NCBI GenBank assembly: GCA_023091735.1
Contig: JALKBU010000029.1
Location: 62,001 to 126,000, forward strand
DNA length: 64,000 nt
Direction of reading: 5' to 3'
Source: Trichomonas tenax
Taxonomy: Eukaryota; Parabasalia; Trichomonadida; Trichomonadidae
Of the stretch, positions 1-64,000 are shown in pieces. The notes under the pieces were generated by a model that was not told the DNA's origin, did not search any database, and saw nothing but the letters and a program-made list of their open reading frames with translations. Each line of letters opens with the position of its first letter. Position 1 is the first letter of the stretch. Both the position numbers and the translations under genes were made by a program.

Positions 1-1208
1 GCAAAGTTTCTTAATCTTTCGAGTGTTTCGATTAAAAACTTCAATACCTGTTTGTTAGATATATTAAAAAGTTCTTGTAAAACAATTCCATTGCTTATAA
101 TAAAATCATAAAGAGGGGCATCTGGAATTAAAGATGCTAAACCAACTATAGCAAATCCTATTTCTGGCTTAGCAGACATTTGAATGATACTAAATATATT
201 AAATAATTTCTCGAGAAATGCAATATTACATTTTTGAGCAACCATTTCTTTCAAGTTAAAACAAATCAATCCGATACATCGAGCTGCTGATGCAATGATA
301 TTTATTTCATTCTCTGGGTCAATCATATCTGCTATAGTATCAATAGTTATGATCGAAACTTTACCTAAGACTATAGCTTTGTAGTTTATGTTTAAAAGAG
401 TTTCGTTGATTTTCTGACTTCTTCCAAATAAATCAACAACATTTTGAAGATAATCTACTGAGTAGATATCAAATACTGGAGATCGCATTACATTGTATAA
501 TGTATCTAAACCAATTTCAAAGCATTCTAACGTGATTTGCTTTCTTCCATCATTGATAAAAAGCAACCGAATGATTTTAATTTCTAAAAGAATTTCTTGT
601 TGATCTAAAGGAAAAAGAGAATATGAAAAAGCTAAATTCATTATAGATTCGAATAGAAAATCATGGCAGCAATGCTGTGCTACTAAATAAAGATAATTCA
701 ATGATATCGATAAAATTATTAAATCACGATTTCGTTTGCTGGATGATGCTATTGCAGACAGTGCTTTATAACACAAAATTTGGATGTCTTTTGGAAATGA
801 ATTTGTTAAAATAGAAAATAATAAACTTGATATATCCAAATATAATAACTTTGAAAGTATTGATGGTGAACGAATTGTTATTTCACAAATGAGAATAATT
901 ATATCATTAAAATATGGAAATGTACTCTTTGGTTCGGCTAAATCGAATATCTGTGTAAGAAAATCATCCAAAAGTGTCTTTTTGACTGTGATTATATCTT
1001 GATGTCTACATAGAACTCGTAGCTCTTTGATTGTTATGCATAGTTGCTCAATGTTTCTTTTTTCTAACATTTCAGCGAAAATACTGATTCTAGAGGATAT
1101 TTCATATGTAATTTCTTCTGGAGATAGGCTTGCAATATTTAACTCAGTTATTTTATCGTTCTTAGACAAGTTTATTTGTGAATTTGAATCACAATCTTTA
1201 TAATTCAT
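1..1208 (-). CDS. Helical-repeat (ARM/HEAT-like) protein, C-terminus cut by window edge
   Basis: An open frame runs on the minus strand from an ATG at 1206-1208 to the left edge (about 402 codons) with no stop, so the protein is partial. It begins MNYKDCDSNSQINLSK and is a continuous series of hydrophobic helices (for example ELRVLCRHQDI, IIASAARCIGLICFN, FAIVGLASLIPDAPL) typical of armadillo/HEAT-like solenoids. The start is supported by a TCATTATT initiator-like sequence 11 bases upstream. An earlier ATG at 1210-1212 hits a stop after four codons. It resembles in style, not in obvious sequence identity, the helical proteins at 11423-12964 and 25168-26667. No catalytic motif is seen; a scaffold role is inference only. 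Confidence 0.8.
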   Translation of the reverse strand, partial: MNYKDCDSNSQINLSKNDKITELNIASLSPEEITYEISSRISIFAEMLEKRNIEQLCITIKELRVLCRHQDIITVKKTLLDDFLTQIFDLAEPKSTFPYFNDIIILICEITIRSPSILSKLLYLDISSLLFSILTNSFPKDIQILCYKALSAIASSSKRNRDLIILSISLNYLYLVAQHCCHDFLFESIMNLAFSYSLFPLDQQEILLEIKIIRLLFINDGRKQITLECFEIGLDTLYNVMRSPVFDIYSVDYLQNVVDLFGRSQKINETLLNINYKAIVLGKVSIITIDTIADMIDPENEINIIASAARCIGLICFNLKEMVAQKCNIAFLEKLFNIFSIIQMSAKPEIGFAIVGLASLIPDAPLYDFIISNGIVLQELFNISNKQVLKFLIETLERLRNF

Positions 1209-1669
1209 TCATAAATAATGATAAAATCTTTTCGAATCAGAACAAATTTCACAAATTATAGAGAGTTGCAAATATGAAATGCGATATAATATTAAATATT
1301 TAGAAAATTAATCAAATATAGTGTATACTGAAATAAATATCTTAAATCATTTATACCCTTCTTTTGCTATTTGTAAACATACTGCTTTGTCATGTGAATA
1401 GAAAAAATATAAGCAAATATCGAATAATCATCAAACAATCAGAAATTCTAATGCATTCAAGCAAAGCTCAAGCAAGCTAATTGTTTTCAAGTATAATAAA
1501 TGACTGACGACTGGCAAAACAAAAAATTTAAAATTAAAATTTGGAAAAACAACGAAATTTTCATGAGAAGTCAAATATTTGTTGAGATCTCAATTGTTTC
1601 AATAAAAATGAAGTCAAATTTTCGTAATAAAATAAACGTAACCAAATATCAATAAAGTCCAATAAAGAT
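1209..1669. other. Intergenic, promoter side of the left-edge gene
   Basis: AT-rich spacer between the start of the left-edge gene and the stop of NECAP. Apart from the initiator-like site near 1214-1221 no gene, RNA or repeat is recognised. Confidence 0.5.
1214..1221 (-). promoter_or_regulatory. Initiator-like element TCATTATT
   Basis: TCATTATT lies just upstream of the start at 1208, with its central A 11 bases before the ATG. This matches the trichomonad initiator pattern TCA-Y-T close to the start codon. Confidence 0.45.
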
Positions 1670-2230
1670 TTAGAGGTGAAGAGCGCCACTTCCAACTGTG
1701 CGCTTCTTTCTTGTAGCAGCACCGCCTGGAATATTGATAGTGATTTTCTGGCCAGCTTGGAGCGAATAGTTTGTTCCAGATGACTTGATTTCAGATGATT
1801 GCTCTGGCTGGTTCTGGCGCTGATCGAATTCCTTCTCGATTCTTGCAGCTTCCTCGCGAGCAACATTGAAGTCGAAAGCCTGGTTTCTGTCATCCATACC
1901 CATGCCGATGAAAGCGTGCTTTGTGCCCTTGACGACACGAAGAACGAAGTAACGGGAGGAGTCCAAAACCTTTTCGACGGCGTTTGGATGGTTGAGTGGG
2001 CACTCGGCGAAGACATTTCCTGTGTTTGGATCATCGAGAACGATGCGGCTGAACTTACCCTTAGCAAGAACGCGGCAGCGGCCTGTCCAAAGCTGATTTC
2101 CTTCCCAACCTGTACACCTGTAACCATCGGACTGCTGGAGTGGTGGGATCTTGAAAACGTGAACGTTCATGATGCATGTGAGCTGTCTTTCGAATTCGTC
2201 ACCAAGGCTAATTTCAAAATCCTCAGCCAT
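1670..2230 (-). CDS. NECAP (adaptin-ear-binding coat-associated protein)
   Basis: A 186-residue protein that matches the NECAP family (PHear domain, DUF1681), a partner of AP-2 and accessory proteins in clathrin-mediated endocytosis. The family hallmarks are visible in order: VFKIPPLQQSDGYRCTGW (about 25-42), WTGRCRVLAKG, SSRYFVLRVVKG (about 91-102), AFIGMGMDDRNQAFDFNV (about 107-124) and GQKITINI near the C-terminus. The usual C-terminal WxxF-type motif is not seen; the protein ends in a basic ATRKKR stretch and GALHL. The ATG at 2228-2230 is the first in frame and has a TCACTTTTCT initiator-like sequence 15 bases upstream. Its codon use is richer in G+C than the flanking spacers, as expected for a conserved expressed gene. 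Confidence 0.93.
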   Translation of the reverse strand: MAEDFEISLGDEFERQLTCIMNVHVFKIPPLQQSDGYRCTGWEGNQLWTGRCRVLAKGKFSRIVLDDPNTGNVFAECPLNHPNAVEKVLDSSRYFVLRVVKGTKHAFIGMGMDDRNQAFDFNVAREEAARIEKEFDQRQNQPEQSSEIKSSGTNYSLQAGQKITINIPGGAATRKKRTVGSGALHL

Positions 2231-2237
2231 CTATTTT

Positions 2238-2247
2238 AGAAAAGTGA
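2238..2247 (-). promoter_or_regulatory. Initiator-like element TCACTTTTCT upstream of NECAP
   Basis: TCACTTTTCT with its A 15 bases upstream of the NECAP start closely fits the trichomonad initiator (TCA-Y-T-W-Y-TC). Confidence 0.6.
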
Positions 2248-3638
2248 GGAAACGGTTATTGTTCTATCAGTTTCTTTCTCAAAAATTTTACACGTCATAT
2301 TTCAATTTACATGACAAAATTTCGGAAATTATTTTCCAAGAACCAGATGATGTATTCCATTTTAAATACAAATAGTGATTATTTCTTCGCATCATATCAA
2401 ATCGAGCAAATCGAAGTTCTTCATAGCATATCAGCCTGCTTTTTCCCCTTTCTATTTTACAAAAATGCACGCTTTCGGTAATTTTGAAGGACATCAGCAA
2501 CATTTTCCTTATTGGTGGTGCTGTGAATGCTATGCATACAGTTACTTACTTAGAGTGACTATGCATTCTTAAAACAGAAACCAGCAAGGCTTCATTTCTT
2601 TTGAAAATTAAGCTGGATTACTGAACTTTCTAGAATGACTTAATATTAACAACAATGTTTCTAGATTGATCAATACTCCGCAATAATAATGGAATGAGAC
2701 TTATTGATCAAATATCATAATCGTCAGCAACACTTTATTATATTGATGATCATTTGAGATTGATCGAACCAATATCATAATGATGATCATATAACAAAAG
2801 TTGATTGCTTTGATGTTTATATCTGCATTATATACAAATGATTCCCATTACATCAACAGTGGGATTACTACCATATCGTTATCATGATTAAGTGTGAATA
2901 AATTAAAATATAATCCCTTTTTAAAAACCCAGTTTCACAATACTTTAGCCACAGGTCTAAAGCAGGCTGTCAGTAATTGTGATTAAAGTTTGGTTGTTCA
3001 AAACAGCGCTGGTGCGTTTTTTTTTTTATTTTTTGAGTCACCTTTCTGTAAACAAGATTTTTAGTGTCACCATTGAATAAAAATAGTGAATGTTGAATTG
3101 TTTTGTAGTGGTTTAGATAATGCTACAGGCTATATATGCCATTGGTTAGACTCCTGGAAAGCCTTTTTATTTTTTTTTCTTTTTCTTTTTGTCGAAAAAT
3201 ATATTTTAAATTCCATGAAATGCATTATATATAAGATATACATGGTATAGTGATGTCAAAAAATACCATATCCTGCTCATCCGGCAGGAAAATTATATAT
3301 TGAAATTTATTATTAGTTCATTTATCATGCTTTTAATTGAATATCATTTCTCTATATGTAGTGGATACTATTTATATTATTCATTAGAATGACTCAAATA
3401 TGCTGAAAAATTTCTCTGATGTATAGATATCCGACCACTCAGTTTTTGTTGCCCTGGGATACACTTTTCGGGATTTGACACTTTTCTGGCTGTTTTTTTT
3501 ACAAATTACATGTCAAAATTAAGTTGTACAATTTTTGCAGAAGTTCAGGCTATTCGGTAGGCCAAATCTTTAAAATCAAGTTAATTATTGTATTTAAAAC
3601 ATGTCTATCTAATTTCATAATTTATGTCACATTTTTTG

Positions 3639-3717
3639 GGATAGGGAATACCTATCCCTAGCAATAATTTTTATTTGTAAATTATTCAATTTTTGATAGG
3701 CTGGGATAGTCTATCCC
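3639..3717. repeat. Two adjacent GGGATAG fold-backs
   Basis: GGGATAGG-GAATA-CCTATCCC (about 3639-3659) is a perfect 8-bp hairpin. About 45 bases further on, GGGATAG-T-CTATCCC (about 3703-3717) repeats the same arm. The four arms could pair in alternative ways. Confidence 0.55.
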
Positions 3718-5060
3718 ATCACAAAAGTAGAGTGATCTGACACATTATACTTACATGTCAAAAATGAGTGTTTTACATAAAGATAAATAAAACATGCATA
3801 ATTAAGGTTCATCTAATATTCTTTATAATGCACATTTTATTTTTCTAATCCCATTATTTGTCATTTGATAAAAATAAAAATTCCAAAAAGAAAATCACAT
3901 TTTTACGGTTCAAGATACGGGAAGGATAAGTTTTTACATCCCCAATACTTTGGGGAAAAGTGGGATCTATATTCTGATGAAAACAAACGATTTATTTTTT
4001 TCAAACATTTAAGAGGGACATAATGAAATCTGAATAATGACTTGGATTTTATAATTATTACATAATGAATGCTGATTGAGCAAATCGTTAAAATAGGCAT
4101 TTTCAATTTTTTTCATTCATTTTTGAAAAATGTTAGATTAAGGAGTATTACATAGTGAAAATGTTCCATATTATGAAAATATTTAATTTCAAATACTACC
4201 CAGTGAATTACATTAAAGTTTTTACTAAGATCTGATATGATAATTTATTTATATATTGCTTTAGTAGTTATAATTAAGCAGATGATTCCTTGTATGATAC
4301 TAATAACAATGAGAGAATTAAATTTACATGAATAAGCATAATCATCATTATTTTGTGAAAATCATCAGTAAAATTTCAACGTTTTGTTGGATTTGATTGA
4401 TTTTCTGTGTATGGAGGTGGTAGAATTCGACTGTATTTTGCGATTCTGCACTCAAATATGAGAAATTATTGTTTTTCGTGATTGAATAATTTTGGACCTA
4501 AAATTGTTAACGGTATGATAATATTTTTATTACAGAAGTGGATAGTGTATACAATTTATTCAGAGAACTTGAAGTCAAATTAATGATCATCGTATGAATT
4601 TTTGAGATATGAAGAAATTACATAATTTATGAGCTGATTTTTTGAAGTTTATTGGTACTCATGTATTGCATGGTATGCGTTAGTTCATGCGGAAAAGCCT
4701 CAGCTAGCAGTTTACATATGAGTTTGGGGGAAACAGCGTTGAACCATCCATTAAAAAATGAATCAGACAACATGACACGTAAACAACCAAAAAGGCAGGG
4801 GGAGTGGCTAAAGTATTGTGAAACTGGGTACTAAGTATTTTGTGCTCCATGATTCTAATTTCATAAGTTTCTTGATCTCCAAAGTAGAATAAATAATTCA
4901 TATAAATATTGTTTATCTATTACTCTCTTTTGAGTTGTTGGCAAAGTAAAATATTTACGTGACAAAAAATCCTCATTATGCATTTTTGAGTTATTCCTAA
5001 CTGTTTATAGGTTGGGAATAAATCAAAAAACATAAAAAATAAGTAGAGTAGTGATATTTG

Positions 5061-6101
5061 ATGGCATTGCTATTTGCAATGTCAATCAATGAAGATTGGT
5101 CCGAATTTTATGGCGATTCTTCCATTGATCATAGTATCGCTACACTTTCTGATAAAAATACTATAAATATTGTTGGCGATAATCACTATTATATTCATGA
5201 CGTCTCATTTGTTGAAATGCGAACACAATCAATTTATTTTAAATCAAGTTCATATCCAGATACATCTGTTCTTGTTGAAAGTACTGGTTTTAGTTCAAAC
5301 ACGGTTGAAGCAAGTTATGGTTGTAATATTTATTTTCATTCTAGCGGTCAATTTGTTCAAAACAAAGTTTGTTCATCCAACTGTTCTCTCAGCAGTTATG
5401 GAAAGCATTCTTGCATTTACACAACTCGTGATGAAAAGCATAAGAACTTTATTTTTCATTCTTCTTTTTCAAAACTTCTTAATACTGCGGGAAGTGGAGC
5501 CTTTTATCATTATTATGGAGATTTTCAACTAAATCAGATAAATATAACAAAATGTGAAAACCACCATTATTCAAGCTTTTATTTTTATCTTCCAAATAAA
5601 GATCCATCAATTTTTTCATCAAATTTCAGGAATAATTCAGCAACATCAAAATTTTGCTTATGTTTGGACATTTCTAATGTATTTACTTATCACTTGACTC
5701 GATGTAATGTTATTTCAGAGAGAACTGATGGCTCAACAGGAGGTGTATTTTATGTCAATGGTTATGCTATTATTGATTCATGTATAATTAAAGATAATTA
5801 TGCGAAATCAAATTATCTGTTTTATGTTGCCTATAATACAAATGGCTTTTATGTCACTAAATCATACATCAACAATCCATATGCATCATCATACAATCAA
5901 TTGCCAACAATCACAGATTCAATTTCAGAAAGTAATGAAATTCCACTCCAATTATTGTCCACCGGTCTGTGCAAAGGACAGAAAGTTAAAAATGTTCAAA
6001 TTCTTGAAATTGAAGATTTCACACAATTTGCAGTTAAATATCCATTTATTCTGCCTCTGCACTACACTCTCTTCTATTTATCCATTCATCCTCCATATTA
6101 A
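5061..6101 (+). CDS. Right-handed beta-helix (Pmp-like) surface protein, probably truncated
   Basis: A 346-residue protein rich in Ser, Asn, Tyr and Phe with short repeating strands (CNIYFHSSGQFVQNKVC, GGVFYVNGYAIIDSCIIKDN, FYLPNKDPSIFSSNFRNNSA). This is the pattern of the parallel beta-helix / Pmp-like surface proteins that are numerous in trichomonads. The ATG at 5061 is the first in frame. It is followed by a short hydrophobic MALLFAMS, weak as a signal peptide. Members of the family usually end with a transmembrane anchor and short tail; here the C-terminus after GLCKGQKVK turns into an uncharacteristic stretch ending HPPY and no anchor is seen. A frameshift or truncation near 6030 is likely, so this may be a fragment. 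Confidence 0.6.
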   Translation: MALLFAMSINEDWSEFYGDSSIDHSIATLSDKNTINIVGDNHYYIHDVSFVEMRTQSIYFKSSSYPDTSVLVESTGFSSNTVEASYGCNIYFHSSGQFVQNKVCSSNCSLSSYGKHSCIYTTRDEKHKNFIFHSSFSKLLNTAGSGAFYHYYGDFQLNQINITKCENHHYSSFYFYLPNKDPSIFSSNFRNNSATSKFCLCLDISNVFTYHLTRCNVISERTDGSTGGVFYVNGYAIIDSCIIKDNYAKSNYLFYVAYNTNGFYVTKSYINNPYASSYNQLPTITDSISESNEIPLQLLSTGLCKGQKVKNVQILEIEDFTQFAVKYPFILPLHYTLFYLSIHPPY

Positions 6102-6287
6102 CAAATTATCGATATAAAAATTCATAAAACTTCGATTCTGTTTATCCATAATATAGATATATAGTTTTTAACTACTTGTTGACCATTTTTTCTTTCCATT
6201 TATGATTTCTGTTTCTTCTCGGATAATGATTCACAAAAAGTTGTTTTTGTTTTAATTTTTTATTCGAAAAAAGATTTATAATTATTG

Positions 6288-6874
6288 ATGTCTTCGAGTC
6301 ATTTGAACGTCACGATGCCCGATCTTTTGTGTGCTGAGTTTCGCGAATACATCGATTTCTTTGGTCTGTTTGAGCATTGCAAAATATTCAAAACCTGCAT
6401 TCTTCAAAAAGAAGTAGTTTCAATTGTTGATTTTGATATGGAATTCTCGACTCTCTTTAACATTATTGACATTTCTTTTCAAAGTCACAAAAACTTTCTG
6501 CACTATTTATTGAATGTGCTCAAATTCATCATTTCACTGTATGAAGTTGGTCCTAATATCTTCTTGACTGCAACATTGAAGCAAAATATTACTATGGATC
6601 GACTCCACTTCAAAATGCATCCAAGAATAATAGCGATAATGTTGTAATAACATTCGTTTCATTTAGTGCCAACGTTGAGTCAAAAGAAAATTTAGAGCAT
6701 TCTCCACTGCAGAATTTTGTATACAATACTTGTAATGATGTTGGAAGTCTATTAATTTCATGTTGTGCTAAGATTGAATCAAAATATAACTATGGATGTA
6801 CTCCACTTCAGATTTCATCCAAGAATAACAATGATGATCCTGCAACAATGTTGATTTCAAGTTGTACAAAATGA
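6288..6874 (+). pseudogene. Frameshifted and shortened ankyrin-repeat gene
   Basis: The frame from ATG 6288 runs to a stop at about 6647. From about 6603 the downstream frame +1 restores typical ankyrin text (PLQNASKNNSDNV, then ENLEHSPLQNF, then NYGCTPLQISSKNNNDD) up to a TGA at 6872-6874. The N-terminal part has the look of the trichomonad DUF3447-type domain (MPDLLCAEFREYIDFFGLFE) but is joined directly to degenerate repeats, so much of the middle is missing. One frameshift plus an internal deletion make this a pseudogene. No sequence was repaired here beyond reading the second frame. Confidence 0.8.
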
Positions 6875-8094
6875 AATCTTCGTGACTAAAATTTTAATAT
6901 TCTTCAATTTGTATAGTTTGAATGGAAATTAGGCATTGCTACTTCGATGAGTTCATAATCCAACAATTGCGATTAATCATACAGCATCATTATAACTCGG
7001 AAGCGAATGTTATCCTTTCTTTAGCTTCATGAAAAGCTAAAATGTGGCCGATCTAATGATGCATAAAAACTGATAACAGTATGGAACTAAAAATAGCTCG
7101 CTTTTCCATATACCAATGATATTTCAACCCCATATCCTATATTATTTTCAAGCTTTAATATATATACTTAGATAAACTCATAAAATTTCAAATATTTTAT
7201 GCTTCTTAGTATTAATATATGAATAGCTTTAAATTCACATAAGCAGTGTGAATATGCGTTATCATTGAGTTATTATTTGATATTGTGCTATTTTGAAATC
7301 ATTTTGGTACTACATGTTTGAAATGTAATATTTATCAATTTTGAAATCTACATTAAAGTGTTATGCTTCCATATCAACTGAAAATTGACTGCAATATGAA
7401 TAGATTGATATTGTCGCTAATGAAAATATGAATGATTTTCAATTACTATGTTGCGTTCATCACACTGTTCTATCAGTGGGGTGGGAAATATTCTTTTATT
7501 TTCATCACCAAAAATGAAGATTCTAAGAACTATTGATCTTTTTTTTTTTAAAAAAAAAAAAAAATATTAACACAACAGGTAGTGTATCATTTCATCATCA
7601 TCAGATAATTAAATTGAAATGTGAAAATCGCTAATATTCAAACATTTGCTCTTGCGATCAATATAATGATTTTCTCATGCCTCTCGTTATGCCTGTGTAT
7701 TCAAACATTCATTATTGCATTTTCCAACACATGAAAGTAACATAATCGATATTTCCTTTAAAAACTCACATTATTTGCAAAATGCTATTCGTATCTCTAA
7801 AAGTTAAGTTATTCATACTTCCAGAGTCAAAGCCATTAAATCTCTAACCCACACAGGAGCTGTCTACTTACTGTGAGCCAAAAGATCATGGCTCATTTTA
7901 TTTAGTTAAGGGATAATTTTCTGAGGGGGAGTGTCAATTTTTCCTTGAGCTTTTCTCCGCTCTTGCTGGCGAGAAAAATTCAATAATGGCATGGATCGAT
8001 GACATAGCTCATTACTTATTTTTATATTTTTATCACCTTCATTGAACAAACTATTTTAATATTATTTTTTTTTTTTCAATAATTCCTTAATAAT

Positions 8095-8176
8095 ACGCTT
8101 TTCGAAAAAGTGAAAAAGTGTGTCCTGAGTTCCATGTCCAGATTTCTCAGGTGTGTGTAGATTTTAAAATTCTTTT
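8095..8176. repeat. Dispersed 80-bp repeat, copy 1
   Basis: The block starting TACGCTTTTCGAAAAAGTG and containing TTCTCAGGTGTGTGTAGATT is matched at 27160-27246 with about 85% identity by eye. No coding content. Confidence 0.7.
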
Positions 8177-8337
8177 TTTTTGTGTGTGTGTGTTTGTTTT
8201 GAGTTTTTGGCGTGAAAATCAACTCTTTTGAAAATTCTAATTCAGCTTATGCGTAACTGTTCGTCATGTTATACAATACGAGTTATCTTTGATTTATGTT
8301 TACAATCGTTTACAAATATTTTAAAAAACGCTCAATT

Positions 8338-8388
8338 TCTGGCATCAACTATTCTCGACATTTGCTGCTCTGGAGAGCCTATGCCAGA
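8338..8388 (+). other. Diverged relative of the CTGGAGAGC hairpin
   Basis: TCTGGCAT (8338-8345) pairs perfectly with ATGCCAGA (8381-8388), and the loop carries CTCTGGAGAGCC. The arrangement matches the hairpin at 17531-17596, including one compensatory base-pair change. The second copy of the surrounding repeat (30537 on) has lost the left arm. Confidence 0.5.
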
Positions 8389-9031
8389 GGCTGATCATTG
8401 TTGATGATATTGTTTTTTGAAAAAAAAATCGACAGTTAATACTAATGACTGTGATGCTTGCATACTGTACCATTCAAATATCCAAAACCTGTTCTGCTTG
8501 ATGACAGACTGCTTGGAGCTATATTGAATGTTGATTTTTTAGGAAATTACGCAATTCGGGGTCATTTCTTCCAGGCGATCAAAGCACTGGATTTTTTACA
8601 AATAATTGTTTACGATCAAGACTCTTGAAGGGATTTTACATCATTTTACTAACTAGAATACGCTGCTTGTACTTAGAGAAACTGCTGAAGACCATAAAAT
8701 CACTCAAAAATCTCACATTTTTGTAATTCTGATGTATTTTTACATAAAATTCTAGATTTCGATTCAATGCTCCATGTTCTATACAGGTCTGGGCAATATG
8801 AATTGAAATATGGTTGACTATAATCATTATTAGAGATAGATAAAATTTAAATTAAATTTTCAAACGCTCAGATTTGATTGATTAGAATAGATACAGCATT
8901 CTGCACATGCGTATATCGATATATCTGTATATAATTTTCATCCCCTAAATATTGGATGCATCCCCTATTTAAATACAGTGTCGTCCACCATGTGTATCAC
9001 AGGCGTGATTTTCGAGGATTTTCGAAATACG
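8350..9031. repeat. Dispersed 680-bp repeat, copy 1
   Basis: Near-identical to 30537-31209. Similarity begins at TATTCTCGACATTTGC and ends near CGTGATTTTCGAAAT. The copies differ by scattered substitutions and a 10-base insertion/duplication near the right end. No terminal inverted repeats or target duplications were found. It includes the hairpin at 8756-8809. Confidence 0.85.
8756..8809 (+). other. Candidate RNA hairpin inside the dispersed repeat
   Basis: ATTTCGATTCAATGCTC (8756-8772) pairs with GGGCAATATGAATTGAAAT (8791-8809): 17 pairs with two single-base bulges and two G-U pairs, loop of 18. The same 54 bases are unchanged in the other copy (30943-30996), although the copies differ elsewhere. 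Confidence 0.5.
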
Positions 9032-10486
9032 TACTTAATAACTTTTTATGATGAATAGATATTAGAATAAAAAAAACTACAAATATAATTCATTTTCCGG
9101 GAGCCATGTGGAAACCAGACGATTTTCGAGATAAAGCTAGTTAACGGAAAATCGAAATTATTCAAAAAATCATAATTCTGATATAGTAGGTTTAAAAAAA
9201 TAACTGCATGCTGCTTTAGATCATGCTTCACTTGCACATGTGTTTTAATGAAAGGAACAAAATAGAGTACGTTTATATCGTCCAATAGGTTCAAAGTTGG
9301 AAAGAATCTTTAATGACCATATGGCGTAGTTAAACAATATTTCAAATTATTTATATAATATGATTATATACGGTCCACACTATCGTGCTACCAGAGCATA
9401 TTTTTGTTTTGGCGTTTCTACAAAACTTTATGCGTCATATTTTTGAATCTAGTTTAACCTATATATTGTCACTTTTCAAAAGAATATTACAAATGTGCAG
9501 TAAAAGTTCCTCTGGAACAACACTTTGAATCATTTCAACAACAGCCACGAATACCTCACTCATGCTATATACGAGTCGATGCAAGAAATATGCAAGTACC
9601 TCACTCCAAAGCAAAAAACAAAGAAAATTAACTCATCATGAAGCACATAGACTTACACTGAACAAAACTACAAAATATAAAGCTTTTGCAGATATTAAAT
9701 ATCAAACACAAGTAAATGAAGTATTTTACACAATAAATTGTCGAGTTCTATCAAAGAATTTTTCAATTGGTTAGTTATTCATCCCCAAAGTTGCATGTTG
9801 CATCTACAGATGAAACAAATCAGAAGATGATGTTAAAAATTGCTTATATTCCACATAAAAACGCCGATAATTCTTTTCTTGTTACAATATTACAATACTT
9901 GAATTAACATACTAAAAATCGAAAGATCTACCACTAAAACTACAAATGCTTTCACAATATGTTTTTGAGAAATTATTAAAAGATCAAAATGATAAATAAG
10001 ATGCAATATTTCAAAACAATAATATACGTTACCTTTAGGAGTATTTGATATATCGCGTGCATTACATATACCTTTAACTATAAAGAAATTTTGTGTTTAA
10101 ATGTTTAGTGAACGATTTGAATAAGGTTAAGAGTGTCACGACGTTTTAAAATCATTTTGGTACTACGCATTGTTTGTTATCTTTGAATGATAGAGGCTGA
10201 TGATAAATCTATCTCGATTTAATATTGTTTTTTATATATTTGTTAAATCATAAATCAACAGTCTGACAGCTATGCAATGAGATGTAAAGACGAAAAAATG
10301 ATGTGCTTTGTATGTAATTAATCTTAAATCCAAAATAAAAAATCATCAAAATAATAATTTTTGAGATAATTTTTGTCAAACACATTGCACATCGATCTCG
10401 TTCGGTGTTTTCATTATAGATCTTAAAAGAAAACAACTATAGTTACGGTATCGTTGTCAATAAATATGGTATCGCAATAAAAATAA

Positions 10487-11086
10487 ATGCGTGAAGAAAA
10501 TCATGATTTAAAACTAAAGAAAGTTCTTGCAAAGCTTACATCTGAAGAACTGACACTCCTATACAACTATTTTAACTCTAGCGAAGAGACAACAACTAAA
10601 TGCAGGAAATCATTTTCGCTACAAGAAGATGAACGATTGAAACAACTTGTTGCACAGTACGGCACTGACAATTGGAACATAATAGAGAAGGAAATGCCCG
10701 GAAGGAATATAAGACAATGCAGGGAAAGATATAAACATTATCTCGCTCCAGAAGTGTCTCAGAAGCCTTGGTCTAAGGAGGAAGACGACCTACTCATTGT
10801 GAAATACAAAGAATTGGGACCCAAATGGGTAAAAATGAAGAAATTTTTCGATAATAGAACAGATATTAATATTAAGAACAGGTGGATTCGTTTATGGAGG
10901 AAGAAGCCGATCGAAGAGCCACCGAGTACTTCTCCACCATATATACAACCTCCTCGTCAGGAAGTTAATATGAACCAAATTATTGTTCCACCATTTGTGC
11001 CTCGTCCTGGAATTACGACACGTCAGGACGCGTTTTCTTACCAATTTCCAGGTGAGAATATATTGAATCTATTAGTTACAAAATGA
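10487..11086 (+). CDS. Two-repeat Myb DNA-binding protein
   Basis: A 199-residue protein with two Myb/SANT repeats. Repeat 1 (about 40-90) has FSLQEDERLKQLVAQYG, NWNIIEKEMPGRNIRQCRER and then YKHYL; repeat 2 (about 93-143) has PWSKEEDDLLIVKYKELG, KWVKMKKFF and NIKNRWIRLWRKK. The spaced tryptophans/aromatics and the basic recognition helices are intact. Trichomonads use many small proteins of this R2R3 type as promoter-binding transcription factors, so a nuclear regulator is likely; its targets are unknown. The C-terminal 55 residues are Pro-rich and low in structure. The ATG at 10487 gives the natural N-terminus, a leucine-rich helix before repeat 1. The gene stands alone, with 336 bases to the convergent gene downstream. 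Confidence 0.93.
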   Translation: MREENHDLKLKKVLAKLTSEELTLLYNYFNSSEETTTKCRKSFSLQEDERLKQLVAQYGTDNWNIIEKEMPGRNIRQCRERYKHYLAPEVSQKPWSKEEDDLLIVKYKELGPKWVKMKKFFDNRTDINIKNRWIRLWRKKPIEEPPSTSPPYIQPPRQEVNMNQIIVPPFVPRPGITTRQDAFSYQFPGENILNLLVTK

Positions 11087-11422
11087 TTTTATTTGAGAAT
11101 AAATATTTATTATTTCGGACTAAAAATCCCATATGGCTACTATATGTATGTCCTACTCATCAATGTTTCAACTTTCTGTGATGTCATCGAATCTAAAAGA
11201 TTTTAACAATTTATATTATTAATTGTGTTTTAGACTCATCATGATATATAAATAATAACCCTTTGTGAAATAGCGAAAAAAATTAACCTTGAGTTGTCAC
11301 TTTTGAAACATTAACAACAAATCAACGCTAAAATTTGTACCCTAAGATATGCACATTGAGATAATCATATATTTAAAATTTGAACAAAAAACCTGAGAGA
11401 TATTTTTGAAATTTTAGATAAA
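11087..11422. other. Intergenic between convergent genes
   Basis: AT-rich 3' spacer between the Myb gene and the helical-repeat gene; nothing recognised. Confidence 0.5.
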
Positions 11423-12964
11423 TCACAGTTTATTTATAGAATCTATTATGCTTTGGCACATTGAAGCTGCCTCAACAAAGTCAGATGACTCTGTCGATAT
11501 TTCAATAATTTCATTGAAAACATCTTCACAATCGAAACATGAGAGATATGAATTCATCAGTTCCGGTCTGAGCTTGGCGTAACTTAATAGATTGACAAAT
11601 ACATCACAAAAACAATTTGCTGCTTCTGATGAAACAAAACAAAGAGGTTGTGATTGTTCAAGAAAATCTAATTGGAGTAATTTTTCTTTGTTTTCGTCTG
11701 TTAAATAATCAAAAGCATGCGAAATAGTGAAGAATATTGGCTTTTTGCATATAATGTCTACGGATGAATAAGCTCCCAATAATCTATCAAATATGTCACA
11801 AGTTTTGAATATTATTGGATTAGAATTAATGATCTTGCACAAATAAAATATCAAATTTTGATCAGACTTTGTACTATGACCATAAATCTTATTCCACACA
11901 TCAGAAAATGGAATGTTGGTAACCTGGGATGCATACATTGGCAATTTTGATATGAAGTAAAATATTCTCATAAATTCTTGTGAAAATGCATCAAAATCTT
12001 CATCCGTGTTTGAAACTTCTAGATTGATAATGTAACCAACCATCAAAGACAACAATTCTGATATATTCATAGATAAATTGTTAATCAAGCCTGATTTAAT
12101 TAAAACAGAGAACATGTCATAACAAGAACTGATCATAGGAATGTTTGTGTTGTCACTCAGTATTGTTAAAATGATTTTTTGAATTTCATCAATTAAACTG
12201 ATATCAATATCATTTTCATTGCTTCTAAATGTATTAAATGCATATATTCCTGCTTTTATTGCAATAATACATCGTGTTAATAACATTTCATCAATTCCTT
12301 CCATGAATTTCAAAATGCAATTCAGTGTGTTTTTAATTCCATCCAATTCATACACTTCGTTTATAAATAAATTCTTAATTACAGATAGAATTCCCAATTG
12401 TATTTCACGTGTTTCTTCTTCATCTAATTGATCAAATCGATCAAATAAAAACTGATTTTGTTGATATTCTTCATTAGTGTCAAGTAACCTCATATTCAAT
12501 AGGTTTGCGATTTGATCATCAAAATAGTTTTTCATCAATTCTGAAGCATCCAATGAAGTGATTGAATCTAAAACTTCAAGACTTTCAACAATAAGATCAT
12601 AATCATTGAATTGTATAATAAACTCTATAATTATATGCATGAATGAGTCATTTTGAAGTAATATTAATTTAATATCAAAATCAAAATCGCTATCACATAT
12701 AATTGTACTTATGTTTGATACCATTTTTGCCAGTTTGGTATCTTCATCTGTATTACTAACTCTAGCTTTTTCAATAAAATAATTGATATATTTGTTAACA
12801 TCATTTAAATCAGAAATTGTAATATCATCAAGTTCTATGGGGCTATTTGACTGTTCTTCAACTAAAGAAATCTTATGATTTTGATCATTATCATTTTGTT
12901 GATCAACATCAATCATAACAACATTAAAAATGACCATTGCCTTATAGCATTGAAAAAATATCAT
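11423..12964 (-). CDS. Helical-repeat (ARM-like) protein
   Basis: A 513-residue, acidic, all-helical protein with Leu/Ile-rich helix pairs throughout (ILSVIKNLFINEV, IIAIKAGIYAFNTF, ISELLSLMVGYIINL, LLSYAKLRPELMNSYL). It has the look of a divergent armadillo/HEAT solenoid but no recognisable domain name. The first Met is used here (12962-12964); in-frame Mets at codons 10 and 17 (before VIFNVV and before IDVDQQNDND) are possible starts and would remove a hydrophobic leader that may not be real. It is comparable in size and style with the protein at 25168-26667. Function is unknown; a protein-binding scaffold is inferred from the fold type only. Confidence 0.82.
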   Translation of the reverse strand: MIFFQCYKAMVIFNVVMIDVDQQNDNDQNHKISLVEEQSNSPIELDDITISDLNDVNKYINYFIEKARVSNTDEDTKLAKMVSNISTIICDSDFDFDIKLILLQNDSFMHIIIEFIIQFNDYDLIVESLEVLDSITSLDASELMKNYFDDQIANLLNMRLLDTNEEYQQNQFLFDRFDQLDEEETREIQLGILSVIKNLFINEVYELDGIKNTLNCILKFMEGIDEMLLTRCIIAIKAGIYAFNTFRSNENDIDISLIDEIQKIILTILSDNTNIPMISSCYDMFSVLIKSGLINNLSMNISELLSLMVGYIINLEVSNTDEDFDAFSQEFMRIFYFISKLPMYASQVTNIPFSDVWNKIYGHSTKSDQNLIFYLCKIINSNPIIFKTCDIFDRLLGAYSSVDIICKKPIFFTISHAFDYLTDENKEKLLQLDFLEQSQPLCFVSSEAANCFCDVFVNLLSYAKLRPELMNSYLSCFDCEDVFNEIIEISTESSDFVEAASMCQSIIDSINKL

Positions 12965-13355
12965 ATAGAAAAACTATCTATTTGACTAAAAGTCAATGAA
13001 CTTTCAAAATTTCAAAATACTTTATCATTTTTTAAAATGCCTATTTAAACAGTACCATACAACATAAATTTTCAATTCATTTTATACCTTAATTGCAAAA
13101 AAGTCCATTGACAAAATATTTTTGAAAAATAATGTTCAACAAAATATATCAGTATCCTTTCAAATATAAGTTCCATCACAAAAGTTAAATATTAAGGTAT
13201 TGTGTTATTTGATGCTTATAAAAATTCATAAAATATTGAAAATAATCAAAGTGATTTGTCATAAATTGATGAGGTGTTGACACAGGTAAATAATTATTTT
13301 TTAGATAATATAAAAAAATCAGGTTAATACAAAAAAATTACACTAAAGATTAATA
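12965..13355. other. Intergenic, 5' side of helical-repeat gene
   Basis: AT-rich spacer between two minus-strand genes. It includes TTCATTGACTTTT about 40 bases upstream of 12964, a weak initiator candidate. Nothing else recognised. Confidence 0.4.
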
Positions 13356-15440
13356 TTATGTTAACAATGATTCACCGACTTCATGGTTATCATCGTCTTC
13401 CTCTAATTCCTCGTCGCAAAGATTCTCATAGCTCTGGTCCTCATCGCATATTCCCTCTACAAATATGTCATCTTCTGAGTTCCTTTCATTGAGCGAGATA
13501 TCTTCTGGGATAATGCCGTTGTGTGGATTCTGCAGATCGCATCTTTCCGACTGCTTCAAGACCTTAAGAAGATCATATGTTCTAAGTTCTGTGGCGAAGT
13601 TTGCTGCGTTCATGCCGTTATTGGCAATCGCGTATGTGTTGACTGATTCGACCTCCAAGAACTCTCTTGCGAGTTCAACATCGCCAATCTGGCAAGCGAT
13701 GAGGAATGCTGTCATTCCGTTTTTATCGGCGACATTTGGATCTGCGCCGAGTGTCAATAATATCTTTGAAACTTCGGATGCCCAACTTTCGACGGCGACC
13801 ATCAATGCTGTCTGTCCGTTGTTGTTGACAACATCCAAAGAAATTTCGTGCTCAAGGAGTGCGTGAACGAGTGAAGGATGGTTGAGGCGAGCAGCGATAT
13901 GCAAAGCTGTGTCACCTTTCTTGTCTGTTATTTCCTGGAATGCAACATGATTTTCAAGCATGAAAGAAACAGCTTCCTTCCTCGACCAGAAGACCGCTGT
14001 GAGGAATGGTGTCTGCCCGAGATCATTCTGTGATGAGAAGAGCTCTTTAGCCTTCTCGTGGTGCAAGAAGAACGATAAATGTCTGATAGATCCGATTTGT
14101 GCTGCAAAGTGAACTGAAGTCCATCCTCTGCTGTCTTTGAGGCATGGATCAGCACCGCATTCGAGTAATTCGTTCAATATCGTCTCATCGTTGCCGATAA
14201 CTGCTGTAGAAATGATTGGTCTGCGATTTGTTGGTAAAATGTTTGGATCTGCATTATGATCAAACAAGGATCTGATCATTTCGATGTTCTTTGATTCACA
14301 AGCGACAATCAATGGGGTGCGTCCTAAGTTATCTTTGGCGTTGATATCAATATTTGCATTAATAAGAAGTTCTGCGATCTCTCTGTGGTTCTTTTGAACA
14401 GCGATATGTAATGGCGAGTTGCCTAATCTGTCTGTATGCTTTAAATCTGTCTTTGGAATGTAATACGATACGATATCTGGATAATTAAATTCGCATGCAT
14501 ATAAAAACGGAGTTTTGCCGAACTTATCGTCGAGAGTGAACATCTCTGGTTTGATTGTTTCGAGGAAAATCAAAACATCCAAGTGGCCGTTAATTGCAGC
14601 ATTATGACCGACAGACCTATTTAATCTGTCTAACTCCAGGAAGTGCTCGACGCCGTAGTTCTCGTGGATGTACTTTAAGAGTTCAACACAGCCCGAAGAG
14701 GCTGCAAATTGAACAATCGTCCAATAATTGTGATTAGTTTGGTTAATCTCGAAGCCTTCTGTTATAAGTTTTCTGGCGATGTTATCTAAACCTGATGACG
14801 CTGCAAGTTGTGTGTATGAAATAAATGTTTCGAATTTAGTGTCATAGCATTTGTTTTCTATCAAAAAGTCGGCGATTTCCGCATGCTTGTTGTATATTGC
14901 GTAGTGGAGAGGCGACCAACCGATGATATTAACAGAATCCATATTGTCTTGATATTCATGAAGCGTTTTGACAATATCTAGATATCCGTTTGATGCCGCA
15001 AAAAATGCCGGTGTGTATCCTTCGTTGTTTTTAACGTCAGGAACGGCTCCTTTCTCTAATAAAATTTTAACTGCATTTAATTTGTTGTATTTTGCAGCAT
15101 AATGGAGCGGAGAATTTCCGTAATTATCGATTTCGTTGAGTTTTGTAATGTCTTGGAGTATCGAATTGATGATAATTTCATTTCCTCCTGCAGCAGCGAA
15201 ATGGATCAATGAAAGCTTAGTTTCTGACGGTGCAATATACGGAGCTTGGCTTTTAAGATAGAAATAGCATTTAGTTGAGCCGTAAAAAGCAGCGCATTGA
15301 ACAGGCGTTACAATATTCAGTAAAATAGAAGGAGTATCCTCTTGCGGGAGGTTCATGAGAGGCTTTTCGGACCTCGCATTCATTATGTACGCGAGGTTGT
15401 CATTCTTTATTGCAAAGAAAACCTCATAATCGCGAATCAT
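13356..15440 (-). CDS. Large ankyrin-repeat protein with acidic tail
   Basis: A 694-residue protein made of about 17 ankyrin repeats from about residue 35 to 640. Well-kept units include GNSPLHYAAKYNKLNAVKIL, GWSPLHYAIYNKHAEIADFL, GNSPLHIAVQKNHREIAELL, GRTPLIVACESKNIEMIRSL and GDTALHIAARLNHPSLVHAL. It ends with a strongly acidic tail (DEELEEDDDNHE, then VGESLLT). No catalytic domain is present, so it is most likely an adaptor. The ATG at 15438-15440 is first in frame, with an ACACTTCTTTA sequence a few bases upstream. The coding sequence is clearly richer in G+C than its surroundings, which suggests good expression. Confidence 0.93.
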   Translation of the reverse strand: MIRDYEVFFAIKNDNLAYIMNARSEKPLMNLPQEDTPSILLNIVTPVQCAAFYGSTKCYFYLKSQAPYIAPSETKLSLIHFAAAGGNEIIINSILQDITKLNEIDNYGNSPLHYAAKYNKLNAVKILLEKGAVPDVKNNEGYTPAFFAASNGYLDIVKTLHEYQDNMDSVNIIGWSPLHYAIYNKHAEIADFLIENKCYDTKFETFISYTQLAASSGLDNIARKLITEGFEINQTNHNYWTIVQFAASSGCVELLKYIHENYGVEHFLELDRLNRSVGHNAAINGHLDVLIFLETIKPEMFTLDDKFGKTPFLYACEFNYPDIVSYYIPKTDLKHTDRLGNSPLHIAVQKNHREIAELLINANIDINAKDNLGRTPLIVACESKNIEMIRSLFDHNADPNILPTNRRPIISTAVIGNDETILNELLECGADPCLKDSRGWTSVHFAAQIGSIRHLSFFLHHEKAKELFSSQNDLGQTPFLTAVFWSRKEAVSFMLENHVAFQEITDKKGDTALHIAARLNHPSLVHALLEHEISLDVVNNNGQTALMVAVESWASEVSKILLTLGADPNVADKNGMTAFLIACQIGDVELAREFLEVESVNTYAIANNGMNAANFATELRTYDLLKVLKQSERCDLQNPHNGIIPEDISLNERNSEDDIFVEGICDEDQSYENLCDEELEEDDDNHEVGESLLT

Positions 15441-17086
15441 TAAAGAAGTGTTTTAACTCTTAAATTTGGTTTTTAGCGACCAAAATTGGCAGGATTAGCA
15501 TTATCATTGTGTAAATGTTATAATAAACCATATTTTAAAAAGTGAATAAGGTTAAAAGTCACGTTTTTCACAATTTATTTGACACTGTTTACATTAATAA
15601 AATAGTATATATGATGTGAATTATTTTTCCATCGTTTATATTTTTGAATACTTTATTTTAATTAATCAATTTCAGCAAATTCATTGGGAAGCTATGAGTA
15701 TAAGTTGGTGTATCACATTAAAAACATGTAATGTGTGCATGCATCTATGCATATTGTCATCTCCGCAATGATTTCGTGTATTTATAAATTAAGATACTGA
15801 ACAATTATTCAATTAGGAGCTTGTATTATGTATTATTTGTAATATGCTACTATGTTGTCAGCATGTGATATATTTATAATAAATATTGCTATTTACTCAA
15901 TAATAAGCTGATATCAAATTGTTAATGAAAAATATGAAACAATATTATATGTTTAACACTACAACTATGTATGGCATCACATAAGAGTTATATTTGCCCA
16001 TACATGTTTGATCTGGTTCTGACCCCCAGAGTTGATACACTTCTATCATTAGAATTTATTTTATGATTTTATGTTTCATTTTTTATTTGTTATTATGGAT
16101 TGCTGTAATATGTAGATAATATATTACTGAACATAATGTACACATCATGATTGGATTGTTTACTTTTTTATCGATTTTCAATTTTATTATCATAATTAGA
16201 TTTAACGTAATATTTTGTCTATGTTTTTAATTTTTTTTTTTTTGAAAAATTATTTAAAAGGCCTTTTTCTTTGATAATCTATGAACTAAAATTTGCAAAC
16301 AGCGACTGGATTAGTGACATTTTGGGAAAGATATTAATTTTATGTTATGCTTTGTTATTATTTTACTATTTTAGAACGGATCACGGAAAATTTTGAATTT
16401 TTCTTTGTGATAATTTTTTGATAAAATAGAAAAATTGGAATTTTCGAATAATATTTTGAAACTAAAATATACTTAAATAGTTTAGCATATAAATAAAGTT
16501 ATGGACGTTAATTTTATATTTTTGAAATTTGATATCATATCATTTATAATATTATAAAATTATATAGCTCCTAACTCGCTTATTCAAATCACAGCTTCTT
16601 TCAACAATATAAAAGAATTATATAATTGTATCAAATACCCAGCTATTAAAAATATCATCGATTTGTCTTATTGTAGCTCAGGTATAGAATTATAAGACAT
16701 TTTGCTGAAATAAGGTAAATATTCCTTATTTTTTGATTAAATCAAAGGTGAAAATACTTCCCATTTCCCGAGAAGTTGGACTAATATTTAAAGTATATAT
16801 ATATCGCTATGAATTACTTTCAAACCTCGACTACCGCGTAATTTGTTCTTACGGGAGCCGAGAAAAAGAAGTTGAAATATTTATATTAAAATAGACATTT
16901 TTCTTTCTTTTTCATTTTTCAAGATTTTTTTGATGTTTGCTTAATTTTTAAATTGCTACATTAACTTCATTTTTGATATAGGTTATTATAGGCAAAACTA
17001 ATTTTTTGAGGAAATTTCAAAATTTTTCTCCAACTATTGATAATTTTGATAATTTTTGTACGTTATTAAAATCGATAATGCATTTT

Positions 17087-17155
17087 CTACTAGTTCTTCA
17101 CTGATTTGGAGGGATATCAATGAAAGTATTCCTCTAGCCAGTGAAGAACGAGTGG
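17087..17155 (+). other. Hairpin A1, candidate small-RNA precursor
   Basis: GTTCTTCACTG (17093-17103) pairs perfectly with CAGTGAAGAAC (17139-17149). The stem extends outward to 17087/17155 with one mismatch and inward through 17106-17116 with 17127-17137, four G-U pairs in all. The terminal loop is about 10 bases. About 29 pairs in a 69-nt fold. All imperfect pairs except one are G-U on the plus strand. Confidence 0.6.
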
Positions 17156-17276
17156 TTTGCCGTTATAAAATTCACAACTTCTTCGATATTCTTGCAATTA
17201 CATAATTAATAGCTATTCTTTGTATCCAATGGCTTTTTGACTGTTGGTACCATCGAAATTCGCTCAGAGCGTTCTG

Positions 17277-17384
17277 TTTCGATTTCATTTTACAATTTAA
17301 CATTTTCTACGGATATGTGAGGTTGCTAAGACATATTATGGCCTAGCAATCTCAGAGACTCGTAGAAAATGCTATGAATCGAAA
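17277..17384 (+). other. Hairpin A2, candidate small-RNA precursor
   Basis: Three nested stems: TTTCGATT...CAT (17277-17288) with ATGAATCGAAA (17374-17384); CATTTTCTACG (17301-17311) with CGTAGAAAATG (17361-17371), perfect over 11 bp; and GAGGTTGCTA (17319-17328) with TAGCAATCTC (17344-17353), one G-U. Total about 108 nt with internal loops. Confidence 0.6.
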
Positions 17385-17400
17385 TATTTCAATCATCAAT

Positions 17401-17502
17401 TTACAATACTTACTTTAGCTGTCTGATAGCATGACAAACAGATAGCTTGTGAGCACATGTTTGCAATGCTATTAGACAGCTAAAGCGATTTACGATTTGT
17501 AA
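17401..17502 (+). other. Hairpin A3, candidate small-RNA precursor
   Basis: CTTTAGCTGTCTGATAGCAT (17413-17432) pairs with ATGCTATTAGACAGCTAAAG (17466-17485), 20 pairs with a single G-U. Pairing continues inward to 17440/17458 after two mismatches. A six-base outer stem (17401-17406 with 17497-17502) closes an internal loop. Terminal loop about 17 bases. Confidence 0.65.
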
Positions 17503-17530
17503 TTATCTGCTAATAAATATCTTCAAAAAT

Positions 17531-17596
17531 GATCAAATTCTGGCACAAATTCACCATATATTCGATGTTCTGGAGAGCTTGTGCTAGAAATTGATC
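17531..17596 (+). other. Hairpin A4, member of the CTGGAGAGC hairpin family
   Basis: GATCAAATTCTGGCACAA (17531-17548) pairs with TTGTGCTAGAAATTGATC (17579-17596), 18 positions with one mismatch and one G-U. A second short stem (17550-17556 with 17571-17577) tops it. The CTGGAGAGC segment on the 3' side is shared with 8370-8379 and 30557 on. Confidence 0.6.
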
Positions 17597-18167
17597 AATG
17601 ATCATTATTGATGATATTTATTATTTTTGGACAAATTACCTACTCAGGCACAAGCAAACGCAAATATTACATCTACAGTGCCTAGATATTTGAGGCATAC
17701 CCTACATAATGAAGTATAGCGACTAACTATATTTCTAGATCCAATATTTTTGACAATTAACCTGCTTCTTGTCCATTTCCTCCAATGCAGACATGTAGAT
17801 GGCGATATGGAGAAGAAACATGTCAATTGCCAAAGATATTTCATTTTGAAAATAAGCAAATTAAATAAAAGTTATTGATTTTGCAATGATTTTATTGTAT
17901 GGGATAATTATAATATTAATATATGCAAATCAATATGATTTAAAATGAGAAAATGTTTTGACACTTTTCTTAACAATCCCAAATTATTTATTAATAAATA
18001 TCATAAATATAATAAACATCAATTATAACATTAATTTATGAGAGAAAAAATTTGAGAATAAATAATCATCGAGAGTAATGATAAAAATAAATAATAGAAT
18101 ACTATACTACATGATTCAAAAGATGTTTTTATTATGTTTTAAAGTCGAAATAAAGTGATTCTTAACT

Positions 18168-18420
18168 TTTGAAAATAGTACTAGAAACTATACAAATATC
18201 AGAATGACATAATGATTTAGTAAAAAAATTCTCTGAAATATTGAATGACGTAAAACAACAATATAATACATAAATAAAATGCAATATAACTAACACTTTT
18301 CGCAATTGCTCTCTCAATATATTCTATGAGTCAGATTATTGTATAGTTTACACAATAATACAAACATATTTATAATGATATAATAAGCATATTTATATTT
18401 CAGTGGTTTGCGTTTCAAAA
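18168..18420. repeat. Dispersed repeat of about 250 bp, copy 1
   Basis: Matches 27374-27650 over most of its length. The best-kept part contains CTCTCAATATATTCTATGAG, then TCAGATTATTGTATAGTTTA, then CAAACATATT. Identity is about 80-90% by eye in that part and lower toward the left. No coding content or ends with inverted repeats were seen. Confidence 0.7.
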
Positions 18421-18994
18421 TCTAAATTAAAGATTTCTCCTTTTGATTCATAGAAATGAAAATAATATCTTCGAACCCCCTGATATTTTTTATCAGACCC
18501 TATATTTATATTAAAAATGAAAGTGATTTTAAATCATCTGTTTCATCATGATTTATATGGAATTGAGAATCCCCTCTTTATTATATGATAAAATATCATG
18601 CATTCAATAATAATAATCATAAGAATATAAAAACTGATATCAATTCAATAAAGCAAAATAAATCGTTTTCAGAAATGGATGTATTCTAAGACCCCCTTTC
18701 TAAATGAGTCATACCCCAAAAAGATAAAATAATCTTATTTAATCATAAAACAGTGAAAATATACAGGAATATTATAGTCGATGTCATTTATCCATAATAA
18801 TACAATAAACTTAAAATTGATGAAAAATGCCTAATCCAATAAGCGGAGTATCAAAAACTAATCCGAAAGATATAAGGAAACAAAATGATGTTTCAATAAG
18901 TCTCAATACTAAACTTAAAAAAAAAAATTAAAAAATTTTTTGTTGACTCGTTAGAATCAACTCCAGACTATAAATCAACTAAAATTGTACTAAT

Positions 18995-19402
18995 TTAGTA
19001 GTAGCGTTTATAGCCAACTCTGTACCTTGGCCAGTATGAACCGAAAGAAACTTCTTGGACAGTCTTTGATGGATTTGGAGCGTGGACCATACCGCCAGCA
19101 CCATTGCAGATACCGACGTGGGCAACACCATTGCCGTAGTTGAAGAAAACGAGATCACCAGCAGAGCCAGAAGCAGATCTTCCAGAGCCCCACTGCTGAG
19201 CAGCTGTACGTGGGATTCTGATGCCGAACTGTTTGTGGACCCACATTGCAAGTCCGGAGCAGTCAAATGTGTTAGGACCAGCAGCGCCGTAAACATAGCG
19301 GCAGCCAATCTTCTTGCGAGCTAAGTTGAGGATGTCATAGCCAGAAGCGTTTGGAACTGCTCTTTGTCTTGAGACAACGAGTGCGGAAAGTAATGCAAAC
19401 AT
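18995..19402 (-). CDS. NlpC/P60 family peptidase (bacterial cell-wall hydrolase type)
   Basis: A 135-residue single-domain NlpC/P60 cysteine peptidase. The fold begins at YDILNLARKKIGCRYVYGA. The catalytic Cys is in FDCSGL (about residue 50), the His in AHVGICNG (about 95-97), and the third polar residue is provided by MVHAPNP (about 107). These enzymes cut the D-Glu/diamino acid bond in peptidoglycan stem peptides. Trichomonads are known to carry secreted NlpC/P60 enzymes acquired from bacteria and used against bacteria. The N-terminus MFALLSALVV is a short hydrophobic leader that could act as a minimal signal peptide. The ATG at 19400-19402 is supported by TCACTTTTCATTTTCATT upstream. The short size means there is no SH3 or other targeting domain. 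Confidence 0.93.
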   Translation of the reverse strand: MFALLSALVVSRQRAVPNASGYDILNLARKKIGCRYVYGAAGPNTFDCSGLAMWVHKQFGIRIPRTAAQQWGSGRSASGSAGDLVFFNYGNGVAHVGICNGAGGMVHAPNPSKTVQEVSFGSYWPRYRVGYKRYY

Positions 19403-20297
19403 TACAAATAAATGAAAATGAAAAGTGACATTTTAAGAATTGCTGATTTTCTCATTAAAGATAACTCAACAATGAATTAATATTTTGTCAAAAATTTTAA
19501 ATTTGACGGCAAATGTAATGCGATCATTTTCCATTCAAAAATATTTTTGCTAGAATAATTATAAATATTGTGATGAATGATTTAAAAGCTGTTTTAAATT
19601 TGCATTCACGCCCGTGAGAAAACTGACACGGGGTTTAAGAAATTTTATTTTGGATTTTAATCTTATATTTTAGTTTTGATATTTAATGGAGTGTTATTTT
19701 ACTCTGAAATTGAAAAGTTGACACTTTACATGTCAAATTATCAATTTTTCTCGGCCAATTTGTTTTGTTATAAAAGCTTTTGTATATATACGATTTTGGT
19801 AAAAACAAAATAAAGGTAGAAAGAATTTCTCAATCTATAATCTGGATAGTTAACAAAGCAATTTATTACAAGATTTCAACAAAATATTTCGACTTTTTTT
19901 TCAAATATCAGTAATTATTGTCAACAGGCAGCACTCTTAAGATGCAAATCATCTTCATGTTATTATAAAAAATATTTAATTTGCTCCTGCTTGAGAAAGA
20001 AAGATCACAAATCTTACGGAAATTTTCGCCTTTGTTGCATAATTTCATTGAATAGAAATGACCATCTTTTTTTGATAAAATAACAAGAGAAAATATCAAT
20101 ATAGGCAGCATGCACTATGTTGAGATGAAATGAATATAAGACCGTTCAACAAAAATGGCATCTTATATTATTTGTAAAAATGAAGCATTTAAGCAACTGC
20201 CTGTATGTGTATGAAAAGAGTAAAAGGTAAAACATTAGAGCAATTTAAAGCTAAAATTTTTCCGTTCTATAATTTCGAAGAAATATTCATGTATTTC
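19403..20297. other. Intergenic between NlpC/P60 and Ras-like genes
   Basis: Apart from the initiator-like site it holds a TGACACTTTACATGTCAAA motif near 19720-19738. No gene seen. Confidence 0.45.
19420..19428 (-). promoter_or_regulatory. Initiator-like element upstream of NlpC/P60 gene
   Basis: TCACTTTTC followed by ATTTTCATT, with the A 24 bases upstream of the start codon. It is the closest match in the window to the trichomonad initiator. Confidence 0.6.
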
Positions 20298-20843
20298 TTA
20301 AGCAATATAACAACATCCTCCATCAGACTTGTTGGCTCTCTGTGGAAGTAACAATCTCAAAGCAGTCATAAATGCTTCGTTAATATTGATATCATCCTTA
20401 GCAGATGTTTCATAGAAGTTACAGCCCCACTTCTGAGCTAAAGTATGGCCCTGAGATTCAGATACAGCTCTATCTTCAGATGAAACGTCGCACATGTTAC
20501 CGCAAAGGACTATCTTTGGCATGTTGTTCAATGTTTTGATCTTGTTGTAGTATTTCTCTGTTTCTTGGAATGAGATTGTAGATTTAACTGAATAAACTAT
20601 AACGAACGCCTGAGCCTCCTTTATAGCGATATCCGTAATGGGGCTCATTTCTTCCTGTCCGGCAGTATCAATGATATTGAGGAGGTAAGATTTGCCGTCA
20701 ATAACCATCTGCTTCTCGAAAAAGTCTTGAATCGTTGGGACGTACTCCGGATCGAACTTGGAGCGAGTAAGTCTGAGAACGATGCAAGTCTTGCCGACAC
20801 CACCTGTGCCAAGAACAGCGATCTTGTATTGTTCCTCAGCCAT
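20298..20843 (-). CDS. Ras-family small GTPase
   Basis: A 181-residue Ras-type GTPase. G1 is GTGGVGKT (12-19), the effector loop is VPTIQDFF, G3 is DTAGQEE (about 60-66), G4 is GNMCD and G5 is ETSAK. The C-terminus CCYIA fits a CaaX prenylation site (CYIA), so membrane attachment is expected. The PTIxD effector loop and the CaaX end place it with Ras rather than Rab. An oddity is G4: the usual NKxD lysine is Met (NMCD), which should alter guanine contacts. The start has a TCACTTTTT element 37 bases upstream. It may act with exchange factors such as those encoded elsewhere in the window, but no direct link is shown. Confidence 0.93.
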   Translation of the reverse strand: MAEEQYKIAVLGTGGVGKTCIVLRLTRSKFDPEYVPTIQDFFEKQMVIDGKSYLLNIIDTAGQEEMSPITDIAIKEAQAFVIVYSVKSTISFQETEKYYNKIKTLNNMPKIVLCGNMCDVSSEDRAVSESQGHTLAQKWGCNFYETSAKDDININEAFMTALRLLLPQRANKSDGGCCYIA

Positions 20844-21243
20844 AATTTTTTTTTAAACTTTTTTTAAAAATCCAAAAAGTGACTTCAAACATGTTTAATG
20901 ATCTCTATCATGTGTGAATCAAAATTATCACCATGTCATATTTTTTTCTCCTTTTTCTAAAGATGACCATTTACTGTCAGAAAAAGCATTTTCAACGAAA
21001 TTCGAATAACTTATACGCACCACCTCTTTGTATAGGCATATTTTAACCATGTAAAATGTAAAGTGCTTGGTTGGCGGAGCTTTTGAAAAAATTGGCTGTT
21101 TTTGGGATTTTACTAACGTATTTTTAAATAATTCGTTTTTTCTCAATGAATATTGGCTTTCATTGAATTTTAAATCGTACAACTTACTGAATTATTACTG
21201 TCACTAATAAATTTTATTTTATTCATTTATATAAGGGGAATCT
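20844..21243. other. Intergenic between Ras-like gene and hAT remnant
   Basis: No gene or RNA recognised. Confidence 0.4.
20874..20882 (-). promoter_or_regulatory. Initiator-like element upstream of Ras-like gene
   Basis: TCACTTTTT with its A 37 bases from the start codon. The spacing is longer than usual, so it is less certain. Confidence 0.4.
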
Positions 21244-21522
21244 TTGCGAAAAGGGGGCTATAATAAGGGGTGTCTTAAAAATATTAGGGGAAGTATGATG
21301 AAAAATATTGCAGGCATTAACAAGAATGATTTGACTTATTGGAACGGCCCAGATGATAATGCGATTGCCATGAAAGAATTAGGACAATGGGCGCTATCGA
21401 TTCCTTGTTCGGAAGCTGATGTGGAGCGGGTTATTTCGCGTTTAAGGAATACCAGGAATAAAGGCAATCAAAAGACTGGTGAGGATATGCTGAAAGCTAG
21501 AATTCTTCTGCAACAAATATAA
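21244..21522 (+). pseudogene. hAT-family transposase remnant, C-terminal dimerisation region
   Basis: About 75 residues from ATG 21295/21298 match the C-terminal dimerisation region of hAT transposases: LTYWNGPDDNAIAMKELGQW, then ALSIPCSEADVERVISRLR, then KTGEDMLKARILLQ. The rest of the transposase (RNase-H catalytic core) is absent upstream, so this is a dead fragment. No terminal inverted repeats or 8-bp target duplication were recognised around it. The GC-rich mini-hairpin at 21891-21905 and a purine-rich tract at about 21779-21839 lie just downstream and could belong to the same insertion. Confidence 0.75.
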
Positions 21523-24454
21523 TTTCTGTTAAAAATACCAGATGTTGATAAAATTTACTGGACAATATGCATTACATCGTCTTAGATAATACACGAATCA
21601 ATAAATCCGTAAGTATTATCTTCCATTTTATTTTGAAATCTTGTCCAGCTTTGTTTTTTCTTTTTAGATGTCATTCTTACTTGCTTTGTCAAAGTACAAT
21701 CTTTGATATCCGCAGTCAATCAAAATGTTTATCAGTTTTGCTTATTAATTTTTTTCTCCCATATTTTCAACTCCTGGAGAAAAAATAACAAGAAAGAAGA
21801 AGGAAAGGAAGAGAGAAAGAGAGAAGAAGAGAAAAAATAGGCATATTTTATTTTTGCTCAATTATTTTGGTTCGGTGATTGCTGCGAGCCCGCGCCTTTG
21901 GCGCGATTTTTAAATTTCTAAAAATTGGTTATTGGCGTGCATTTTTGAAAATTTTTATATGGTTAGCATATTTGGTATTTTTTAATATTTGACCCTCAAT
22001 ATTTCTTTTAGACCCTCTATAGTCTGTTCACTCGCAAATTTTCCCCTCATTATTTGTTTTACCCCCTTGATTATGTAATTTGTAAAGGCCCCCTAAATAT
22101 TTCATTTAAACACTAATTACTTAAATGTTTTTTCTATCCCAATGTGTTTGCCCAAAGAGAATACCTCTAAAAATATCTATCACAATAAGGTTGATCAAAT
22201 TGTTACAATATGGTGCTTGTAGCATGTATCCTTTTAAGTATAACATTTGTTTTATATCATAGCTTAGATGCATTATTTTGATATTTGCATTTCAAATGCT
22301 TTCGTTAATAAAACATTTGCAGACAGCAGCAATTCGTTTGGTTGTATAAATTGCGATTAAGATAACCCAAAATATATATCATTAATCATGTCTCAAAACT
22401 TAAAAAGTGTTTTGTTATCGGGTGTGTACTATGTCAAAAAATTTTGCGCTCAGGACAGATGGAGTCACAACTCCCATTGTCATTCGAACTGTCTTATGTC
22501 CTTGAAACAGCATGGACAATTCGATATCTGGCCATAATGTTTTGTTATTTCCATCAGGAAATTGATTGTCAAAGCTGAGATATAACCTTGAATTCTTTTT
22601 CTCGTTTACTCTTTTGAGTTTTGCGATTTTTAACGAGTGACCCCCTATAGATCAGATCTGATAAAACATTTACGTGCCTTTCTGAGGTTCTGTTTACAGT
22701 GGTATCAATAATATCTCTGCAAACAAAGACCAAGCCGCTAATCCAATATGATTTTGCTTAAATTGGCGCCAAAATATTCATTTTTTGATGAGACGAAGAA
22801 AGAATCTTCACTCTCTCTTCAAAAAATTTTTGAAGCAATCTTTCTCTGCTATTATACGTATAGTATACCTCGTATATAATCTATGGATATACTCATAATT
22901 GTAACCGAATCTTAGATTGTTGAGAAGCAATCCCATAAATAGAGACGGCTCGAATTTTGACAATCTGAGATGGGATTTTTTGTTTTCATTACAGTCAACC
23001 AAATGATTGATAAAAGACATAGACAATAGTTATCATATATAATAGATACAGTATTGATTATGATAACATTAGTAGATAGATGATTTATTAATGATATGAA
23101 AATGAAAAGCTCGAAAGACATGTTTTCTCCACAAACACAATTTGTTTGACAAAAATTTGATTCCCATCGAATATTTGCTTTAACATTAATTACTGAGATG
23201 TGCCAATTACTTTCCTTAGGGACACAACGGATCTATAGTTAATGGTCTATTACTCTCTGCAATTGAATGAAGTCAAGTTTGATGTATATGGTCAAAACAG
23301 CATTTCAATTACAAATTTGAAAAATATGACGTAATTTTTTATTTTGATATGATACAAATATTATGAAGAAAAACAACGATATAATATATCCAAATAAGAT
23401 ATATACTTATTGGATATTAACATTATATAGATTGTAGTTGATTGTGAACACAATATGACATCATGACAAATGATGAAAATGTTTTCACTTTTTTTGAAAT
23501 TTCACAAAAAAATTCAGTTTCGCTTTTATAGAGTTATTCAAGTTACACAGCCTTGATTTTTTCTTTTTCTCTATAGATTCAGATTCATAATCTTTCGGCT
23601 TATCTATGCATATGCTTAAATTGATCTGTACTTTGCTAATGGTCACTATATTCAAGCAAGAAAAAATTTTGATATCCAAATTGTGCAAAAAAATGACGGA
23701 TGTCAAAATTGTGATATTTGAGTGACTTATAATCGAAATAGAAACTTCAAACCATAGTTATAATGCTTAAATTCGATAGGATTTATAATGATTTTATTAT
23801 AACATTTCAACTCATTCTCTATCTTTCTGCGCTAAACACACCCTTGCACACCCTATATTTCCATTGATTGGAAAAATGAATAATAATATTTGAAGCTTTA
23901 ATTGGATAGAGAACGCCTCTGAGAAAGATGCTTATACCATAAACTATTGATTTGGATTTCCAATTCAAGAAAACTACAGTAGAGTTGAGCAAAAGTTGAA
24001 TTATTCGACACTCGAAAATCATTCAATCGTTGGGGAATCTGAGTACTAATTAAGAAAGATGCATTGATTATTCATTATACCCAAATTATCGGAATTTTAT
24101 GCATTGATTTCCAAGTTAATGAATTGACTTCGTTGTCTTTTTCATAATTAAAAAAAATTTGATCCAACTCAGTTTCAATTTGAGACATGAAATAATGAAT
24201 TCGAATTTCTAGCAAAATAAGCATAGCCACAGATGGCTGTCAATTGTGTCAAGCACGTTGACGACATCAATTTCAATGTAAATCAAATTTTTGGATAATT
24301 ACGAGATTAAATAAAATATTAACGTGCTTTGGAATTTAATGTTGCAAATGATCACAATTTTATATGTATAAGCTATATTTTTATTACGAGAATTGAGAAG
24401 GCATTATTGAAAAATTTGGAATTTAATTGTAAAGCCAAAACATCATTTTTCTAA
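21523..24454. other. Long intergenic region
   Basis: No convincing gene. It holds a GA-rich tract (about 21779-21839), the GC hairpin at 21891-21905, and a perfect palindrome CTTCAAAAA-A-TTTTTGAAG near 22818-22836. The remainder shows nothing recognisable. Confidence 0.45.
21891..21905. repeat. GC-rich mini-hairpin
   Basis: CGCGCC-TTT-GGCGCG, a perfect 6-bp GC stem with a three-base loop. Base composition is unlike the AT-rich surroundings. Confidence 0.6.
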
Positions 24455-25039
24455 ATGAGCGTCGTTTATTTCTACATCAGAGCCATAGCTTTGTTCGACT
24501 TGGATGAGCAGAAGAAGTCAATCATCACCAAAAATAATGAACAAAAAAGTAAGAAACAAAATAAGTCTCAAAGGCCTAAGAATATGCTATTAAAGGTAAT
24601 CAATGATGGCAATGGTGTTGTCAAGACATACAAGTTTGAACTCAACAACATTGTCAAAATATCAAAAAGTTTTGATATGAAGATCAAGAATCCAAAAACA
24701 ACGAGTTTCACAATAGAAATTCATCAAAAGAAAGCCCTGGGATATGATAAAGTTGCATCTCTTATAACATTCACTAGAGATCTTCCTGTTGACCAAAAAT
24801 CATGCAATAATCTTTTGATGAAAAGCAAAAACATGAATGACATTTACACAATTAGAATGCTCACACATTTATCTGAAAAATGCAGTTACTACAACTGTGG
24901 CTGGACTGTTTCTCCTTTCAGGCAAGTCGACATTCCATTTATGATCAAAACTATACTAGAAGATAAAGGAATCAAAAAGTTTCCCAGAATTTTTGAATAT
25001 TATCGAAATATCAATTCACCATTGCTTGTTTTTTATTAA
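24455..25039 (+). CDS. Unknown protein, conserved-looking
   Basis: A 194-residue basic protein that I do not recognise. It starts MSVVYFYIRAIALFDLDEQK, has a Lys/Gln-rich stretch (about 25-45) and then alternating beta-like segments (VVKTYKFELNNIVKIS, TTSFTIEIHQKKALGYD). The opening and strand pattern recall a divergent C2-type domain, but no calcium-binding aspartates can be assigned, so this is only a guess. The frame is open, coding-like and ends 128 bases before the next gene on the same strand. Confidence 0.6.
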   Translation: MSVVYFYIRAIALFDLDEQKKSIITKNNEQKSKKQNKSQRPKNMLLKVINDGNGVVKTYKFELNNIVKISKSFDMKIKNPKTTSFTIEIHQKKALGYDKVASLITFTRDLPVDQKSCNNLLMKSKNMNDIYTIRMLTHLSEKCSYYNCGWTVSPFRQVDIPFMIKTILEDKGIKKFPRIFEYYRNINSPLLVFY

Positions 25040-25115
25040 ATAATTCACAATTTAAACCTAGAATGGTTAATTCACAAAGTATGATGATTATGATTTAGAA
25101 AATTTGATGTGATAT

Positions 25116-25150
25116 TTACATGTCAAAAATATAATTTACATGACATGAAA
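25116..25150 (+). promoter_or_regulatory. Two TTTACATG(T/A)CA motifs upstream of 25168
   Basis: TTTACATGTCAAAAA and then TTTACATGACATGAAAAA lie about 20-50 bases before the start. The same motif recurs upstream of other genes in the window. Confidence 0.45.
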
Positions 25151-25156
25151 AATGAG

Positions 25157-25164
25157 TCATAATT
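25157..25164 (+). promoter_or_regulatory. Initiator-like element TCATAATT
   Basis: TCATAATT directly before the start, with its A nine bases upstream of the ATG at 25168. Confidence 0.4.
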
Positions 25165-25167
25165 ATT

Positions 25168-26667
25168 ATGGATTATAAAATTGAGTCTTTTCGTGGTCCA
25201 ATAAACGCAACTCCTGCAAATATTATAAATGGTCTGAAAGAAATTCCAACTAAAGGTAATCTGGATGAAAAAAAGGCTTATGTTGAACAATTAATAACAA
25301 ATTTTTTTTCAAGTAATAAAAATGCACGTGCAAATGCTTTAGCAGAATGCATAGAAATATCGAAAACATCATGTATTCCTATTGATGATAGAGCTGTTCG
25401 TCAAATTAAAGATATTTTTGAAGATCCAATTCCACCTCCAAAAATTGTGAGAAAATGGGTGAACACAGAGTTTGAAGAGGAAGAGCAACTTGTTGAAATT
25501 CCTATAGAAGATGATCCAGAAGTCAAAAATGTTACTGGAGATGAATTATCTGACCTCGCATTAGAATTGATTTCTAATTTATTTGCAGATCACGAACACA
25601 TTCCTCAATTGGAAGCTTGTGGAGTATTTAGTATTCTTCTGGATTATTACACAAGAGATTATTGTATAATTGCAATGGCGAACTATGCGAGTACATCAAA
25701 AGCGAATAGAAATGATTTATTAGGATTTGGAGTCATACATCAACTAATTGAAGCTTTACAGAGACATGATATGAACATTGATATCAAGTGCGTGTGCAAG
25801 TTAGCTAAATCTCTATTTACATATGATTTCTATCATAGAGAAAACACTGCATTGTTCGAAGAAGATTATTACAATGTTTGTATAGATTTAACTGAAGTTC
25901 TTTGGAGTTATTGGGATGAAATTAATTCAGATATCCGTCATACATTCGTTAATGCATTGATTTTGGCCTTTCAGGATGGAAATATTAGAGAATTGCCAAG
26001 AGTTTTAGATTGGACGAGAAGAATTCTCGATACTGCTGATCCCCATTGTATCGATTATATTGAATCAGTTTGCAAATTCCTCTTTATGGAAGTTTATTTG
26101 TATGAAACAAACATCAATGATAACTTGTTAATTAATAATATCTTCGAGTTTGCCATAGGAATGTCGAATTCTAGTATACCAATTGTTAATGAAAGCATTA
26201 GAAAGCTTATGGTGAAGTTAGCGCAAGTTTTTCATGAATTTATAATGCAGAATGGTGTTATATCAAGATTAACACAAGATATTCATCAACTTTCATTCGA
26301 AGCAAAACTATTTTCATCATTGGCTTTATCAATTACTGTATTAGAATGCTCTGATTCAGAAATAGTTAATATTTCGAGTACTCCTGAGGTGTTTGAAGCA
26401 ATATGGAAATGTGAGATTGATGCAGATCAACCAGAAATCATTACAATAATGAAAGCTTTATGCAGGATGTCCGAAATATCGAAAATCAATAACTTTGAAT
26501 GTATCAAGAATATTATTTTTGAAGATGCTAACTTCAATTCATGGGTTAATGACGTCCTCGATCGATCAAATGACCCAGATTTCTATAGCAATGCTGACAA
26601 AGATATCATTGATCAGTTTAATACCAATGTTTCATTCTGGCTCATTCCTCCTGAATCAGAAGAATAA
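25168..26667 (+). CDS. Helical-repeat (ARM-like) protein
   Basis: A 499-residue acidic protein predicted as an armadillo/HEAT-like solenoid. The N-terminal 55 residues are followed by helices such as NARANALAECIEISKTSC and then by paired helices (LSDLALELISNLFADHEH, CGVFSILLDYYTRDYCIIAM, INGLKEIP). One region (about 60-110) is strongly acidic with a PPPKIVRKW turn. The layout is reminiscent of importin-alpha-like trichomonad proteins but no importin signature can be shown. The start is the first ATG, next to initiator-like and TTTACATGTCA motifs. Related in style to 1-1208 and 11423-12964. Confidence 0.85.
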   Translation: MDYKIESFRGPINATPANIINGLKEIPTKGNLDEKKAYVEQLITNFFSSNKNARANALAECIEISKTSCIPIDDRAVRQIKDIFEDPIPPPKIVRKWVNTEFEEEEQLVEIPIEDDPEVKNVTGDELSDLALELISNLFADHEHIPQLEACGVFSILLDYYTRDYCIIAMANYASTSKANRNDLLGFGVIHQLIEALQRHDMNIDIKCVCKLAKSLFTYDFYHRENTALFEEDYYNVCIDLTEVLWSYWDEINSDIRHTFVNALILAFQDGNIRELPRVLDWTRRILDTADPHCIDYIESVCKFLFMEVYLYETNINDNLLINNIFEFAIGMSNSSIPIVNESIRKLMVKLAQVFHEFIMQNGVISRLTQDIHQLSFEAKLFSSLALSITVLECSDSEIVNISSTPEVFEAIWKCEIDADQPEIITIMKALCRMSEISKINNFECIKNIIFEDANFNSWVNDVLDRSNDPDFYSNADKDIIDQFNTNVSFWLIPPESEE

Positions 26668-27159
26668 TATATTGTCTGTTAGTAATAAAGTAAACCCCTT
26701 TGTTGAAGCATTATATGATTTTTAACATCAATTTACTCGATCTCTTTTCATCTTTTTGCTGAATTGCTTATTTCCAAAATTTCATTGTTAAAAATTGCCA
26801 CTAATTGATAGTTAAGACTTAGCCATTAATATATGAAAGAGTTAATCTAATAGAAAATGCTATATTTCATCAAATTTAACTCACAATGAGATCTCATTTT
26901 GAACTCATCACCATAACATCACAGCACACTAGGGTATTATTTTTGTTTATTCGAAACTGTTCAAAAACTATAATTTAAAATAAAACAATTCAATTTCCTT
27001 ATTTTTCAACGAATTTTTCGACACATACATGAACCGCAACATATTTCACTATGGTGGATAGAAAAAAAAAAATAAGAAAATGAAATGCAAATAACAAATT
27101 TTTTATTTCGAAAATTGCAATTTTGGATTTTGTACGTTTTAAAAACATTTAGAGCGATT

Positions 27160-27246
27160 TACGCTTTTCCAAAAAGTGAAAAAGTGTGTCCAGACTCCCA
27201 CGTCCAGTGTTCTCAGGTGTGTGTCTATTTTAAAATTCATTTTTTT
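27160..27246. repeat. Dispersed 80-bp repeat, copy 2
   Basis: Counterpart of 8095-8176, with shared TACGCTTTTC, GTGAAAAAGTGTGTCC and TTCTCAGGTGTGTGT. Confidence 0.7.
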
Positions 27247-27373
27247 GCGTTTGAATTGGTATAAAACTATTGAGAGAAAAAATAAAAATCAAAATAAATA
27301 ATAATATATTATTAGATGCCAATTTGCATATGATTTTATTATGCTTTTGAGAAAAAATAAAATCCATTTGAAT

Positions 27374-27650
27374 TTTACAAAATAGTACTAGAAAAGATGC
27401 AAATATCAGAATTACGCAATGCTTAAGTATACAACTTTTGAATGCACACAAAAAGTGGACACAAATATTGAATGATGTAAAACTACCATATATTGTATCT
27501 ATAATATTCAACATAAATCATCCAATTCGCAAAAGCTCTCTCAATATATTCTATAAGTCAGATTATTGTATAGTTTACACAAAAATACAAACATATTTTT
27601 AATGATATAATAAGTATATTTACATTGCGGCGGTTTGCCCTTCAAAATTT
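27374..27650. repeat. Dispersed repeat of about 250 bp, copy 2
   Basis: Counterpart of 18168-18420, best matched in its right half (CTCTCAATATATTCTATAAG and following). Confidence 0.7.
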
Positions 27651-28146
27651 GAAAAAACTCAGAAATGTCATTTGCGTTATTTGGAATATATATCATATAT
27701 CTAACAATATATTTTCGAACTTAAAACAGTAACTTTTTTCATCTTTTCCCTTCTTTCCCAGGTTCAAGCACATATGATTGATACATTCGAATTATGAAGA
27801 TACTGTATATTCTCACACACACCCTTGAATATAACCCTACAATAACTAACTATAATATCCACATTTTATTTTATTTATATTTATCTCGCATAATGTATAC
27901 TTTTTATAAGTTTAATAGCATTTACCACATGATTAGAATATGATTATGCAATAAAAATATTTTTCTAACTTTAAACTTGACATGTGTCAAAAAATTATTT
28001 TACGCGTCATTTATTATATTTTACACGTCAATCTGTCAAAATATCAAATTCTCTATATTTTAACATAACGATGACTCCAATACGATTTTTATTATCATTT
28101 TACTGCAATTAGCCTTATAAACATATAATTATTCTTCATTTGCAAT

Positions 28147-28237
28147 TCTTTGTTATATAGTCATCCTCTTGTTGCTGAAATCACAAAACAACATTTTGTG
28201 TGACTTCTACACTGTGAAGATGACTAGATAACAAAGA
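28147..28237 (+). other. Hairpin B1, candidate small-RNA precursor
   Basis: TCTTTGTTATATAGTCATC (28147-28165) pairs with GATGACTAGATAACAAAGA (28219-28237), 19 positions with one mismatch. An inner TCACAAAA / TTTTGTGTGA stem adds to the fold. Confidence 0.6.
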
Positions 28238-28273
28238 TATTGACGACATTTTGAAATTCACTCCAGATGTAAG

Positions 28274-28326
28274 TGATATGCCAATGGTTCTGTGGCACAA
28301 TATTCCACAGAACAATTGGCATATCA
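28274..28326 (+). other. Hairpin B2, candidate small-RNA precursor
   Basis: 28274-28295 pairs with 28305-28326: 22 positions with a single mismatch and a nine-base loop CACAATATT. The arms contain GATATGCCAA and TTGGCATATC. Outer pairing can extend a few bases either side. Confidence 0.65.
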
Positions 28327-28379
28327 ATTACACCTGTAAAAACAACATTCCAATCAGATAATTTAATGCTCTTAAAAAA

Positions 28380-28466
28380 GTTGTGTTTCATGCAATAATC
28401 ACATGATAATGTACTAGCACAACTACAGTGTAACATTGTCACTGTGATTATTGCATGAAACACAAC
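28380..28466 (+). other. Hairpin B3, candidate small-RNA precursor
   Basis: 28380-28402 and 28444-28466 are perfect reverse complements over 23 bp (arms begin GTTGTGTTTCATGC and end GCATGAAACACAAC). Pairing continues inward (28405-28412 with 28433-28440), leaving a loop of about 20 bases. Confidence 0.7.
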
Positions 28467-28478
28467 ATTTGTTCAAAT

Positions 28479-28582
28479 TTCGAGATTCTCTTGTTTTTCT
28501 GTGCTAGTGCAGCATTGGAACATAGAAATGAAATAGCTAGTCACAATGCTGCATTGGCACAAAAAAACGAGAGAATCTCGAA
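28479..28582 (+). other. Hairpin B4, candidate small-RNA precursor
   Basis: 28479-28517 pairs with 28544-28582: 39 positions with one A-C mismatch and three G-U pairs on the plus strand, loop of 26. The outer arms are TTCGAGATTCTC and GAGAATCTCGAA, the inner arms GCAGCATTG and CAATGCTGC. This is the longest near-perfect fold in the window. Confidence 0.7.
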
Positions 28583-28606
28583 TGTTATCAATTATCTGAA
28601 TTTTTT

Positions 28607-28701
28607 AAAGTTGTTTCCATTGCAAAATACACAGAGGAAAAGCCATTTGAGAGTGATTGCAATGGCCTTTCCACAGTGTATGTGGCAATAGAAACAACTT
28701 T
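28607..28701 (+). other. Hairpin B5, candidate small-RNA precursor
   Basis: 28607-28647 pairs with 28661-28701: 35 of 41 positions pair, with mismatches spread singly; loop of 13. Outer arms AAAGTTGTTTC and GAAACAACTTT. Confidence 0.65.
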
Positions 28702-30536
28702 CACTCGAATATCGAAATAAAATTTTAATAATGCGCTCTAAAGTTGATTTGTGTTGAATAAATAGTATTTCATACACGGGATATCCCATATTTGCAATTT
28801 TATAGTTTATTTTCAAATCTGACGTATTTGCTTACATCGCATCACATTACGCGTCAAATATCAGATGTCAGAAAATATTTTGGTGTGTTAATATCTCATT
28901 TTTGAATTAAGAAGTCACCTCACCAACAGTGCAGAACAATTACATAAGTATGTTAGTATCTATGTGTACAGAAAAACACGCTTTTTGTTTGTGATATTTG
29001 GATCGATTGAAAATGATTTTCCAGAATCGACAAATGAATATATGTTATAGAATTACATGGCATAGAGATATGCTGTGACAAGTTTGAGCATGAACTGCCT
29101 TCAGGTGAAAAAGTTAGAAAAAACGCTCTATAACTCGTCTACTATAGCATTCCATGACTGCGCTCTAAGATATGCTATTATATGGGCTTATACATGTATC
29201 ATTATATGCAGATTGAAGAATAAAAATCTAATTTTAGGTGAAATTACTTACTTTTTAAAAAACATTCCTAAAAGACAAGAAAGCACACACGTATGAATAT
29301 GATACGATATAAAACTACTAAATTCCGCAAATTGGAGATTTTCGTCTTAAATAATATATCAAATTTTTCAGACGTGGTCAATTTGCCGAAAGCATGATCA
29401 ATATATTAAACACACTATATATGTGCTCTGATATAAATAGTATAGTCTCAAGCGCTCAATGGCCTTTTTTATGCGACAAATAATTCACAATTTATACGGC
29501 AGAACAACGAACGAGTGAACTTTGTACTGAAGCAACTCGTTATAACTACACAGTGTGATAAATACAAAAAAACATATATATATATATATATTATACATAA
29601 CTAATTCTCCACAATAACCAACTCATGAGTCTGGAGATAATTCTCTTTACATATTCAAAAGCTTCACTTTTTACCACATCAAGCTAAACTAACTCCTCAA
29701 ACGACAGATATCAACCAATAAAACATCCATAATACAAATGCATAGGATATATTGTAATCAGATATATACTAAAGAGTATAAAAATAAAAAAAATTATCTG
29801 AATTATTTAATATCTTTCATGTTTCATGAAATCGCAGTTTGATAATACTATAAGTATGATGTATATATCTCTTGCATTGTTAAAAGTCTCCGCAGACATC
29901 TTTTTTGTGCACTTCAGAAAGTTGATGCGCTTCACATACGGGAAGCATATGAGATGGCAAACTAGCTACAGAAGCACAACAATCAATATACACGCATATA
30001 ATACACAGTGCAACTCTCTTGCGAACATATTATACCATATGTGTAGTTTCTCAAATGTATTACACACCTATAAAATATGTTGTTTAGTGAACGCATCATT
30101 GAAAAACGCTTTGAGTATGAAATCTACTAAAACTTCATAAAGAGCAAATATCACAACATGATACACTTACATCAGTGATGCCAAGATATAGAAAAACAAT
30201 CGTACACAGTTATATTTAAATTTACGCATATTTTGTGAAATGCAATATAGATTAAATATAAAAAATATGCAATTGAATGACATCCACATTCTAAAACACA
30301 AATACACATCTAGTTCTATTCAAAACCACTCAAACTAGTTCATAACCCCCTGTATCTTCATAAAATATATTCTTTGCATTACGCATGTTTTTGTAATGCC
30401 TGTGTTTTACACCATTAATATATGCGCATACGTATGCCGAATATAATTGTATACTTCCTACACATAGATAACATACTTTTGCAAATAAAAATCACAAAAT
30501 ACTGATCTTTGTCACTTTTAGTGACTCCAAATGGAG

Positions 30537-31209
30537 TATTCTCGACATTTGCTTCTCTGGAGAGCCTATGCCAGAGGCTGATCATTTTTGATGATATTGT
30601 TTTTTGAAACAAAAAATCGACAGTTAATACTAATGACTGTGATGCTTGCATACTGTAGCATTCAAATATCCAAAACCTGTTCTGCTCGATGACAGACTGC
30701 TTGGAGCTATATTGAATGCTGATTTTTAGGAAATTACGCAATTCGGGGTCATTTCTTCCAGGCGATCAAAGCACTGGATTTTTTACAAATAATTGTTTAC
30801 GATCAAGGCTCTTGAAGGGATTTTACATCATTTTACTAACTAGAATACGCTGCTTGTACTTAGAGAAACTGCTGAAGACCATAAAATCACTCAAAAATCT
30901 CACATTTTTGCAATTTTGATGTATTTTTACATAAACATCTAGATTTCGATTCAATGCTCCATGTTCTATACAGGTCTGGGCAATATGAATTGAAATATAG
31001 TTGACTATAATCATTATTAGAGATAGATAAAATTTAAATTAAATTTTCAAACGCTCAGATTTGATTGATTAGAATAGATACAGCATTCTGCACATGCATA
31101 TATCGATATATCTGTATATAATTTTCATCCCCTAAATATTGGATGCATCCCCTATTTAAAGACAGTGTCGTCCACCATGTGTATCACAGGCGTGATTTTC
31201 GAAATGCGT
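30537..31209. repeat. Dispersed 680-bp repeat, copy 2
   Basis: Near-identical to 8350-9031. It includes an unchanged copy of the 54-nt hairpin (30943-30996) but lacks the left arm of the CTGGAGAGC hairpin. Confidence 0.85.
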
Positions 31210-31301
31210 AAAGCGATTTTAAAGCGACATATATCAATGATTATAGATTTCGAATATTATTATTGCATTAATTCGGATTGTCGATTTCATAAAACTAATA
31301 C

Positions 31302-31330
31302 TTTACACGACAAAAATGTCACGTAAAATG
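31302..31330 (+). promoter_or_regulatory. TTTACACGACAAAAATGTCA motif upstream of 31338
   Basis: TTTACACGACAAAAATGTCA continuing into CGTAAAATG. It lies 8-36 bases before the start and is nearly an inverted repeat (TTTACACGACA / TGTCACGTAAA). Confidence 0.45.
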
Positions 31331-31337
31331 CGAATTT

Positions 31338-33080
31338 ATGACGAATAAAGCATTTCATGAAATGAGTATCTTGGCAGGTTCAGTGCGGCAGAAACACTGC
31401 CAAGAGCTCAGTAAGCAAGAACTGATAACGATCATTGACACTTTGGATGTTATCGCGGAAATAAAAGTCCCCACGCAAACATTTATAAGATTTTTATCAT
31501 TAAACCTTTGCTCGCTCGTTGATATCGTTTTGAACGATAAATCGGTGTCGAGCAACATAATACAAAAGATAATGTACATCTTGTCATCAAATGTCAGCGA
31601 TATTCGATACGTTATGACGAAAAGCGACTTTTTGCTTGTAGTTCTCTTAAATTACATCAAACAGAACGTTTCAACACTCAATTCGCAATGCGTTACACGC
31701 TTTGCTAAAATCCTTTCGCAGTTAATTCTCAAATCTGAATACGATTTTTTGGGAAAGATTCCGAATCCGTACCAGTTCATATCATCATTATTTAATATGT
31801 CGAAGTTCTTCGCGATTGAAGAATTTCTTTCAGAGTTTCTCTCTTCAGATAAGCTGTTATTTAGAAAATTCCTCGAGCACGGAAAAATAGGCTCAATCAT
31901 TACAAGAACCATCCAGACAAATACAAATAATTGCGAAGTTTTCTTGAATTTACTCTACAAACTTGCAGATAACACAAAACTTTCATCACGCGTTTTTATT
32001 CCAATATATTCGAGGCAATTCATTATGACTCTCATATCTATCGGCAGAACATCGATGAATACTAATGCAGCTGCACTCGCATTCGAATTTCTTGCACTAA
32101 AATTAATTGAGAATCGATTACCACTAGAATCTAAAGAAGCAATCATCGGACAACTTGTTCCATTGTGCCGATATATTACAACAAAAGCAACAAAGAAGTT
32201 TGATTGTGCTTTAAGATGCGCAATTGATCTTTTAATTTCGATTTTACACACAAGAAACAGAGATGGATCTGAAACAGGCGCTAACGAAGAAGAGGAAGAA
32301 GATGAGGATGAAGAATACGAAGAATTCATGATCGAACCAAAACCTGTTTCTCGTCCACGTCCTGCGATTCCGCCTTTGCCAAAAAAGTCTGTCCAGTTCA
32401 TGCAGAACTGTCCATTATCGCCCGAAAGGAAGTCTGGACCTATTAGCACATCGATTATTCAGTCAACGTCGATCCTTCTCGGTCCAAAGCTGAAACAACC
32501 GAAGCAAAACAAATTAGTTTTCGATAATTTACTGCAACAAGAAGCAAATCCGAACTTTAATGCAGTAATATTTTCTCGAAGTTGCCCTGTGTTTTCGGAG
32601 CTGTATACTATTGAAGAAGACACAGAAATAGGCTCTCCGATAAATGAATCGAATCTTATGCCACCTTCGTTCTCTGAAAAATTTAGAAGATTGTCAGATA
32701 CAGATCCTGTTGTTGAAGCATCGAGATCAATATTTAGGGCGTTTTTCGACAACCCACACTGCACATTTCTTCATGCAACAGTCTTAAATCTTCTCACAGA
32801 AATAATCGCTTCAACAGAGTTATTTTCATTTATCATTATTTCATTCGGTTTCCAAAATGTTGCAAAGAATGCTCTTAGAACTAATCCCCATGCGCCATAT
32901 GTCGGCTATATTCATGAAATTATTCGCTTGATACAAGGAGATGGAGAGTTAGTAGACATTGCAGATGATATAGATGAAGATTGGGATTGCAAAGAAGAAT
33001 TTTATTTGATGGAGGAAGATCTTCCTCCTTTACCAGATACTCCCTCACCTCTTAAAGTAGAAAGCCCAAAGATCTGGTGA
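31338..33080 (+). CDS. Helical protein, possibly SAPS/PP6 regulatory subunit-like
   Basis: A 580-residue protein. Residues 1-320 and 450-540 are helical-repeat-like. A low-complexity acidic stretch (about 312-335, rich in Glu and Asp) and a Pro-rich linker (RPRPAIPPLPKK) divide them. The C-terminal helical part has FDNPHCTFLHATVLNLL and then APYVGYIHEIIRLIQ. These recall the NNFLHxxV and GYMGHLxxIAN segments of SAPS-domain proteins, which are regulatory partners of PP6/Sit4 phosphatases. The match is by eye and moderate; a generic ARM protein is the alternative. The tail ends EEDLPPLPDTPSPLKVESPK. Start ATG 31338 has the TTTACACGACAAAA motif immediately upstream. Confidence 0.8.
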   Translation: MTNKAFHEMSILAGSVRQKHCQELSKQELITIIDTLDVIAEIKVPTQTFIRFLSLNLCSLVDIVLNDKSVSSNIIQKIMYILSSNVSDIRYVMTKSDFLLVVLLNYIKQNVSTLNSQCVTRFAKILSQLILKSEYDFLGKIPNPYQFISSLFNMSKFFAIEEFLSEFLSSDKLLFRKFLEHGKIGSIITRTIQTNTNNCEVFLNLLYKLADNTKLSSRVFIPIYSRQFIMTLISIGRTSMNTNAAALAFEFLALKLIENRLPLESKEAIIGQLVPLCRYITTKATKKFDCALRCAIDLLISILHTRNRDGSETGANEEEEEDEDEEYEEFMIEPKPVSRPRPAIPPLPKKSVQFMQNCPLSPERKSGPISTSIIQSTSILLGPKLKQPKQNKLVFDNLLQQEANPNFNAVIFSRSCPVFSELYTIEEDTEIGSPINESNLMPPSFSEKFRRLSDTDPVVEASRSIFRAFFDNPHCTFLHATVLNLLTEIIASTELFSFIIISFGFQNVAKNALRTNPHAPYVGYIHEIIRLIQGDGELVDIADDIDEDWDCKEEFYLMEEDLPPLPDTPSPLKVESPKIW

Positions 33081-33494
33081 TATATTGTTATTTTTATTAT
33101 TATTGAATGTTTTTTGTTATGTTTATATGTTTATATTTCAATAAATTGTCATTGTTTGAAAACTTTCAAAATTATCTTTTCACGTTTAAATACCTGCAAA
33201 TAACAACTTTTTGGAGCTTAAGGGGTGATTAACATGAGAAGTAAACTATTTAAAATTGGGTTTAAATATTGCATTATATTTTCAACAACACACGAAAAAG
33301 TTATAATATTAATAATTAGTTATCACATCATTTTTACTGTACTATTGCCTCTAAGTTTTTAAAATGCTATGCATTCATAATGATTTTTTTAAAATCATAA
33401 TCCTTTACTGTCACTTTTCATGTTAGTCCCCTTAAATATTATTTAGAATTGGTCATTTTAAATTTGTTCAAAAAATGAATTCTAATAATATAAT
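33081..33494. other. Intergenic between convergent genes
   Basis: AT-rich 3' spacer; nothing recognised. Confidence 0.45.
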
Positions 33495-36400
33495 TTATTC
33501 ATACTCAGATTCATATGGACAAAATGCTGACATTGGATCACTAACACCCTCATTGACGACATTGTCATCAATCATCTCTAAATCGAAGTCTTTGCAGAAT
33601 TTGTTGACTAAGTTTGTGCAGTCTTCGAGTTCTGTTTGGATCTTCTTGAGATCGTCACCTTCTTTGAGTTCCTCCTTAAGTTCCTTCACTGCTCTTCTCA
33701 TCCATTTAAGCAGTGAGAAGAGTTGCTCACTCATTTTATCAACCTGTTCCTTAAGAAGAGTTGGGAACTTCGCCTTGAGTAAAAGAAGGCAATCCTTGGC
33801 GCAGTTTGGATGCTGAAGCGTGGAATACAACATATCCTTGAACCTTGGAATATCGCGACCAAACAAAGTGAAGGCAGAGTCCTTGAATGTTCCAATTGGC
33901 ATTGAAACATAAGGCATGAAATCATTGATGAGCTGCTGAATGGCTGTTGTTGCACGATCAATAGTATTGATGGCAATCTCTTTAACTCTGACCTCCTGGA
34001 TTTCAATCTTCTTGATTTGAACGCCCTGGTGGTAGAATGGAAGCTTTTCGGCTGTTTCGATATAGAATGTCTTGATTGGTGTTGTCAACTCTTCTGGAGA
34101 CTTCTGGGACTGCTTTGTGATTGAAACAACACTCCTGAACTTATCCCATGAATGTGGAGCTTCATCACCTTCGATTTTGTCATCAGCTGGTTCTAGTTGA
34201 ATAACGCAAACGCCATCACCTTTGCATGCATCGTGTGTCTGGCAGTAATCATATGGAGCAACAATTCCTTCTCTGTGCTTAAGAGATTTAACGAAGCTTG
34301 TTGTTTCTGTCCTCTTGCAGCAGTAGACTCTCTGGTCGAAACGTCCTGCTTGTCTGCGCTCAACAAGGAAGAAAGCTAATGGAACAACAACACCAACAGT
34401 GTTGCCTGTATTAATGGATGACAAATAATTGGATAATTTTTCACAGATCTCCTTCGATGGTCCGTATTCTCTTGTCTGATAGAGCGTTCTGAGGGCCATT
34501 GATGAAAGAGCTCTGAGTGTGTAGTAAAGCTGTGCTTCTTCGCATAAGAAGATTGCGGACTTGATGTGCTGAAGGAGAAGAGCCTCTGTGAAGTCACTCA
34601 ACAAAATCTCTGCATCAGCGTTTGCAGCATCGACTCTGACTTTAGTTTCGACTTGAACTGATGGAATGAAGAAGAACTCCTGATATGTTCTGCTGCGGCC
34701 ATAGTCGTAGACATTGTGTGCAGTGCAAATTGGCTGTGTTGTTGAAAGATGGAAACCTGGTGGCTTTGGAATTCTCTCATTCGACTTCTTTCCTTTGTTG
34801 TTGAGTTCCTCCTTTACCTTCCTTGTGCGGTGTTCGACAATTGAAGCAATCAAAGCACAGCAGTGGAGCTGAGCAACGAAAGCAGAGATTTTATCACCAG
34901 CATCGAGGTTAACTCTTACGAGTTCTGTGAGCCACTTCAGACGCATGTTCGGGAATTCCATGTTATCATCAGCGAGCTTCATAAGCATCTTGGAACGCTC
35001 AGAAAGAGCCTGCTTAGAAGCCTTCTGCTTTTCAACCATCTCAGCAATACTCATGGCGAAGTCCATTCTGTCATCGACTTTCTTTCTGAGAACTTCCTTC
35101 TCTGGGCATTGCTCCTTAATGACATTAACGAATGACTTGTAAAGCGGGATCATGTTGATCTTGCTTTCAAGAAGAAGAGTTGCGTATGTATCCATGAATG
35201 AGAGGCTTGATACGTTGATCTGTTTGTATCTGTCGTAGTCTGAAGCGAATGCTCTGATGATGAGAGCAGTTCCTAATGAACGGGCTGTAACTTGTTTGAA
35301 TGTGATGAGTCTGAGGGCAAAGTTAATATATGTTCTCTCCACTGGATAAGTATCGAACAAGTCCTTGCAGATCATGTAGAAGTACTTATAATTGTCTGTT
35401 GGCTGGTACTCATTGAGCATTGTCTGGATGAGTTCAACGACTTCCTTCATGCAAACGCCTAATTCATTTTTGACGTGTGCCAAGAACTTGAAGAGGATAT
35501 GTGCTGTGAGTTCGAGAAGGTTGACGTTTATCTGTGGTGATGAATATGTTGGCTTGACAACGTCAAGTGTATCATAAATAATCTTGACTGTTAATCTCAA
35601 GAATGATATGAAGTGGGATTTGAATGAAATAGACAATGTATGGAAGAAAGTGTAAAGGATCTTAGAATCACTGTTGTTGATCAAGAACAAAATAAATGGA
35701 ATCAAAGCGAGCTGCATACGCTTGTTAGACATGAATAGAGGTGACTCGAAGTGGTTCGAAGACATTTCAATGATTGGGAATAAAGTGAAAGCAAGACTCT
35801 GCTTGATTTCCTTTGGAAGATCATCCACATTGCCCAAAAGTCTGGCGAAGAAACCAATGCAAAGGGCAAACGCATCTGGATCTCTGCCACCGAAGCACTG
35901 CTGCGTAGCAAGAAGAAATTGAGATGTGAGCTTAGAGTATGGAGAATACATCGCTTTAATGCCAAGTGGCTGTACACGTGTTGCTAAAACAACCAAGAAG
36001 TGATTAGAATAAGCTAATGGAGATAAGAAGATCCATTGGAGTCTCGTTGCAACCATTGGAACACTGAGTGTTGGACGAACAATAGAAAGTGTGCGAATGA
36101 ATTGATAAACAATCGTTGCAAGACGCTCTTGACCAATCAAAGCAACGTGGTTGAAGAAGAAGTTTGCAAAAATCTCTGTAATCACTTTAGCATCAACATC
36201 ATTTGTTGCCATAAACGTGATGAGTGTTGTGAATGAATCAATGACTTCCAAGAGTTGCTCAATTTCAATCTTAACACGTCCATCAGCCTTAATAACAGCA
36301 ACAAAATTGATAATTGTTGGAAGTGATTGGCCGTATAATTCAACTTCTGTCAATGGTGTGTCGCCTTTGATGAAAGATTTGTTGAAGTCAACCAATCCTT

Positions 36401-38090
36401 GAGTGAAGAACTTTCCAAAGTCTTCTCCGAATGTCACTGGATCGAAATGATTGTAGATCCATTTGCGGAGTGATAATCTTCCTTCAGCACCGAATAATTG
36501 AAGCAATTTCACAAATGTAGGGAATGAGTTTGTATCACGCTTCTGGAACAAGCGGCAAGCCAAAGGAATGATGTAATAGTTAACGAAATCATGGTCAAGT
36601 CCTTCAAGATTTGGAAGATTGAAGTTCTCAATGAATGTGTTTGCAACAGCTGCGGGCGGGAAATAGAATGATGGAATTGTGATAACCAATGAAAGTCCCT
36701 CTGACTTCTTGACTGGATACAAATTCTTGTGAGCATCCCTTGGAATGTCTTTAACAGAAGAATATATTTCTGTTTCGATTGTTGTGCTCTTGTTTCCTGC
36801 AATATTCTTGAGAGGAATGACAGCAAAGTAAATTGGCTTTTCGACAACTTTCTCCGTTTCATTGTAAGAAATGAACTGAATGTAGAGGAACTGGTTGAGG
36901 ATATTTGCTGTTGGAACAATGGAAATGAAATCTGGATACGTGTGCTTCTTGTTTCCTGCGAAAATAGGAGAATAGAAGTATTCTGTTAATCCCGGAGCAT
37001 TCTTGTTAACAATGTTAGCAATTGGCTTCGGATTTGCATAATCTGGTGTCTCGCAAATGCAAGCTTTGTAGTAAACCATACCTTTCTTCAAATTAAGCGT
37101 TGCCCACATCTCGCGAATAGTGATGACAGGGTATGGACTGTAATTTTGTGTTGGGAATGAAGGAACACAAAGTGGTTTGTTGGCGTCAGACTCCCAAGCA
37201 TATTGGAACGGCTTAGCTTTCGTGAATGGAATTGTGATATAATTAATTGTCGTTGTTGAATCAATTGTTTCATAACCACAATCCTTTTCGTGGATCGCTA
37301 AATCGAGAGCGTATGTGATGTATGGATTATTGATCGTGAATAAGTTGCTTGGAAGGAATTTGTTCTCGAGAACTGGTTTTCCTTGTTCATCGTACAATTT
37401 GATGAGCGACAACGCAACAGGGTGTTCCTGGCCGTTGACAGTGATATTGACAACGTAAAGTAAACGAATTGTTGGACTTTCTTCCGGAATTTCAAGGAAA
37501 ATCGTCCTTAACGAGGACTGTGCTGAGAACATTTCAGATCCTTCGACTTTGAAAAACACTGGCTGAGAGACATAATCAGGAATTGAAACGTCATATAATT
37601 GGAAATAGCCGGTTACCTTCGAATTTTTGATTTTAGGTGTTGTAGGATTGAATTGCTTGAGTTCTATTTGCAGGAATTTCTCGTGCTGCTTGTATAAACG
37701 TTCTGGTTTGGTGATTTGATATTTGTATACGACAATTGGACGTGTGCAGTCGGCAACTGTCTGCGGCTTGAGTCTATCCAACTCGTATTCGAGCTGAAGG
37801 AACTCTTTTACTTTTTCTACCGATATCGTACCATCCACTTTTTCACCGATTTCAGATTCCTCAGGAGAAAAATCTGTGTATTTTGGAACTGGATCAGGTC
37901 TGTGGATATCCTTTGGTGGATTCACTTTTATCAGCCTTTCACTCTGCTGGAAAGCTGAAGAAACCCAACCATTATTGATATCTTTGAATTTTTGGGTGAA
38001 TTTCGTGTTGCCGTCTTTGTTCTTGCGCTCGTCACTCCTAAAACGCAAGTCTTCAGCTAATTCCTTTAGATAAAGAGGCTCATCAGTCAT
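33495..38090 (-). CDS. DOCK-family guanine nucleotide exchange factor (DHR-1/DHR-2)
   Basis: A 1531-residue DOCK-type protein, an activator of Rho/Rac GTPases that controls actin and adhesion. After an N-terminal region (1-310) there is a C2-like DHR-1 domain at about 320-490 with PVITIREMWATLNLKKG, HTYPDFISIVPTANILNQ and LYIQFISYNETEK. A long helical-repeat middle follows. The DHR-2 catalytic domain spans about 1080-1500 and includes MRLKWLTELVRVNLDAGDK, QLHCCALIASIVEHR, LLLQHIKSAIFLCEEAQLYY, RTYQEFFFIP and RATTAIQQLINDF. The size is a little below that of animal DOCK proteins (about 1,700-2,100). No SH3 or PH domain is seen. The start ATG 38088-38090 is the first in frame. The C-terminus is acidic and ends YESEYE. 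Confidence 0.92.
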   Translation of the reverse strand: MTDEPLYLKELAEDLRFRSDERKNKDGNTKFTQKFKDINNGWVSSAFQQSERLIKVNPPKDIHRPDPVPKYTDFSPEESEIGEKVDGTISVEKVKEFLQLEYELDRLKPQTVADCTRPIVVYKYQITKPERLYKQHEKFLQIELKQFNPTTPKIKNSKVTGYFQLYDVSIPDYVSQPVFFKVEGSEMFSAQSSLRTIFLEIPEESPTIRLLYVVNITVNGQEHPVALSLIKLYDEQGKPVLENKFLPSNLFTINNPYITYALDLAIHEKDCGYETIDSTTTINYITIPFTKAKPFQYAWESDANKPLCVPSFPTQNYSPYPVITIREMWATLNLKKGMVYYKACICETPDYANPKPIANIVNKNAPGLTEYFYSPIFAGNKKHTYPDFISIVPTANILNQFLYIQFISYNETEKVVEKPIYFAVIPLKNIAGNKSTTIETEIYSSVKDIPRDAHKNLYPVKKSEGLSLVITIPSFYFPPAAVANTFIENFNLPNLEGLDHDFVNYYIIPLACRLFQKRDTNSFPTFVKLLQLFGAEGRLSLRKWIYNHFDPVTFGEDFGKFFTQGLVDFNKSFIKGDTPLTEVELYGQSLPTIINFVAVIKADGRVKIEIEQLLEVIDSFTTLITFMATNDVDAKVITEIFANFFFNHVALIGQERLATIVYQFIRTLSIVRPTLSVPMVATRLQWIFLSPLAYSNHFLVVLATRVQPLGIKAMYSPYSKLTSQFLLATQQCFGGRDPDAFALCIGFFARLLGNVDDLPKEIKQSLAFTLFPIIEMSSNHFESPLFMSNKRMQLALIPFILFLINNSDSKILYTFFHTLSISFKSHFISFLRLTVKIIYDTLDVVKPTYSSPQINVNLLELTAHILFKFLAHVKNELGVCMKEVVELIQTMLNEYQPTDNYKYFYMICKDLFDTYPVERTYINFALRLITFKQVTARSLGTALIIRAFASDYDRYKQINVSSLSFMDTYATLLLESKINMIPLYKSFVNVIKEQCPEKEVLRKKVDDRMDFAMSIAEMVEKQKASKQALSERSKMLMKLADDNMEFPNMRLKWLTELVRVNLDAGDKISAFVAQLHCCALIASIVEHRTRKVKEELNNKGKKSNERIPKPPGFHLSTTQPICTAHNVYDYGRSRTYQEFFFIPSVQVETKVRVDAANADAEILLSDFTEALLLQHIKSAIFLCEEAQLYYTLRALSSMALRTLYQTREYGPSKEICEKLSNYLSSINTGNTVGVVVPLAFFLVERRQAGRFDQRVYCCKRTETTSFVKSLKHREGIVAPYDYCQTHDACKGDGVCVIQLEPADDKIEGDEAPHSWDKFRSVVSITKQSQKSPEELTTPIKTFYIETAEKLPFYHQGVQIKKIEIQEVRVKEIAINTIDRATTAIQQLINDFMPYVSMPIGTFKDSAFTLFGRDIPRFKDMLYSTLQHPNCAKDCLLLLKAKFPTLLKEQVDKMSEQLFSLLKWMRRAVKELKEELKEGDDLKKIQTELEDCTNLVNKFCKDFDLEMIDDNVVNEGVSDPMSAFCPYESEYE

Positions 38091-38690
38091 TTATTATATT
38101 TTTAGTTTTTCTGATCTTTTTATCGTTCTTAGTCAATTTTTGTAATAGTTATTCCACGCATCAATATAAATATATTATTTTCTCTGGACGTTTAGAAGTA
38201 TTCAAAAATTTGGCAAATGTTTTCAATTTATGAAATTTTGATTATTAACAAATCAATGCATGTGTCAATATTATAAAATTTTGAAATTTGACAAATCTTT
38301 GTTTTATTACAGCATCAAATGTTTGGGCTGTTGAAAGGTATACAAACGAACATTTTCTTTATGGCCATGTTATGTTTCAAGTATTTTAAAAATTGCAATT
38401 AGTTAGAAATGAAATCAGGTTATTTCTAAACCTATGATATAAAAACAGATAGTATTTGAAGAGATATTATTGAAAAAGAACCAATGTTATTGTTTATCAC
38501 TATTAAATTGACACATGTCTTTGTATACTGTGGTAAAGCACCAAATAGTCAACTGGCAAAAAGCAAAGCATCAAAACAATTTTGTCACGTAAAGTTATTA
38601 TTTGACAAATTGAAATATAGCAGCCATCCATTGGTAAAACATTATATTGAAGGGTGATTAAGCTTTTCATCCTAAAATTTTTCATTTCAC
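38091..38690. other. Divergent intergenic region, DOCK / PAP2
   Basis: Shared upstream region of two divergent genes. It contains TTGACACATGTCTTTG near 38507 and TTTTGTCACGTAAAGTTA near 38579, both variants of the recurring upstream motif. No gene. Confidence 0.45.
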
Positions 38691-39419
38691 ATGAGTGTTT
38701 CTCAATGGCACATCGAAGATATAGTAATGACAATCATTTTAGGAGGATTGTGGCTGTGGCTGGCGAATTTGACACCAAATCAGCTATTTATCCCTGAAAA
38801 AGACTCACTTTCCAGTTTTCCATATAAAAATACTGGAATGAGCGGTGGAATGAATTTAACAATTGTCACCGCTGTACCAATAGTAATATATCTAATTGTA
38901 TATTTTATTGCAAAATACGCTAAAGATCCAAAATACGTTCGAAAATTTGATATTATCGAAATAATTTGCTGTCACCTATGCAGTATTACATTTGCAGGTG
39001 ATATATGTCACATTTTGAAATCATACATTGGCAGAGCTCGTCCAGATTTTTATTCTTTTACAAAAGATGTTCTTAACAAATCAATGGACATGGATGACAA
39101 GATGAATGATGATAAGGATATACAAGAATTGAAGAAAGAAGCATACAAAAGTTTTCCCTCAGGCCATAGCTGCACATCCGCTTCTGGATGCTTATTTTTC
39201 TCACTTTCTCTTATTGGAATTATAGATCATAACAGAGCATGGTCCATTACCCTGAAATTACTTCCTCTTGCTTATGCTTTTTATATCGGATCAATGAGAA
39301 TTCGTGAATATAGACACCACACAGATGATGTTGTAGCAGGCTTTTTGATTGGCTTTGTTATATCTATAATTTTTTACATTGCATCATATAACACAATTTA
39401 TAGTGGTATCAATCCATAA
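38691..39419 (+). CDS. PAP2-superfamily lipid phosphatase (phosphatidate phosphatase-like)
   Basis: A 242-residue polytopic membrane protein with the three PAP2 motifs: KSYIGRARP (K-x6-RP) near residue 110, PSGH near 157 and R-IREYR-HHTD-D (R-x5-H-x3-D) near 205-215. These form the phosphatase active site with the His nucleophile. About six membrane segments are visible (for example AVPIVIYLIVYFIAKYA, SCTSASGCLFFSLSLIGIID, VVAGFLIGFVISIIFYIASY). The usual Ser before the third-motif Arg is Met here. The eukaryotic lipid-phosphate-phosphatase layout suggests dephosphorylation of phosphatidate or related lipids. It is divergent from the DOCK gene. Confidence 0.92.
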   Translation: MSVSQWHIEDIVMTIILGGLWLWLANLTPNQLFIPEKDSLSSFPYKNTGMSGGMNLTIVTAVPIVIYLIVYFIAKYAKDPKYVRKFDIIEIICCHLCSITFAGDICHILKSYIGRARPDFYSFTKDVLNKSMDMDDKMNDDKDIQELKKEAYKSFPSGHSCTSASGCLFFSLSLIGIIDHNRAWSITLKLLPLAYAFYIGSMRIREYRHHTDDVVAGFLIGFVISIIFYIASYNTIYSGINP

Positions 39420-40247
39420 TATCGGTTCTTTTTAACTAGAATCGTTTATTTAACATATATTCATCCGTTTTATTTTATTCTTCAATAGTAGAATTATCAA
39501 AATTGATAAGATATCTGCTTTCATCAACAATTTTACAACCTAAGCTTTTGGTTCACTAGGTGACTGCATATCCATGATTAAAATACCAAAAACACAATAA
39601 TATACAATTTTGATAAAATCACTTGTAAACTATTCTCTTATTCTTTGTAACTAGCTGAAATCTTCTATCTTCATCACAATTATTCTAGATATTAGAATAT
39701 ATCATTTCAAATATGAAAATATTTTAAATTTATTAGATTGTTTTGTATTGATTCAAAATTATTGCAAGAGACGGCAAACAAAGGGTTGTGACACGCTAAT
39801 CTTTACCAGAGACTTATTAACCAATAATTTTTTTGCTTCTCACTCTTATAGTAGATACTATTGGACATATACTGTACTAATTTAAAGATATGGATATAAC
39901 GTCTGTGGTTTGATAAAGAATGTTTTCTTTGAAGTCAGCATATCTAGCGATCTTTATCAATTATGTTCTGAAGATTATATTAGGACTATCAAAAGCAAGC
40001 TATAGGAGGGCAAAGACACCCTAAACACATCTCAATATCTAAAATACACATTTGTTTTTGAACAAGTTTTCATGTGAATGAGATGCATAAAAAATTCGAA
40101 ATGAGGGCCTATTATTTTAGGGCTTGCTTCATTGGCCTATGGAGATGCTATATCAAAAAGAAATTTTCGTTTCCTTATGTGTTTTTAATACAAAATCAAA
40201 TCAAAAAATCAAAAAAAATTGGATCCCAAAAATTGACAAAAAAATAA
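39420..40247. other. Intergenic between PAP2 and DENN genes
   Basis: AT-rich, no gene, RNA or repeat recognised. Confidence 0.45.
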
Positions 40248-41750
40248 ATGACTTCCCTTCTTCACCAACTATCGAATTTTATTGCAGAAGATGGTGAAAA
40301 ATGGGACAGCTGGCACATAAACGCACCACTTTTCGAAGAATTTATGATATTAGGCCCAAGAGATTTCTCCGAAGATGTGAAACCTGCAATTTTATATCAT
40401 TACCCAGAGAATCAACCAACTGAATATGGATCAATATCGAGATTCTTGTTCGTTGATGGTCAAAATTTTCAAAATATTCGCGTTGCTACAGATCACGCAG
40501 CTGATATTCAGCTTTCTTACGATTATCCGGAGCGTGAACAGGTCGTCATTACGAAGGGTGAAGCAGGGCGAACCACTTACATATACTGTTTAAGATTTAG
40601 GGGCTCTGCTTTGTCCCGACCCGCTGTTGATAATGAAAATCTTCTTTCTGATGCTCATTATTACAGATCAATCAATTTAATGCCTTCTTGTACATTTGCC
40701 TTTTGCTTTATTTCGTTTCATCCTTTTCATTCTTTGCTATTTCCAATTCTTAACTTTTTATTGGATACAGAGACAAAATACAGAATATCATCATACAACT
40801 TAATGACAGCTGCGCACTTATCTCATTATACGAAAAGCGGAAAAGGAGCTGATATTGTGTTTTGGCCCGAATCTTTAATAGATTTCAGAAGAGAGTGCCT
40901 TCACACATTCTACCAAACAAGTCTTCCGATGTACGGTGAAAATATATGCTTTTGCATGGGAGGAACGCGACCTTTATTTTGGAAGATGCCAAAATGCGAA
41001 GATATAGATGCACAGTTCGCATATTGGGGTATCACGGCACTCCTAGATTGGATAAATATCGATGATTTCGTATCTTTGATTGCATATTTAATGGCCGAAA
41101 GTTACGTTACTGTTGTTGGATCTAACATTGAAAAGCTCAGCAAAGTGTCTACGGTTATCCCACAGCTCATTCGTCCATTTTTTTGGACATCACCTGTTAT
41201 TTCAATTTTACCTTATGATCTACTTGATATTTTGGATTCTCCAGTCCCAACAGTTATAGGCCTCCATAGGAGGTTTATATCGCACGTTCCGAGCATAGCT
41301 GTCATTGTTGATATTGATACGAAAGCAGTAAAATTCCCTGAAGGGAATAGATTGAAAATCCCTAAAGAAAACATTCTCAGAGCGATGCTTGCTCCTCTGT
41401 TTGAAGCAGGATCTGGGCAGATGAACATAGGAATAGCACAAAACATTTTGAGGATTTGCAGCGAGTTCATTATTGATACAATCGTGAAACAAGTCATAAC
41501 TTCTCTCATTACAAAAGTCAACGAGAAGAACACAGAGGGCACAATGTTCATTCCTGAAATATTCTATTCTTGCTTCCAGCCATCAGATCGACCGTTTCTC
41601 CAAATGATGAATGATGCACAGTATTTTGTTGCTGCTAGAGAGCAACTTTGTCGAATAAAGACCAAGTCATCAACACTCAACAGGCCAATGAGCTCTATAT
41701 CCTTGATGATGCAGCCAGATGAGGGTCCAATTTCCGGATTTAGATTATAA
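40248..41750 (+). CDS. DENN-domain protein
   Basis: A 500-residue protein with a tripartite DENN module, usually a Rab guanine nucleotide exchange factor. The upstream DENN part (about 25-125) includes AILYHYPENQP and TTYIYCLRFRG. The central cDENN (about 140-370) has CTFAFCFISFHPFHSLLFPI, then DDFVSLIAYLMAESYVTVVG, then FWTSPVISILPYDLLDILDS and SPVPTVIGLH. The downstream dDENN (about 395-490) includes FIPEIFYSCF and PFLQMMNDAQYF. SPVPxxIG and PYDLLxIL are hallmark core segments. The protein is compact with few extra domains. First ATG used. It lies downstream of the PAP2 gene on the same strand. Confidence 0.9.
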   Translation: MTSLLHQLSNFIAEDGEKWDSWHINAPLFEEFMILGPRDFSEDVKPAILYHYPENQPTEYGSISRFLFVDGQNFQNIRVATDHAADIQLSYDYPEREQVVITKGEAGRTTYIYCLRFRGSALSRPAVDNENLLSDAHYYRSINLMPSCTFAFCFISFHPFHSLLFPILNFLLDTETKYRISSYNLMTAAHLSHYTKSGKGADIVFWPESLIDFRRECLHTFYQTSLPMYGENICFCMGGTRPLFWKMPKCEDIDAQFAYWGITALLDWINIDDFVSLIAYLMAESYVTVVGSNIEKLSKVSTVIPQLIRPFFWTSPVISILPYDLLDILDSPVPTVIGLHRRFISHVPSIAVIVDIDTKAVKFPEGNRLKIPKENILRAMLAPLFEAGSGQMNIGIAQNILRICSEFIIDTIVKQVITSLITKVNEKNTEGTMFIPEIFYSCFQPSDRPFLQMMNDAQYFVAAREQLCRIKTKSSTLNRPMSSISLMMQPDEGPISGFRL

Positions 41751-42223
41751 TTTGTTATGTATATATTTAGTTGTAAATTTGTTTTTTTTTTTAGTTCTTT
41801 ATAAAATCTTTGTTACTATGCATTATGAATATATTTTCAGCCAAGATCTTGATAAGGATGTTAATATGATGCTATATTCAGCGTTGTATTGTGATATATG
41901 TTCGAAAAGTTTGGATAAGCATATTGATGGCAAGTGACTTTTATTCCATTGCAACATCAGCTTTTAATTCTTTCAGATTTGCTTCATTTTCTTTTAATCA
42001 AATTTCCCAAATACAAGAAGTTTCATCTCTTTTTAAGATTTACATTGAAATTTCTATTATAATAGATAAAGAAATTACTACCACAATTATGAAAATAATT
42101 TTTTTTCACGGATTTTTTAGAAAAGTTTTTGATAAGAAAATAATTGATTTTTAGTCGTTCCACACTGTATTTAAAATTCTTTTAACTCTCCACAAATATC
42201 CGATCTCAGTGTGTGCAATTTCT
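41751..42223. other. Intergenic after DENN gene
   Basis: A poly-T run near 41780 and short frames only; no convincing gene. Confidence 0.4.
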
Positions 42224-43263
42224 TCAAGATGTAGTGAATTCAATGACATTTGTATTCGGAGGAGTAAATTCATTGAATGAATATTTGTTCAAAATTTTGA
42301 GCATTTCAGGTTCTGCCCTTTTAAAATAAATTTCTTTGCAATATGCACCATGTTGAAGCAATAATTTAGCTATATCAATATTATTTTTTCAATTGCGAAT
42401 CCAGGCGCAGTGTCTCCCGAGCAATGCCTCAATTCAAGGTTTGCACCAGCTTTCAAAAGCTTTTTGCAAACCTCAACATTATTACATTTGTCTGCTTCAA
42501 TCAATGGAGTGAATCCGAATTCATCAGCAAGATTTATATCAGCGCCCAAATCAATCTGTTTAATTGCTGCTTCGGTAGAATTTCTGAGAACAGCCCAGTT
42601 CAAAGCAGATGTATTTTCTAATGCTGGATGGGTGATAATGGCACCCACCTTTACAATTTTTTCGATTGTTTTAGGCATGTTGCATCGCGCAGTTTGGACT
42701 AAAACTGCTAATTTGTTAGTTCCATCTTCGTATTCAAGATCAGCTCCACGATTAACGATTTCTGTCACTAAATCGAGAATTCCATATCTGAATGAAAATT
42801 GCAATAACTTATTGTAATCTGATATATTCGCCATAAAAATAAGGAAATACTGAAGGTTGTAATGTTCCATGACATAATATGGAATCTTTGTATTATACTT
42901 CAAGGCATAAGAAACAGCCAAATCGAAACGATTAATTTTCATGCAATTATTCAATGTCTTCTCACATGGAGAGTAATGCTTGAGACACTTATTGGTTATT
43001 TCTTCGTTTCTTCCAAGAATGCTTAAGCTGAGGCAATTTTAAGTTAATGGTATACGTTTTCCACGTAAGAAATTAAAGTACTTAGATGATCCACATTTGC
43101 AGCATCACTCAATGGGAAAGTACTTGTAAACTTTCTTTGTCAAAGCTCTTTTGCTTAAATTTGTCAACTGATGAACATCATCATGGAGAATGTGATAAAC
43201 ATTAGAGTCTTGAAAATTGCCTAAATACAATTGAAATAACAAATTGCTATTAGAAAATAAATG
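42224..43263 (-). pseudogene. Broken ankyrin-repeat gene (trichomonad DUF3447 type)
   Basis: Read on the minus strand from about 43263. The text SNSNLLFQLYLGNFQD, YHILHDDVHQLTNLS, CCKCGSSKYFNFLRGKR and LSLSILGRNEEITNKCLKHY is typical of the N-terminal domain of trichomonad ankyrin proteins. It is interrupted by an in-frame TGA before CCKCG and a TAA before NCLSL. The longest intact part (42370 to about 43036) has no ATG near its N-terminus. At about 42388 a run of A residues is one base short, which shifts DTAPGFAIEK out of the frame that continues IDIAKLLLQHGAYCKE. At least three disabling changes make it a pseudogene, unless some are sequencing errors at the homopolymer. Confidence 0.85.
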
Positions 43264-43498
43264 ATTTTGTTAGTTGCTATACGAAAAATGTAGGTATTGG
43301 AAAAGTTGCGCACACTAATTAAAAAAAAATCGGGCCTTGGCGATGATGACGCTGCTGGCGCCTAGCGTGTGCGCGGTTAGAGAGTTTATAATATTTAAAA
43401 TATTTCACTTTTCATATCATGAATTTATCTGAAGTTTGATATTAGATATGATGAAATATTTTTGTTTGATAAAAATAAATAATAAATTTATTAACATA
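43264..43498. other. Spacer with GC-rich inverted repeat
   Basis: GCGCACAC (43308-43315) and GTGTGCGC (43366-43373) flank a GC-rich block (about 43331-43375) with GGCGATGATGACGCTGCTGG followed by CGCC. It is an island of unusual composition in AT-rich DNA. Confidence 0.5.
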
Positions 43499-46400
43499 TT
43501 AATCATAATCATAATCAGTATCAGGAATTGGTAGTTCTAAGCAAACATGCTTCGGATGCTCCTTGAGATAATGATACGAATTCAATTCAAGGTTTTCGTC
43601 ACGTATGCATATTGCTGTCATTAAATTCTTTTGTGCAATATCTGCGTTTCGGAAATGAGCAACAACATTTTGAGATATTGAAAACGGTTCAGATACACGT
43701 TGTTCTGTACGAATGGCACCACGATAAACAAAATTATCACCTGATACAAGACATTCTTCAAATCGAACATAGTCTGGAGATTCGATTCGCTCCAAATCTT
43801 TGTCTATCTTATTAAGAAGTGCCATTGCGAAGTATCTGTTACCATTTGCATATTGCTGAAGAGCTGCTGACATTGGACTTAATGTTACCAAGTGCTCAAG
43901 TTTCGATTTTTGTAGCAATATATCGAAGCATTGGACTGCATTAAACTCAATACTTGCGTTGATCAAAGTAAAATTATCAGAGTTATAAACTTGATCAACA
44001 TCAAGACCATGTTCAATAAACAGTTGCAAAATATCAGCTCTATTATGCAAAATTGCTTCTAATGATGGACTGTTGAGGAAGAAGTATCCCTCAACCTCAT
44101 TGATATTGGCTCCAAGATCCAAAAGCTTCTGAATTATATTGATGTTTCCGATTCTTGTAGCCAGGAACAAAAGATCTGCATTTTCTGGATGCTTCTCAAG
44201 CATATCGATACCTGACAATACAGAATAAACGTTCTTGAAAGCAGAATGTGCAGACTTAAGTTGTTCCATCAAAACATTATTGAATTCCTGGCTCAACAGG
44301 ACTTGCGATCCTACGAGTTTCTTAATTAATAGAGTGAGTACTGAATTAAACTGTGGTGTTATCTGTGAAAATAGAAACAAAGCTTGTTCGAAAGTAACTT
44401 CTTTTTCAAAAGCATCATGAATGAGACTTGTGAACATATTAATATCATTATGTTCTTTGCATGAATCATATATAACATGTGGTAATGATTTTTGTGCGAC
44501 TTTTTTAGAAGTTACACTGCCAAAGATCCTTGATAATGCAAAAATTAAGTCTATTCTTAAATCTAATGAATCTGCGAAGTCAAATACAAGGAAAACATTT
44601 GCATATCTCACTTCTTTCATAGCATCTGTTAGAGGATAAATAAGACTCTGACAATGTCTCGAACAATCAGCTGCTAGTAATGCTGGACTTGAAATTCTGA
44701 ACCGAACATCGACTCCATTATTAATCAGAGTCTCGATAATAGAATCTTCGTCTGACGCGATTGCATTTATCAAAACGGTTTTATAATGGATGACTGCATT
44801 GATATAAGCTCCGCTTTTAATTAGATGGTGGATGTTAAGCATGTTGCCACAATTAAACAACGCTAATGTTAATGCCACCTTTGATGGATTGTAATTTTCT
44901 ATGGTAAATTTGATTTGTTCAGTTGAAAATGGTGCTCTACATAAACTAATAAATAAGTCGTCTGGAATTTGGGTTCCTTTCTCAACAATGTTCTTTTGAA
45001 GTACGCATGATAGAACAATCAATGAATTATCAGAAATGTTTTCTTTTGAATTCATCATCATTTCAATGCATTCGGGAGTTAATGGCAATGAAAGTATCAT
45101 TTTGATTTCCTGAGCATTTGTTTTTTGGCGAGATAATATTTCTTCCAGCAATAAGGCTCCGTAGTTTATACTAAACGGTTTGAATTTAGGTGCGGATAGA
45201 GTTTCAATAAGAGTATCCACGTTAAGTGCATGGCGGAATTCTGCTCTTGCAAGTGTTTGTTGGCATATTATACCATTGAGAGCTCTCAAGTTTGAAATAT
45301 AACGAACAAAACTCTCAGTGTATTCCATCGTACTGAAGCATTCGATAATTGTAGGCTGTGAAATAGAGGAAAGTTCTGATTCACTACAATATTTAATGTT
45401 TCGTGGATTTGAAAATACCCAGCTTTTGACAAGTTTGTCTTTTCTTGCAATCTGGAATTCTTCTTGGGTGAGTTCCATTGTGGTGAATATGTATCGGCTC
45501 GATTTACACTTAAGAAGTTTGTGGATATTGAAAAATACCCGGTTTTCTGGCTTTGAAATCAATTCGCAAAATATTGAAATACTTTGAGGAGGCGTTTGGA
45601 TGGTTGAATATGTGATAATTCGAATAAACTCATCATATAATTCCTGGGTAAACTTAACATTTTTGTATAAAGTAACTTGGTTTGGAAAATAATATAAAAA
45701 GTGAGCAAATTCGTGGTAACGATCATTGAAATAGTTTGTAAATGCCTTCGATTCCAAGATTTGAGTGATAATTGGGCTATCCTCAATTCTAGCTCCCATA
45801 GTAATAGGATTAAAAAGAATTCGCATGCGTTCTTTAGCTGGTGTCAACTCGTTATTAATATTGACCTCAAATTGTTTGAGAAGCGATAGGAATATCGGAT
45901 CTTCAGGAAAATATAAATGGCCGAAAGTCAATAAGTCAAACACATCGATGCTTTTCATGCAATCAGGATTTTTGGCAATCATATCAAATAAATAGAAAGT
46001 ATTTTGATTTGATTTCTTCGGATTGGTATTCTTCATGAATGTGATCAAAAATTCACTATCTTCTTGATAATTGTAGAAAATTTGCTTATCGATAAGAATT
46101 TGAGTTAAATCTGGACACTTTCGAATAATATCAAGTAGCTCATCTCGCTTTAAATGACCAGCGTAGTCTGAAAGAACGTCTTCAATGACCTTAAAGTCGT
46201 TGATTTGATATGAATAAAGAATGACTTGATAAAGCATACTTATCGTGATCTTGCGTGTGCTAATGAAGCGTTTATAAAGTTTTTCTGGTGAAGCAAGACT
46301 TTCAGTATTTTCGCTAATAGCTTTGTAAATTTCTGGCATTTCATCTCTGATTTGCTGCATTTTATCATCAGATAAATACATATTATCAAATTGCTCATTG

Positions 46401-47728
46401 GACACCATAGTTTTCAAATGAGTGACTAATTGATAGCTAATGCATAAATCGAAAAGTTGTCGAAAGAATTGTAATGGAACATGATCAAGTAAGTTATTCA
46501 ATATCTTTTCGTCAGAGATCATTAAGAAAGTTTGGGCACCAAACATTGCTTTTGACGCAATTTCTTTGCAAATATCGAGTTTGTTGTCAAGATAGCAAAC
46601 AGCGAGGAAATCATTCAAATTTGTGATATCATTATTTTCCATTAATGAAAGTAAACCGCGCACAGATAATGTTTCTGTGAACATAAAGACATTCGATGGA
46701 TTCCCAAGGTCATCCATATAAATGTTGTTAAACCAATCATAAATTTCCTCATGTCTAAAGAAAAGCGATAAGAAGTACTTTCCTTGGAAATTAACATTAT
46801 TTTGATACAGCAACCGAATAATTTCCATGTCTCCGCCAGCTGTTGCGCTAGGAGCGATAGATGAAATGTCAACATTGTTCATGAAGAAGAACTTGAAGCA
46901 TTTGATTGCACCATAGAAAGCAAATAATTCAATCAAAGAAGCACCTCCGTAATATTGATATAGTTGATTAAACTTAAAATCAGAAGTATTCGATTGTGAA
47001 ACAAAGAAATCGACATCATCATTAATGATTGCATCTATGCAATTATTTGGTAATTTCCTTCCGTGGCTATTGCTGAATAGTTTTTCAAGTAAGTATGCCA
47101 AGTAAAAACGTTGAGGATCTTTTGAATTAAAAGATGACGCTAGTTGTCTTGCTTCATATTCGTTCTGTGGCTCAAGCTCTGTGAGGTAATCACAAAATTG
47201 ATATGTAAATTTAATTGTAGACCGAGCAATTAATCTAAATTCTTTTGGTAATTGAGAATACAGCTTGACATAATGCTTAACGAGCTTTGGACGAAGGAAA
47301 ACGTTAATCTCTAATTCGTGAAGACCTATATTAGGATTTTCTATGATGAATTTCAAAATTTTATCAGTAATTTCCGTGTTTGATGAATCATAATTAAAAA
47401 GAAGAGTTTGGAGTTCATATATTTCTTCAAAACCTGGCGGAATTTGCATCGATGCGACTTCTAAAGGAGGTTTTAAATTCATTTCTGTATCATCTTGATT
47501 GTTTCGCCTAGGGTGAAAGGGGGAAAAAGAGGTCCCATAAAAATCGGTTTGCAGAACATTGTGTCCTAAAATAATGTGAAAGCCATCGAAGAAATTTCGA
47601 TTGGTTTGTGCCCATAGACTCTCACGAGGAGTAAATGTATTACTTGGAACCTTTTCTTTAATCTCCCTGCGAAGTAATTGAACGCTTCCGACACTCACTT
47701 GAGATCGGTTGGTCTTTCCCAACATCAT
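43499..47728 (-). CDS. Very large ankyrin-repeat protein (DUF3447-like)
   Basis: A 1409-residue protein, mostly divergent helical pairs with recognisable ankyrin units. After a basic N-terminus (MMLGKTNRSQVSVGSVQLLR), residues 225-330 resemble the DUF3447 / ankyrin N-domain of trichomonad proteins (YQYYGGASLIELFAFYGAIK, then FFFMNNVDISSI). The C-terminal region (about 990-1330) has clearer repeats such as LIKSGAYINAVIHYKTVLIN, then AIASDEDSIIETLINNGVDV, and FLATRIGNINIIQKLLDLGA, then NINEVEG. The long middle is alpha-helical with no named domain. The C-terminus ends in an acidic DTDYDYD. Two adjacent ATGs occur at the start. It may act as a scaffold. No enzyme motif is seen. Confidence 0.87.
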   Translation of the reverse strand: MMLGKTNRSQVSVGSVQLLRREIKEKVPSNTFTPRESLWAQTNRNFFDGFHIILGHNVLQTDFYGTSFSPFHPRRNNQDDTEMNLKPPLEVASMQIPPGFEEIYELQTLLFNYDSSNTEITDKILKFIIENPNIGLHELEINVFLRPKLVKHYVKLYSQLPKEFRLIARSTIKFTYQFCDYLTELEPQNEYEARQLASSFNSKDPQRFYLAYLLEKLFSNSHGRKLPNNCIDAIINDDVDFFVSQSNTSDFKFNQLYQYYGGASLIELFAFYGAIKCFKFFFMNNVDISSIAPSATAGGDMEIIRLLYQNNVNFQGKYFLSLFFRHEEIYDWFNNIYMDDLGNPSNVFMFTETLSVRGLLSLMENNDITNLNDFLAVCYLDNKLDICKEIASKAMFGAQTFLMISDEKILNNLLDHVPLQFFRQLFDLCISYQLVTHLKTMVSNEQFDNMYLSDDKMQQIRDEMPEIYKAISENTESLASPEKLYKRFISTRKITISMLYQVILYSYQINDFKVIEDVLSDYAGHLKRDELLDIIRKCPDLTQILIDKQIFYNYQEDSEFLITFMKNTNPKKSNQNTFYLFDMIAKNPDCMKSIDVFDLLTFGHLYFPEDPIFLSLLKQFEVNINNELTPAKERMRILFNPITMGARIEDSPIITQILESKAFTNYFNDRYHEFAHFLYYFPNQVTLYKNVKFTQELYDEFIRIITYSTIQTPPQSISIFCELISKPENRVFFNIHKLLKCKSSRYIFTTMELTQEEFQIARKDKLVKSWVFSNPRNIKYCSESELSSISQPTIIECFSTMEYTESFVRYISNLRALNGIICQQTLARAEFRHALNVDTLIETLSAPKFKPFSINYGALLLEEILSRQKTNAQEIKMILSLPLTPECIEMMMNSKENISDNSLIVLSCVLQKNIVEKGTQIPDDLFISLCRAPFSTEQIKFTIENYNPSKVALTLALFNCGNMLNIHHLIKSGAYINAVIHYKTVLINAIASDEDSIIETLINNGVDVRFRISSPALLAADCSRHCQSLIYPLTDAMKEVRYANVFLVFDFADSLDLRIDLIFALSRIFGSVTSKKVAQKSLPHVIYDSCKEHNDINMFTSLIHDAFEKEVTFEQALFLFSQITPQFNSVLTLLIKKLVGSQVLLSQEFNNVLMEQLKSAHSAFKNVYSVLSGIDMLEKHPENADLLFLATRIGNINIIQKLLDLGANINEVEGYFFLNSPSLEAILHNRADILQLFIEHGLDVDQVYNSDNFTLINASIEFNAVQCFDILLQKSKLEHLVTLSPMSAALQQYANGNRYFAMALLNKIDKDLERIESPDYVRFEECLVSGDNFVYRGAIRTEQRVSEPFSISQNVVAHFRNADIAQKNLMTAICIRDENLELNSYHYLKEHPKHVCLELPIPDTDYDYD

Positions 47729-48353
47729 TTTTTAAAAATTACCAAGAAATAAAATTATCACCAATTCTTCACTTTTTGAAATTCACTTTGACACTTTACA
47801 ATATATTTTGACATTTTACAATAAATATAGAAGTGGAACAACCTAAAATTTGAATACTTTGAATGTTCTATTGCTTTTAAATACTATTGTGATGCTATAA
47901 ACGACTTTTTAATCTAGGTACTCCTCTCAATTTTTTCAAGGGGTCCTCCTCAATATTGTGAGGAACACGCCCGTAGAGTACCTAGATTTAAAAATGTAGT
48001 TTACACCAAATATTAGAGCTTGGGATTTTACAAAAACCATAAAAAGTATTGAAATGAAGCGAATAGTATTTCCTTTATGTACATAATGTGTAGATCCTGG
48101 ATATATGGTCAGAATTTTGCCCTTTTTCTGACAGCCGATAGCGTATAAATTGTAAACTTAAGTGTCGGATTCTTTGAAAGTGCTAAGATTTCCACCCGGG
48201 AGCACATTTTGAAGTCTTTCATCGATGGATGTGCCTCTTATTTATAAACAATTTTGACACTTTACAAAAATGTAAAGAGTAAATGACAAATTTCAAATAA
48301 ATTTCATACTTTACAAAAATTAATATGTCAAAAATAACAAAAAATAAAACGGA
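47729..48353. other. Divergent intergenic region, ankyrin / FOP-LisH genes
   Basis: Contains two TTGACA-TTTTACA motif copies near 47785-47820, the hairpin at 47906-47994, a smaller hairpin GTCAGAA/TTCTGAC near 48110-48135, and TTTTGACACTTTACAAAAATG near 48250 plus TATGTCAAAAAT near 48323-48335. The motifs lie on both sides, as expected for two promoters. Confidence 0.5.
47906..47994 (+). other. Single long hairpin in divergent promoter region
   Basis: AATCTAGGTACTC (47911-47923) pairs perfectly with GAGTACCTAGATT (47976-47988), extended outward by TTTTT/AAAAA past a one-base bulge. Inner stems GGG/CCC (47941-47943 with 47970-47972) and TCCTC/GAGGA (47944-47948 with 47960-47964) complete the fold. 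Confidence 0.55.
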
Positions 48354-48785
48354 ATGGAGCTTCCTCCAGAACTCAGCGATGAGATCAGAAGTAAGCTCGA
48401 GAAAAAGATGAAAAATAACGGATCAATGAAGAAGATAACAGAAAGAGTTAAAGATGGAATAAAAAAGGCGAAATCACAGATAAAACACAATAATTTGGAT
48501 GGAAAATTGTTTATATCACCGTTAGATGACAAAAATGAATACGAATATATAGCTTTACAGAGAATACTTAAATATTTAGAATCAATTGGTTTGGAATGGA
48601 CATTGGCTGCAATTCAAGATGAAATTGGACTTCCTCTTGATAAACTAAACCAAAAGCAATCAAATTCATCTGTTCCTGCTAATAAAGAAACAAAGTCAAA
48701 ACAAATAATTAAAGATACTTCGATTAAAATAGGAAAATCAGACTTTAATGTTAATGACTACATTGTATCTGTTAACGACTTGTAA
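48354..48785 (+). CDS. FOP/FOR20-like LisH protein, probable basal-body component
   Basis: A 143-residue protein matching the N-terminal FOP/OFD1/FOR20 dimerisation region with a LisH motif. It has an N-terminal helix SDEIRSKLEKKMKNNGSMKK that fits the TLEKKGVLGHLKA-type opening. The segment ALQRILKYLESIGLEWTLAA, then IQDEIGLPLDKL (about 67-98), is the LisH helix pair. The family works at centrioles and basal bodies; trichomonads have several basal bodies, which fits. The tail is Ser/Lys-rich and low complexity. First ATG used; TATGTCAAAAATAAC lies about 20 bases upstream. Confidence 0.8.
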   Translation: MELPPELSDEIRSKLEKKMKNNGSMKKITERVKDGIKKAKSQIKHNNLDGKLFISPLDDKNEYEYIALQRILKYLESIGLEWTLAAIQDEIGLPLDKLNQKQSNSSVPANKETKSKQIIKDTSIKIGKSDFNVNDYIVSVNDL

Positions 48786-49143
48786 ATCATGTTTATATAC
48801 TATTTATATTTTAATTACAAATTAATTTTTGATATTCAAATGAAGACAAAGTCAATTGATTTGGGATAAAAAGACCAAAAGAAGAGTTTATTTAATAACA
48901 TGATACAAAACACAGTTGAATCAAATTGTATATATAAACAAATGTTAGAAATTCGGAAAATGAATTAAGCTTTAAACTGATCAGAATATCAGTTGTTCAT
49001 TCCAAACTCTTGCGACTTAATTGATCAAAATTAAATATGCTAAATTTTGGCTTGTTGTTAAATATCGTGACATGGGGTAGATTTTCTAATATGAATAAAT
49101 GTTGAAATCGCTTTGAAATTTAGAACTTAAACGTGAATAAAAA
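48786..49143. other. Intergenic between convergent genes
   Basis: AT-rich 3' spacer; nothing recognised. Confidence 0.4.
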
Positions 49144-49377
49144 TTATTTTCCTGACATTTCAGAAAGATCCAAATCTCCGAGCTCGTTCTGCAGAGTAAC
49201 TCTATACGGGTCACCTCCAAGTCCAGTAGTATGATCAGGAAGACGAATCGAAGCAGGAGCCTGTTTTGGTGGATTTTTTGGGTCTGGCAACGAGTAAGAG
49301 TTGGACTTGGACTCTGTAGAGCCGGATGAAGAACCAGATTCTTGCTCTGGTAACGCTCCATCAACTTCTTTGCACAT
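49144..49377 (-). CDS. Small Ser/Pro-rich unknown protein
   Basis: A frame of 77 codons from ATG 49375-49377 (start MCKEVDGALPEQESG), Ser/Pro-rich and disordered in the middle, ending DPYRVTLQNELGDLDLSEMS plus GK. I do not recognise it. A longer frame from 49446 adds 23 residues (MLNLSSKRNLKVKTKTKK), but the shorter start is preferred because CATTTTCTATTA, an initiator-like sequence, lies just before it. Codon use is richer in G+C than the spacers, which supports coding. It sits 111 bases downstream of the helicase on the same strand. Confidence 0.55.
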   Translation of the reverse strand: MCKEVDGALPEQESGSSSGSTESKSNSYSLPDPKNPPKQAPASIRLPDHTTGLGGDPYRVTLQNELGDLDLSEMSGK

Positions 49378-49488
49378 TAATAGAAAATGCCACTTTTTCG
49401 TTTTCGTTTTAACCTTAAGGTTCCTTTTTGACGACAAATTTAACATGTAAAAAATTGCAAAATAAATCTCTATTTATTTCTCTATTCT

Positions 49489-52032
49489 CTAATCCGTCTT
49501 ATAAATTGAATCATCAAGCTTTGTAACACTTATAATAAGCTCCATCGCTTCGTCGAAAGACGCTGATAATTCAGTTGATCCAACAAGTCTTGATGCTTCA
49601 ACAAGCATCAAAATGATTTGTTGCATTCTCTTGGCAATTCTGGTTGCCATGCCTTCACTGATTCCTGGTGTATCTTTTACAGCATCGCTAATTGATCCAG
49701 CTGTAAGAAATGCATGTGTGAATCCCATAAGCTTTTTATGAGGCTTCGAGAAAACTTGTAATTGATCAAGTTTGCTTAGAGACTTTTTCAACTTTGTCCA
49801 TGTCTCTGTAAGCGAAACTGTCATAGATGCTCTGAACTTTGGAGGGGATTCGACAAAGCATGATGAACATACACATATCATGTGTTTGTTCATTCCAACG
49901 AAAAATCCACTGAAAAGAAGCTCAGTGAGAGGAACAGGATCTTCAAGTTTGATACTTCTTGCAACATTACCTTTGAGTTCGAGCAATAATCCATCTTTCG
50001 AAAGATAATTCAATGAAATGAGTGATTTCATCATCTTTTGAATATCATCATTTTCTTTTGGTTTTTCTAGACTCTTGATTTCGGATTTGATAGCAATTAT
50101 TATATCAACAGGTGATTGCCCATTGTATGCTCCTGCAATTTCTGATTCTGTGAGTTTCTTCTTGATGGTTTCCATTTGCTTGTTTAATTGCAAAACTTTA
50201 TCTTTTCCATACGTTAAAGCATTACCAGTAAATAGTGGAACTTGATTCTTATATTGCTTGTAAATTCTGTCCAGAACGCCTAACAAAGAACTTGCTCTTG
50301 CCATTCCAATATCTGTAACTGGATTTTCAATCTTGATTGAAGATAACATTTTAATTGCATTTAGCGGGAAAGTAACATCAAGCAAAGTTGCGATCTTAAC
50401 ATTATTAGATGGAACATAAGTACCATCTTTGTCTTTAGTTGCTGATACAATTGCTTCTATGTTCTTGTTTCTTGAATCATAGCTGATGACACTTGACCAT
50501 CCCCATACAACACCATTGAGAGAAATGAATATCAAGCGGCCTTTAGATAGAACATTTTTGATGTTGTTTTGATGTAAGCAAATTTGCGTAACTTGACTGA
50601 TAACTTGCTCATAATCATATAAGTTTTTCTCCTGATCACTGATTTCTGGCAGTGGCTGGGAACAAAGTTCTTCTAATCTCAAATTGCTTTGATACCTTAA
50701 CAATGATTGATCAATGAACTTCTGAGTGTCTCTGTTTGAACTAACACAGTTTAATATTAATGATGATGTAACTCTCATATGTGATATCAATCTCTCCGAC
50801 TTCTTATTGATAACACTTGAAATGAATTCTGGTGAAGTTCCAGCACTGACATAAATGAAAACATCGCCTTCAGTATCACAGCCTCTTCTGCCGGCTCTCC
50901 CTGCCATTTGCAAGAATTCGGACGATGAGACAGCTCTAAAACTCTCTCCACCCCATTTGATTAATGAAGAAAGCATAACAGCGCGTGCTGGCGAGTTAAC
51001 ACCAAGTGCAAATGTCTCTGTAGCAACAAGAACTTTCAATAAACCATTTGAGAAAAATTGTTCAATTGTTTCTCGTAAAACAGTGATAATGCCAGAATGA
51101 TGGATTCCAACACCCTTTGCAATCAAGTCTCTGACCATCGCAAACTGTTCACTTGATCTGATAGAAGCATCAAAGCCTTCTGAAGCTGCATCAAATAAAT
51201 CAAGCGCTTCATTGGATGGTTCTCCTTTAATTATCTTGGATATTTGAACACATCTTGCTCGTGACAAGCAAAACAGAATAAGCGGATATGTTCCATTCTT
51301 GACCACCTCATTTGCATAATTAGCGATCAAATAATAAGGAGGATCCTTAGGCAGTGTGTAGCGTGTTGATAGCGCTCCAAGAATTCCATTAGATTTGCAT
51401 ATTTCAGAGATCATCAAGTTGTCTGGTGGATTGTCACCTGATTTAACTCTTACAATTCCTGAAGACTCTGAAAAGACATTGATGTTAAGTGGAACTGGTC
51501 TGCAGTATTGCGTTATAGTATGTGTGCAGTTGCCAGTTACATTAGAGAGCCATTTTGAAATCTCGTTTCCGTTCGGAATTGTTGCACTCAACAAAACAAA
51601 ACGAACTTGGCTCGGAGCCGATACAATTATCTCCTCCCACACGCGGCCACGCTGTGGATCACCAATGTAATGCGCTTCATCGAGAATAATATGTTTCACA
51701 CTTGAAAGTAAAGATGAATTTGTCATTAAATGATTTCTTAAGACTTCTGCTGTCATAACGATAACATCTGCTTTGGAATCAGCAGATACATCGCCAGTTA
51801 TTATACCAACACTATTAAATTTTAATTTCAGTTCGTAATATTTCTGGTTAGCAAGTGATTTGACTGGAGCTGTATATATTGCCAGGTGTCCATCCGTGTT
51901 AGATCGATGAATTGCATGAAATGCGACAACTGATTTTCCAGCTGATGTACTTGCGATAGTTATGACATTACTTCCTGTATTAATAGCTTTGATTGATTCG
52001 ATTTGGAATAAATCTAAATCAAATTCGAACAT
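49489..52032 (-). CDS. Ski2-like DExH RNA helicase
   Basis: A Ski2/Mtr4-type helicase that feeds RNA to the exosome. Motif I is STSAGKS, Ia is TAPVKSLANQKY, II is LDEAHYIGD, III is SATIPN, V is VATETFALGVNSPARA and VI is QMAGRAGRRG. The middle holds an arch/KOW-like insert (GRLIFISLNGVVWGW). The C-terminal 170 residues match the DSHCT helical domain (DTPGISEGMATRIAKRMQQI). The coordinates begin at the first ATG, just before FEFDLDLFQIESIKA. The frame stays open and family-like for another 47 codons upstream (PPSFEGEETRENTYIRSK, then VDHVVYSPSGE), where no ATG exists. An ACG codon at 52171-52173 sits where an ATG would be expected, 20 bases from a GGCACTTTT initiator-like sequence. The true start is therefore uncertain. 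Confidence 0.88.
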   Translation of the reverse strand: MFEFDLDLFQIESIKAINTGSNVITIASTSAGKSVVAFHAIHRSNTDGHLAIYTAPVKSLANQKYYELKLKFNSVGIITGDVSADSKADVIVMTAEVLRNHLMTNSSLLSSVKHIILDEAHYIGDPQRGRVWEEIIVSAPSQVRFVLLSATIPNGNEISKWLSNVTGNCTHTITQYCRPVPLNINVFSESSGIVRVKSGDNPPDNLMISEICKSNGILGALSTRYTLPKDPPYYLIANYANEVVKNGTYPLILFCLSRARCVQISKIIKGEPSNEALDLFDAASEGFDASIRSSEQFAMVRDLIAKGVGIHHSGIITVLRETIEQFFSNGLLKVLVATETFALGVNSPARAVMLSSLIKWGGESFRAVSSSEFLQMAGRAGRRGCDTEGDVFIYVSAGTSPEFISSVINKKSERLISHMRVTSSLILNCVSSNRDTQKFIDQSLLRYQSNLRLEELCSQPLPEISDQEKNLYDYEQVISQVTQICLHQNNIKNVLSKGRLIFISLNGVVWGWSSVISYDSRNKNIEAIVSATKDKDGTYVPSNNVKIATLLDVTFPLNAIKMLSSIKIENPVTDIGMARASSLLGVLDRIYKQYKNQVPLFTGNALTYGKDKVLQLNKQMETIKKKLTESEIAGAYNGQSPVDIIIAIKSEIKSLEKPKENDDIQKMMKSLISLNYLSKDGLLLELKGNVARSIKLEDPVPLTELLFSGFFVGMNKHMICVCSSCFVESPPKFRASMTVSLTETWTKLKKSLSKLDQLQVFSKPHKKLMGFTHAFLTAGSISDAVKDTPGISEGMATRIAKRMQQIILMLVEASRLVGSTELSASFDEAMELIISVTKLDDSIYKTD

Positions 52033-52350
52033 TTCTTTATTATACTCCGAATTCAAGTCCTGTGGTGGCAAAGAAGTTTCTCCACTTGGTGAATAAACAA
52101 CATGGTCAACTTTGCTTCGTATGTATGTGTTTTCACGAGTCTCTTCCCCCTCAAAAGATGGAGGTCGCTTCGTGTTTAGAATGCCCTAAAAGTGCCAAAA
52201 GAGCATTTGTAATTAAAATCTTGACATGTAATTTTTTTTGTCAAAGATAAAAAAGTAACAATTCATTTCCAATAAAATTTTGACTCATTAAAATTATTTT
52301 TGACAAGTAAGTACATGTTTTGACAAAAATATAAAAGTAATAAAATTTTC
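52033..52350. other. Divergent promoter region plus probable 5' coding extension of the helicase
   Basis: 52033-52173 reads as helicase N-terminal sequence on the minus strand (see helicase entry). 52200-52340 holds TTGACATGTAATTTTTTTTG, TTTTTGACAAGTAAGTACATG and TTTTGACAAAAATAT motifs between the divergent genes. Confidence 0.5.
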
Positions 52351-53340
52351 ATGGAAGTCGAAAACAGAATCCAGGCATTATATGATCTTATAGCAGAACA
52401 ACAGAAAATGATTGTTGATCTCAGGGACATTATTTCCCAGAATCAGGACAAAATGAGCAAAGATTTTATTAAAAATACAAATGAAAATTACCAAAAGTTA
52501 GATTATATGATTCGTGAAAACTTTTGCAATACAAACTCAATGTTGACTGAGAATGGTACGCAAAAAACTATTATTCAAGGATTAGATGTTGAAACTGTTA
52601 AAACAATGGTTGCAAAAGCTACAGTGGATAAAGATTTATTAATCCAAGAAGCCAAAAAACAGTTAAAACAACTGAAAAAGCAAAATAGATCGTTAATCGA
52701 CGAGAAAAATAAACAAATAGAAGACAAAAATCAAATAATTAAGGAAAAAGATCGTAATTTAAAGGACAAAGATGCATTGATTCTTAGCAAGGATAAGATC
52801 ATTCAAAGTTTGGAACAGGCAATCAAAGATAAAGATCAGATTATAAGCATTCTTCAAAACCAACAAACACTACCAAAAATCAATGATGATCAAAGTTCAC
52901 AGAAAAGTTCTAATTCTTCAACCAAACAACAAAAACAAGCAAAGAAAAGCGATAACTCAACTCAATATCAAGTGGTTCAGGATTTAGAACCATATAGGAA
53001 GCAATTACGAGGAAATTGCCAGCTCGCATATAAATATCGAAATATATCTGATTTCAACGGAGATAATTTATTGATTTACTGCATCATAAAAAACGAATAT
53101 CGTTTGGTAGAATTGCTCATTTGTAAATATAACTATGACGTTAATTATGAAGGCCAATTTCATAGATCAGTGTTTTGGCATCTTTGTGAAATGAATATGG
53201 TTTCTTTGATTGAATATGCATTACAGAATCAAAATGTCCAAAATGTTAGAGATGATTTCGACCAGTCTGCTTATGAAATAGCTCTCAATAGAGGATGGGA
53301 TAGAACAGTGAACCTTTTATATGAGTTCGGACTTTTCTAA
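52351..53340 (+). CDS. Coiled-coil protein with C-terminal ankyrin-like repeats
   Basis: A 329-residue protein. Residues 1-170 form a long coiled coil rich in Lys, Gln, Asp and Ile with repeating KDK units (KDRNLKDKDALILSKDKIIQ). A low-complexity Ser/Gln/Lys linker follows (about 180-205). The C-terminal 110 residues contain ankyrin-like units (NLLIYCIIKNEYRLVELLIC, VFWHLCEMNMVSLIEYALQ, SAYEIALNRGWDRTVNLLYE). Coiled coil plus ankyrin is a common trichomonad arrangement. The coiled coil probably drives oligomerisation; function unknown. It converges with the next gene with a four-base gap between stop codons. Confidence 0.85.
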   Translation: MEVENRIQALYDLIAEQQKMIVDLRDIISQNQDKMSKDFIKNTNENYQKLDYMIRENFCNTNSMLTENGTQKTIIQGLDVETVKTMVAKATVDKDLLIQEAKKQLKQLKKQNRSLIDEKNKQIEDKNQIIKEKDRNLKDKDALILSKDKIIQSLEQAIKDKDQIISILQNQQTLPKINDDQSSQKSSNSSTKQQKQAKKSDNSTQYQVVQDLEPYRKQLRGNCQLAYKYRNISDFNGDNLLIYCIIKNEYRLVELLICKYNYDVNYEGQFHRSVFWHLCEMNMVSLIEYALQNQNVQNVRDDFDQSAYEIALNRGWDRTVNLLYEFGLF

Positions 53341-53344
53341 TAAA

Positions 53345-54556
53345 TTATTTCATTAATTTTCGTAATGGTTCATCAATCATTTCTTCTATTTTTACGAGTA
53401 TCTTATCAGGAATTTCTTCTTTTTCTATGCATTTTCGTGCAAAAAGAGGAATTTCATCATCTCTAGATAATATTGTGCACAAATACAAAAGGAAATTAAA
53501 GTCAAGATAGCGAATATGGTCTGGCACATCCAAATACTTAAAAGCTTGATTAACAAAATCAGCTATTGTCGGGTAAAAACATTGGAATGGAAAAGAATTT
53601 GTTGGGAACCATCCATTTTTATATTGTATTGCCAGTGGTGTGATAAAGAATGGAACTTCAACCTCTTTTGTTATCTTTGCACCGGCATTTACTGTTTCTT
53701 TTGTAATTAAACAATTATTAGTTGTTTCGCCTGTGAAAACGCCTGATCTATATAATTCAATGAACTGCTTGTTGACACAAAATGCATCTAATTCGCATGA
53801 AACACCGTCAACCATTGATTTTAAGGTTGATAAAGATCTTAAAATAATAATTTCGTTGATTTCTGGAGGAATGAATGCCATGAGTCTAATAAATAGAAAT
53901 GGAGCAACAATCGATTCCGTCTTAGGAGCGATAATTAAATATCCTAAAAACTTTAATCCGCAAATTTGTGCAATATGATGAGAATCTTTGATATGGCTTT
54001 CATTAACTTGAAAATTGTTGCTACAGCATTCTTGTGATGGTAAAGATACGGCGTGAATTCTCATAGCTACGTTATTTGGTTGTGTCCCATATAAAAAGAA
54101 GACTTGAGTTGAAGTAAAATGTAGTGAATTGTTTATTTTTCCAATTCTAACCATTTCTTGCATAGGAAAAAGTACTCTTTTAAGTGTTAAATCTTGAAAT
54201 TTTTGGTATTTAATTGTTGGATGAATGGCTTGGAATTGTTCGAGTGTCATTACATTGCTTGAACTTTGCGTGTTTATATTACCTTGATTCATTGAAGATT
54301 TATCGATTGATTTATTTTGATCAGAAGGAATTTGCATTTCAAATATTTCGCCGTTGTCTATATCAAGAGCTGATAGTTTTGCTCTCTTTTGGATTACCGT
54401 TTTCGTTTTTTCTTGAATCAAAGTTTGTATATCTTCTTCAATTTTATATTTATCTGTCATATATTTAATTAATGTACCAATTGTATCGTTGTTATTCACT
54501 TTAATCTTTTCAGTGCCCATTTTCCATCGCACTAAAATGACATTTACTGATTTCAT
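53345..54556 (-). CDS. NPL4-like protein (ubiquitin-like N-terminus, MPN-like core)
   Basis: A 403-residue protein. Residues 1-75 look like a ubiquitin-like fold (VNVILVRWKMGTEKIKVNNN then DTIGTLIKYMTDKY). After a Ser/Asn-rich linker the core at about 130-310 resembles the NPL4 MPN-like domain: NVAMRIHAVSLPSQE and HIAQICGLKFLGYLIIAP (compare the VD.IA..LGL..VGWIFT type). NPL4 works with UFD1 and Cdc48 in extracting ubiquitylated proteins. No zinc-finger is seen, and the MPN metal ligands are not expected in this family. The assignment is by eye and moderate. First ATG used; TTTTGACAGTTTACAAATTA lies about 25 bases upstream. Confidence 0.7.
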   Translation of the reverse strand: MKSVNVILVRWKMGTEKIKVNNNDTIGTLIKYMTDKYKIEEDIQTLIQEKTKTVIQKRAKLSALDIDNGEIFEMQIPSDQNKSIDKSSMNQGNINTQSSSNVMTLEQFQAIHPTIKYQKFQDLTLKRVLFPMQEMVRIGKINNSLHFTSTQVFFLYGTQPNNVAMRIHAVSLPSQECCSNNFQVNESHIKDSHHIAQICGLKFLGYLIIAPKTESIVAPFLFIRLMAFIPPEINEIIILRSLSTLKSMVDGVSCELDAFCVNKQFIELYRSGVFTGETTNNCLITKETVNAGAKITKEVEVPFFITPLAIQYKNGWFPTNSFPFQCFYPTIADFVNQAFKYLDVPDHIRYLDFNFLLYLCTILSRDDEIPLFARKCIEKEEIPDKILVKIEEMIDEPLRKLMK

Positions 54557-54926
54557 TTTTTTTTTGACAAAATAATTTGTAAACTGTCAAAATGTTATTA
54601 CTCAATAAATTTTGGTCTTAAACCTATCATGCTTTTTTTGCTTATAATAGATAATATACGACCAATACTATCTACCATATAAGTTAGTAATTATAAATTC
54701 TATGTTTTGTATTTCAAATGCATCATAGATATATGCTTCCTCATGACCCAGATAGTATCTAAATTACAATAATTTGATAAATACATTCCAGCGAAGCTCA
54801 AAAAGCGGCAGTATATTTTTATTCATACGTATTCAATTAATATATACCTAATAGAGCATTATTCATTTGAAAGCTCAGAAAATTTGAATTGAATGTGCAT
54901 GAATTCTTGACTTTTTAATCGAGAAC
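54557..54926. other. Intergenic, with duplicated start region of next gene
   Basis: Carries the motif pair upstream of 54556. Near 54898-54945 there is a tandem duplication of CATGAATTCTTGACTTT / CATGAATTCTTGTCTTT. The second copy supplies the start codon of the Cys-rich gene. Confidence 0.5.
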
Positions 54927-55773
54927 ATGAATTCTTGTCTTTCTAATGGAGGTTGGTTGTGTGGGGACCGTTGCTGTTATGATTGTTATGCTCCTTGCGC
55001 AAGATGTTATCGTAGCCCTACAGATTGTCTAACTTGTCTAGGAAACATGCAAGTTTTTGGAGGTAGCTGTTCCTGCAGAGATGGAACATATAGTGTCGGC
55101 AGTTATAACTGCAATCTATGCCCAGATGTTTGTTCCTCATGTTCATCATCTACAAGATGCGGACCTTGCAATAGTGGATATATCCTCAATAATAGCAAGT
55201 GTCAAAAATGTCCATCTGGATGCTCCGCATGTCGATTGAATGCTGTGATATTAATTTGCACTACCTCCATTTCAGGTCGAATTCTTACAAATGGAACTTG
55301 CAATTGTCCGAATGGCAAATATGAAAACACTAATGGAATTTGTGTAGCATGCCCAAGTTCATGTTCCATATGCAAAATGAATGGATCAAGTGCTGTCTGT
55401 ACATCATGCCAAACAAAAAGAACACTTATTAATGGAAATTGTACCTGTGTTAAAGGAATGTACGGAAAAAAATAGAATTTGTACAAAATGCGGAAATAAT
55501 TGTTCCTCATGTCAAATAAAATCAAACACTTTAACATGCGACAGATGTAATGATCATTTTTATCTTGACAATAGAAAATGTTCTCACTGTCACGAGAGTT
55601 GTCTTCGATGCAATGGAAAATTAATCAATGAATGCACTTCTTGCGCAGATGGAGAATTTCTTATTAGAGGAAAATGTTTGAAATGTCCAGAACATCAATA
55701 TGATAAAGAGGGTCAATGCTATAACAGAATGAAGCCTACAAAAGTATTTCAATATCAATTCTGGAGATATTAA
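54927..55773 (+). pseudogene. Cysteine-rich furin-like repeat protein, frameshifted
   Basis: The frame from ATG 54927 gives 182 residues of Cys-rich growth-factor-receptor / furin-like repeats (CYDCYAPCARCYRSPTDCLT, CPDVCSSCSSSTRCGPCNSG, CPSGCSACRLNA, CPSSCSICKMNG) and stops at 55473-55475. The stop follows a run of seven A (55466-55472). In the +1 frame the same repeat text continues at once (RICTKCGNNCSSCQIKSN, CSHCHESCLRCNGKLINE, then CLKCPEHQYDKEGQC) to a stop at 55771-55773. A one-base insertion in the A-run explains the break. No signal peptide precedes the repeats and no anchor follows, so the copy is also incomplete. A sequencing error in the homopolymer is possible. Confidence 0.82.
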
Positions 55774-56412
55774 TCTCTCTATGTTCATGAACATGATATC
55801 TTCTTAAAATTATATCACATTTTTTTCATTTTTTGATTTCGAATAATTTTTCCTTTTCATTATCATCTGCATCGATTCAAAAATATTAATTTTATGCTAA
55901 GCGACATCAAATTTTGGAACGTCCAGCAACACAATGAAAAACCAATAACAAATTTTGATCCAGCTTTGACAAATGATATATATATGTTCAATATTTCAGC
56001 CCATTAAACTGACTCTATCTCCATAAAAAACTGTTACTACAAAAAAGATATATTTTTCGAGAAATTTCTTATTAGTGAAGTGTGTAACAGAACTAAAATC
56101 TTATTTAGCATCCAAACTTTGAATTATATAATTATGATATATTATAATGATATAGTTTTTCTGAGAGCTGTTACTCGATCAGCGTCGATATCAATTTCTC
56201 TGAAAAAAAATATCGTTCAAGCTATTGTTCTTTCTTAAATCCATGGTGAATGATATCAGAAAATTTGAATTGTCAGATCAAATTCAAATATATAAGTTTT
56301 TGTTGTGTCAACGAGTAGATATATCATTAGTTATTATGTGAAAATTGCAGGTTTTAAAGGTCGCCACTTTTGATATTCAATTTTTCTATTCATTATTCGA
56401 CCATAAAAACAA
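55774..56412. other. Intergenic in surface-gene mosaic
   Basis: AT-rich; no gene recognised. Confidence 0.4.
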
Positions 56413-56837
56413 ATGAGTCGATTTTTTGCATTCCTTCTCGCAATTGGCGCTTTAGTGAGTATCATTGTCTAGATCGTGATTGGTGCTCTAACAGTGAAAA
56501 CCCTTGACGAAGCGAACAGTTATTATGAAAATACTAATTCAAGCACATATAAGCCATCTAACGAGAACAAGAAGCACAAGAGCAATAACAGAACATTGAT
56601 GGCTCTCGCAATTACTTCTCTTTCTCTTTTGATAGAGAATTTCCACGGATTCGCCTTTTCATGTTTATCCAGATCATCGTTTTGTTGGCAGCTGTTGGTG
56701 TATCTATAACTTGCTGCGTTTTCTCAATAATATTGGCTGTTCATGTCCATGAGAAAAAAATATTTTGGAATCGATCCCAACGAAAGGTCTTATTTCCAAA
56801 AGGCGGGTTGAATGCTTTAAAAATTGCCATTAGATAA
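56413..56837 (+). pseudogene. Broken small membrane-protein gene
   Basis: ATG at 56413 starts a signal-anchor-like MSRFFAFLLAIGALVSIIV that ends in an in-frame TAG (56470-56472). The same frame continues IVIGALTVKTLDEANSYYEN and on through a Lys/Asn-rich stretch. Around 56600-56660 the frame shifts, and a clear transmembrane segment (FMFIQIIVLLAAVGVSITC then CVFSIILAV) with a basic tail (HEKKIFWNRSQRK) follows to a stop at 56835-56837. At least one stop and one frameshift. The layout (membrane helix, loop, helix, tail) suggests a small multi-pass membrane protein; family not recognised. Confidence 0.6.
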
Positions 56838-56842
56838 AACGA

Positions 56843-56926
56843 TTTAGTTCCATCTGACACAGAACGAAAATATGTAACAGATACAACACTCAAAAACTCT
56901 GTCCTAGCCGCAAAATATGAAGCGAT
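56843..56926 (+). repeat. Partial duplication of BspA N-terminal coding segment, copy 1
   Basis: The segment TTAGTTC...TCTGACACAGAAC...GTCCTAGCCGCAAAATATG is repeated about 253 bases downstream (about 57096-57179) with few differences. Copy 1 lies before and across the annotated start; copy 2 is inside the reading frame. Confidence 0.8.
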
Positions 56927-59535
56927 ACCTCGAATTTTTTGTTGAAGGAAAATGTTTGAAATGCAGTGGAAAATTAATCAATGAATGCTCCTCTTGCAGG
57001 GATGAAGAATTTTTTTTGTTAAAGGAAGTGATAGAAAGAACGTTGTTTATGAAATTAAGGTTCTGGATACAGAAAAATTGCCAATTTATAAACGTTTTAG
57101 TTCTGTCTGACACAGAACTAAAATATGTAACAGATACAACACTCAAAAACTATGTCCTAGCCGCAAAATATGAATCGATCTTTGGAAGCGATGCCTCGAA
57201 CTATTGTTTCAAGTTAGTTTCAAATTCAATATTAAGTTTTTCAACTGAAACAAGTTCTAATTTAAGTTCGATTGGACCATATTCATTCTATCAATGTATT
57301 AATATACAATCAGTCGATTTATCTTCATGTTCAAAACTAAGGACAATAGACACCTGTGCATTTTCAATGTGTAGTTCACTCACAAGTGTCAACTTTCCTG
57401 AAGGGATAGAACAAATTAAGGGAAATGCATTTTCTTCTACGTCTTTAGCATCGATCACTATTCCATCCTCCATTATTGGTATTGATGATGCAGCTTTTTC
57501 TCAGTGCAGTAAATTATCCACAGTTACATTTTCACCTAATTCGAAAATTAAAAGTATCAGAAATAATGTTTTCGCAGAATGCCCTATAATTAACTTTGTC
57601 ATTCCTTCCTCAACATCAGGTTTTATTGGATCTGCATTCAATGGAAATAGACGAATGCAATCAATATCAGTCGAAAAAGATAATAGATATTTTGTGAGCG
57701 ATGAGCAAAATCGTTATGTTTTAGATATTAACCGAGTCAGCATCCTTTATTTTGCTTCGGGAATAACTGGAAGTTTTCACATTCCAGATGGAATCGTTTC
57801 AATTGGTTATGGGTGTTTTATGAATTCTAGATTGTCTATTGTTACATTACCAAACTCAGTAACTTCAATTGGTGGATATGCTTTTTGCGCTTCTGTGATA
57901 TCTTCAATTACGATTCCGATGACAGTAAATGCTATTGGTGTGTACGCATTCCTATATACTGGAAATCTAAAAAGCATTGAGTTACCATCAAGTTTAACTC
58001 AAATTAACACCGGGTTATTCCATAACTCTGCAATCGTTAATATATCGATTCCAGATAATGTAACTAAAATCCAAGATGATGCATTTTCGAAGTGCAATAA
58101 TTTGCAAAATGTAATTCTTCCAAAGAATCTAAAAGATCTCGGTGGAAATGTATTTCCTTCATCGAATGTTAATTTTGAATTCTCTTGTGATGCATCAATA
58201 TACATTAATTCCCAATTGCTTTTGATGGATCGAAGTGACACTTATATTTCGTTATATCTCGGAAGTGGACGAAGTTCAATCTCTATTCCATCAACAATCA
58301 AAACAATTAAGACTGGTGCATTTTCGAAGAAAATTGACATCACATCAATAACATGTTCAGGTGATTCACAACTAGAGAGAATCGAAAATTATGCATTTCA
58401 GTTTTGCACACTGCTATCATCATTTTTCGATTTTGCTAAAATAAAGTTCATTGGAATCAGTGCATTTGAGGGAACAAGACTTTCTCATGCCATCGATTTT
58501 GGTCCAAATTTATACATGATTGATGAATTCGCATTTTCCAAATGTTCTTCGATACCTTCTATTTCATTCTCTTCAACAGTATATACTGTTGAAATCAAAA
58601 GGAGCGCATTTTATCAATGCTCTTCAATCTCATCATTGACATTTTCATGCACAGATGGTATGAAAATATATTATCAAGCATTCTCTGGATTAAAATCATT
58701 AACAACATTGAAATTGCCAAACAATATTGTTTCTTATGGATCAAACTGTTTTAGCAATTGTGGCATTGAGGCAGTAGAATTCGAAAATGATTTAATCAGT
58801 GGAGATTCTTTAGTAACTGGAATGTTCAAAGATTGCCAAAAGCTGAAGAATTTCAAAATTCCGAGTAATATCAAATCCATTGGTTTCTTAGCTTTATGCA
58901 ACACATCTATTTCAAAACTTGATATACCAGACAGTGTTACAGAGCTTGGTCTCCAATGTTTCAAAGATTGCAGAAAACTTGTCTCAATCAATATCTCAGA
59001 CAGTTCAAAATTAGAACTTATCAACTTTGGTGTTTTTGATGGATGTGTAATGTTCTCAAAGATCAGTCAATTCAAAAACAACTTCTTCATGACAGATTAC
59101 GGTGCGCTGTATAGCAGTGACATGGCTCAGATGATTGTTTATCCACCAGCTTCTCCAAGCAGTTTCTTCGCTCTTGCATACAAAGTCGACAGCATCGCAG
59201 AGAGTGCATTCATAGGATGCATCAATCTCGAGTCTATTTTAATTCCTGACAATACTGTTCGAAGCATTGGTCGTAGCGCGTTCGAAGGTTGTATCAAGTT
59301 GAAATATATCGATATTCCACTTTCAGTTGCTTCTATTGGAGATAATGCTTTCCGAGGATGTATTAATCTTAAATGCGGCAGCGTTCACATCCAAAACAAC
59401 ACAAAATCATTCCGTGACATTCTAATTCAGTCTGGACTCCATCCAAGCTCATTTTCTCCTTGTCAATACGCCACATGTCGATCTTCACATTTTCAAATTC
59501 GATTTCTCGTTTTTGCAGTTTTCGTTATAGTTTAA
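56917..59535 (+). CDS. BspA-like leucine-rich-repeat surface protein
   Basis: An 872-residue protein dominated by BspA/TpLRR-type (LRR_5) leucine-rich repeats, about 25 of them from about residue 110 to 840. Typical units are TSVNFPEGIEQIKGNAF, LASITIPSSIIGIDDAAFSQ, LSIVTLPNSVTSIGGYAF and LKYIDIPLSVASIGDNAFRG. This is the large trichomonad surface family used in host or bacterial contact. The C-terminus ends in a hydrophobic FLVFAVFVIV without the usual cytoplasmic tail. The first 60 residues look foreign: KCLKCSGKLINECSSC is a fragment of the Cys-rich gene upstream, and a stretch LSDTELKYVTDTTLKNY then marks the usual BspA N-terminus. The normal signal peptide is missing, so export is doubtful. 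The gene converges with the next at a 27-base gap. Confidence 0.9.
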   Translation: MKRYLEFFVEGKCLKCSGKLINECSSCRDEEFFLLKEVIERTLFMKLRFWIQKNCQFINVLVLSDTELKYVTDTTLKNYVLAAKYESIFGSDASNYCFKLVSNSILSFSTETSSNLSSIGPYSFYQCINIQSVDLSSCSKLRTIDTCAFSMCSSLTSVNFPEGIEQIKGNAFSSTSLASITIPSSIIGIDDAAFSQCSKLSTVTFSPNSKIKSIRNNVFAECPIINFVIPSSTSGFIGSAFNGNRRMQSISVEKDNRYFVSDEQNRYVLDINRVSILYFASGITGSFHIPDGIVSIGYGCFMNSRLSIVTLPNSVTSIGGYAFCASVISSITIPMTVNAIGVYAFLYTGNLKSIELPSSLTQINTGLFHNSAIVNISIPDNVTKIQDDAFSKCNNLQNVILPKNLKDLGGNVFPSSNVNFEFSCDASIYINSQLLLMDRSDTYISLYLGSGRSSISIPSTIKTIKTGAFSKKIDITSITCSGDSQLERIENYAFQFCTLLSSFFDFAKIKFIGISAFEGTRLSHAIDFGPNLYMIDEFAFSKCSSIPSISFSSTVYTVEIKRSAFYQCSSISSLTFSCTDGMKIYYQAFSGLKSLTTLKLPNNIVSYGSNCFSNCGIEAVEFENDLISGDSLVTGMFKDCQKLKNFKIPSNIKSIGFLALCNTSISKLDIPDSVTELGLQCFKDCRKLVSINISDSSKLELINFGVFDGCVMFSKISQFKNNFFMTDYGALYSSDMAQMIVYPPASPSSFFALAYKVDSIAESAFIGCINLESILIPDNTVRSIGRSAFEGCIKLKYIDIPLSVASIGDNAFRGCINLKCGSVHIQNNTKSFRDILIQSGLHPSSFSPCQYATCRSSHFQIRFLVFAVFVIV
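57096..57179 (+). repeat. Partial duplication of BspA N-terminal coding segment, copy 2
   Basis: Encodes the LSDTELKYVTDTTLKNYVLA part of the BspA protein. Counterpart of about 56843-56926. Confidence 0.8.
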
Positions 59536-59562
59536 ATAAAATACAAACAATTTATTATATAT

Positions 59563-60849
59563 TCAGTCATCGAGAGCAGGATCACCGATCTTCTGTTTGA
59601 GCTGTTCTGTTCTCATCTTCGATTCGTTATATTCTTGTTGTTCGAGTAAACGATTCTTATCTCTGATTTCATCGAGCATATATTGAGTCTGTAGAACATC
59701 TTCTTTGTTCTTTCTTGCATTCGAAATAACGCGATCGAGAGCTTGTTGCAATTGATTGAAATCAGGAATTCTCATTGTCAAAGCCTGCAACTTCTGCTCA
59801 TTATCTGCAATCTGTAAATTGATGTTACTCGTTTCTTCAATGATTCTTTGAAGATTATCTTCCAACTGCTTCGTTTTAGCAACTTGAATCTCAAGAGCTG
59901 ATTGACTGCGCTTCTTTTCGTTTTTAAGCAAATGACGAAGTCTGTCGTTCTCTCTTTCTGCATCAAGAAGTTCGTGAGTTTTGAGATTTGCCATATATGA
60001 ATCATTCTTACGATGAATTAAGTCTAACTGTTCTTTAGCACGATCTAAATCAGCCATTAAACAGCTTTGATCGAATGATATTTTTTGAAACTCTTGTTGA
60101 ATCTTTTCCTTTTGTTCGAGAAGCTGATGATGATATTCTTTCTTTTTATCCATTTCCTTGTTCTTCTCTATCATCTTTTTGACCTTCAACGTGTTCTCTT
60201 TGACGTCTTTTTCGTGTTGTTCTTTGAGATCTGAAAAATTTTGGAATTTTTGTTGCAATTTTTGATCATAAGTTTGGCGATTTTCTTCTCTTATTGAAGC
60301 ATGACGATCCACAGCATCCTGTTGCATAATGACAGTACGATGTAAAATCATTTTTTGACCAACAACCATTTTTACCATTTTTAATTGATGCTTATTATCA
60401 CGAAGTGCATCTGCAAGCGCTTTCCTTTCCTGCTCAAGAAGGTTTAGAGCACCTTGAATCTTTTGTTCCTGTTCGAATTGTTGTCTTTTTAATTCAATTT
60501 CAAATTTCTGTGATAATTTAATGTGTGTATTCAGCAGAGCCGAGATTTTCTCTTTGATTATATCGAGATATTGTTTTGGAGATCGATGAGGAATTTCAGC
60601 TTCTAAATCGATGTCGAAAAAATTAATTTTTTTCTGTCTTCTAAAGTTGTATATCATATCGCGCATTAAAATTTGCAGTTCGTCAAGCTTTGATGCTTCT
60701 TTTTCGAGATTTGTGATTTGTTGTTTTTTATCCATAACGATTCTCCTCATTCTATCGCCTTCAGACTTTAGTGTGAGGATATTGTCCTGATTTGGAGTGC
60801 CTCTTCTGCTTTGGCGACTTCCTAGTCTCGAATTTTGTCGTGAATTCAT
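59563..60849 (-). CDS. Long coiled-coil protein
   Basis: A 428-residue protein that is coiled coil over about residues 25-425 (heptad-rich, many Glu, Lys, Gln, Leu; examples LEKEASKLDELQILMRDMIY, FEIELKRQQFEQEQKIQGAL, RENDRLRHLLKNEKKRSQSA). The N-terminal 20 residues are basic and Ser/Arg-rich (NSRQNSRLGSRQSRRG). No globular domain or motor motif is seen. It could be a cytoskeletal or flagellar/basal-body structural protein, which trichomonads have in quantity, but that is inference. Start ATG 60847-60849 is the first in frame. It is divergent from the tRNA gene 84 bases away. Confidence 0.85.
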   Translation of the reverse strand: MNSRQNSRLGSRQSRRGTPNQDNILTLKSEGDRMRRIVMDKKQQITNLEKEASKLDELQILMRDMIYNFRRQKKINFFDIDLEAEIPHRSPKQYLDIIKEKISALLNTHIKLSQKFEIELKRQQFEQEQKIQGALNLLEQERKALADALRDNKHQLKMVKMVVGQKMILHRTVIMQQDAVDRHASIREENRQTYDQKLQQKFQNFSDLKEQHEKDVKENTLKVKKMIEKNKEMDKKKEYHHQLLEQKEKIQQEFQKISFDQSCLMADLDRAKEQLDLIHRKNDSYMANLKTHELLDAERENDRLRHLLKNEKKRSQSALEIQVAKTKQLEDNLQRIIEETSNINLQIADNEQKLQALTMRIPDFNQLQQALDRVISNARKNKEDVLQTQYMLDEIRDKNRLLEQQEYNESKMRTEQLKQKIGDPALDD

Positions 60850-61250
60850 AAAATTTTGAAAAATTCGTTTTTTTTTTTCGTTTCATAAATATTTATTTCA
60901 TTGTCTTTTAAAATTTTTTATTACAAATGTCGAGGTTCCATAGTAATGGCTATCACTGGGGACTCATAATCCCTAAATCCGGGCTCGATTCCTGGTGGAA
61001 CCAAACTTTTCCTTTTTGATTTTTTGATTCGAACTTTTCAACTTCATCTTTTTGGACAAAACCAATAAACTCAATATCAATTCTGTCTAATATACAATGT
61101 CTCTTTTAATAGACTGATTTTTAAAAAAAAAAAAAAAAATTACTGGAATTTCCAATCTTTTTGATTTAAATTATATTTTACCACTCCTTAATATCGAGTG
61201 CTCTTTGCAAAAGCAATGTTATGATTATCCATACATCAGCTATCAAACGA
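60850..61250. other. Spacer around the tRNA gene
   Basis: Apart from the tRNA and a 15-base poly-A run near 61122-61138, nothing recognised. Confidence 0.4.
60934..61003 (+). tRNA. tRNA-Met (anticodon CAT), elongator-type
   Basis: A 70-base cloverleaf. The acceptor GGTTCCA (60934-60940) pairs with TGGAACC (60996-61002), discriminator A. Anticodon arm GGGGA-CTCATAA-TCCCT (60958-60974), with CAT at 60965-60967. T arm CCGGG-CTCGATT-CCTGG (60979-60995). The D arm is short, with one weak pair, and the T loop begins with C instead of the usual T. G1-C72 and the absence of the GGG/CCC anticodon-stem pairs argue for elongator rather than initiator Met. TTTT and TTTTT runs follow within about 15 bases, suitable as a Pol III stop. 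Confidence 0.85.
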
Positions 61251-61310
61251 TAAAAGAAACTTTTTTTCAAAAAAACCGGAAATTAAAATTTTTGCGTATT
61301 CAAATTTGAA
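61251..61310 (+). repeat. Solo copy of the element's inverted repeat (copy 1)
   Basis: Starts TAAAAGAAACTTTTTTTC and ends TTTTTGCGTATTCAAATTTGAA. It is an inverted copy of 61361-61426 and lies in the same direction as 61758-61835. Confidence 0.85.
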
Positions 61311-61360
61311 GGTTAAAAAATGATATTATATTTCCACTTTTTGAGCGTCATTCTTTGACA

Positions 61361-61440
61361 TTCAAATTTGAATACGCAAAAATTATATTTTTCATTTCCG
61401 GTTTTATGAAAAAAAGTTTCTTTTTAAATGTGGTGATTCA
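61361..61440 (-). repeat. Terminal inverted repeat, left (copy 2)
   Basis: Reverse complement of copy 3 over about 78 bases, including GTGGTGA at its inner edge and TTCAAATTTGAATACGC at its outer edge. Confidence 0.8.
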
Positions 61441-61461
61441 AAAGTTAAAAAAAATCTCCAA

Positions 61462-61744
61462 ATGAGTGTTCTTGAAACACAACAAATGGAGGCTGAGGCT
61501 TTATCGGAAAATACCAGAAAAACATATAAGTATGCTTACAACACTTATGTAACCACACTTCTCGATGATACGAATTACAGTGAAGAACCCTGGCCCCCTA
61601 CAGACAAATCTCTCCACCATTCATGGTGTTAAAGATTGTGAAATCAAACAACTTGCAAGATGGAAATCTTCTTGTTATACAAAATATACCTCAATTTCAA
61701 CAATTGAGGCCGCTGATGCTTTTGCTAAGCAAATGACTGAATAA
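61462..61744 (+). pseudogene. Tyrosine recombinase remnant (N- and C-terminal ends joined)
   Basis: ATG 61462 opens a 56-codon frame (TQQMEAEALSENTRKTYKYA, then YNTYVTTLLDD) that looks like the SAM-like core-binding domain of tyrosine recombinases; it stops at 61630-61632. From about 61616 another frame reads IHGVKDCEIKQLARWKSSCY and then TKYTSIST up to TAA 61742-61744. That part matches the recombinase C-terminus with its RWKS...Y..Y segment, the second or first Tyr being the usual nucleophile position. The catalytic middle (Arg, HxxR) is missing. The junction lies near 61605-61620. Confidence 0.7.
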
Positions 61745-61757
61745 AAATCAACTAATT

Positions 61758-61835
61758 TTCACCACTTTAAAAAGTGACTTCTTTCAAAAAAAAACCAGAA
61801 AAATGAAAAATATAATTTTTAGCATTCAAATTTGA
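61758..61835 (+). repeat. Terminal inverted repeat, right (copy 3)
   Basis: Begins TCACCACTTTAAAAAGTGAC and ends AGCATTCAAATTTGAA, nine bases before the ATG of the vWA gene. Confidence 0.8.
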
Positions 61836-61844
61836 ATTTTTAAT

Positions 61845-64000
61845 ATGGAGAGTATTCACGTAGATTTTTCAAATACCCATGTTTCCTGGATGTACATGTA
61901 CTCGTGGACAGTGCAGGACTTGGCCAAAGACATAAGAAATAGATTGAAACTCAATTTCATACCAAAGATCGGTCTTTATGGAAGTATTTTAGAACAGAAT
62001 TCTGAATTCTCGAATTGGATCATTGATACTGACGTTATATCACTGCTCTGTGAAGATGAAAGAACATTAGTTAAACTTCCAGATAATTTCTTCGAAAATA
62101 ATGCCCCACCACCTGGAAAGTACCGCATATTCACAACATGCAACTACGAATCCATCACAAAAGGATTCATTGAGACAGTTGACGTCAACTCAGACTTTGA
62201 AATTACAAAAAACAAATTGATTGATCTTATTAAGCAGAAATACTCAATTAGCAATAATTACATCGATATCATCATATATTTAGCAGGAGGCATTCCTTAT
62301 GTTAAAGGTAGTATTGCAGATTTCTATGCTTGCTATCAAGCAGCAAAACACGATATTTATGTGACTGTATTCAATCGCTCATTGAACAGTCAAATTGCAA
62401 ATAATGTTAATGCATACCAAACATTCATTATGAGTCAATTTTCAAGTATTGGATCATGCGCAACAACAGTTGATAGATTCCTTCTTTCTCCTTTGGAGAG
62501 ACTTGAGCTTGATGATGTTAAATATGGAGCTTCCATTATTGGACTCCTTACCAAAGTTTCAGACCAATCACTTTCAAGTATCATTGGTTGGATTGAACAA
62601 AAAACACGCTTCTGCCCAATACTTACATCTCTTTATGACCTTCAAAACAGCAGCTGTGTTCGTTTTCATAACATTATGACGATTTGCAGTGCTCTTCTTT
62701 GCTTTTCAATTGAAGTTCATCGACTTAGCAAGATCAATACACGCAGCTATTGGAGAACAAGCCTCAATTTGTTGGGTTTCATTGAAGATCTTCTCTTGAT
62801 TTCTCCACCGAAGTTCGTCACAAAATACGGGCGATTCATTTCAACATCATCATCTGAATTCTATTTCTACAAATTCCTTCCAGATCTCGATCATATTACA
62901 TATTATGAACCTGATTTTGATGATAATTATTGCCCATTAAATGGAGAGCCTCTTCCAGCATTTGATGTTATTTATAAAAATAATTCCTGGTCTTTCAAGA
63001 TTCATAAAATCATTGATATTCTCACCACTTCATCATCGTGCATCTATTCAGGCTCTAATGGTCCAATCTTATATCTCTATCGCGCCCCAACTGATTCAAG
63101 AATTAAAGGTGTTCCAAAACAAGAAATTATTGTTATTCGACCTGAATTCGGAAAGCTCGAAATTATTGATATTGATGTAGAAGCTAAGAAAATTCAATCT
63201 CAGAAGAATCAAGATGAAGTAGCTTCGGCTGAAGAAGTCAAACAAATCAATATAGTATGCTGTGACACTTCTGGATCTATGCAGGGCGATAGATTAAAAA
63301 TTGCCAAGAAGGCATTTCGAATTCTTGCAAAGAGAGCATTTTATATTGGCCCGCAAACAATCTGGGGCTTAATTGCTTTTAACCATAAAATAAAAGTAAT
63401 CCAAGATCCAACTTCAATCACATGTGATTTCTATACAAAACTTAAAAATTTGAGTGCAGAAGGAGGTACTGGGTTATATGATGCAGTCATACATGCCAAA
63501 GATACTATAATCAAACTTGACCAGGGTGGAAGATACAAAAATGCAATAAAAAGAATCATTCTTTTGACAGATGGAGATGATGGTAATTGGTATGGGGATC
63601 TATCCAGATTACCTGAACTGATTAATCAATTAAATGCCAACGATATTCATGTTGATCTTATTGAAATTGGAAATGATTGCACTTTAGAACCACCCAGAAA
63701 CCTTGCAATAATGACAGGTGGTGGCTATTTTAAAGCTGTCATCGATAAGACCAAGCTTCGAAAACTATTTGAGTCAGATGGATTTTTCAATCTCCACCTT
63801 CGTCAATTTTCTCAGAAAATCACTGCAAAATTGCCTGATCCTAATAATAAAAACAATTTACGATATATGCAGTTATTGAACATTAGTCGTATGCCAATGA
63901 ATTCTGCAAGATTAAAGGACTTTGAAGCTATGCTGCCAATCAACTCAATGGAAACAATTAAATCTGCAATTCTTAGGTTGAATAATCTCGACAAGATTAA
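61845..64000 (+). CDS. vWA-domain protein, C-terminus beyond window
   Basis: A frame from ATG 61845 stays open to the right edge (718 codons) and reads as a coherent protein starting MESIHVDFSNTHVSWMY. Residues about 470-650 form a von Willebrand factor A domain with a complete MIDAS: DTSGS at about 474-478, GGTGLYDAV, and LLTDGDDG. Such domains bind metal ions and proteins. The 470 residues before it, with segments such as YLAGGIPYVKGSIADFYACY, are not assigned to a family. In trichomonads vWA domains occur in large cytosolic proteins often linked to ubiquitin or kinase modules; the missing C-terminus may hold one. The start lies directly behind the inverted repeat of the recombinase element. 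Confidence 0.88.
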   Translation, partial: MESIHVDFSNTHVSWMYMYSWTVQDLAKDIRNRLKLNFIPKIGLYGSILEQNSEFSNWIIDTDVISLLCEDERTLVKLPDNFFENNAPPPGKYRIFTTCNYESITKGFIETVDVNSDFEITKNKLIDLIKQKYSISNNYIDIIIYLAGGIPYVKGSIADFYACYQAAKHDIYVTVFNRSLNSQIANNVNAYQTFIMSQFSSIGSCATTVDRFLLSPLERLELDDVKYGASIIGLLTKVSDQSLSSIIGWIEQKTRFCPILTSLYDLQNSSCVRFHNIMTICSALLCFSIEVHRLSKINTRSYWRTSLNLLGFIEDLLLISPPKFVTKYGRFISTSSSEFYFYKFLPDLDHITYYEPDFDDNYCPLNGEPLPAFDVIYKNNSWSFKIHKIIDILTTSSSCIYSGSNGPILYLYRAPTDSRIKGVPKQEIIVIRPEFGKLEIIDIDVEAKKIQSQKNQDEVASAEEVKQINIVCCDTSGSMQGDRLKIAKKAFRILAKRAFYIGPQTIWGLIAFNHKIKVIQDPTSITCDFYTKLKNLSAEGGTGLYDAVIHAKDTIIKLDQGGRYKNAIKRIILLTDGDDGNWYGDLSRLPELINQLNANDIHVDLIEIGNDCTLEPPRNLAIMTGGGYFKAVIDKTKLRKLFESDGFFNLHLRQFSQKITAKLPDPNNKNNLRYMQLLNISRMPMNSARLKDFEAMLPINSMETIKSAILRLNNLDKI

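Follow-up and report, generated by a model that had tools for sequence, protein, structure and literature searches.

A dispersed multi-hairpin repeat of Trichomonas tenax whose stems are probably re-perfected by copying between hairpin arms

Polycistronic microRNA clusters and hpRNA loci consist of clustered, precursor-size stem-loops with different arms, and fold-back or MITE-type non-autonomous repeats are non-coding, dispersed and built of inverted repeats. At rRNA and microRNA hairpins, template switching has been reported to leave three footprints, namely compensatory changes that span several bases, Watson-Crick stems that are almost perfect, and inverted loops (PNAS 2022, PMC8794818). 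Among trichomonads, ~34-nt piRNA-like small RNAs have been reported from T. vaginalis (PMC7845603), for which the reported level of miRNA reads is 0.0046% (PMC7844918), and three miRNA candidates have been reported from T. gallinae (PMC3995805).

The Trichomonas tenax repeat described here shows the same three footprints as the template-switch hairpins in the accessible part of PMC8794818, but its hairpins are long (28-42 nt arms), stand in arrays on a dispersed repeat and are found inverted as whole units. With microRNA clusters and hpRNA loci it shares clustered stem-loops with different arms, in a genome that has Argonaute and Dicer-like genes; unlike them, it is multicopy and dispersed, its individual loci give no indication of constraint at the RNA level, and its arm sequence is not especially conserved. 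Like fold-back and MITE-type repeats it is non-coding, dispersed and made of inverted repeats, whereas it combines many hairpins in one long unit, and no terminal inverted repeats were seen by eye at its ends. The piRNA-like clusters of T. vaginalis come from the same clade and share a PIWI-type Argonaute and a link to repeats, but a multi-hairpin repeat is not described in the accessible part of that report (PMC7845603). A literature search on such a repeat likewise found no paper, as far as the accessible parts of the publications go.

The window, i.e. the whole 64,000-nucleotide stretch that was analysed, contains two hairpin arrays, A and B. A reading made earlier from the sequence only had described array B as five long, different fold-backs resembling a precursor cluster of the microRNA type, and a hairpin search of the window recovered all five at 28143-28701, with the same pair figures for B4 and B5. 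In the following list, G-U pairs are included among the paired arm positions.

28143..28242, + strand: hairpin B1, arms 28147-28188 and 28196-28237, 34 of 42 arm positions paired, short loop; both orientations among copies
28264..28336, + strand: hairpin B2, 29 of 32 positions paired; both orientations among copies
28376..28470, + strand: hairpin B3, 27 of 28 positions paired, long loop; inversion not found; four adjacent double changes (one run) in one subfamily
28479..28582, + strand: hairpin B4, 38 of 39 positions paired; inversion not found
28607..28701, + strand: hairpin B5, 35 of 41 positions paired; inversion not found

The scores of B1 to B5 (24.1, 26.9, 33.2, 36.9 and 28.6) all exceed the maximum of 19.8 obtained over five first-order-Markov sequences of 64 kb each. 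Gaps of 8-39 bases separate the hairpins, the arms of which differ from one another as had been claimed. RNA folding of 28140-28710 gave -236.2 kcal/mol on the + strand, where shuffled sequences averaged -120.7 (z -18.8), and a z of -20.6 on the - strand; none of 100 shuffles was equally low on either strand. The array is intergenic, as previously stated, with no ORF of at least 150 aa between 26667 and 31338, and presents the precursor-size stem-loops within one intergenic block that are expected of a microRNA cluster. An Rfam scan of the window returned one tRNA and no match on arrays A or B.

Homology searches, conducted against the genome from which the window comes (53.4 Mb in 1528 contigs), returned 65 first-look candidates for array B, 40 of which were scored; among the scored places, matches covering most of the query were 73-92% identical. 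For array A, 222 first-look candidates were found and 40 scored. Many copies lie in unrelated flanks, as is typical of a dispersed mobile repeat: the flanks of 23 compared loci are mostly without homology to one another, and the ORFs surrounding 26 repeat loci are diverse. The sequence-only reading had itself named genome-wide dispersal of the same arms as an outcome that would refute a small-RNA cluster, and this is what was found. A unique microRNA cluster was therefore dropped, and the statement that the array is not one repeat amplified has to be corrected, since the entire array-B block is a dispersed repeat. Single-arm matches were also considered as RNAi targets and rejected; the three stretches opened, at L062, L063 and L064, are other copies of the repeat, and further such matches lie on C977 and C1106.

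Arrays A and B lie ~1.5-1.7 kb apart on one strand on contigs C1362, C44 and C1087. Window positions 18068-18421 are homologous to 27269-27648, which we refer to as the linker, so that the window contains two broken copies of the repeat:

16740..18421, + strand: array-A repeat copy, comprising array A and a portion of the linker; copy L040 is homologous from 16740 onwards and L011 from 16744
17087..17155, + strand: first hairpin of array A, score 20.5, barely above the chance maximum
17211..17252, + strand: hairpin A0, 3' arm only, the 5' arm being retained in other copies
17287..17387, + strand: hairpin A1
17413..17485, + strand: hairpin A2
17511..17623, + strand: hairpin A3
17728..17854, + strand: hairpin A4
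27261..30543, + strand: array-B repeat copy (linker, array B and tail), left-truncated at ~27261, right end at 30543-30555

The hairpins of array A (17087-17854) score 20.5-26.2. With default scoring, homology of the array-A copy to seven other copies ends at 18401-18426, inside the linker, and position 18421 corresponds to 27648 in the array-B copy. No ORF of at least 150 aa was found inside the latter. Pieced together from these two copies, the full unit would measure ~4.6 kb and consist of a left end, array A, the linker, array B and a tail. A further subfamily is represented by 12 near-full-length matches of at least 88% identity to L063, L063 itself included. In one subfamily (L038 3736-4638, L039 3647-4547), the sequence ceases to be homologous to the window at ~28388, beyond B2, and is continued by other hairpins with scores of 19-40. 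Judged by eye, deletions or truncations in L025, L046, L016, L064 and L062 and at window position 17211 (where the 5' arm of A0 is absent) stop at the base, an arm or the loop of a hairpin, and the hairpins look as if they were break or skip points.

The window and 39 other loci made up an aligned set of 40 copies, 18 of which are full-length (alignment A1). In these 18, 82 of 90 hairpin slots score at least 15. Ten copies retain all five B hairpins at this level in the same order and spacing, and the eight others show single losses (B1 in L022, L024, L029 and L030, B2 in L023 and L046, B3 in L025, B4 in L035). B1 pairing is gone in all three copies of the subfamily formed by L024, L029 and L030, and some copies score far above the window, such as L025 for B1 (50.4) and L046 for B3 (47.5). 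One order and spacing in so many copies, together with the recurrence of the A-linker-B order on several contigs, contradicts a chance landing of independent small fold-back (MITE-like) elements side by side, which we regard as very improbable even though each hairpin alone resembles such an element. The earlier alternative of small fold-back elements nevertheless came closer to the outcome than the microRNA cluster, missing that the unit is a long multi-hairpin repeat.

Between subfamilies, the B stems remain paired via double changes. At least two Watson-Crick types, each present in at least two of the 18 copies, occur at 31 of 182 B pairs, compared with 3-7 when partners are slid, and the covariation score of 0.164 exceeds both slid (0.049-0.062) and shuffled (0.109) controls, with 0 of 500 shuffles reaching it. 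The excess of pairs changed on both sides is weak (46 vs 38.9, reached by 12 of 500 shuffles), and further pair types show no excess over shuffles in this test (129 vs 128.3). RNAalifold predicted 93 pairs from the array-B alignment, 30 of them changed on both sides, and the 645 subfamily-majority pairs comprise 576 Watson-Crick, 16 G-U, 18 A-C and 35 other pairs. In comparisons that are not independent of one another, 18 adjacent double changes were counted between subfamilies where 5.3 were expected, and 34 of 57 double changes are of the transversion type. Such clustered, transversion-type double changes do not fit passage through G-U, and runs of double changes that preserve Watson-Crick pairing are a footprint of template switching.

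A transcript under selection is expected to tolerate G-U pairs and not A-C mismatches. No G-U preference over A-C was detected in array B (164 vs 182, 18 copies), in the own-fold stems of 132 hairpins (221 vs 262) or in array A (54 vs 82), and departures within subfamilies were about evenly divided between G-U (88) and A-C (84) in 29 of the 40 copies. The slight A-C excess on the + strand equals a slight G-U excess on the - strand. With G-U about equal to A-C, the RNA-level pairing expected of a microRNA cluster is not seen, and covariation as proof of RNA function was dropped.

Rates of divergence were compared in the closest four copies, in which stems (0.090) exceed flanks (0.060-0.074) and the commonest changes in the stems and the right flank are C>T and G>A. 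Because the stems are richer in G+C, we read their higher divergence as 'not constrained' rather than 'accelerated'. Over the 18 copies, identity is 0.780 in stems, 0.663 in loops, 0.792 in spacers and 0.84 just outside the array; the arms are not more conserved than the flanks, although stems do exceed loops. Judging from these alignments, what is kept among the copies is pairing and not arm sequence.

Two of the B hairpins, B1 and B2, occur in inverted orientation. For B2, L029 matches L024 at 54 of 73 positions directly and at 63 of 73 when inverted, and L024 and L030, both close relatives of L029, match each other at 64 of 73 directly; for B1, L039 and L048 agree at 76 of 101 positions directly and at 90 of 101 when inverted. 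Inversion of a hairpin between close relatives is a further footprint of template switching. An orientation fit assigned the inverted state to 9 of 31 B1 copies and 11 of 34 B2 copies, and to none of the copies of B3 (0/27), B4 (0/28) and B5 (0/21; 0/76 together). Orientation changed at least three times for B1 and at least twice for B2 on a tree built from the same sequences, hairpins included. Copy pairs that match better inverted by at least 8 number 58 of 465 for B1, 25 of 561 for B2 and 4 of 939 for B3-B5 together. Shuffle p-values are small in both orientations for several copy pairs because the hairpin cores are partly palindromic; inverted similarity alone is thus not decisive, and we rely on the difference between direct and inverted matches. 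The inversion of a hairpin is a DNA-level or reverse-transcription-level event.

In array A, two well-supported Watson-Crick types were found at 0/91 base pairs of the stems (14 copies), and loop inversion in A1-A3 was found in 0/91 copy pairs for each hairpin, so the evidence for compensatory change and whole-hairpin inversion comes from array B alone. The A0 loop core, as judged by eye, reads CTATT in some copies and its reverse complement AATAG in others.

Covariation with no G-U preference, hairpins that do not diverge more slowly, runs of double changes and inversions are together better accounted for by template switching or arm exchange than by selection on RNA at each locus. We consider it probable that the stems of this dispersed multi-hairpin repeat are re-perfected in the propagating lineage and decay in single copies. 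The non-coding repeat, pieced together at ~4.6 kb with arrays A and B, has spread through the trichomonad genome, and in its propagating lineage the two arms of a hairpin would repeatedly be copied from one another, either by template switching at the hairpin or by arm-to-arm recombination, while DNA is replicated or RNA reverse-transcribed. Such copying would re-perfect the stem and occasionally flip a loop or a whole hairpin. Inserted single copies would then decay without visible constraint, as is seen for the close copies, in which decay is strand-blind and shows no extra constraint. As correction was not seen to keep pace in these close copies, we infer that it acts mainly in the propagating lineage. 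The flipping of hairpins whose arms still match speaks for arm-to-arm copying in DNA over a fixed set of small-RNA genes. As a counterpoint, the hairpins have kept fixed places across ~25% divergence; random correction by itself would not necessarily achieve this, and some selection in the source lineage might be required.

Compensatory base changes usually count as proof that an RNA is functional, and covariation that is better explained by DNA copying calls for caution in covariation-based RNA gene finding. The 40 aligned copies in one genome are also well suited to testing template switching and the birth of new hairpin (small-RNA-like) loci.

As for its mode of spread, the repeat might be a retroposon, its RNA being copied by the genome's LINE-type reverse transcriptase and the arm copying representing template switching by that enzyme. 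This reading is compatible with arm-to-arm copying and is possible, if on the doubtful side. The genome contains 13 RVT_1 matches, 12 of them over the cut-off and two adjacent on C821. One LINE-type remnant abuts an array-A copy at ~1720 of L037 and another lies ~1.2 kb from an array-B copy on C862. The remnant at ~900-1744 of L037 (- strand), a broken LINE-type reverse transcriptase, and the left end of the array-A copy are arranged head to head; the remnant was rejected as part of the same element, as the LINE matches end at query position 997 and nearly all A matches begin at or after 1021 (one at 1016). That the LINE and A matches are separate repeats weighs against a retroposon. The ends of the repeat bear on both sides of the question. 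Left ends vary among copies, and six close array-B copies, the window included, have related right ends, which in this group resembles the 5' truncation and common 3' end of a LINE-mobilised retroposon. In the window, the right end comes just after a GTCACTTTTAGTGAC..CAAATGG motif (30511-30536), variants of which stand at the right end of the five other close copies, with one of two short endings behind them; when at most 3 mismatches are allowed, the 26-base form has 8 occurrences genome-wide. However, the stretches fetched from other subfamilies did not show a common right end, and no clear target-site duplications were found at the examined ends of close copies.

Alternatively, the arrays could be RNA genes, i.e. 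transcribed multi-hairpin precursors in which pairing is selected on the RNA and which were multiplied by duplication, as sources of hpRNAs or of siRNA- or piRNA-type RNAs and less likely of miRNAs. We consider this rather unlikely. Strong folding on both strands and covariation above slid and shuffled controls are in its favour, as are motifs at fixed positions upstream of array B, which had been pointed out before:

27999..28030, + strand: two TTTACRCGTCA motifs, starting at 27999 and 28020, upstream of array B

In 12 of 23 copies, the 250 bp that precede B contain at least one exact TTTACRCGTCA, located at ~-80 to -105; this suggests transcription and is a counterpoint to arm-to-arm copying. 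With one mismatch, the motif occurs 10 times in the window where 1.8 are expected, three of the ten within the repeat. Motifs so placed, and commoner than expected, make transcription plausible. The Argonaute- and Dicer-like proteins invoked for trichomonads have counterparts here: one ORF in the genome has PAZ and Piwi domains (PIWI-type Argonaute) and is closest to animal Piwi structures, and one has two RNase III domains and most resembles the structures of Drosha and further RNase III enzymes, the Giardia Dicer included. Processing of hairpin RNA is thus possible, as is the entry of hairpin RNA from the repeat into RNAi, and the ~34-nt piRNA-like small RNAs of T. vaginalis (PMC7845603) count in favour of RNA genes. 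As fits a trichomonad, a DENN protein is 68% identical to T. vaginalis TVAG_272300.

Against RNA genes stand the lack of a G-U preference on the + strand, with only a slight one on the - strand, stems that diverge no more slowly than flanks, stems and loops with lower conservation than the sequence bordering the array, the inverted hairpins, the loss of B1 pairing in L024, L029 and L030 and the miRNA reads of only 0.0046% reported for T. vaginalis (PMC7844918). What stood of the microRNA-type cluster are the clustered stem-loops and the possibility of processing; dispersed arms, the lack of a G-U preference and hairpins that are no slower than their flanks do not agree with it. A combination of both ideas, in which a mobile non-coding element with ~10 hairpins rebuilt as perfect duplexes at each copying would feed fresh, subfamily-drifting dsRNA into a PIWI/Dicer-type pathway, appears unlikely.

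A separate, young dispersed repeat of ~660 bp is present in the window at 30544-31202 (+) and 8350-9015 (+), and its left end coincides with the right end of the array-B copy or is at most ~10 bases away from it. It gave 73 first-look candidates, 40 of which were scored, with identities of about 87-98%; most matches share one right end and have varying left ends, as after 5' truncation. Its first ~50 bases (30544-30600) resemble the loop and 3' arm of A3 (17511-17623 in the window) in other copies, mostly at 72-84%, a likeness that may reflect either a common origin or a relation of guide and target. Among the listed A3 hairpins, the match spans loop, 3' arm and 5' arm over 30-64 nt at 68-84%; A3 arms as guides against the ~660-bp repeat were therefore rejected, and the match may be due to shared ancestry. 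Outside both arrays, two hairpins score just over the chance maximum (47893-48008, score 20.1; 3667-3784, score 20.5), and a single long hairpin at 61278-61393 has 44-nt arms that are 89% complementary (score 36.2).
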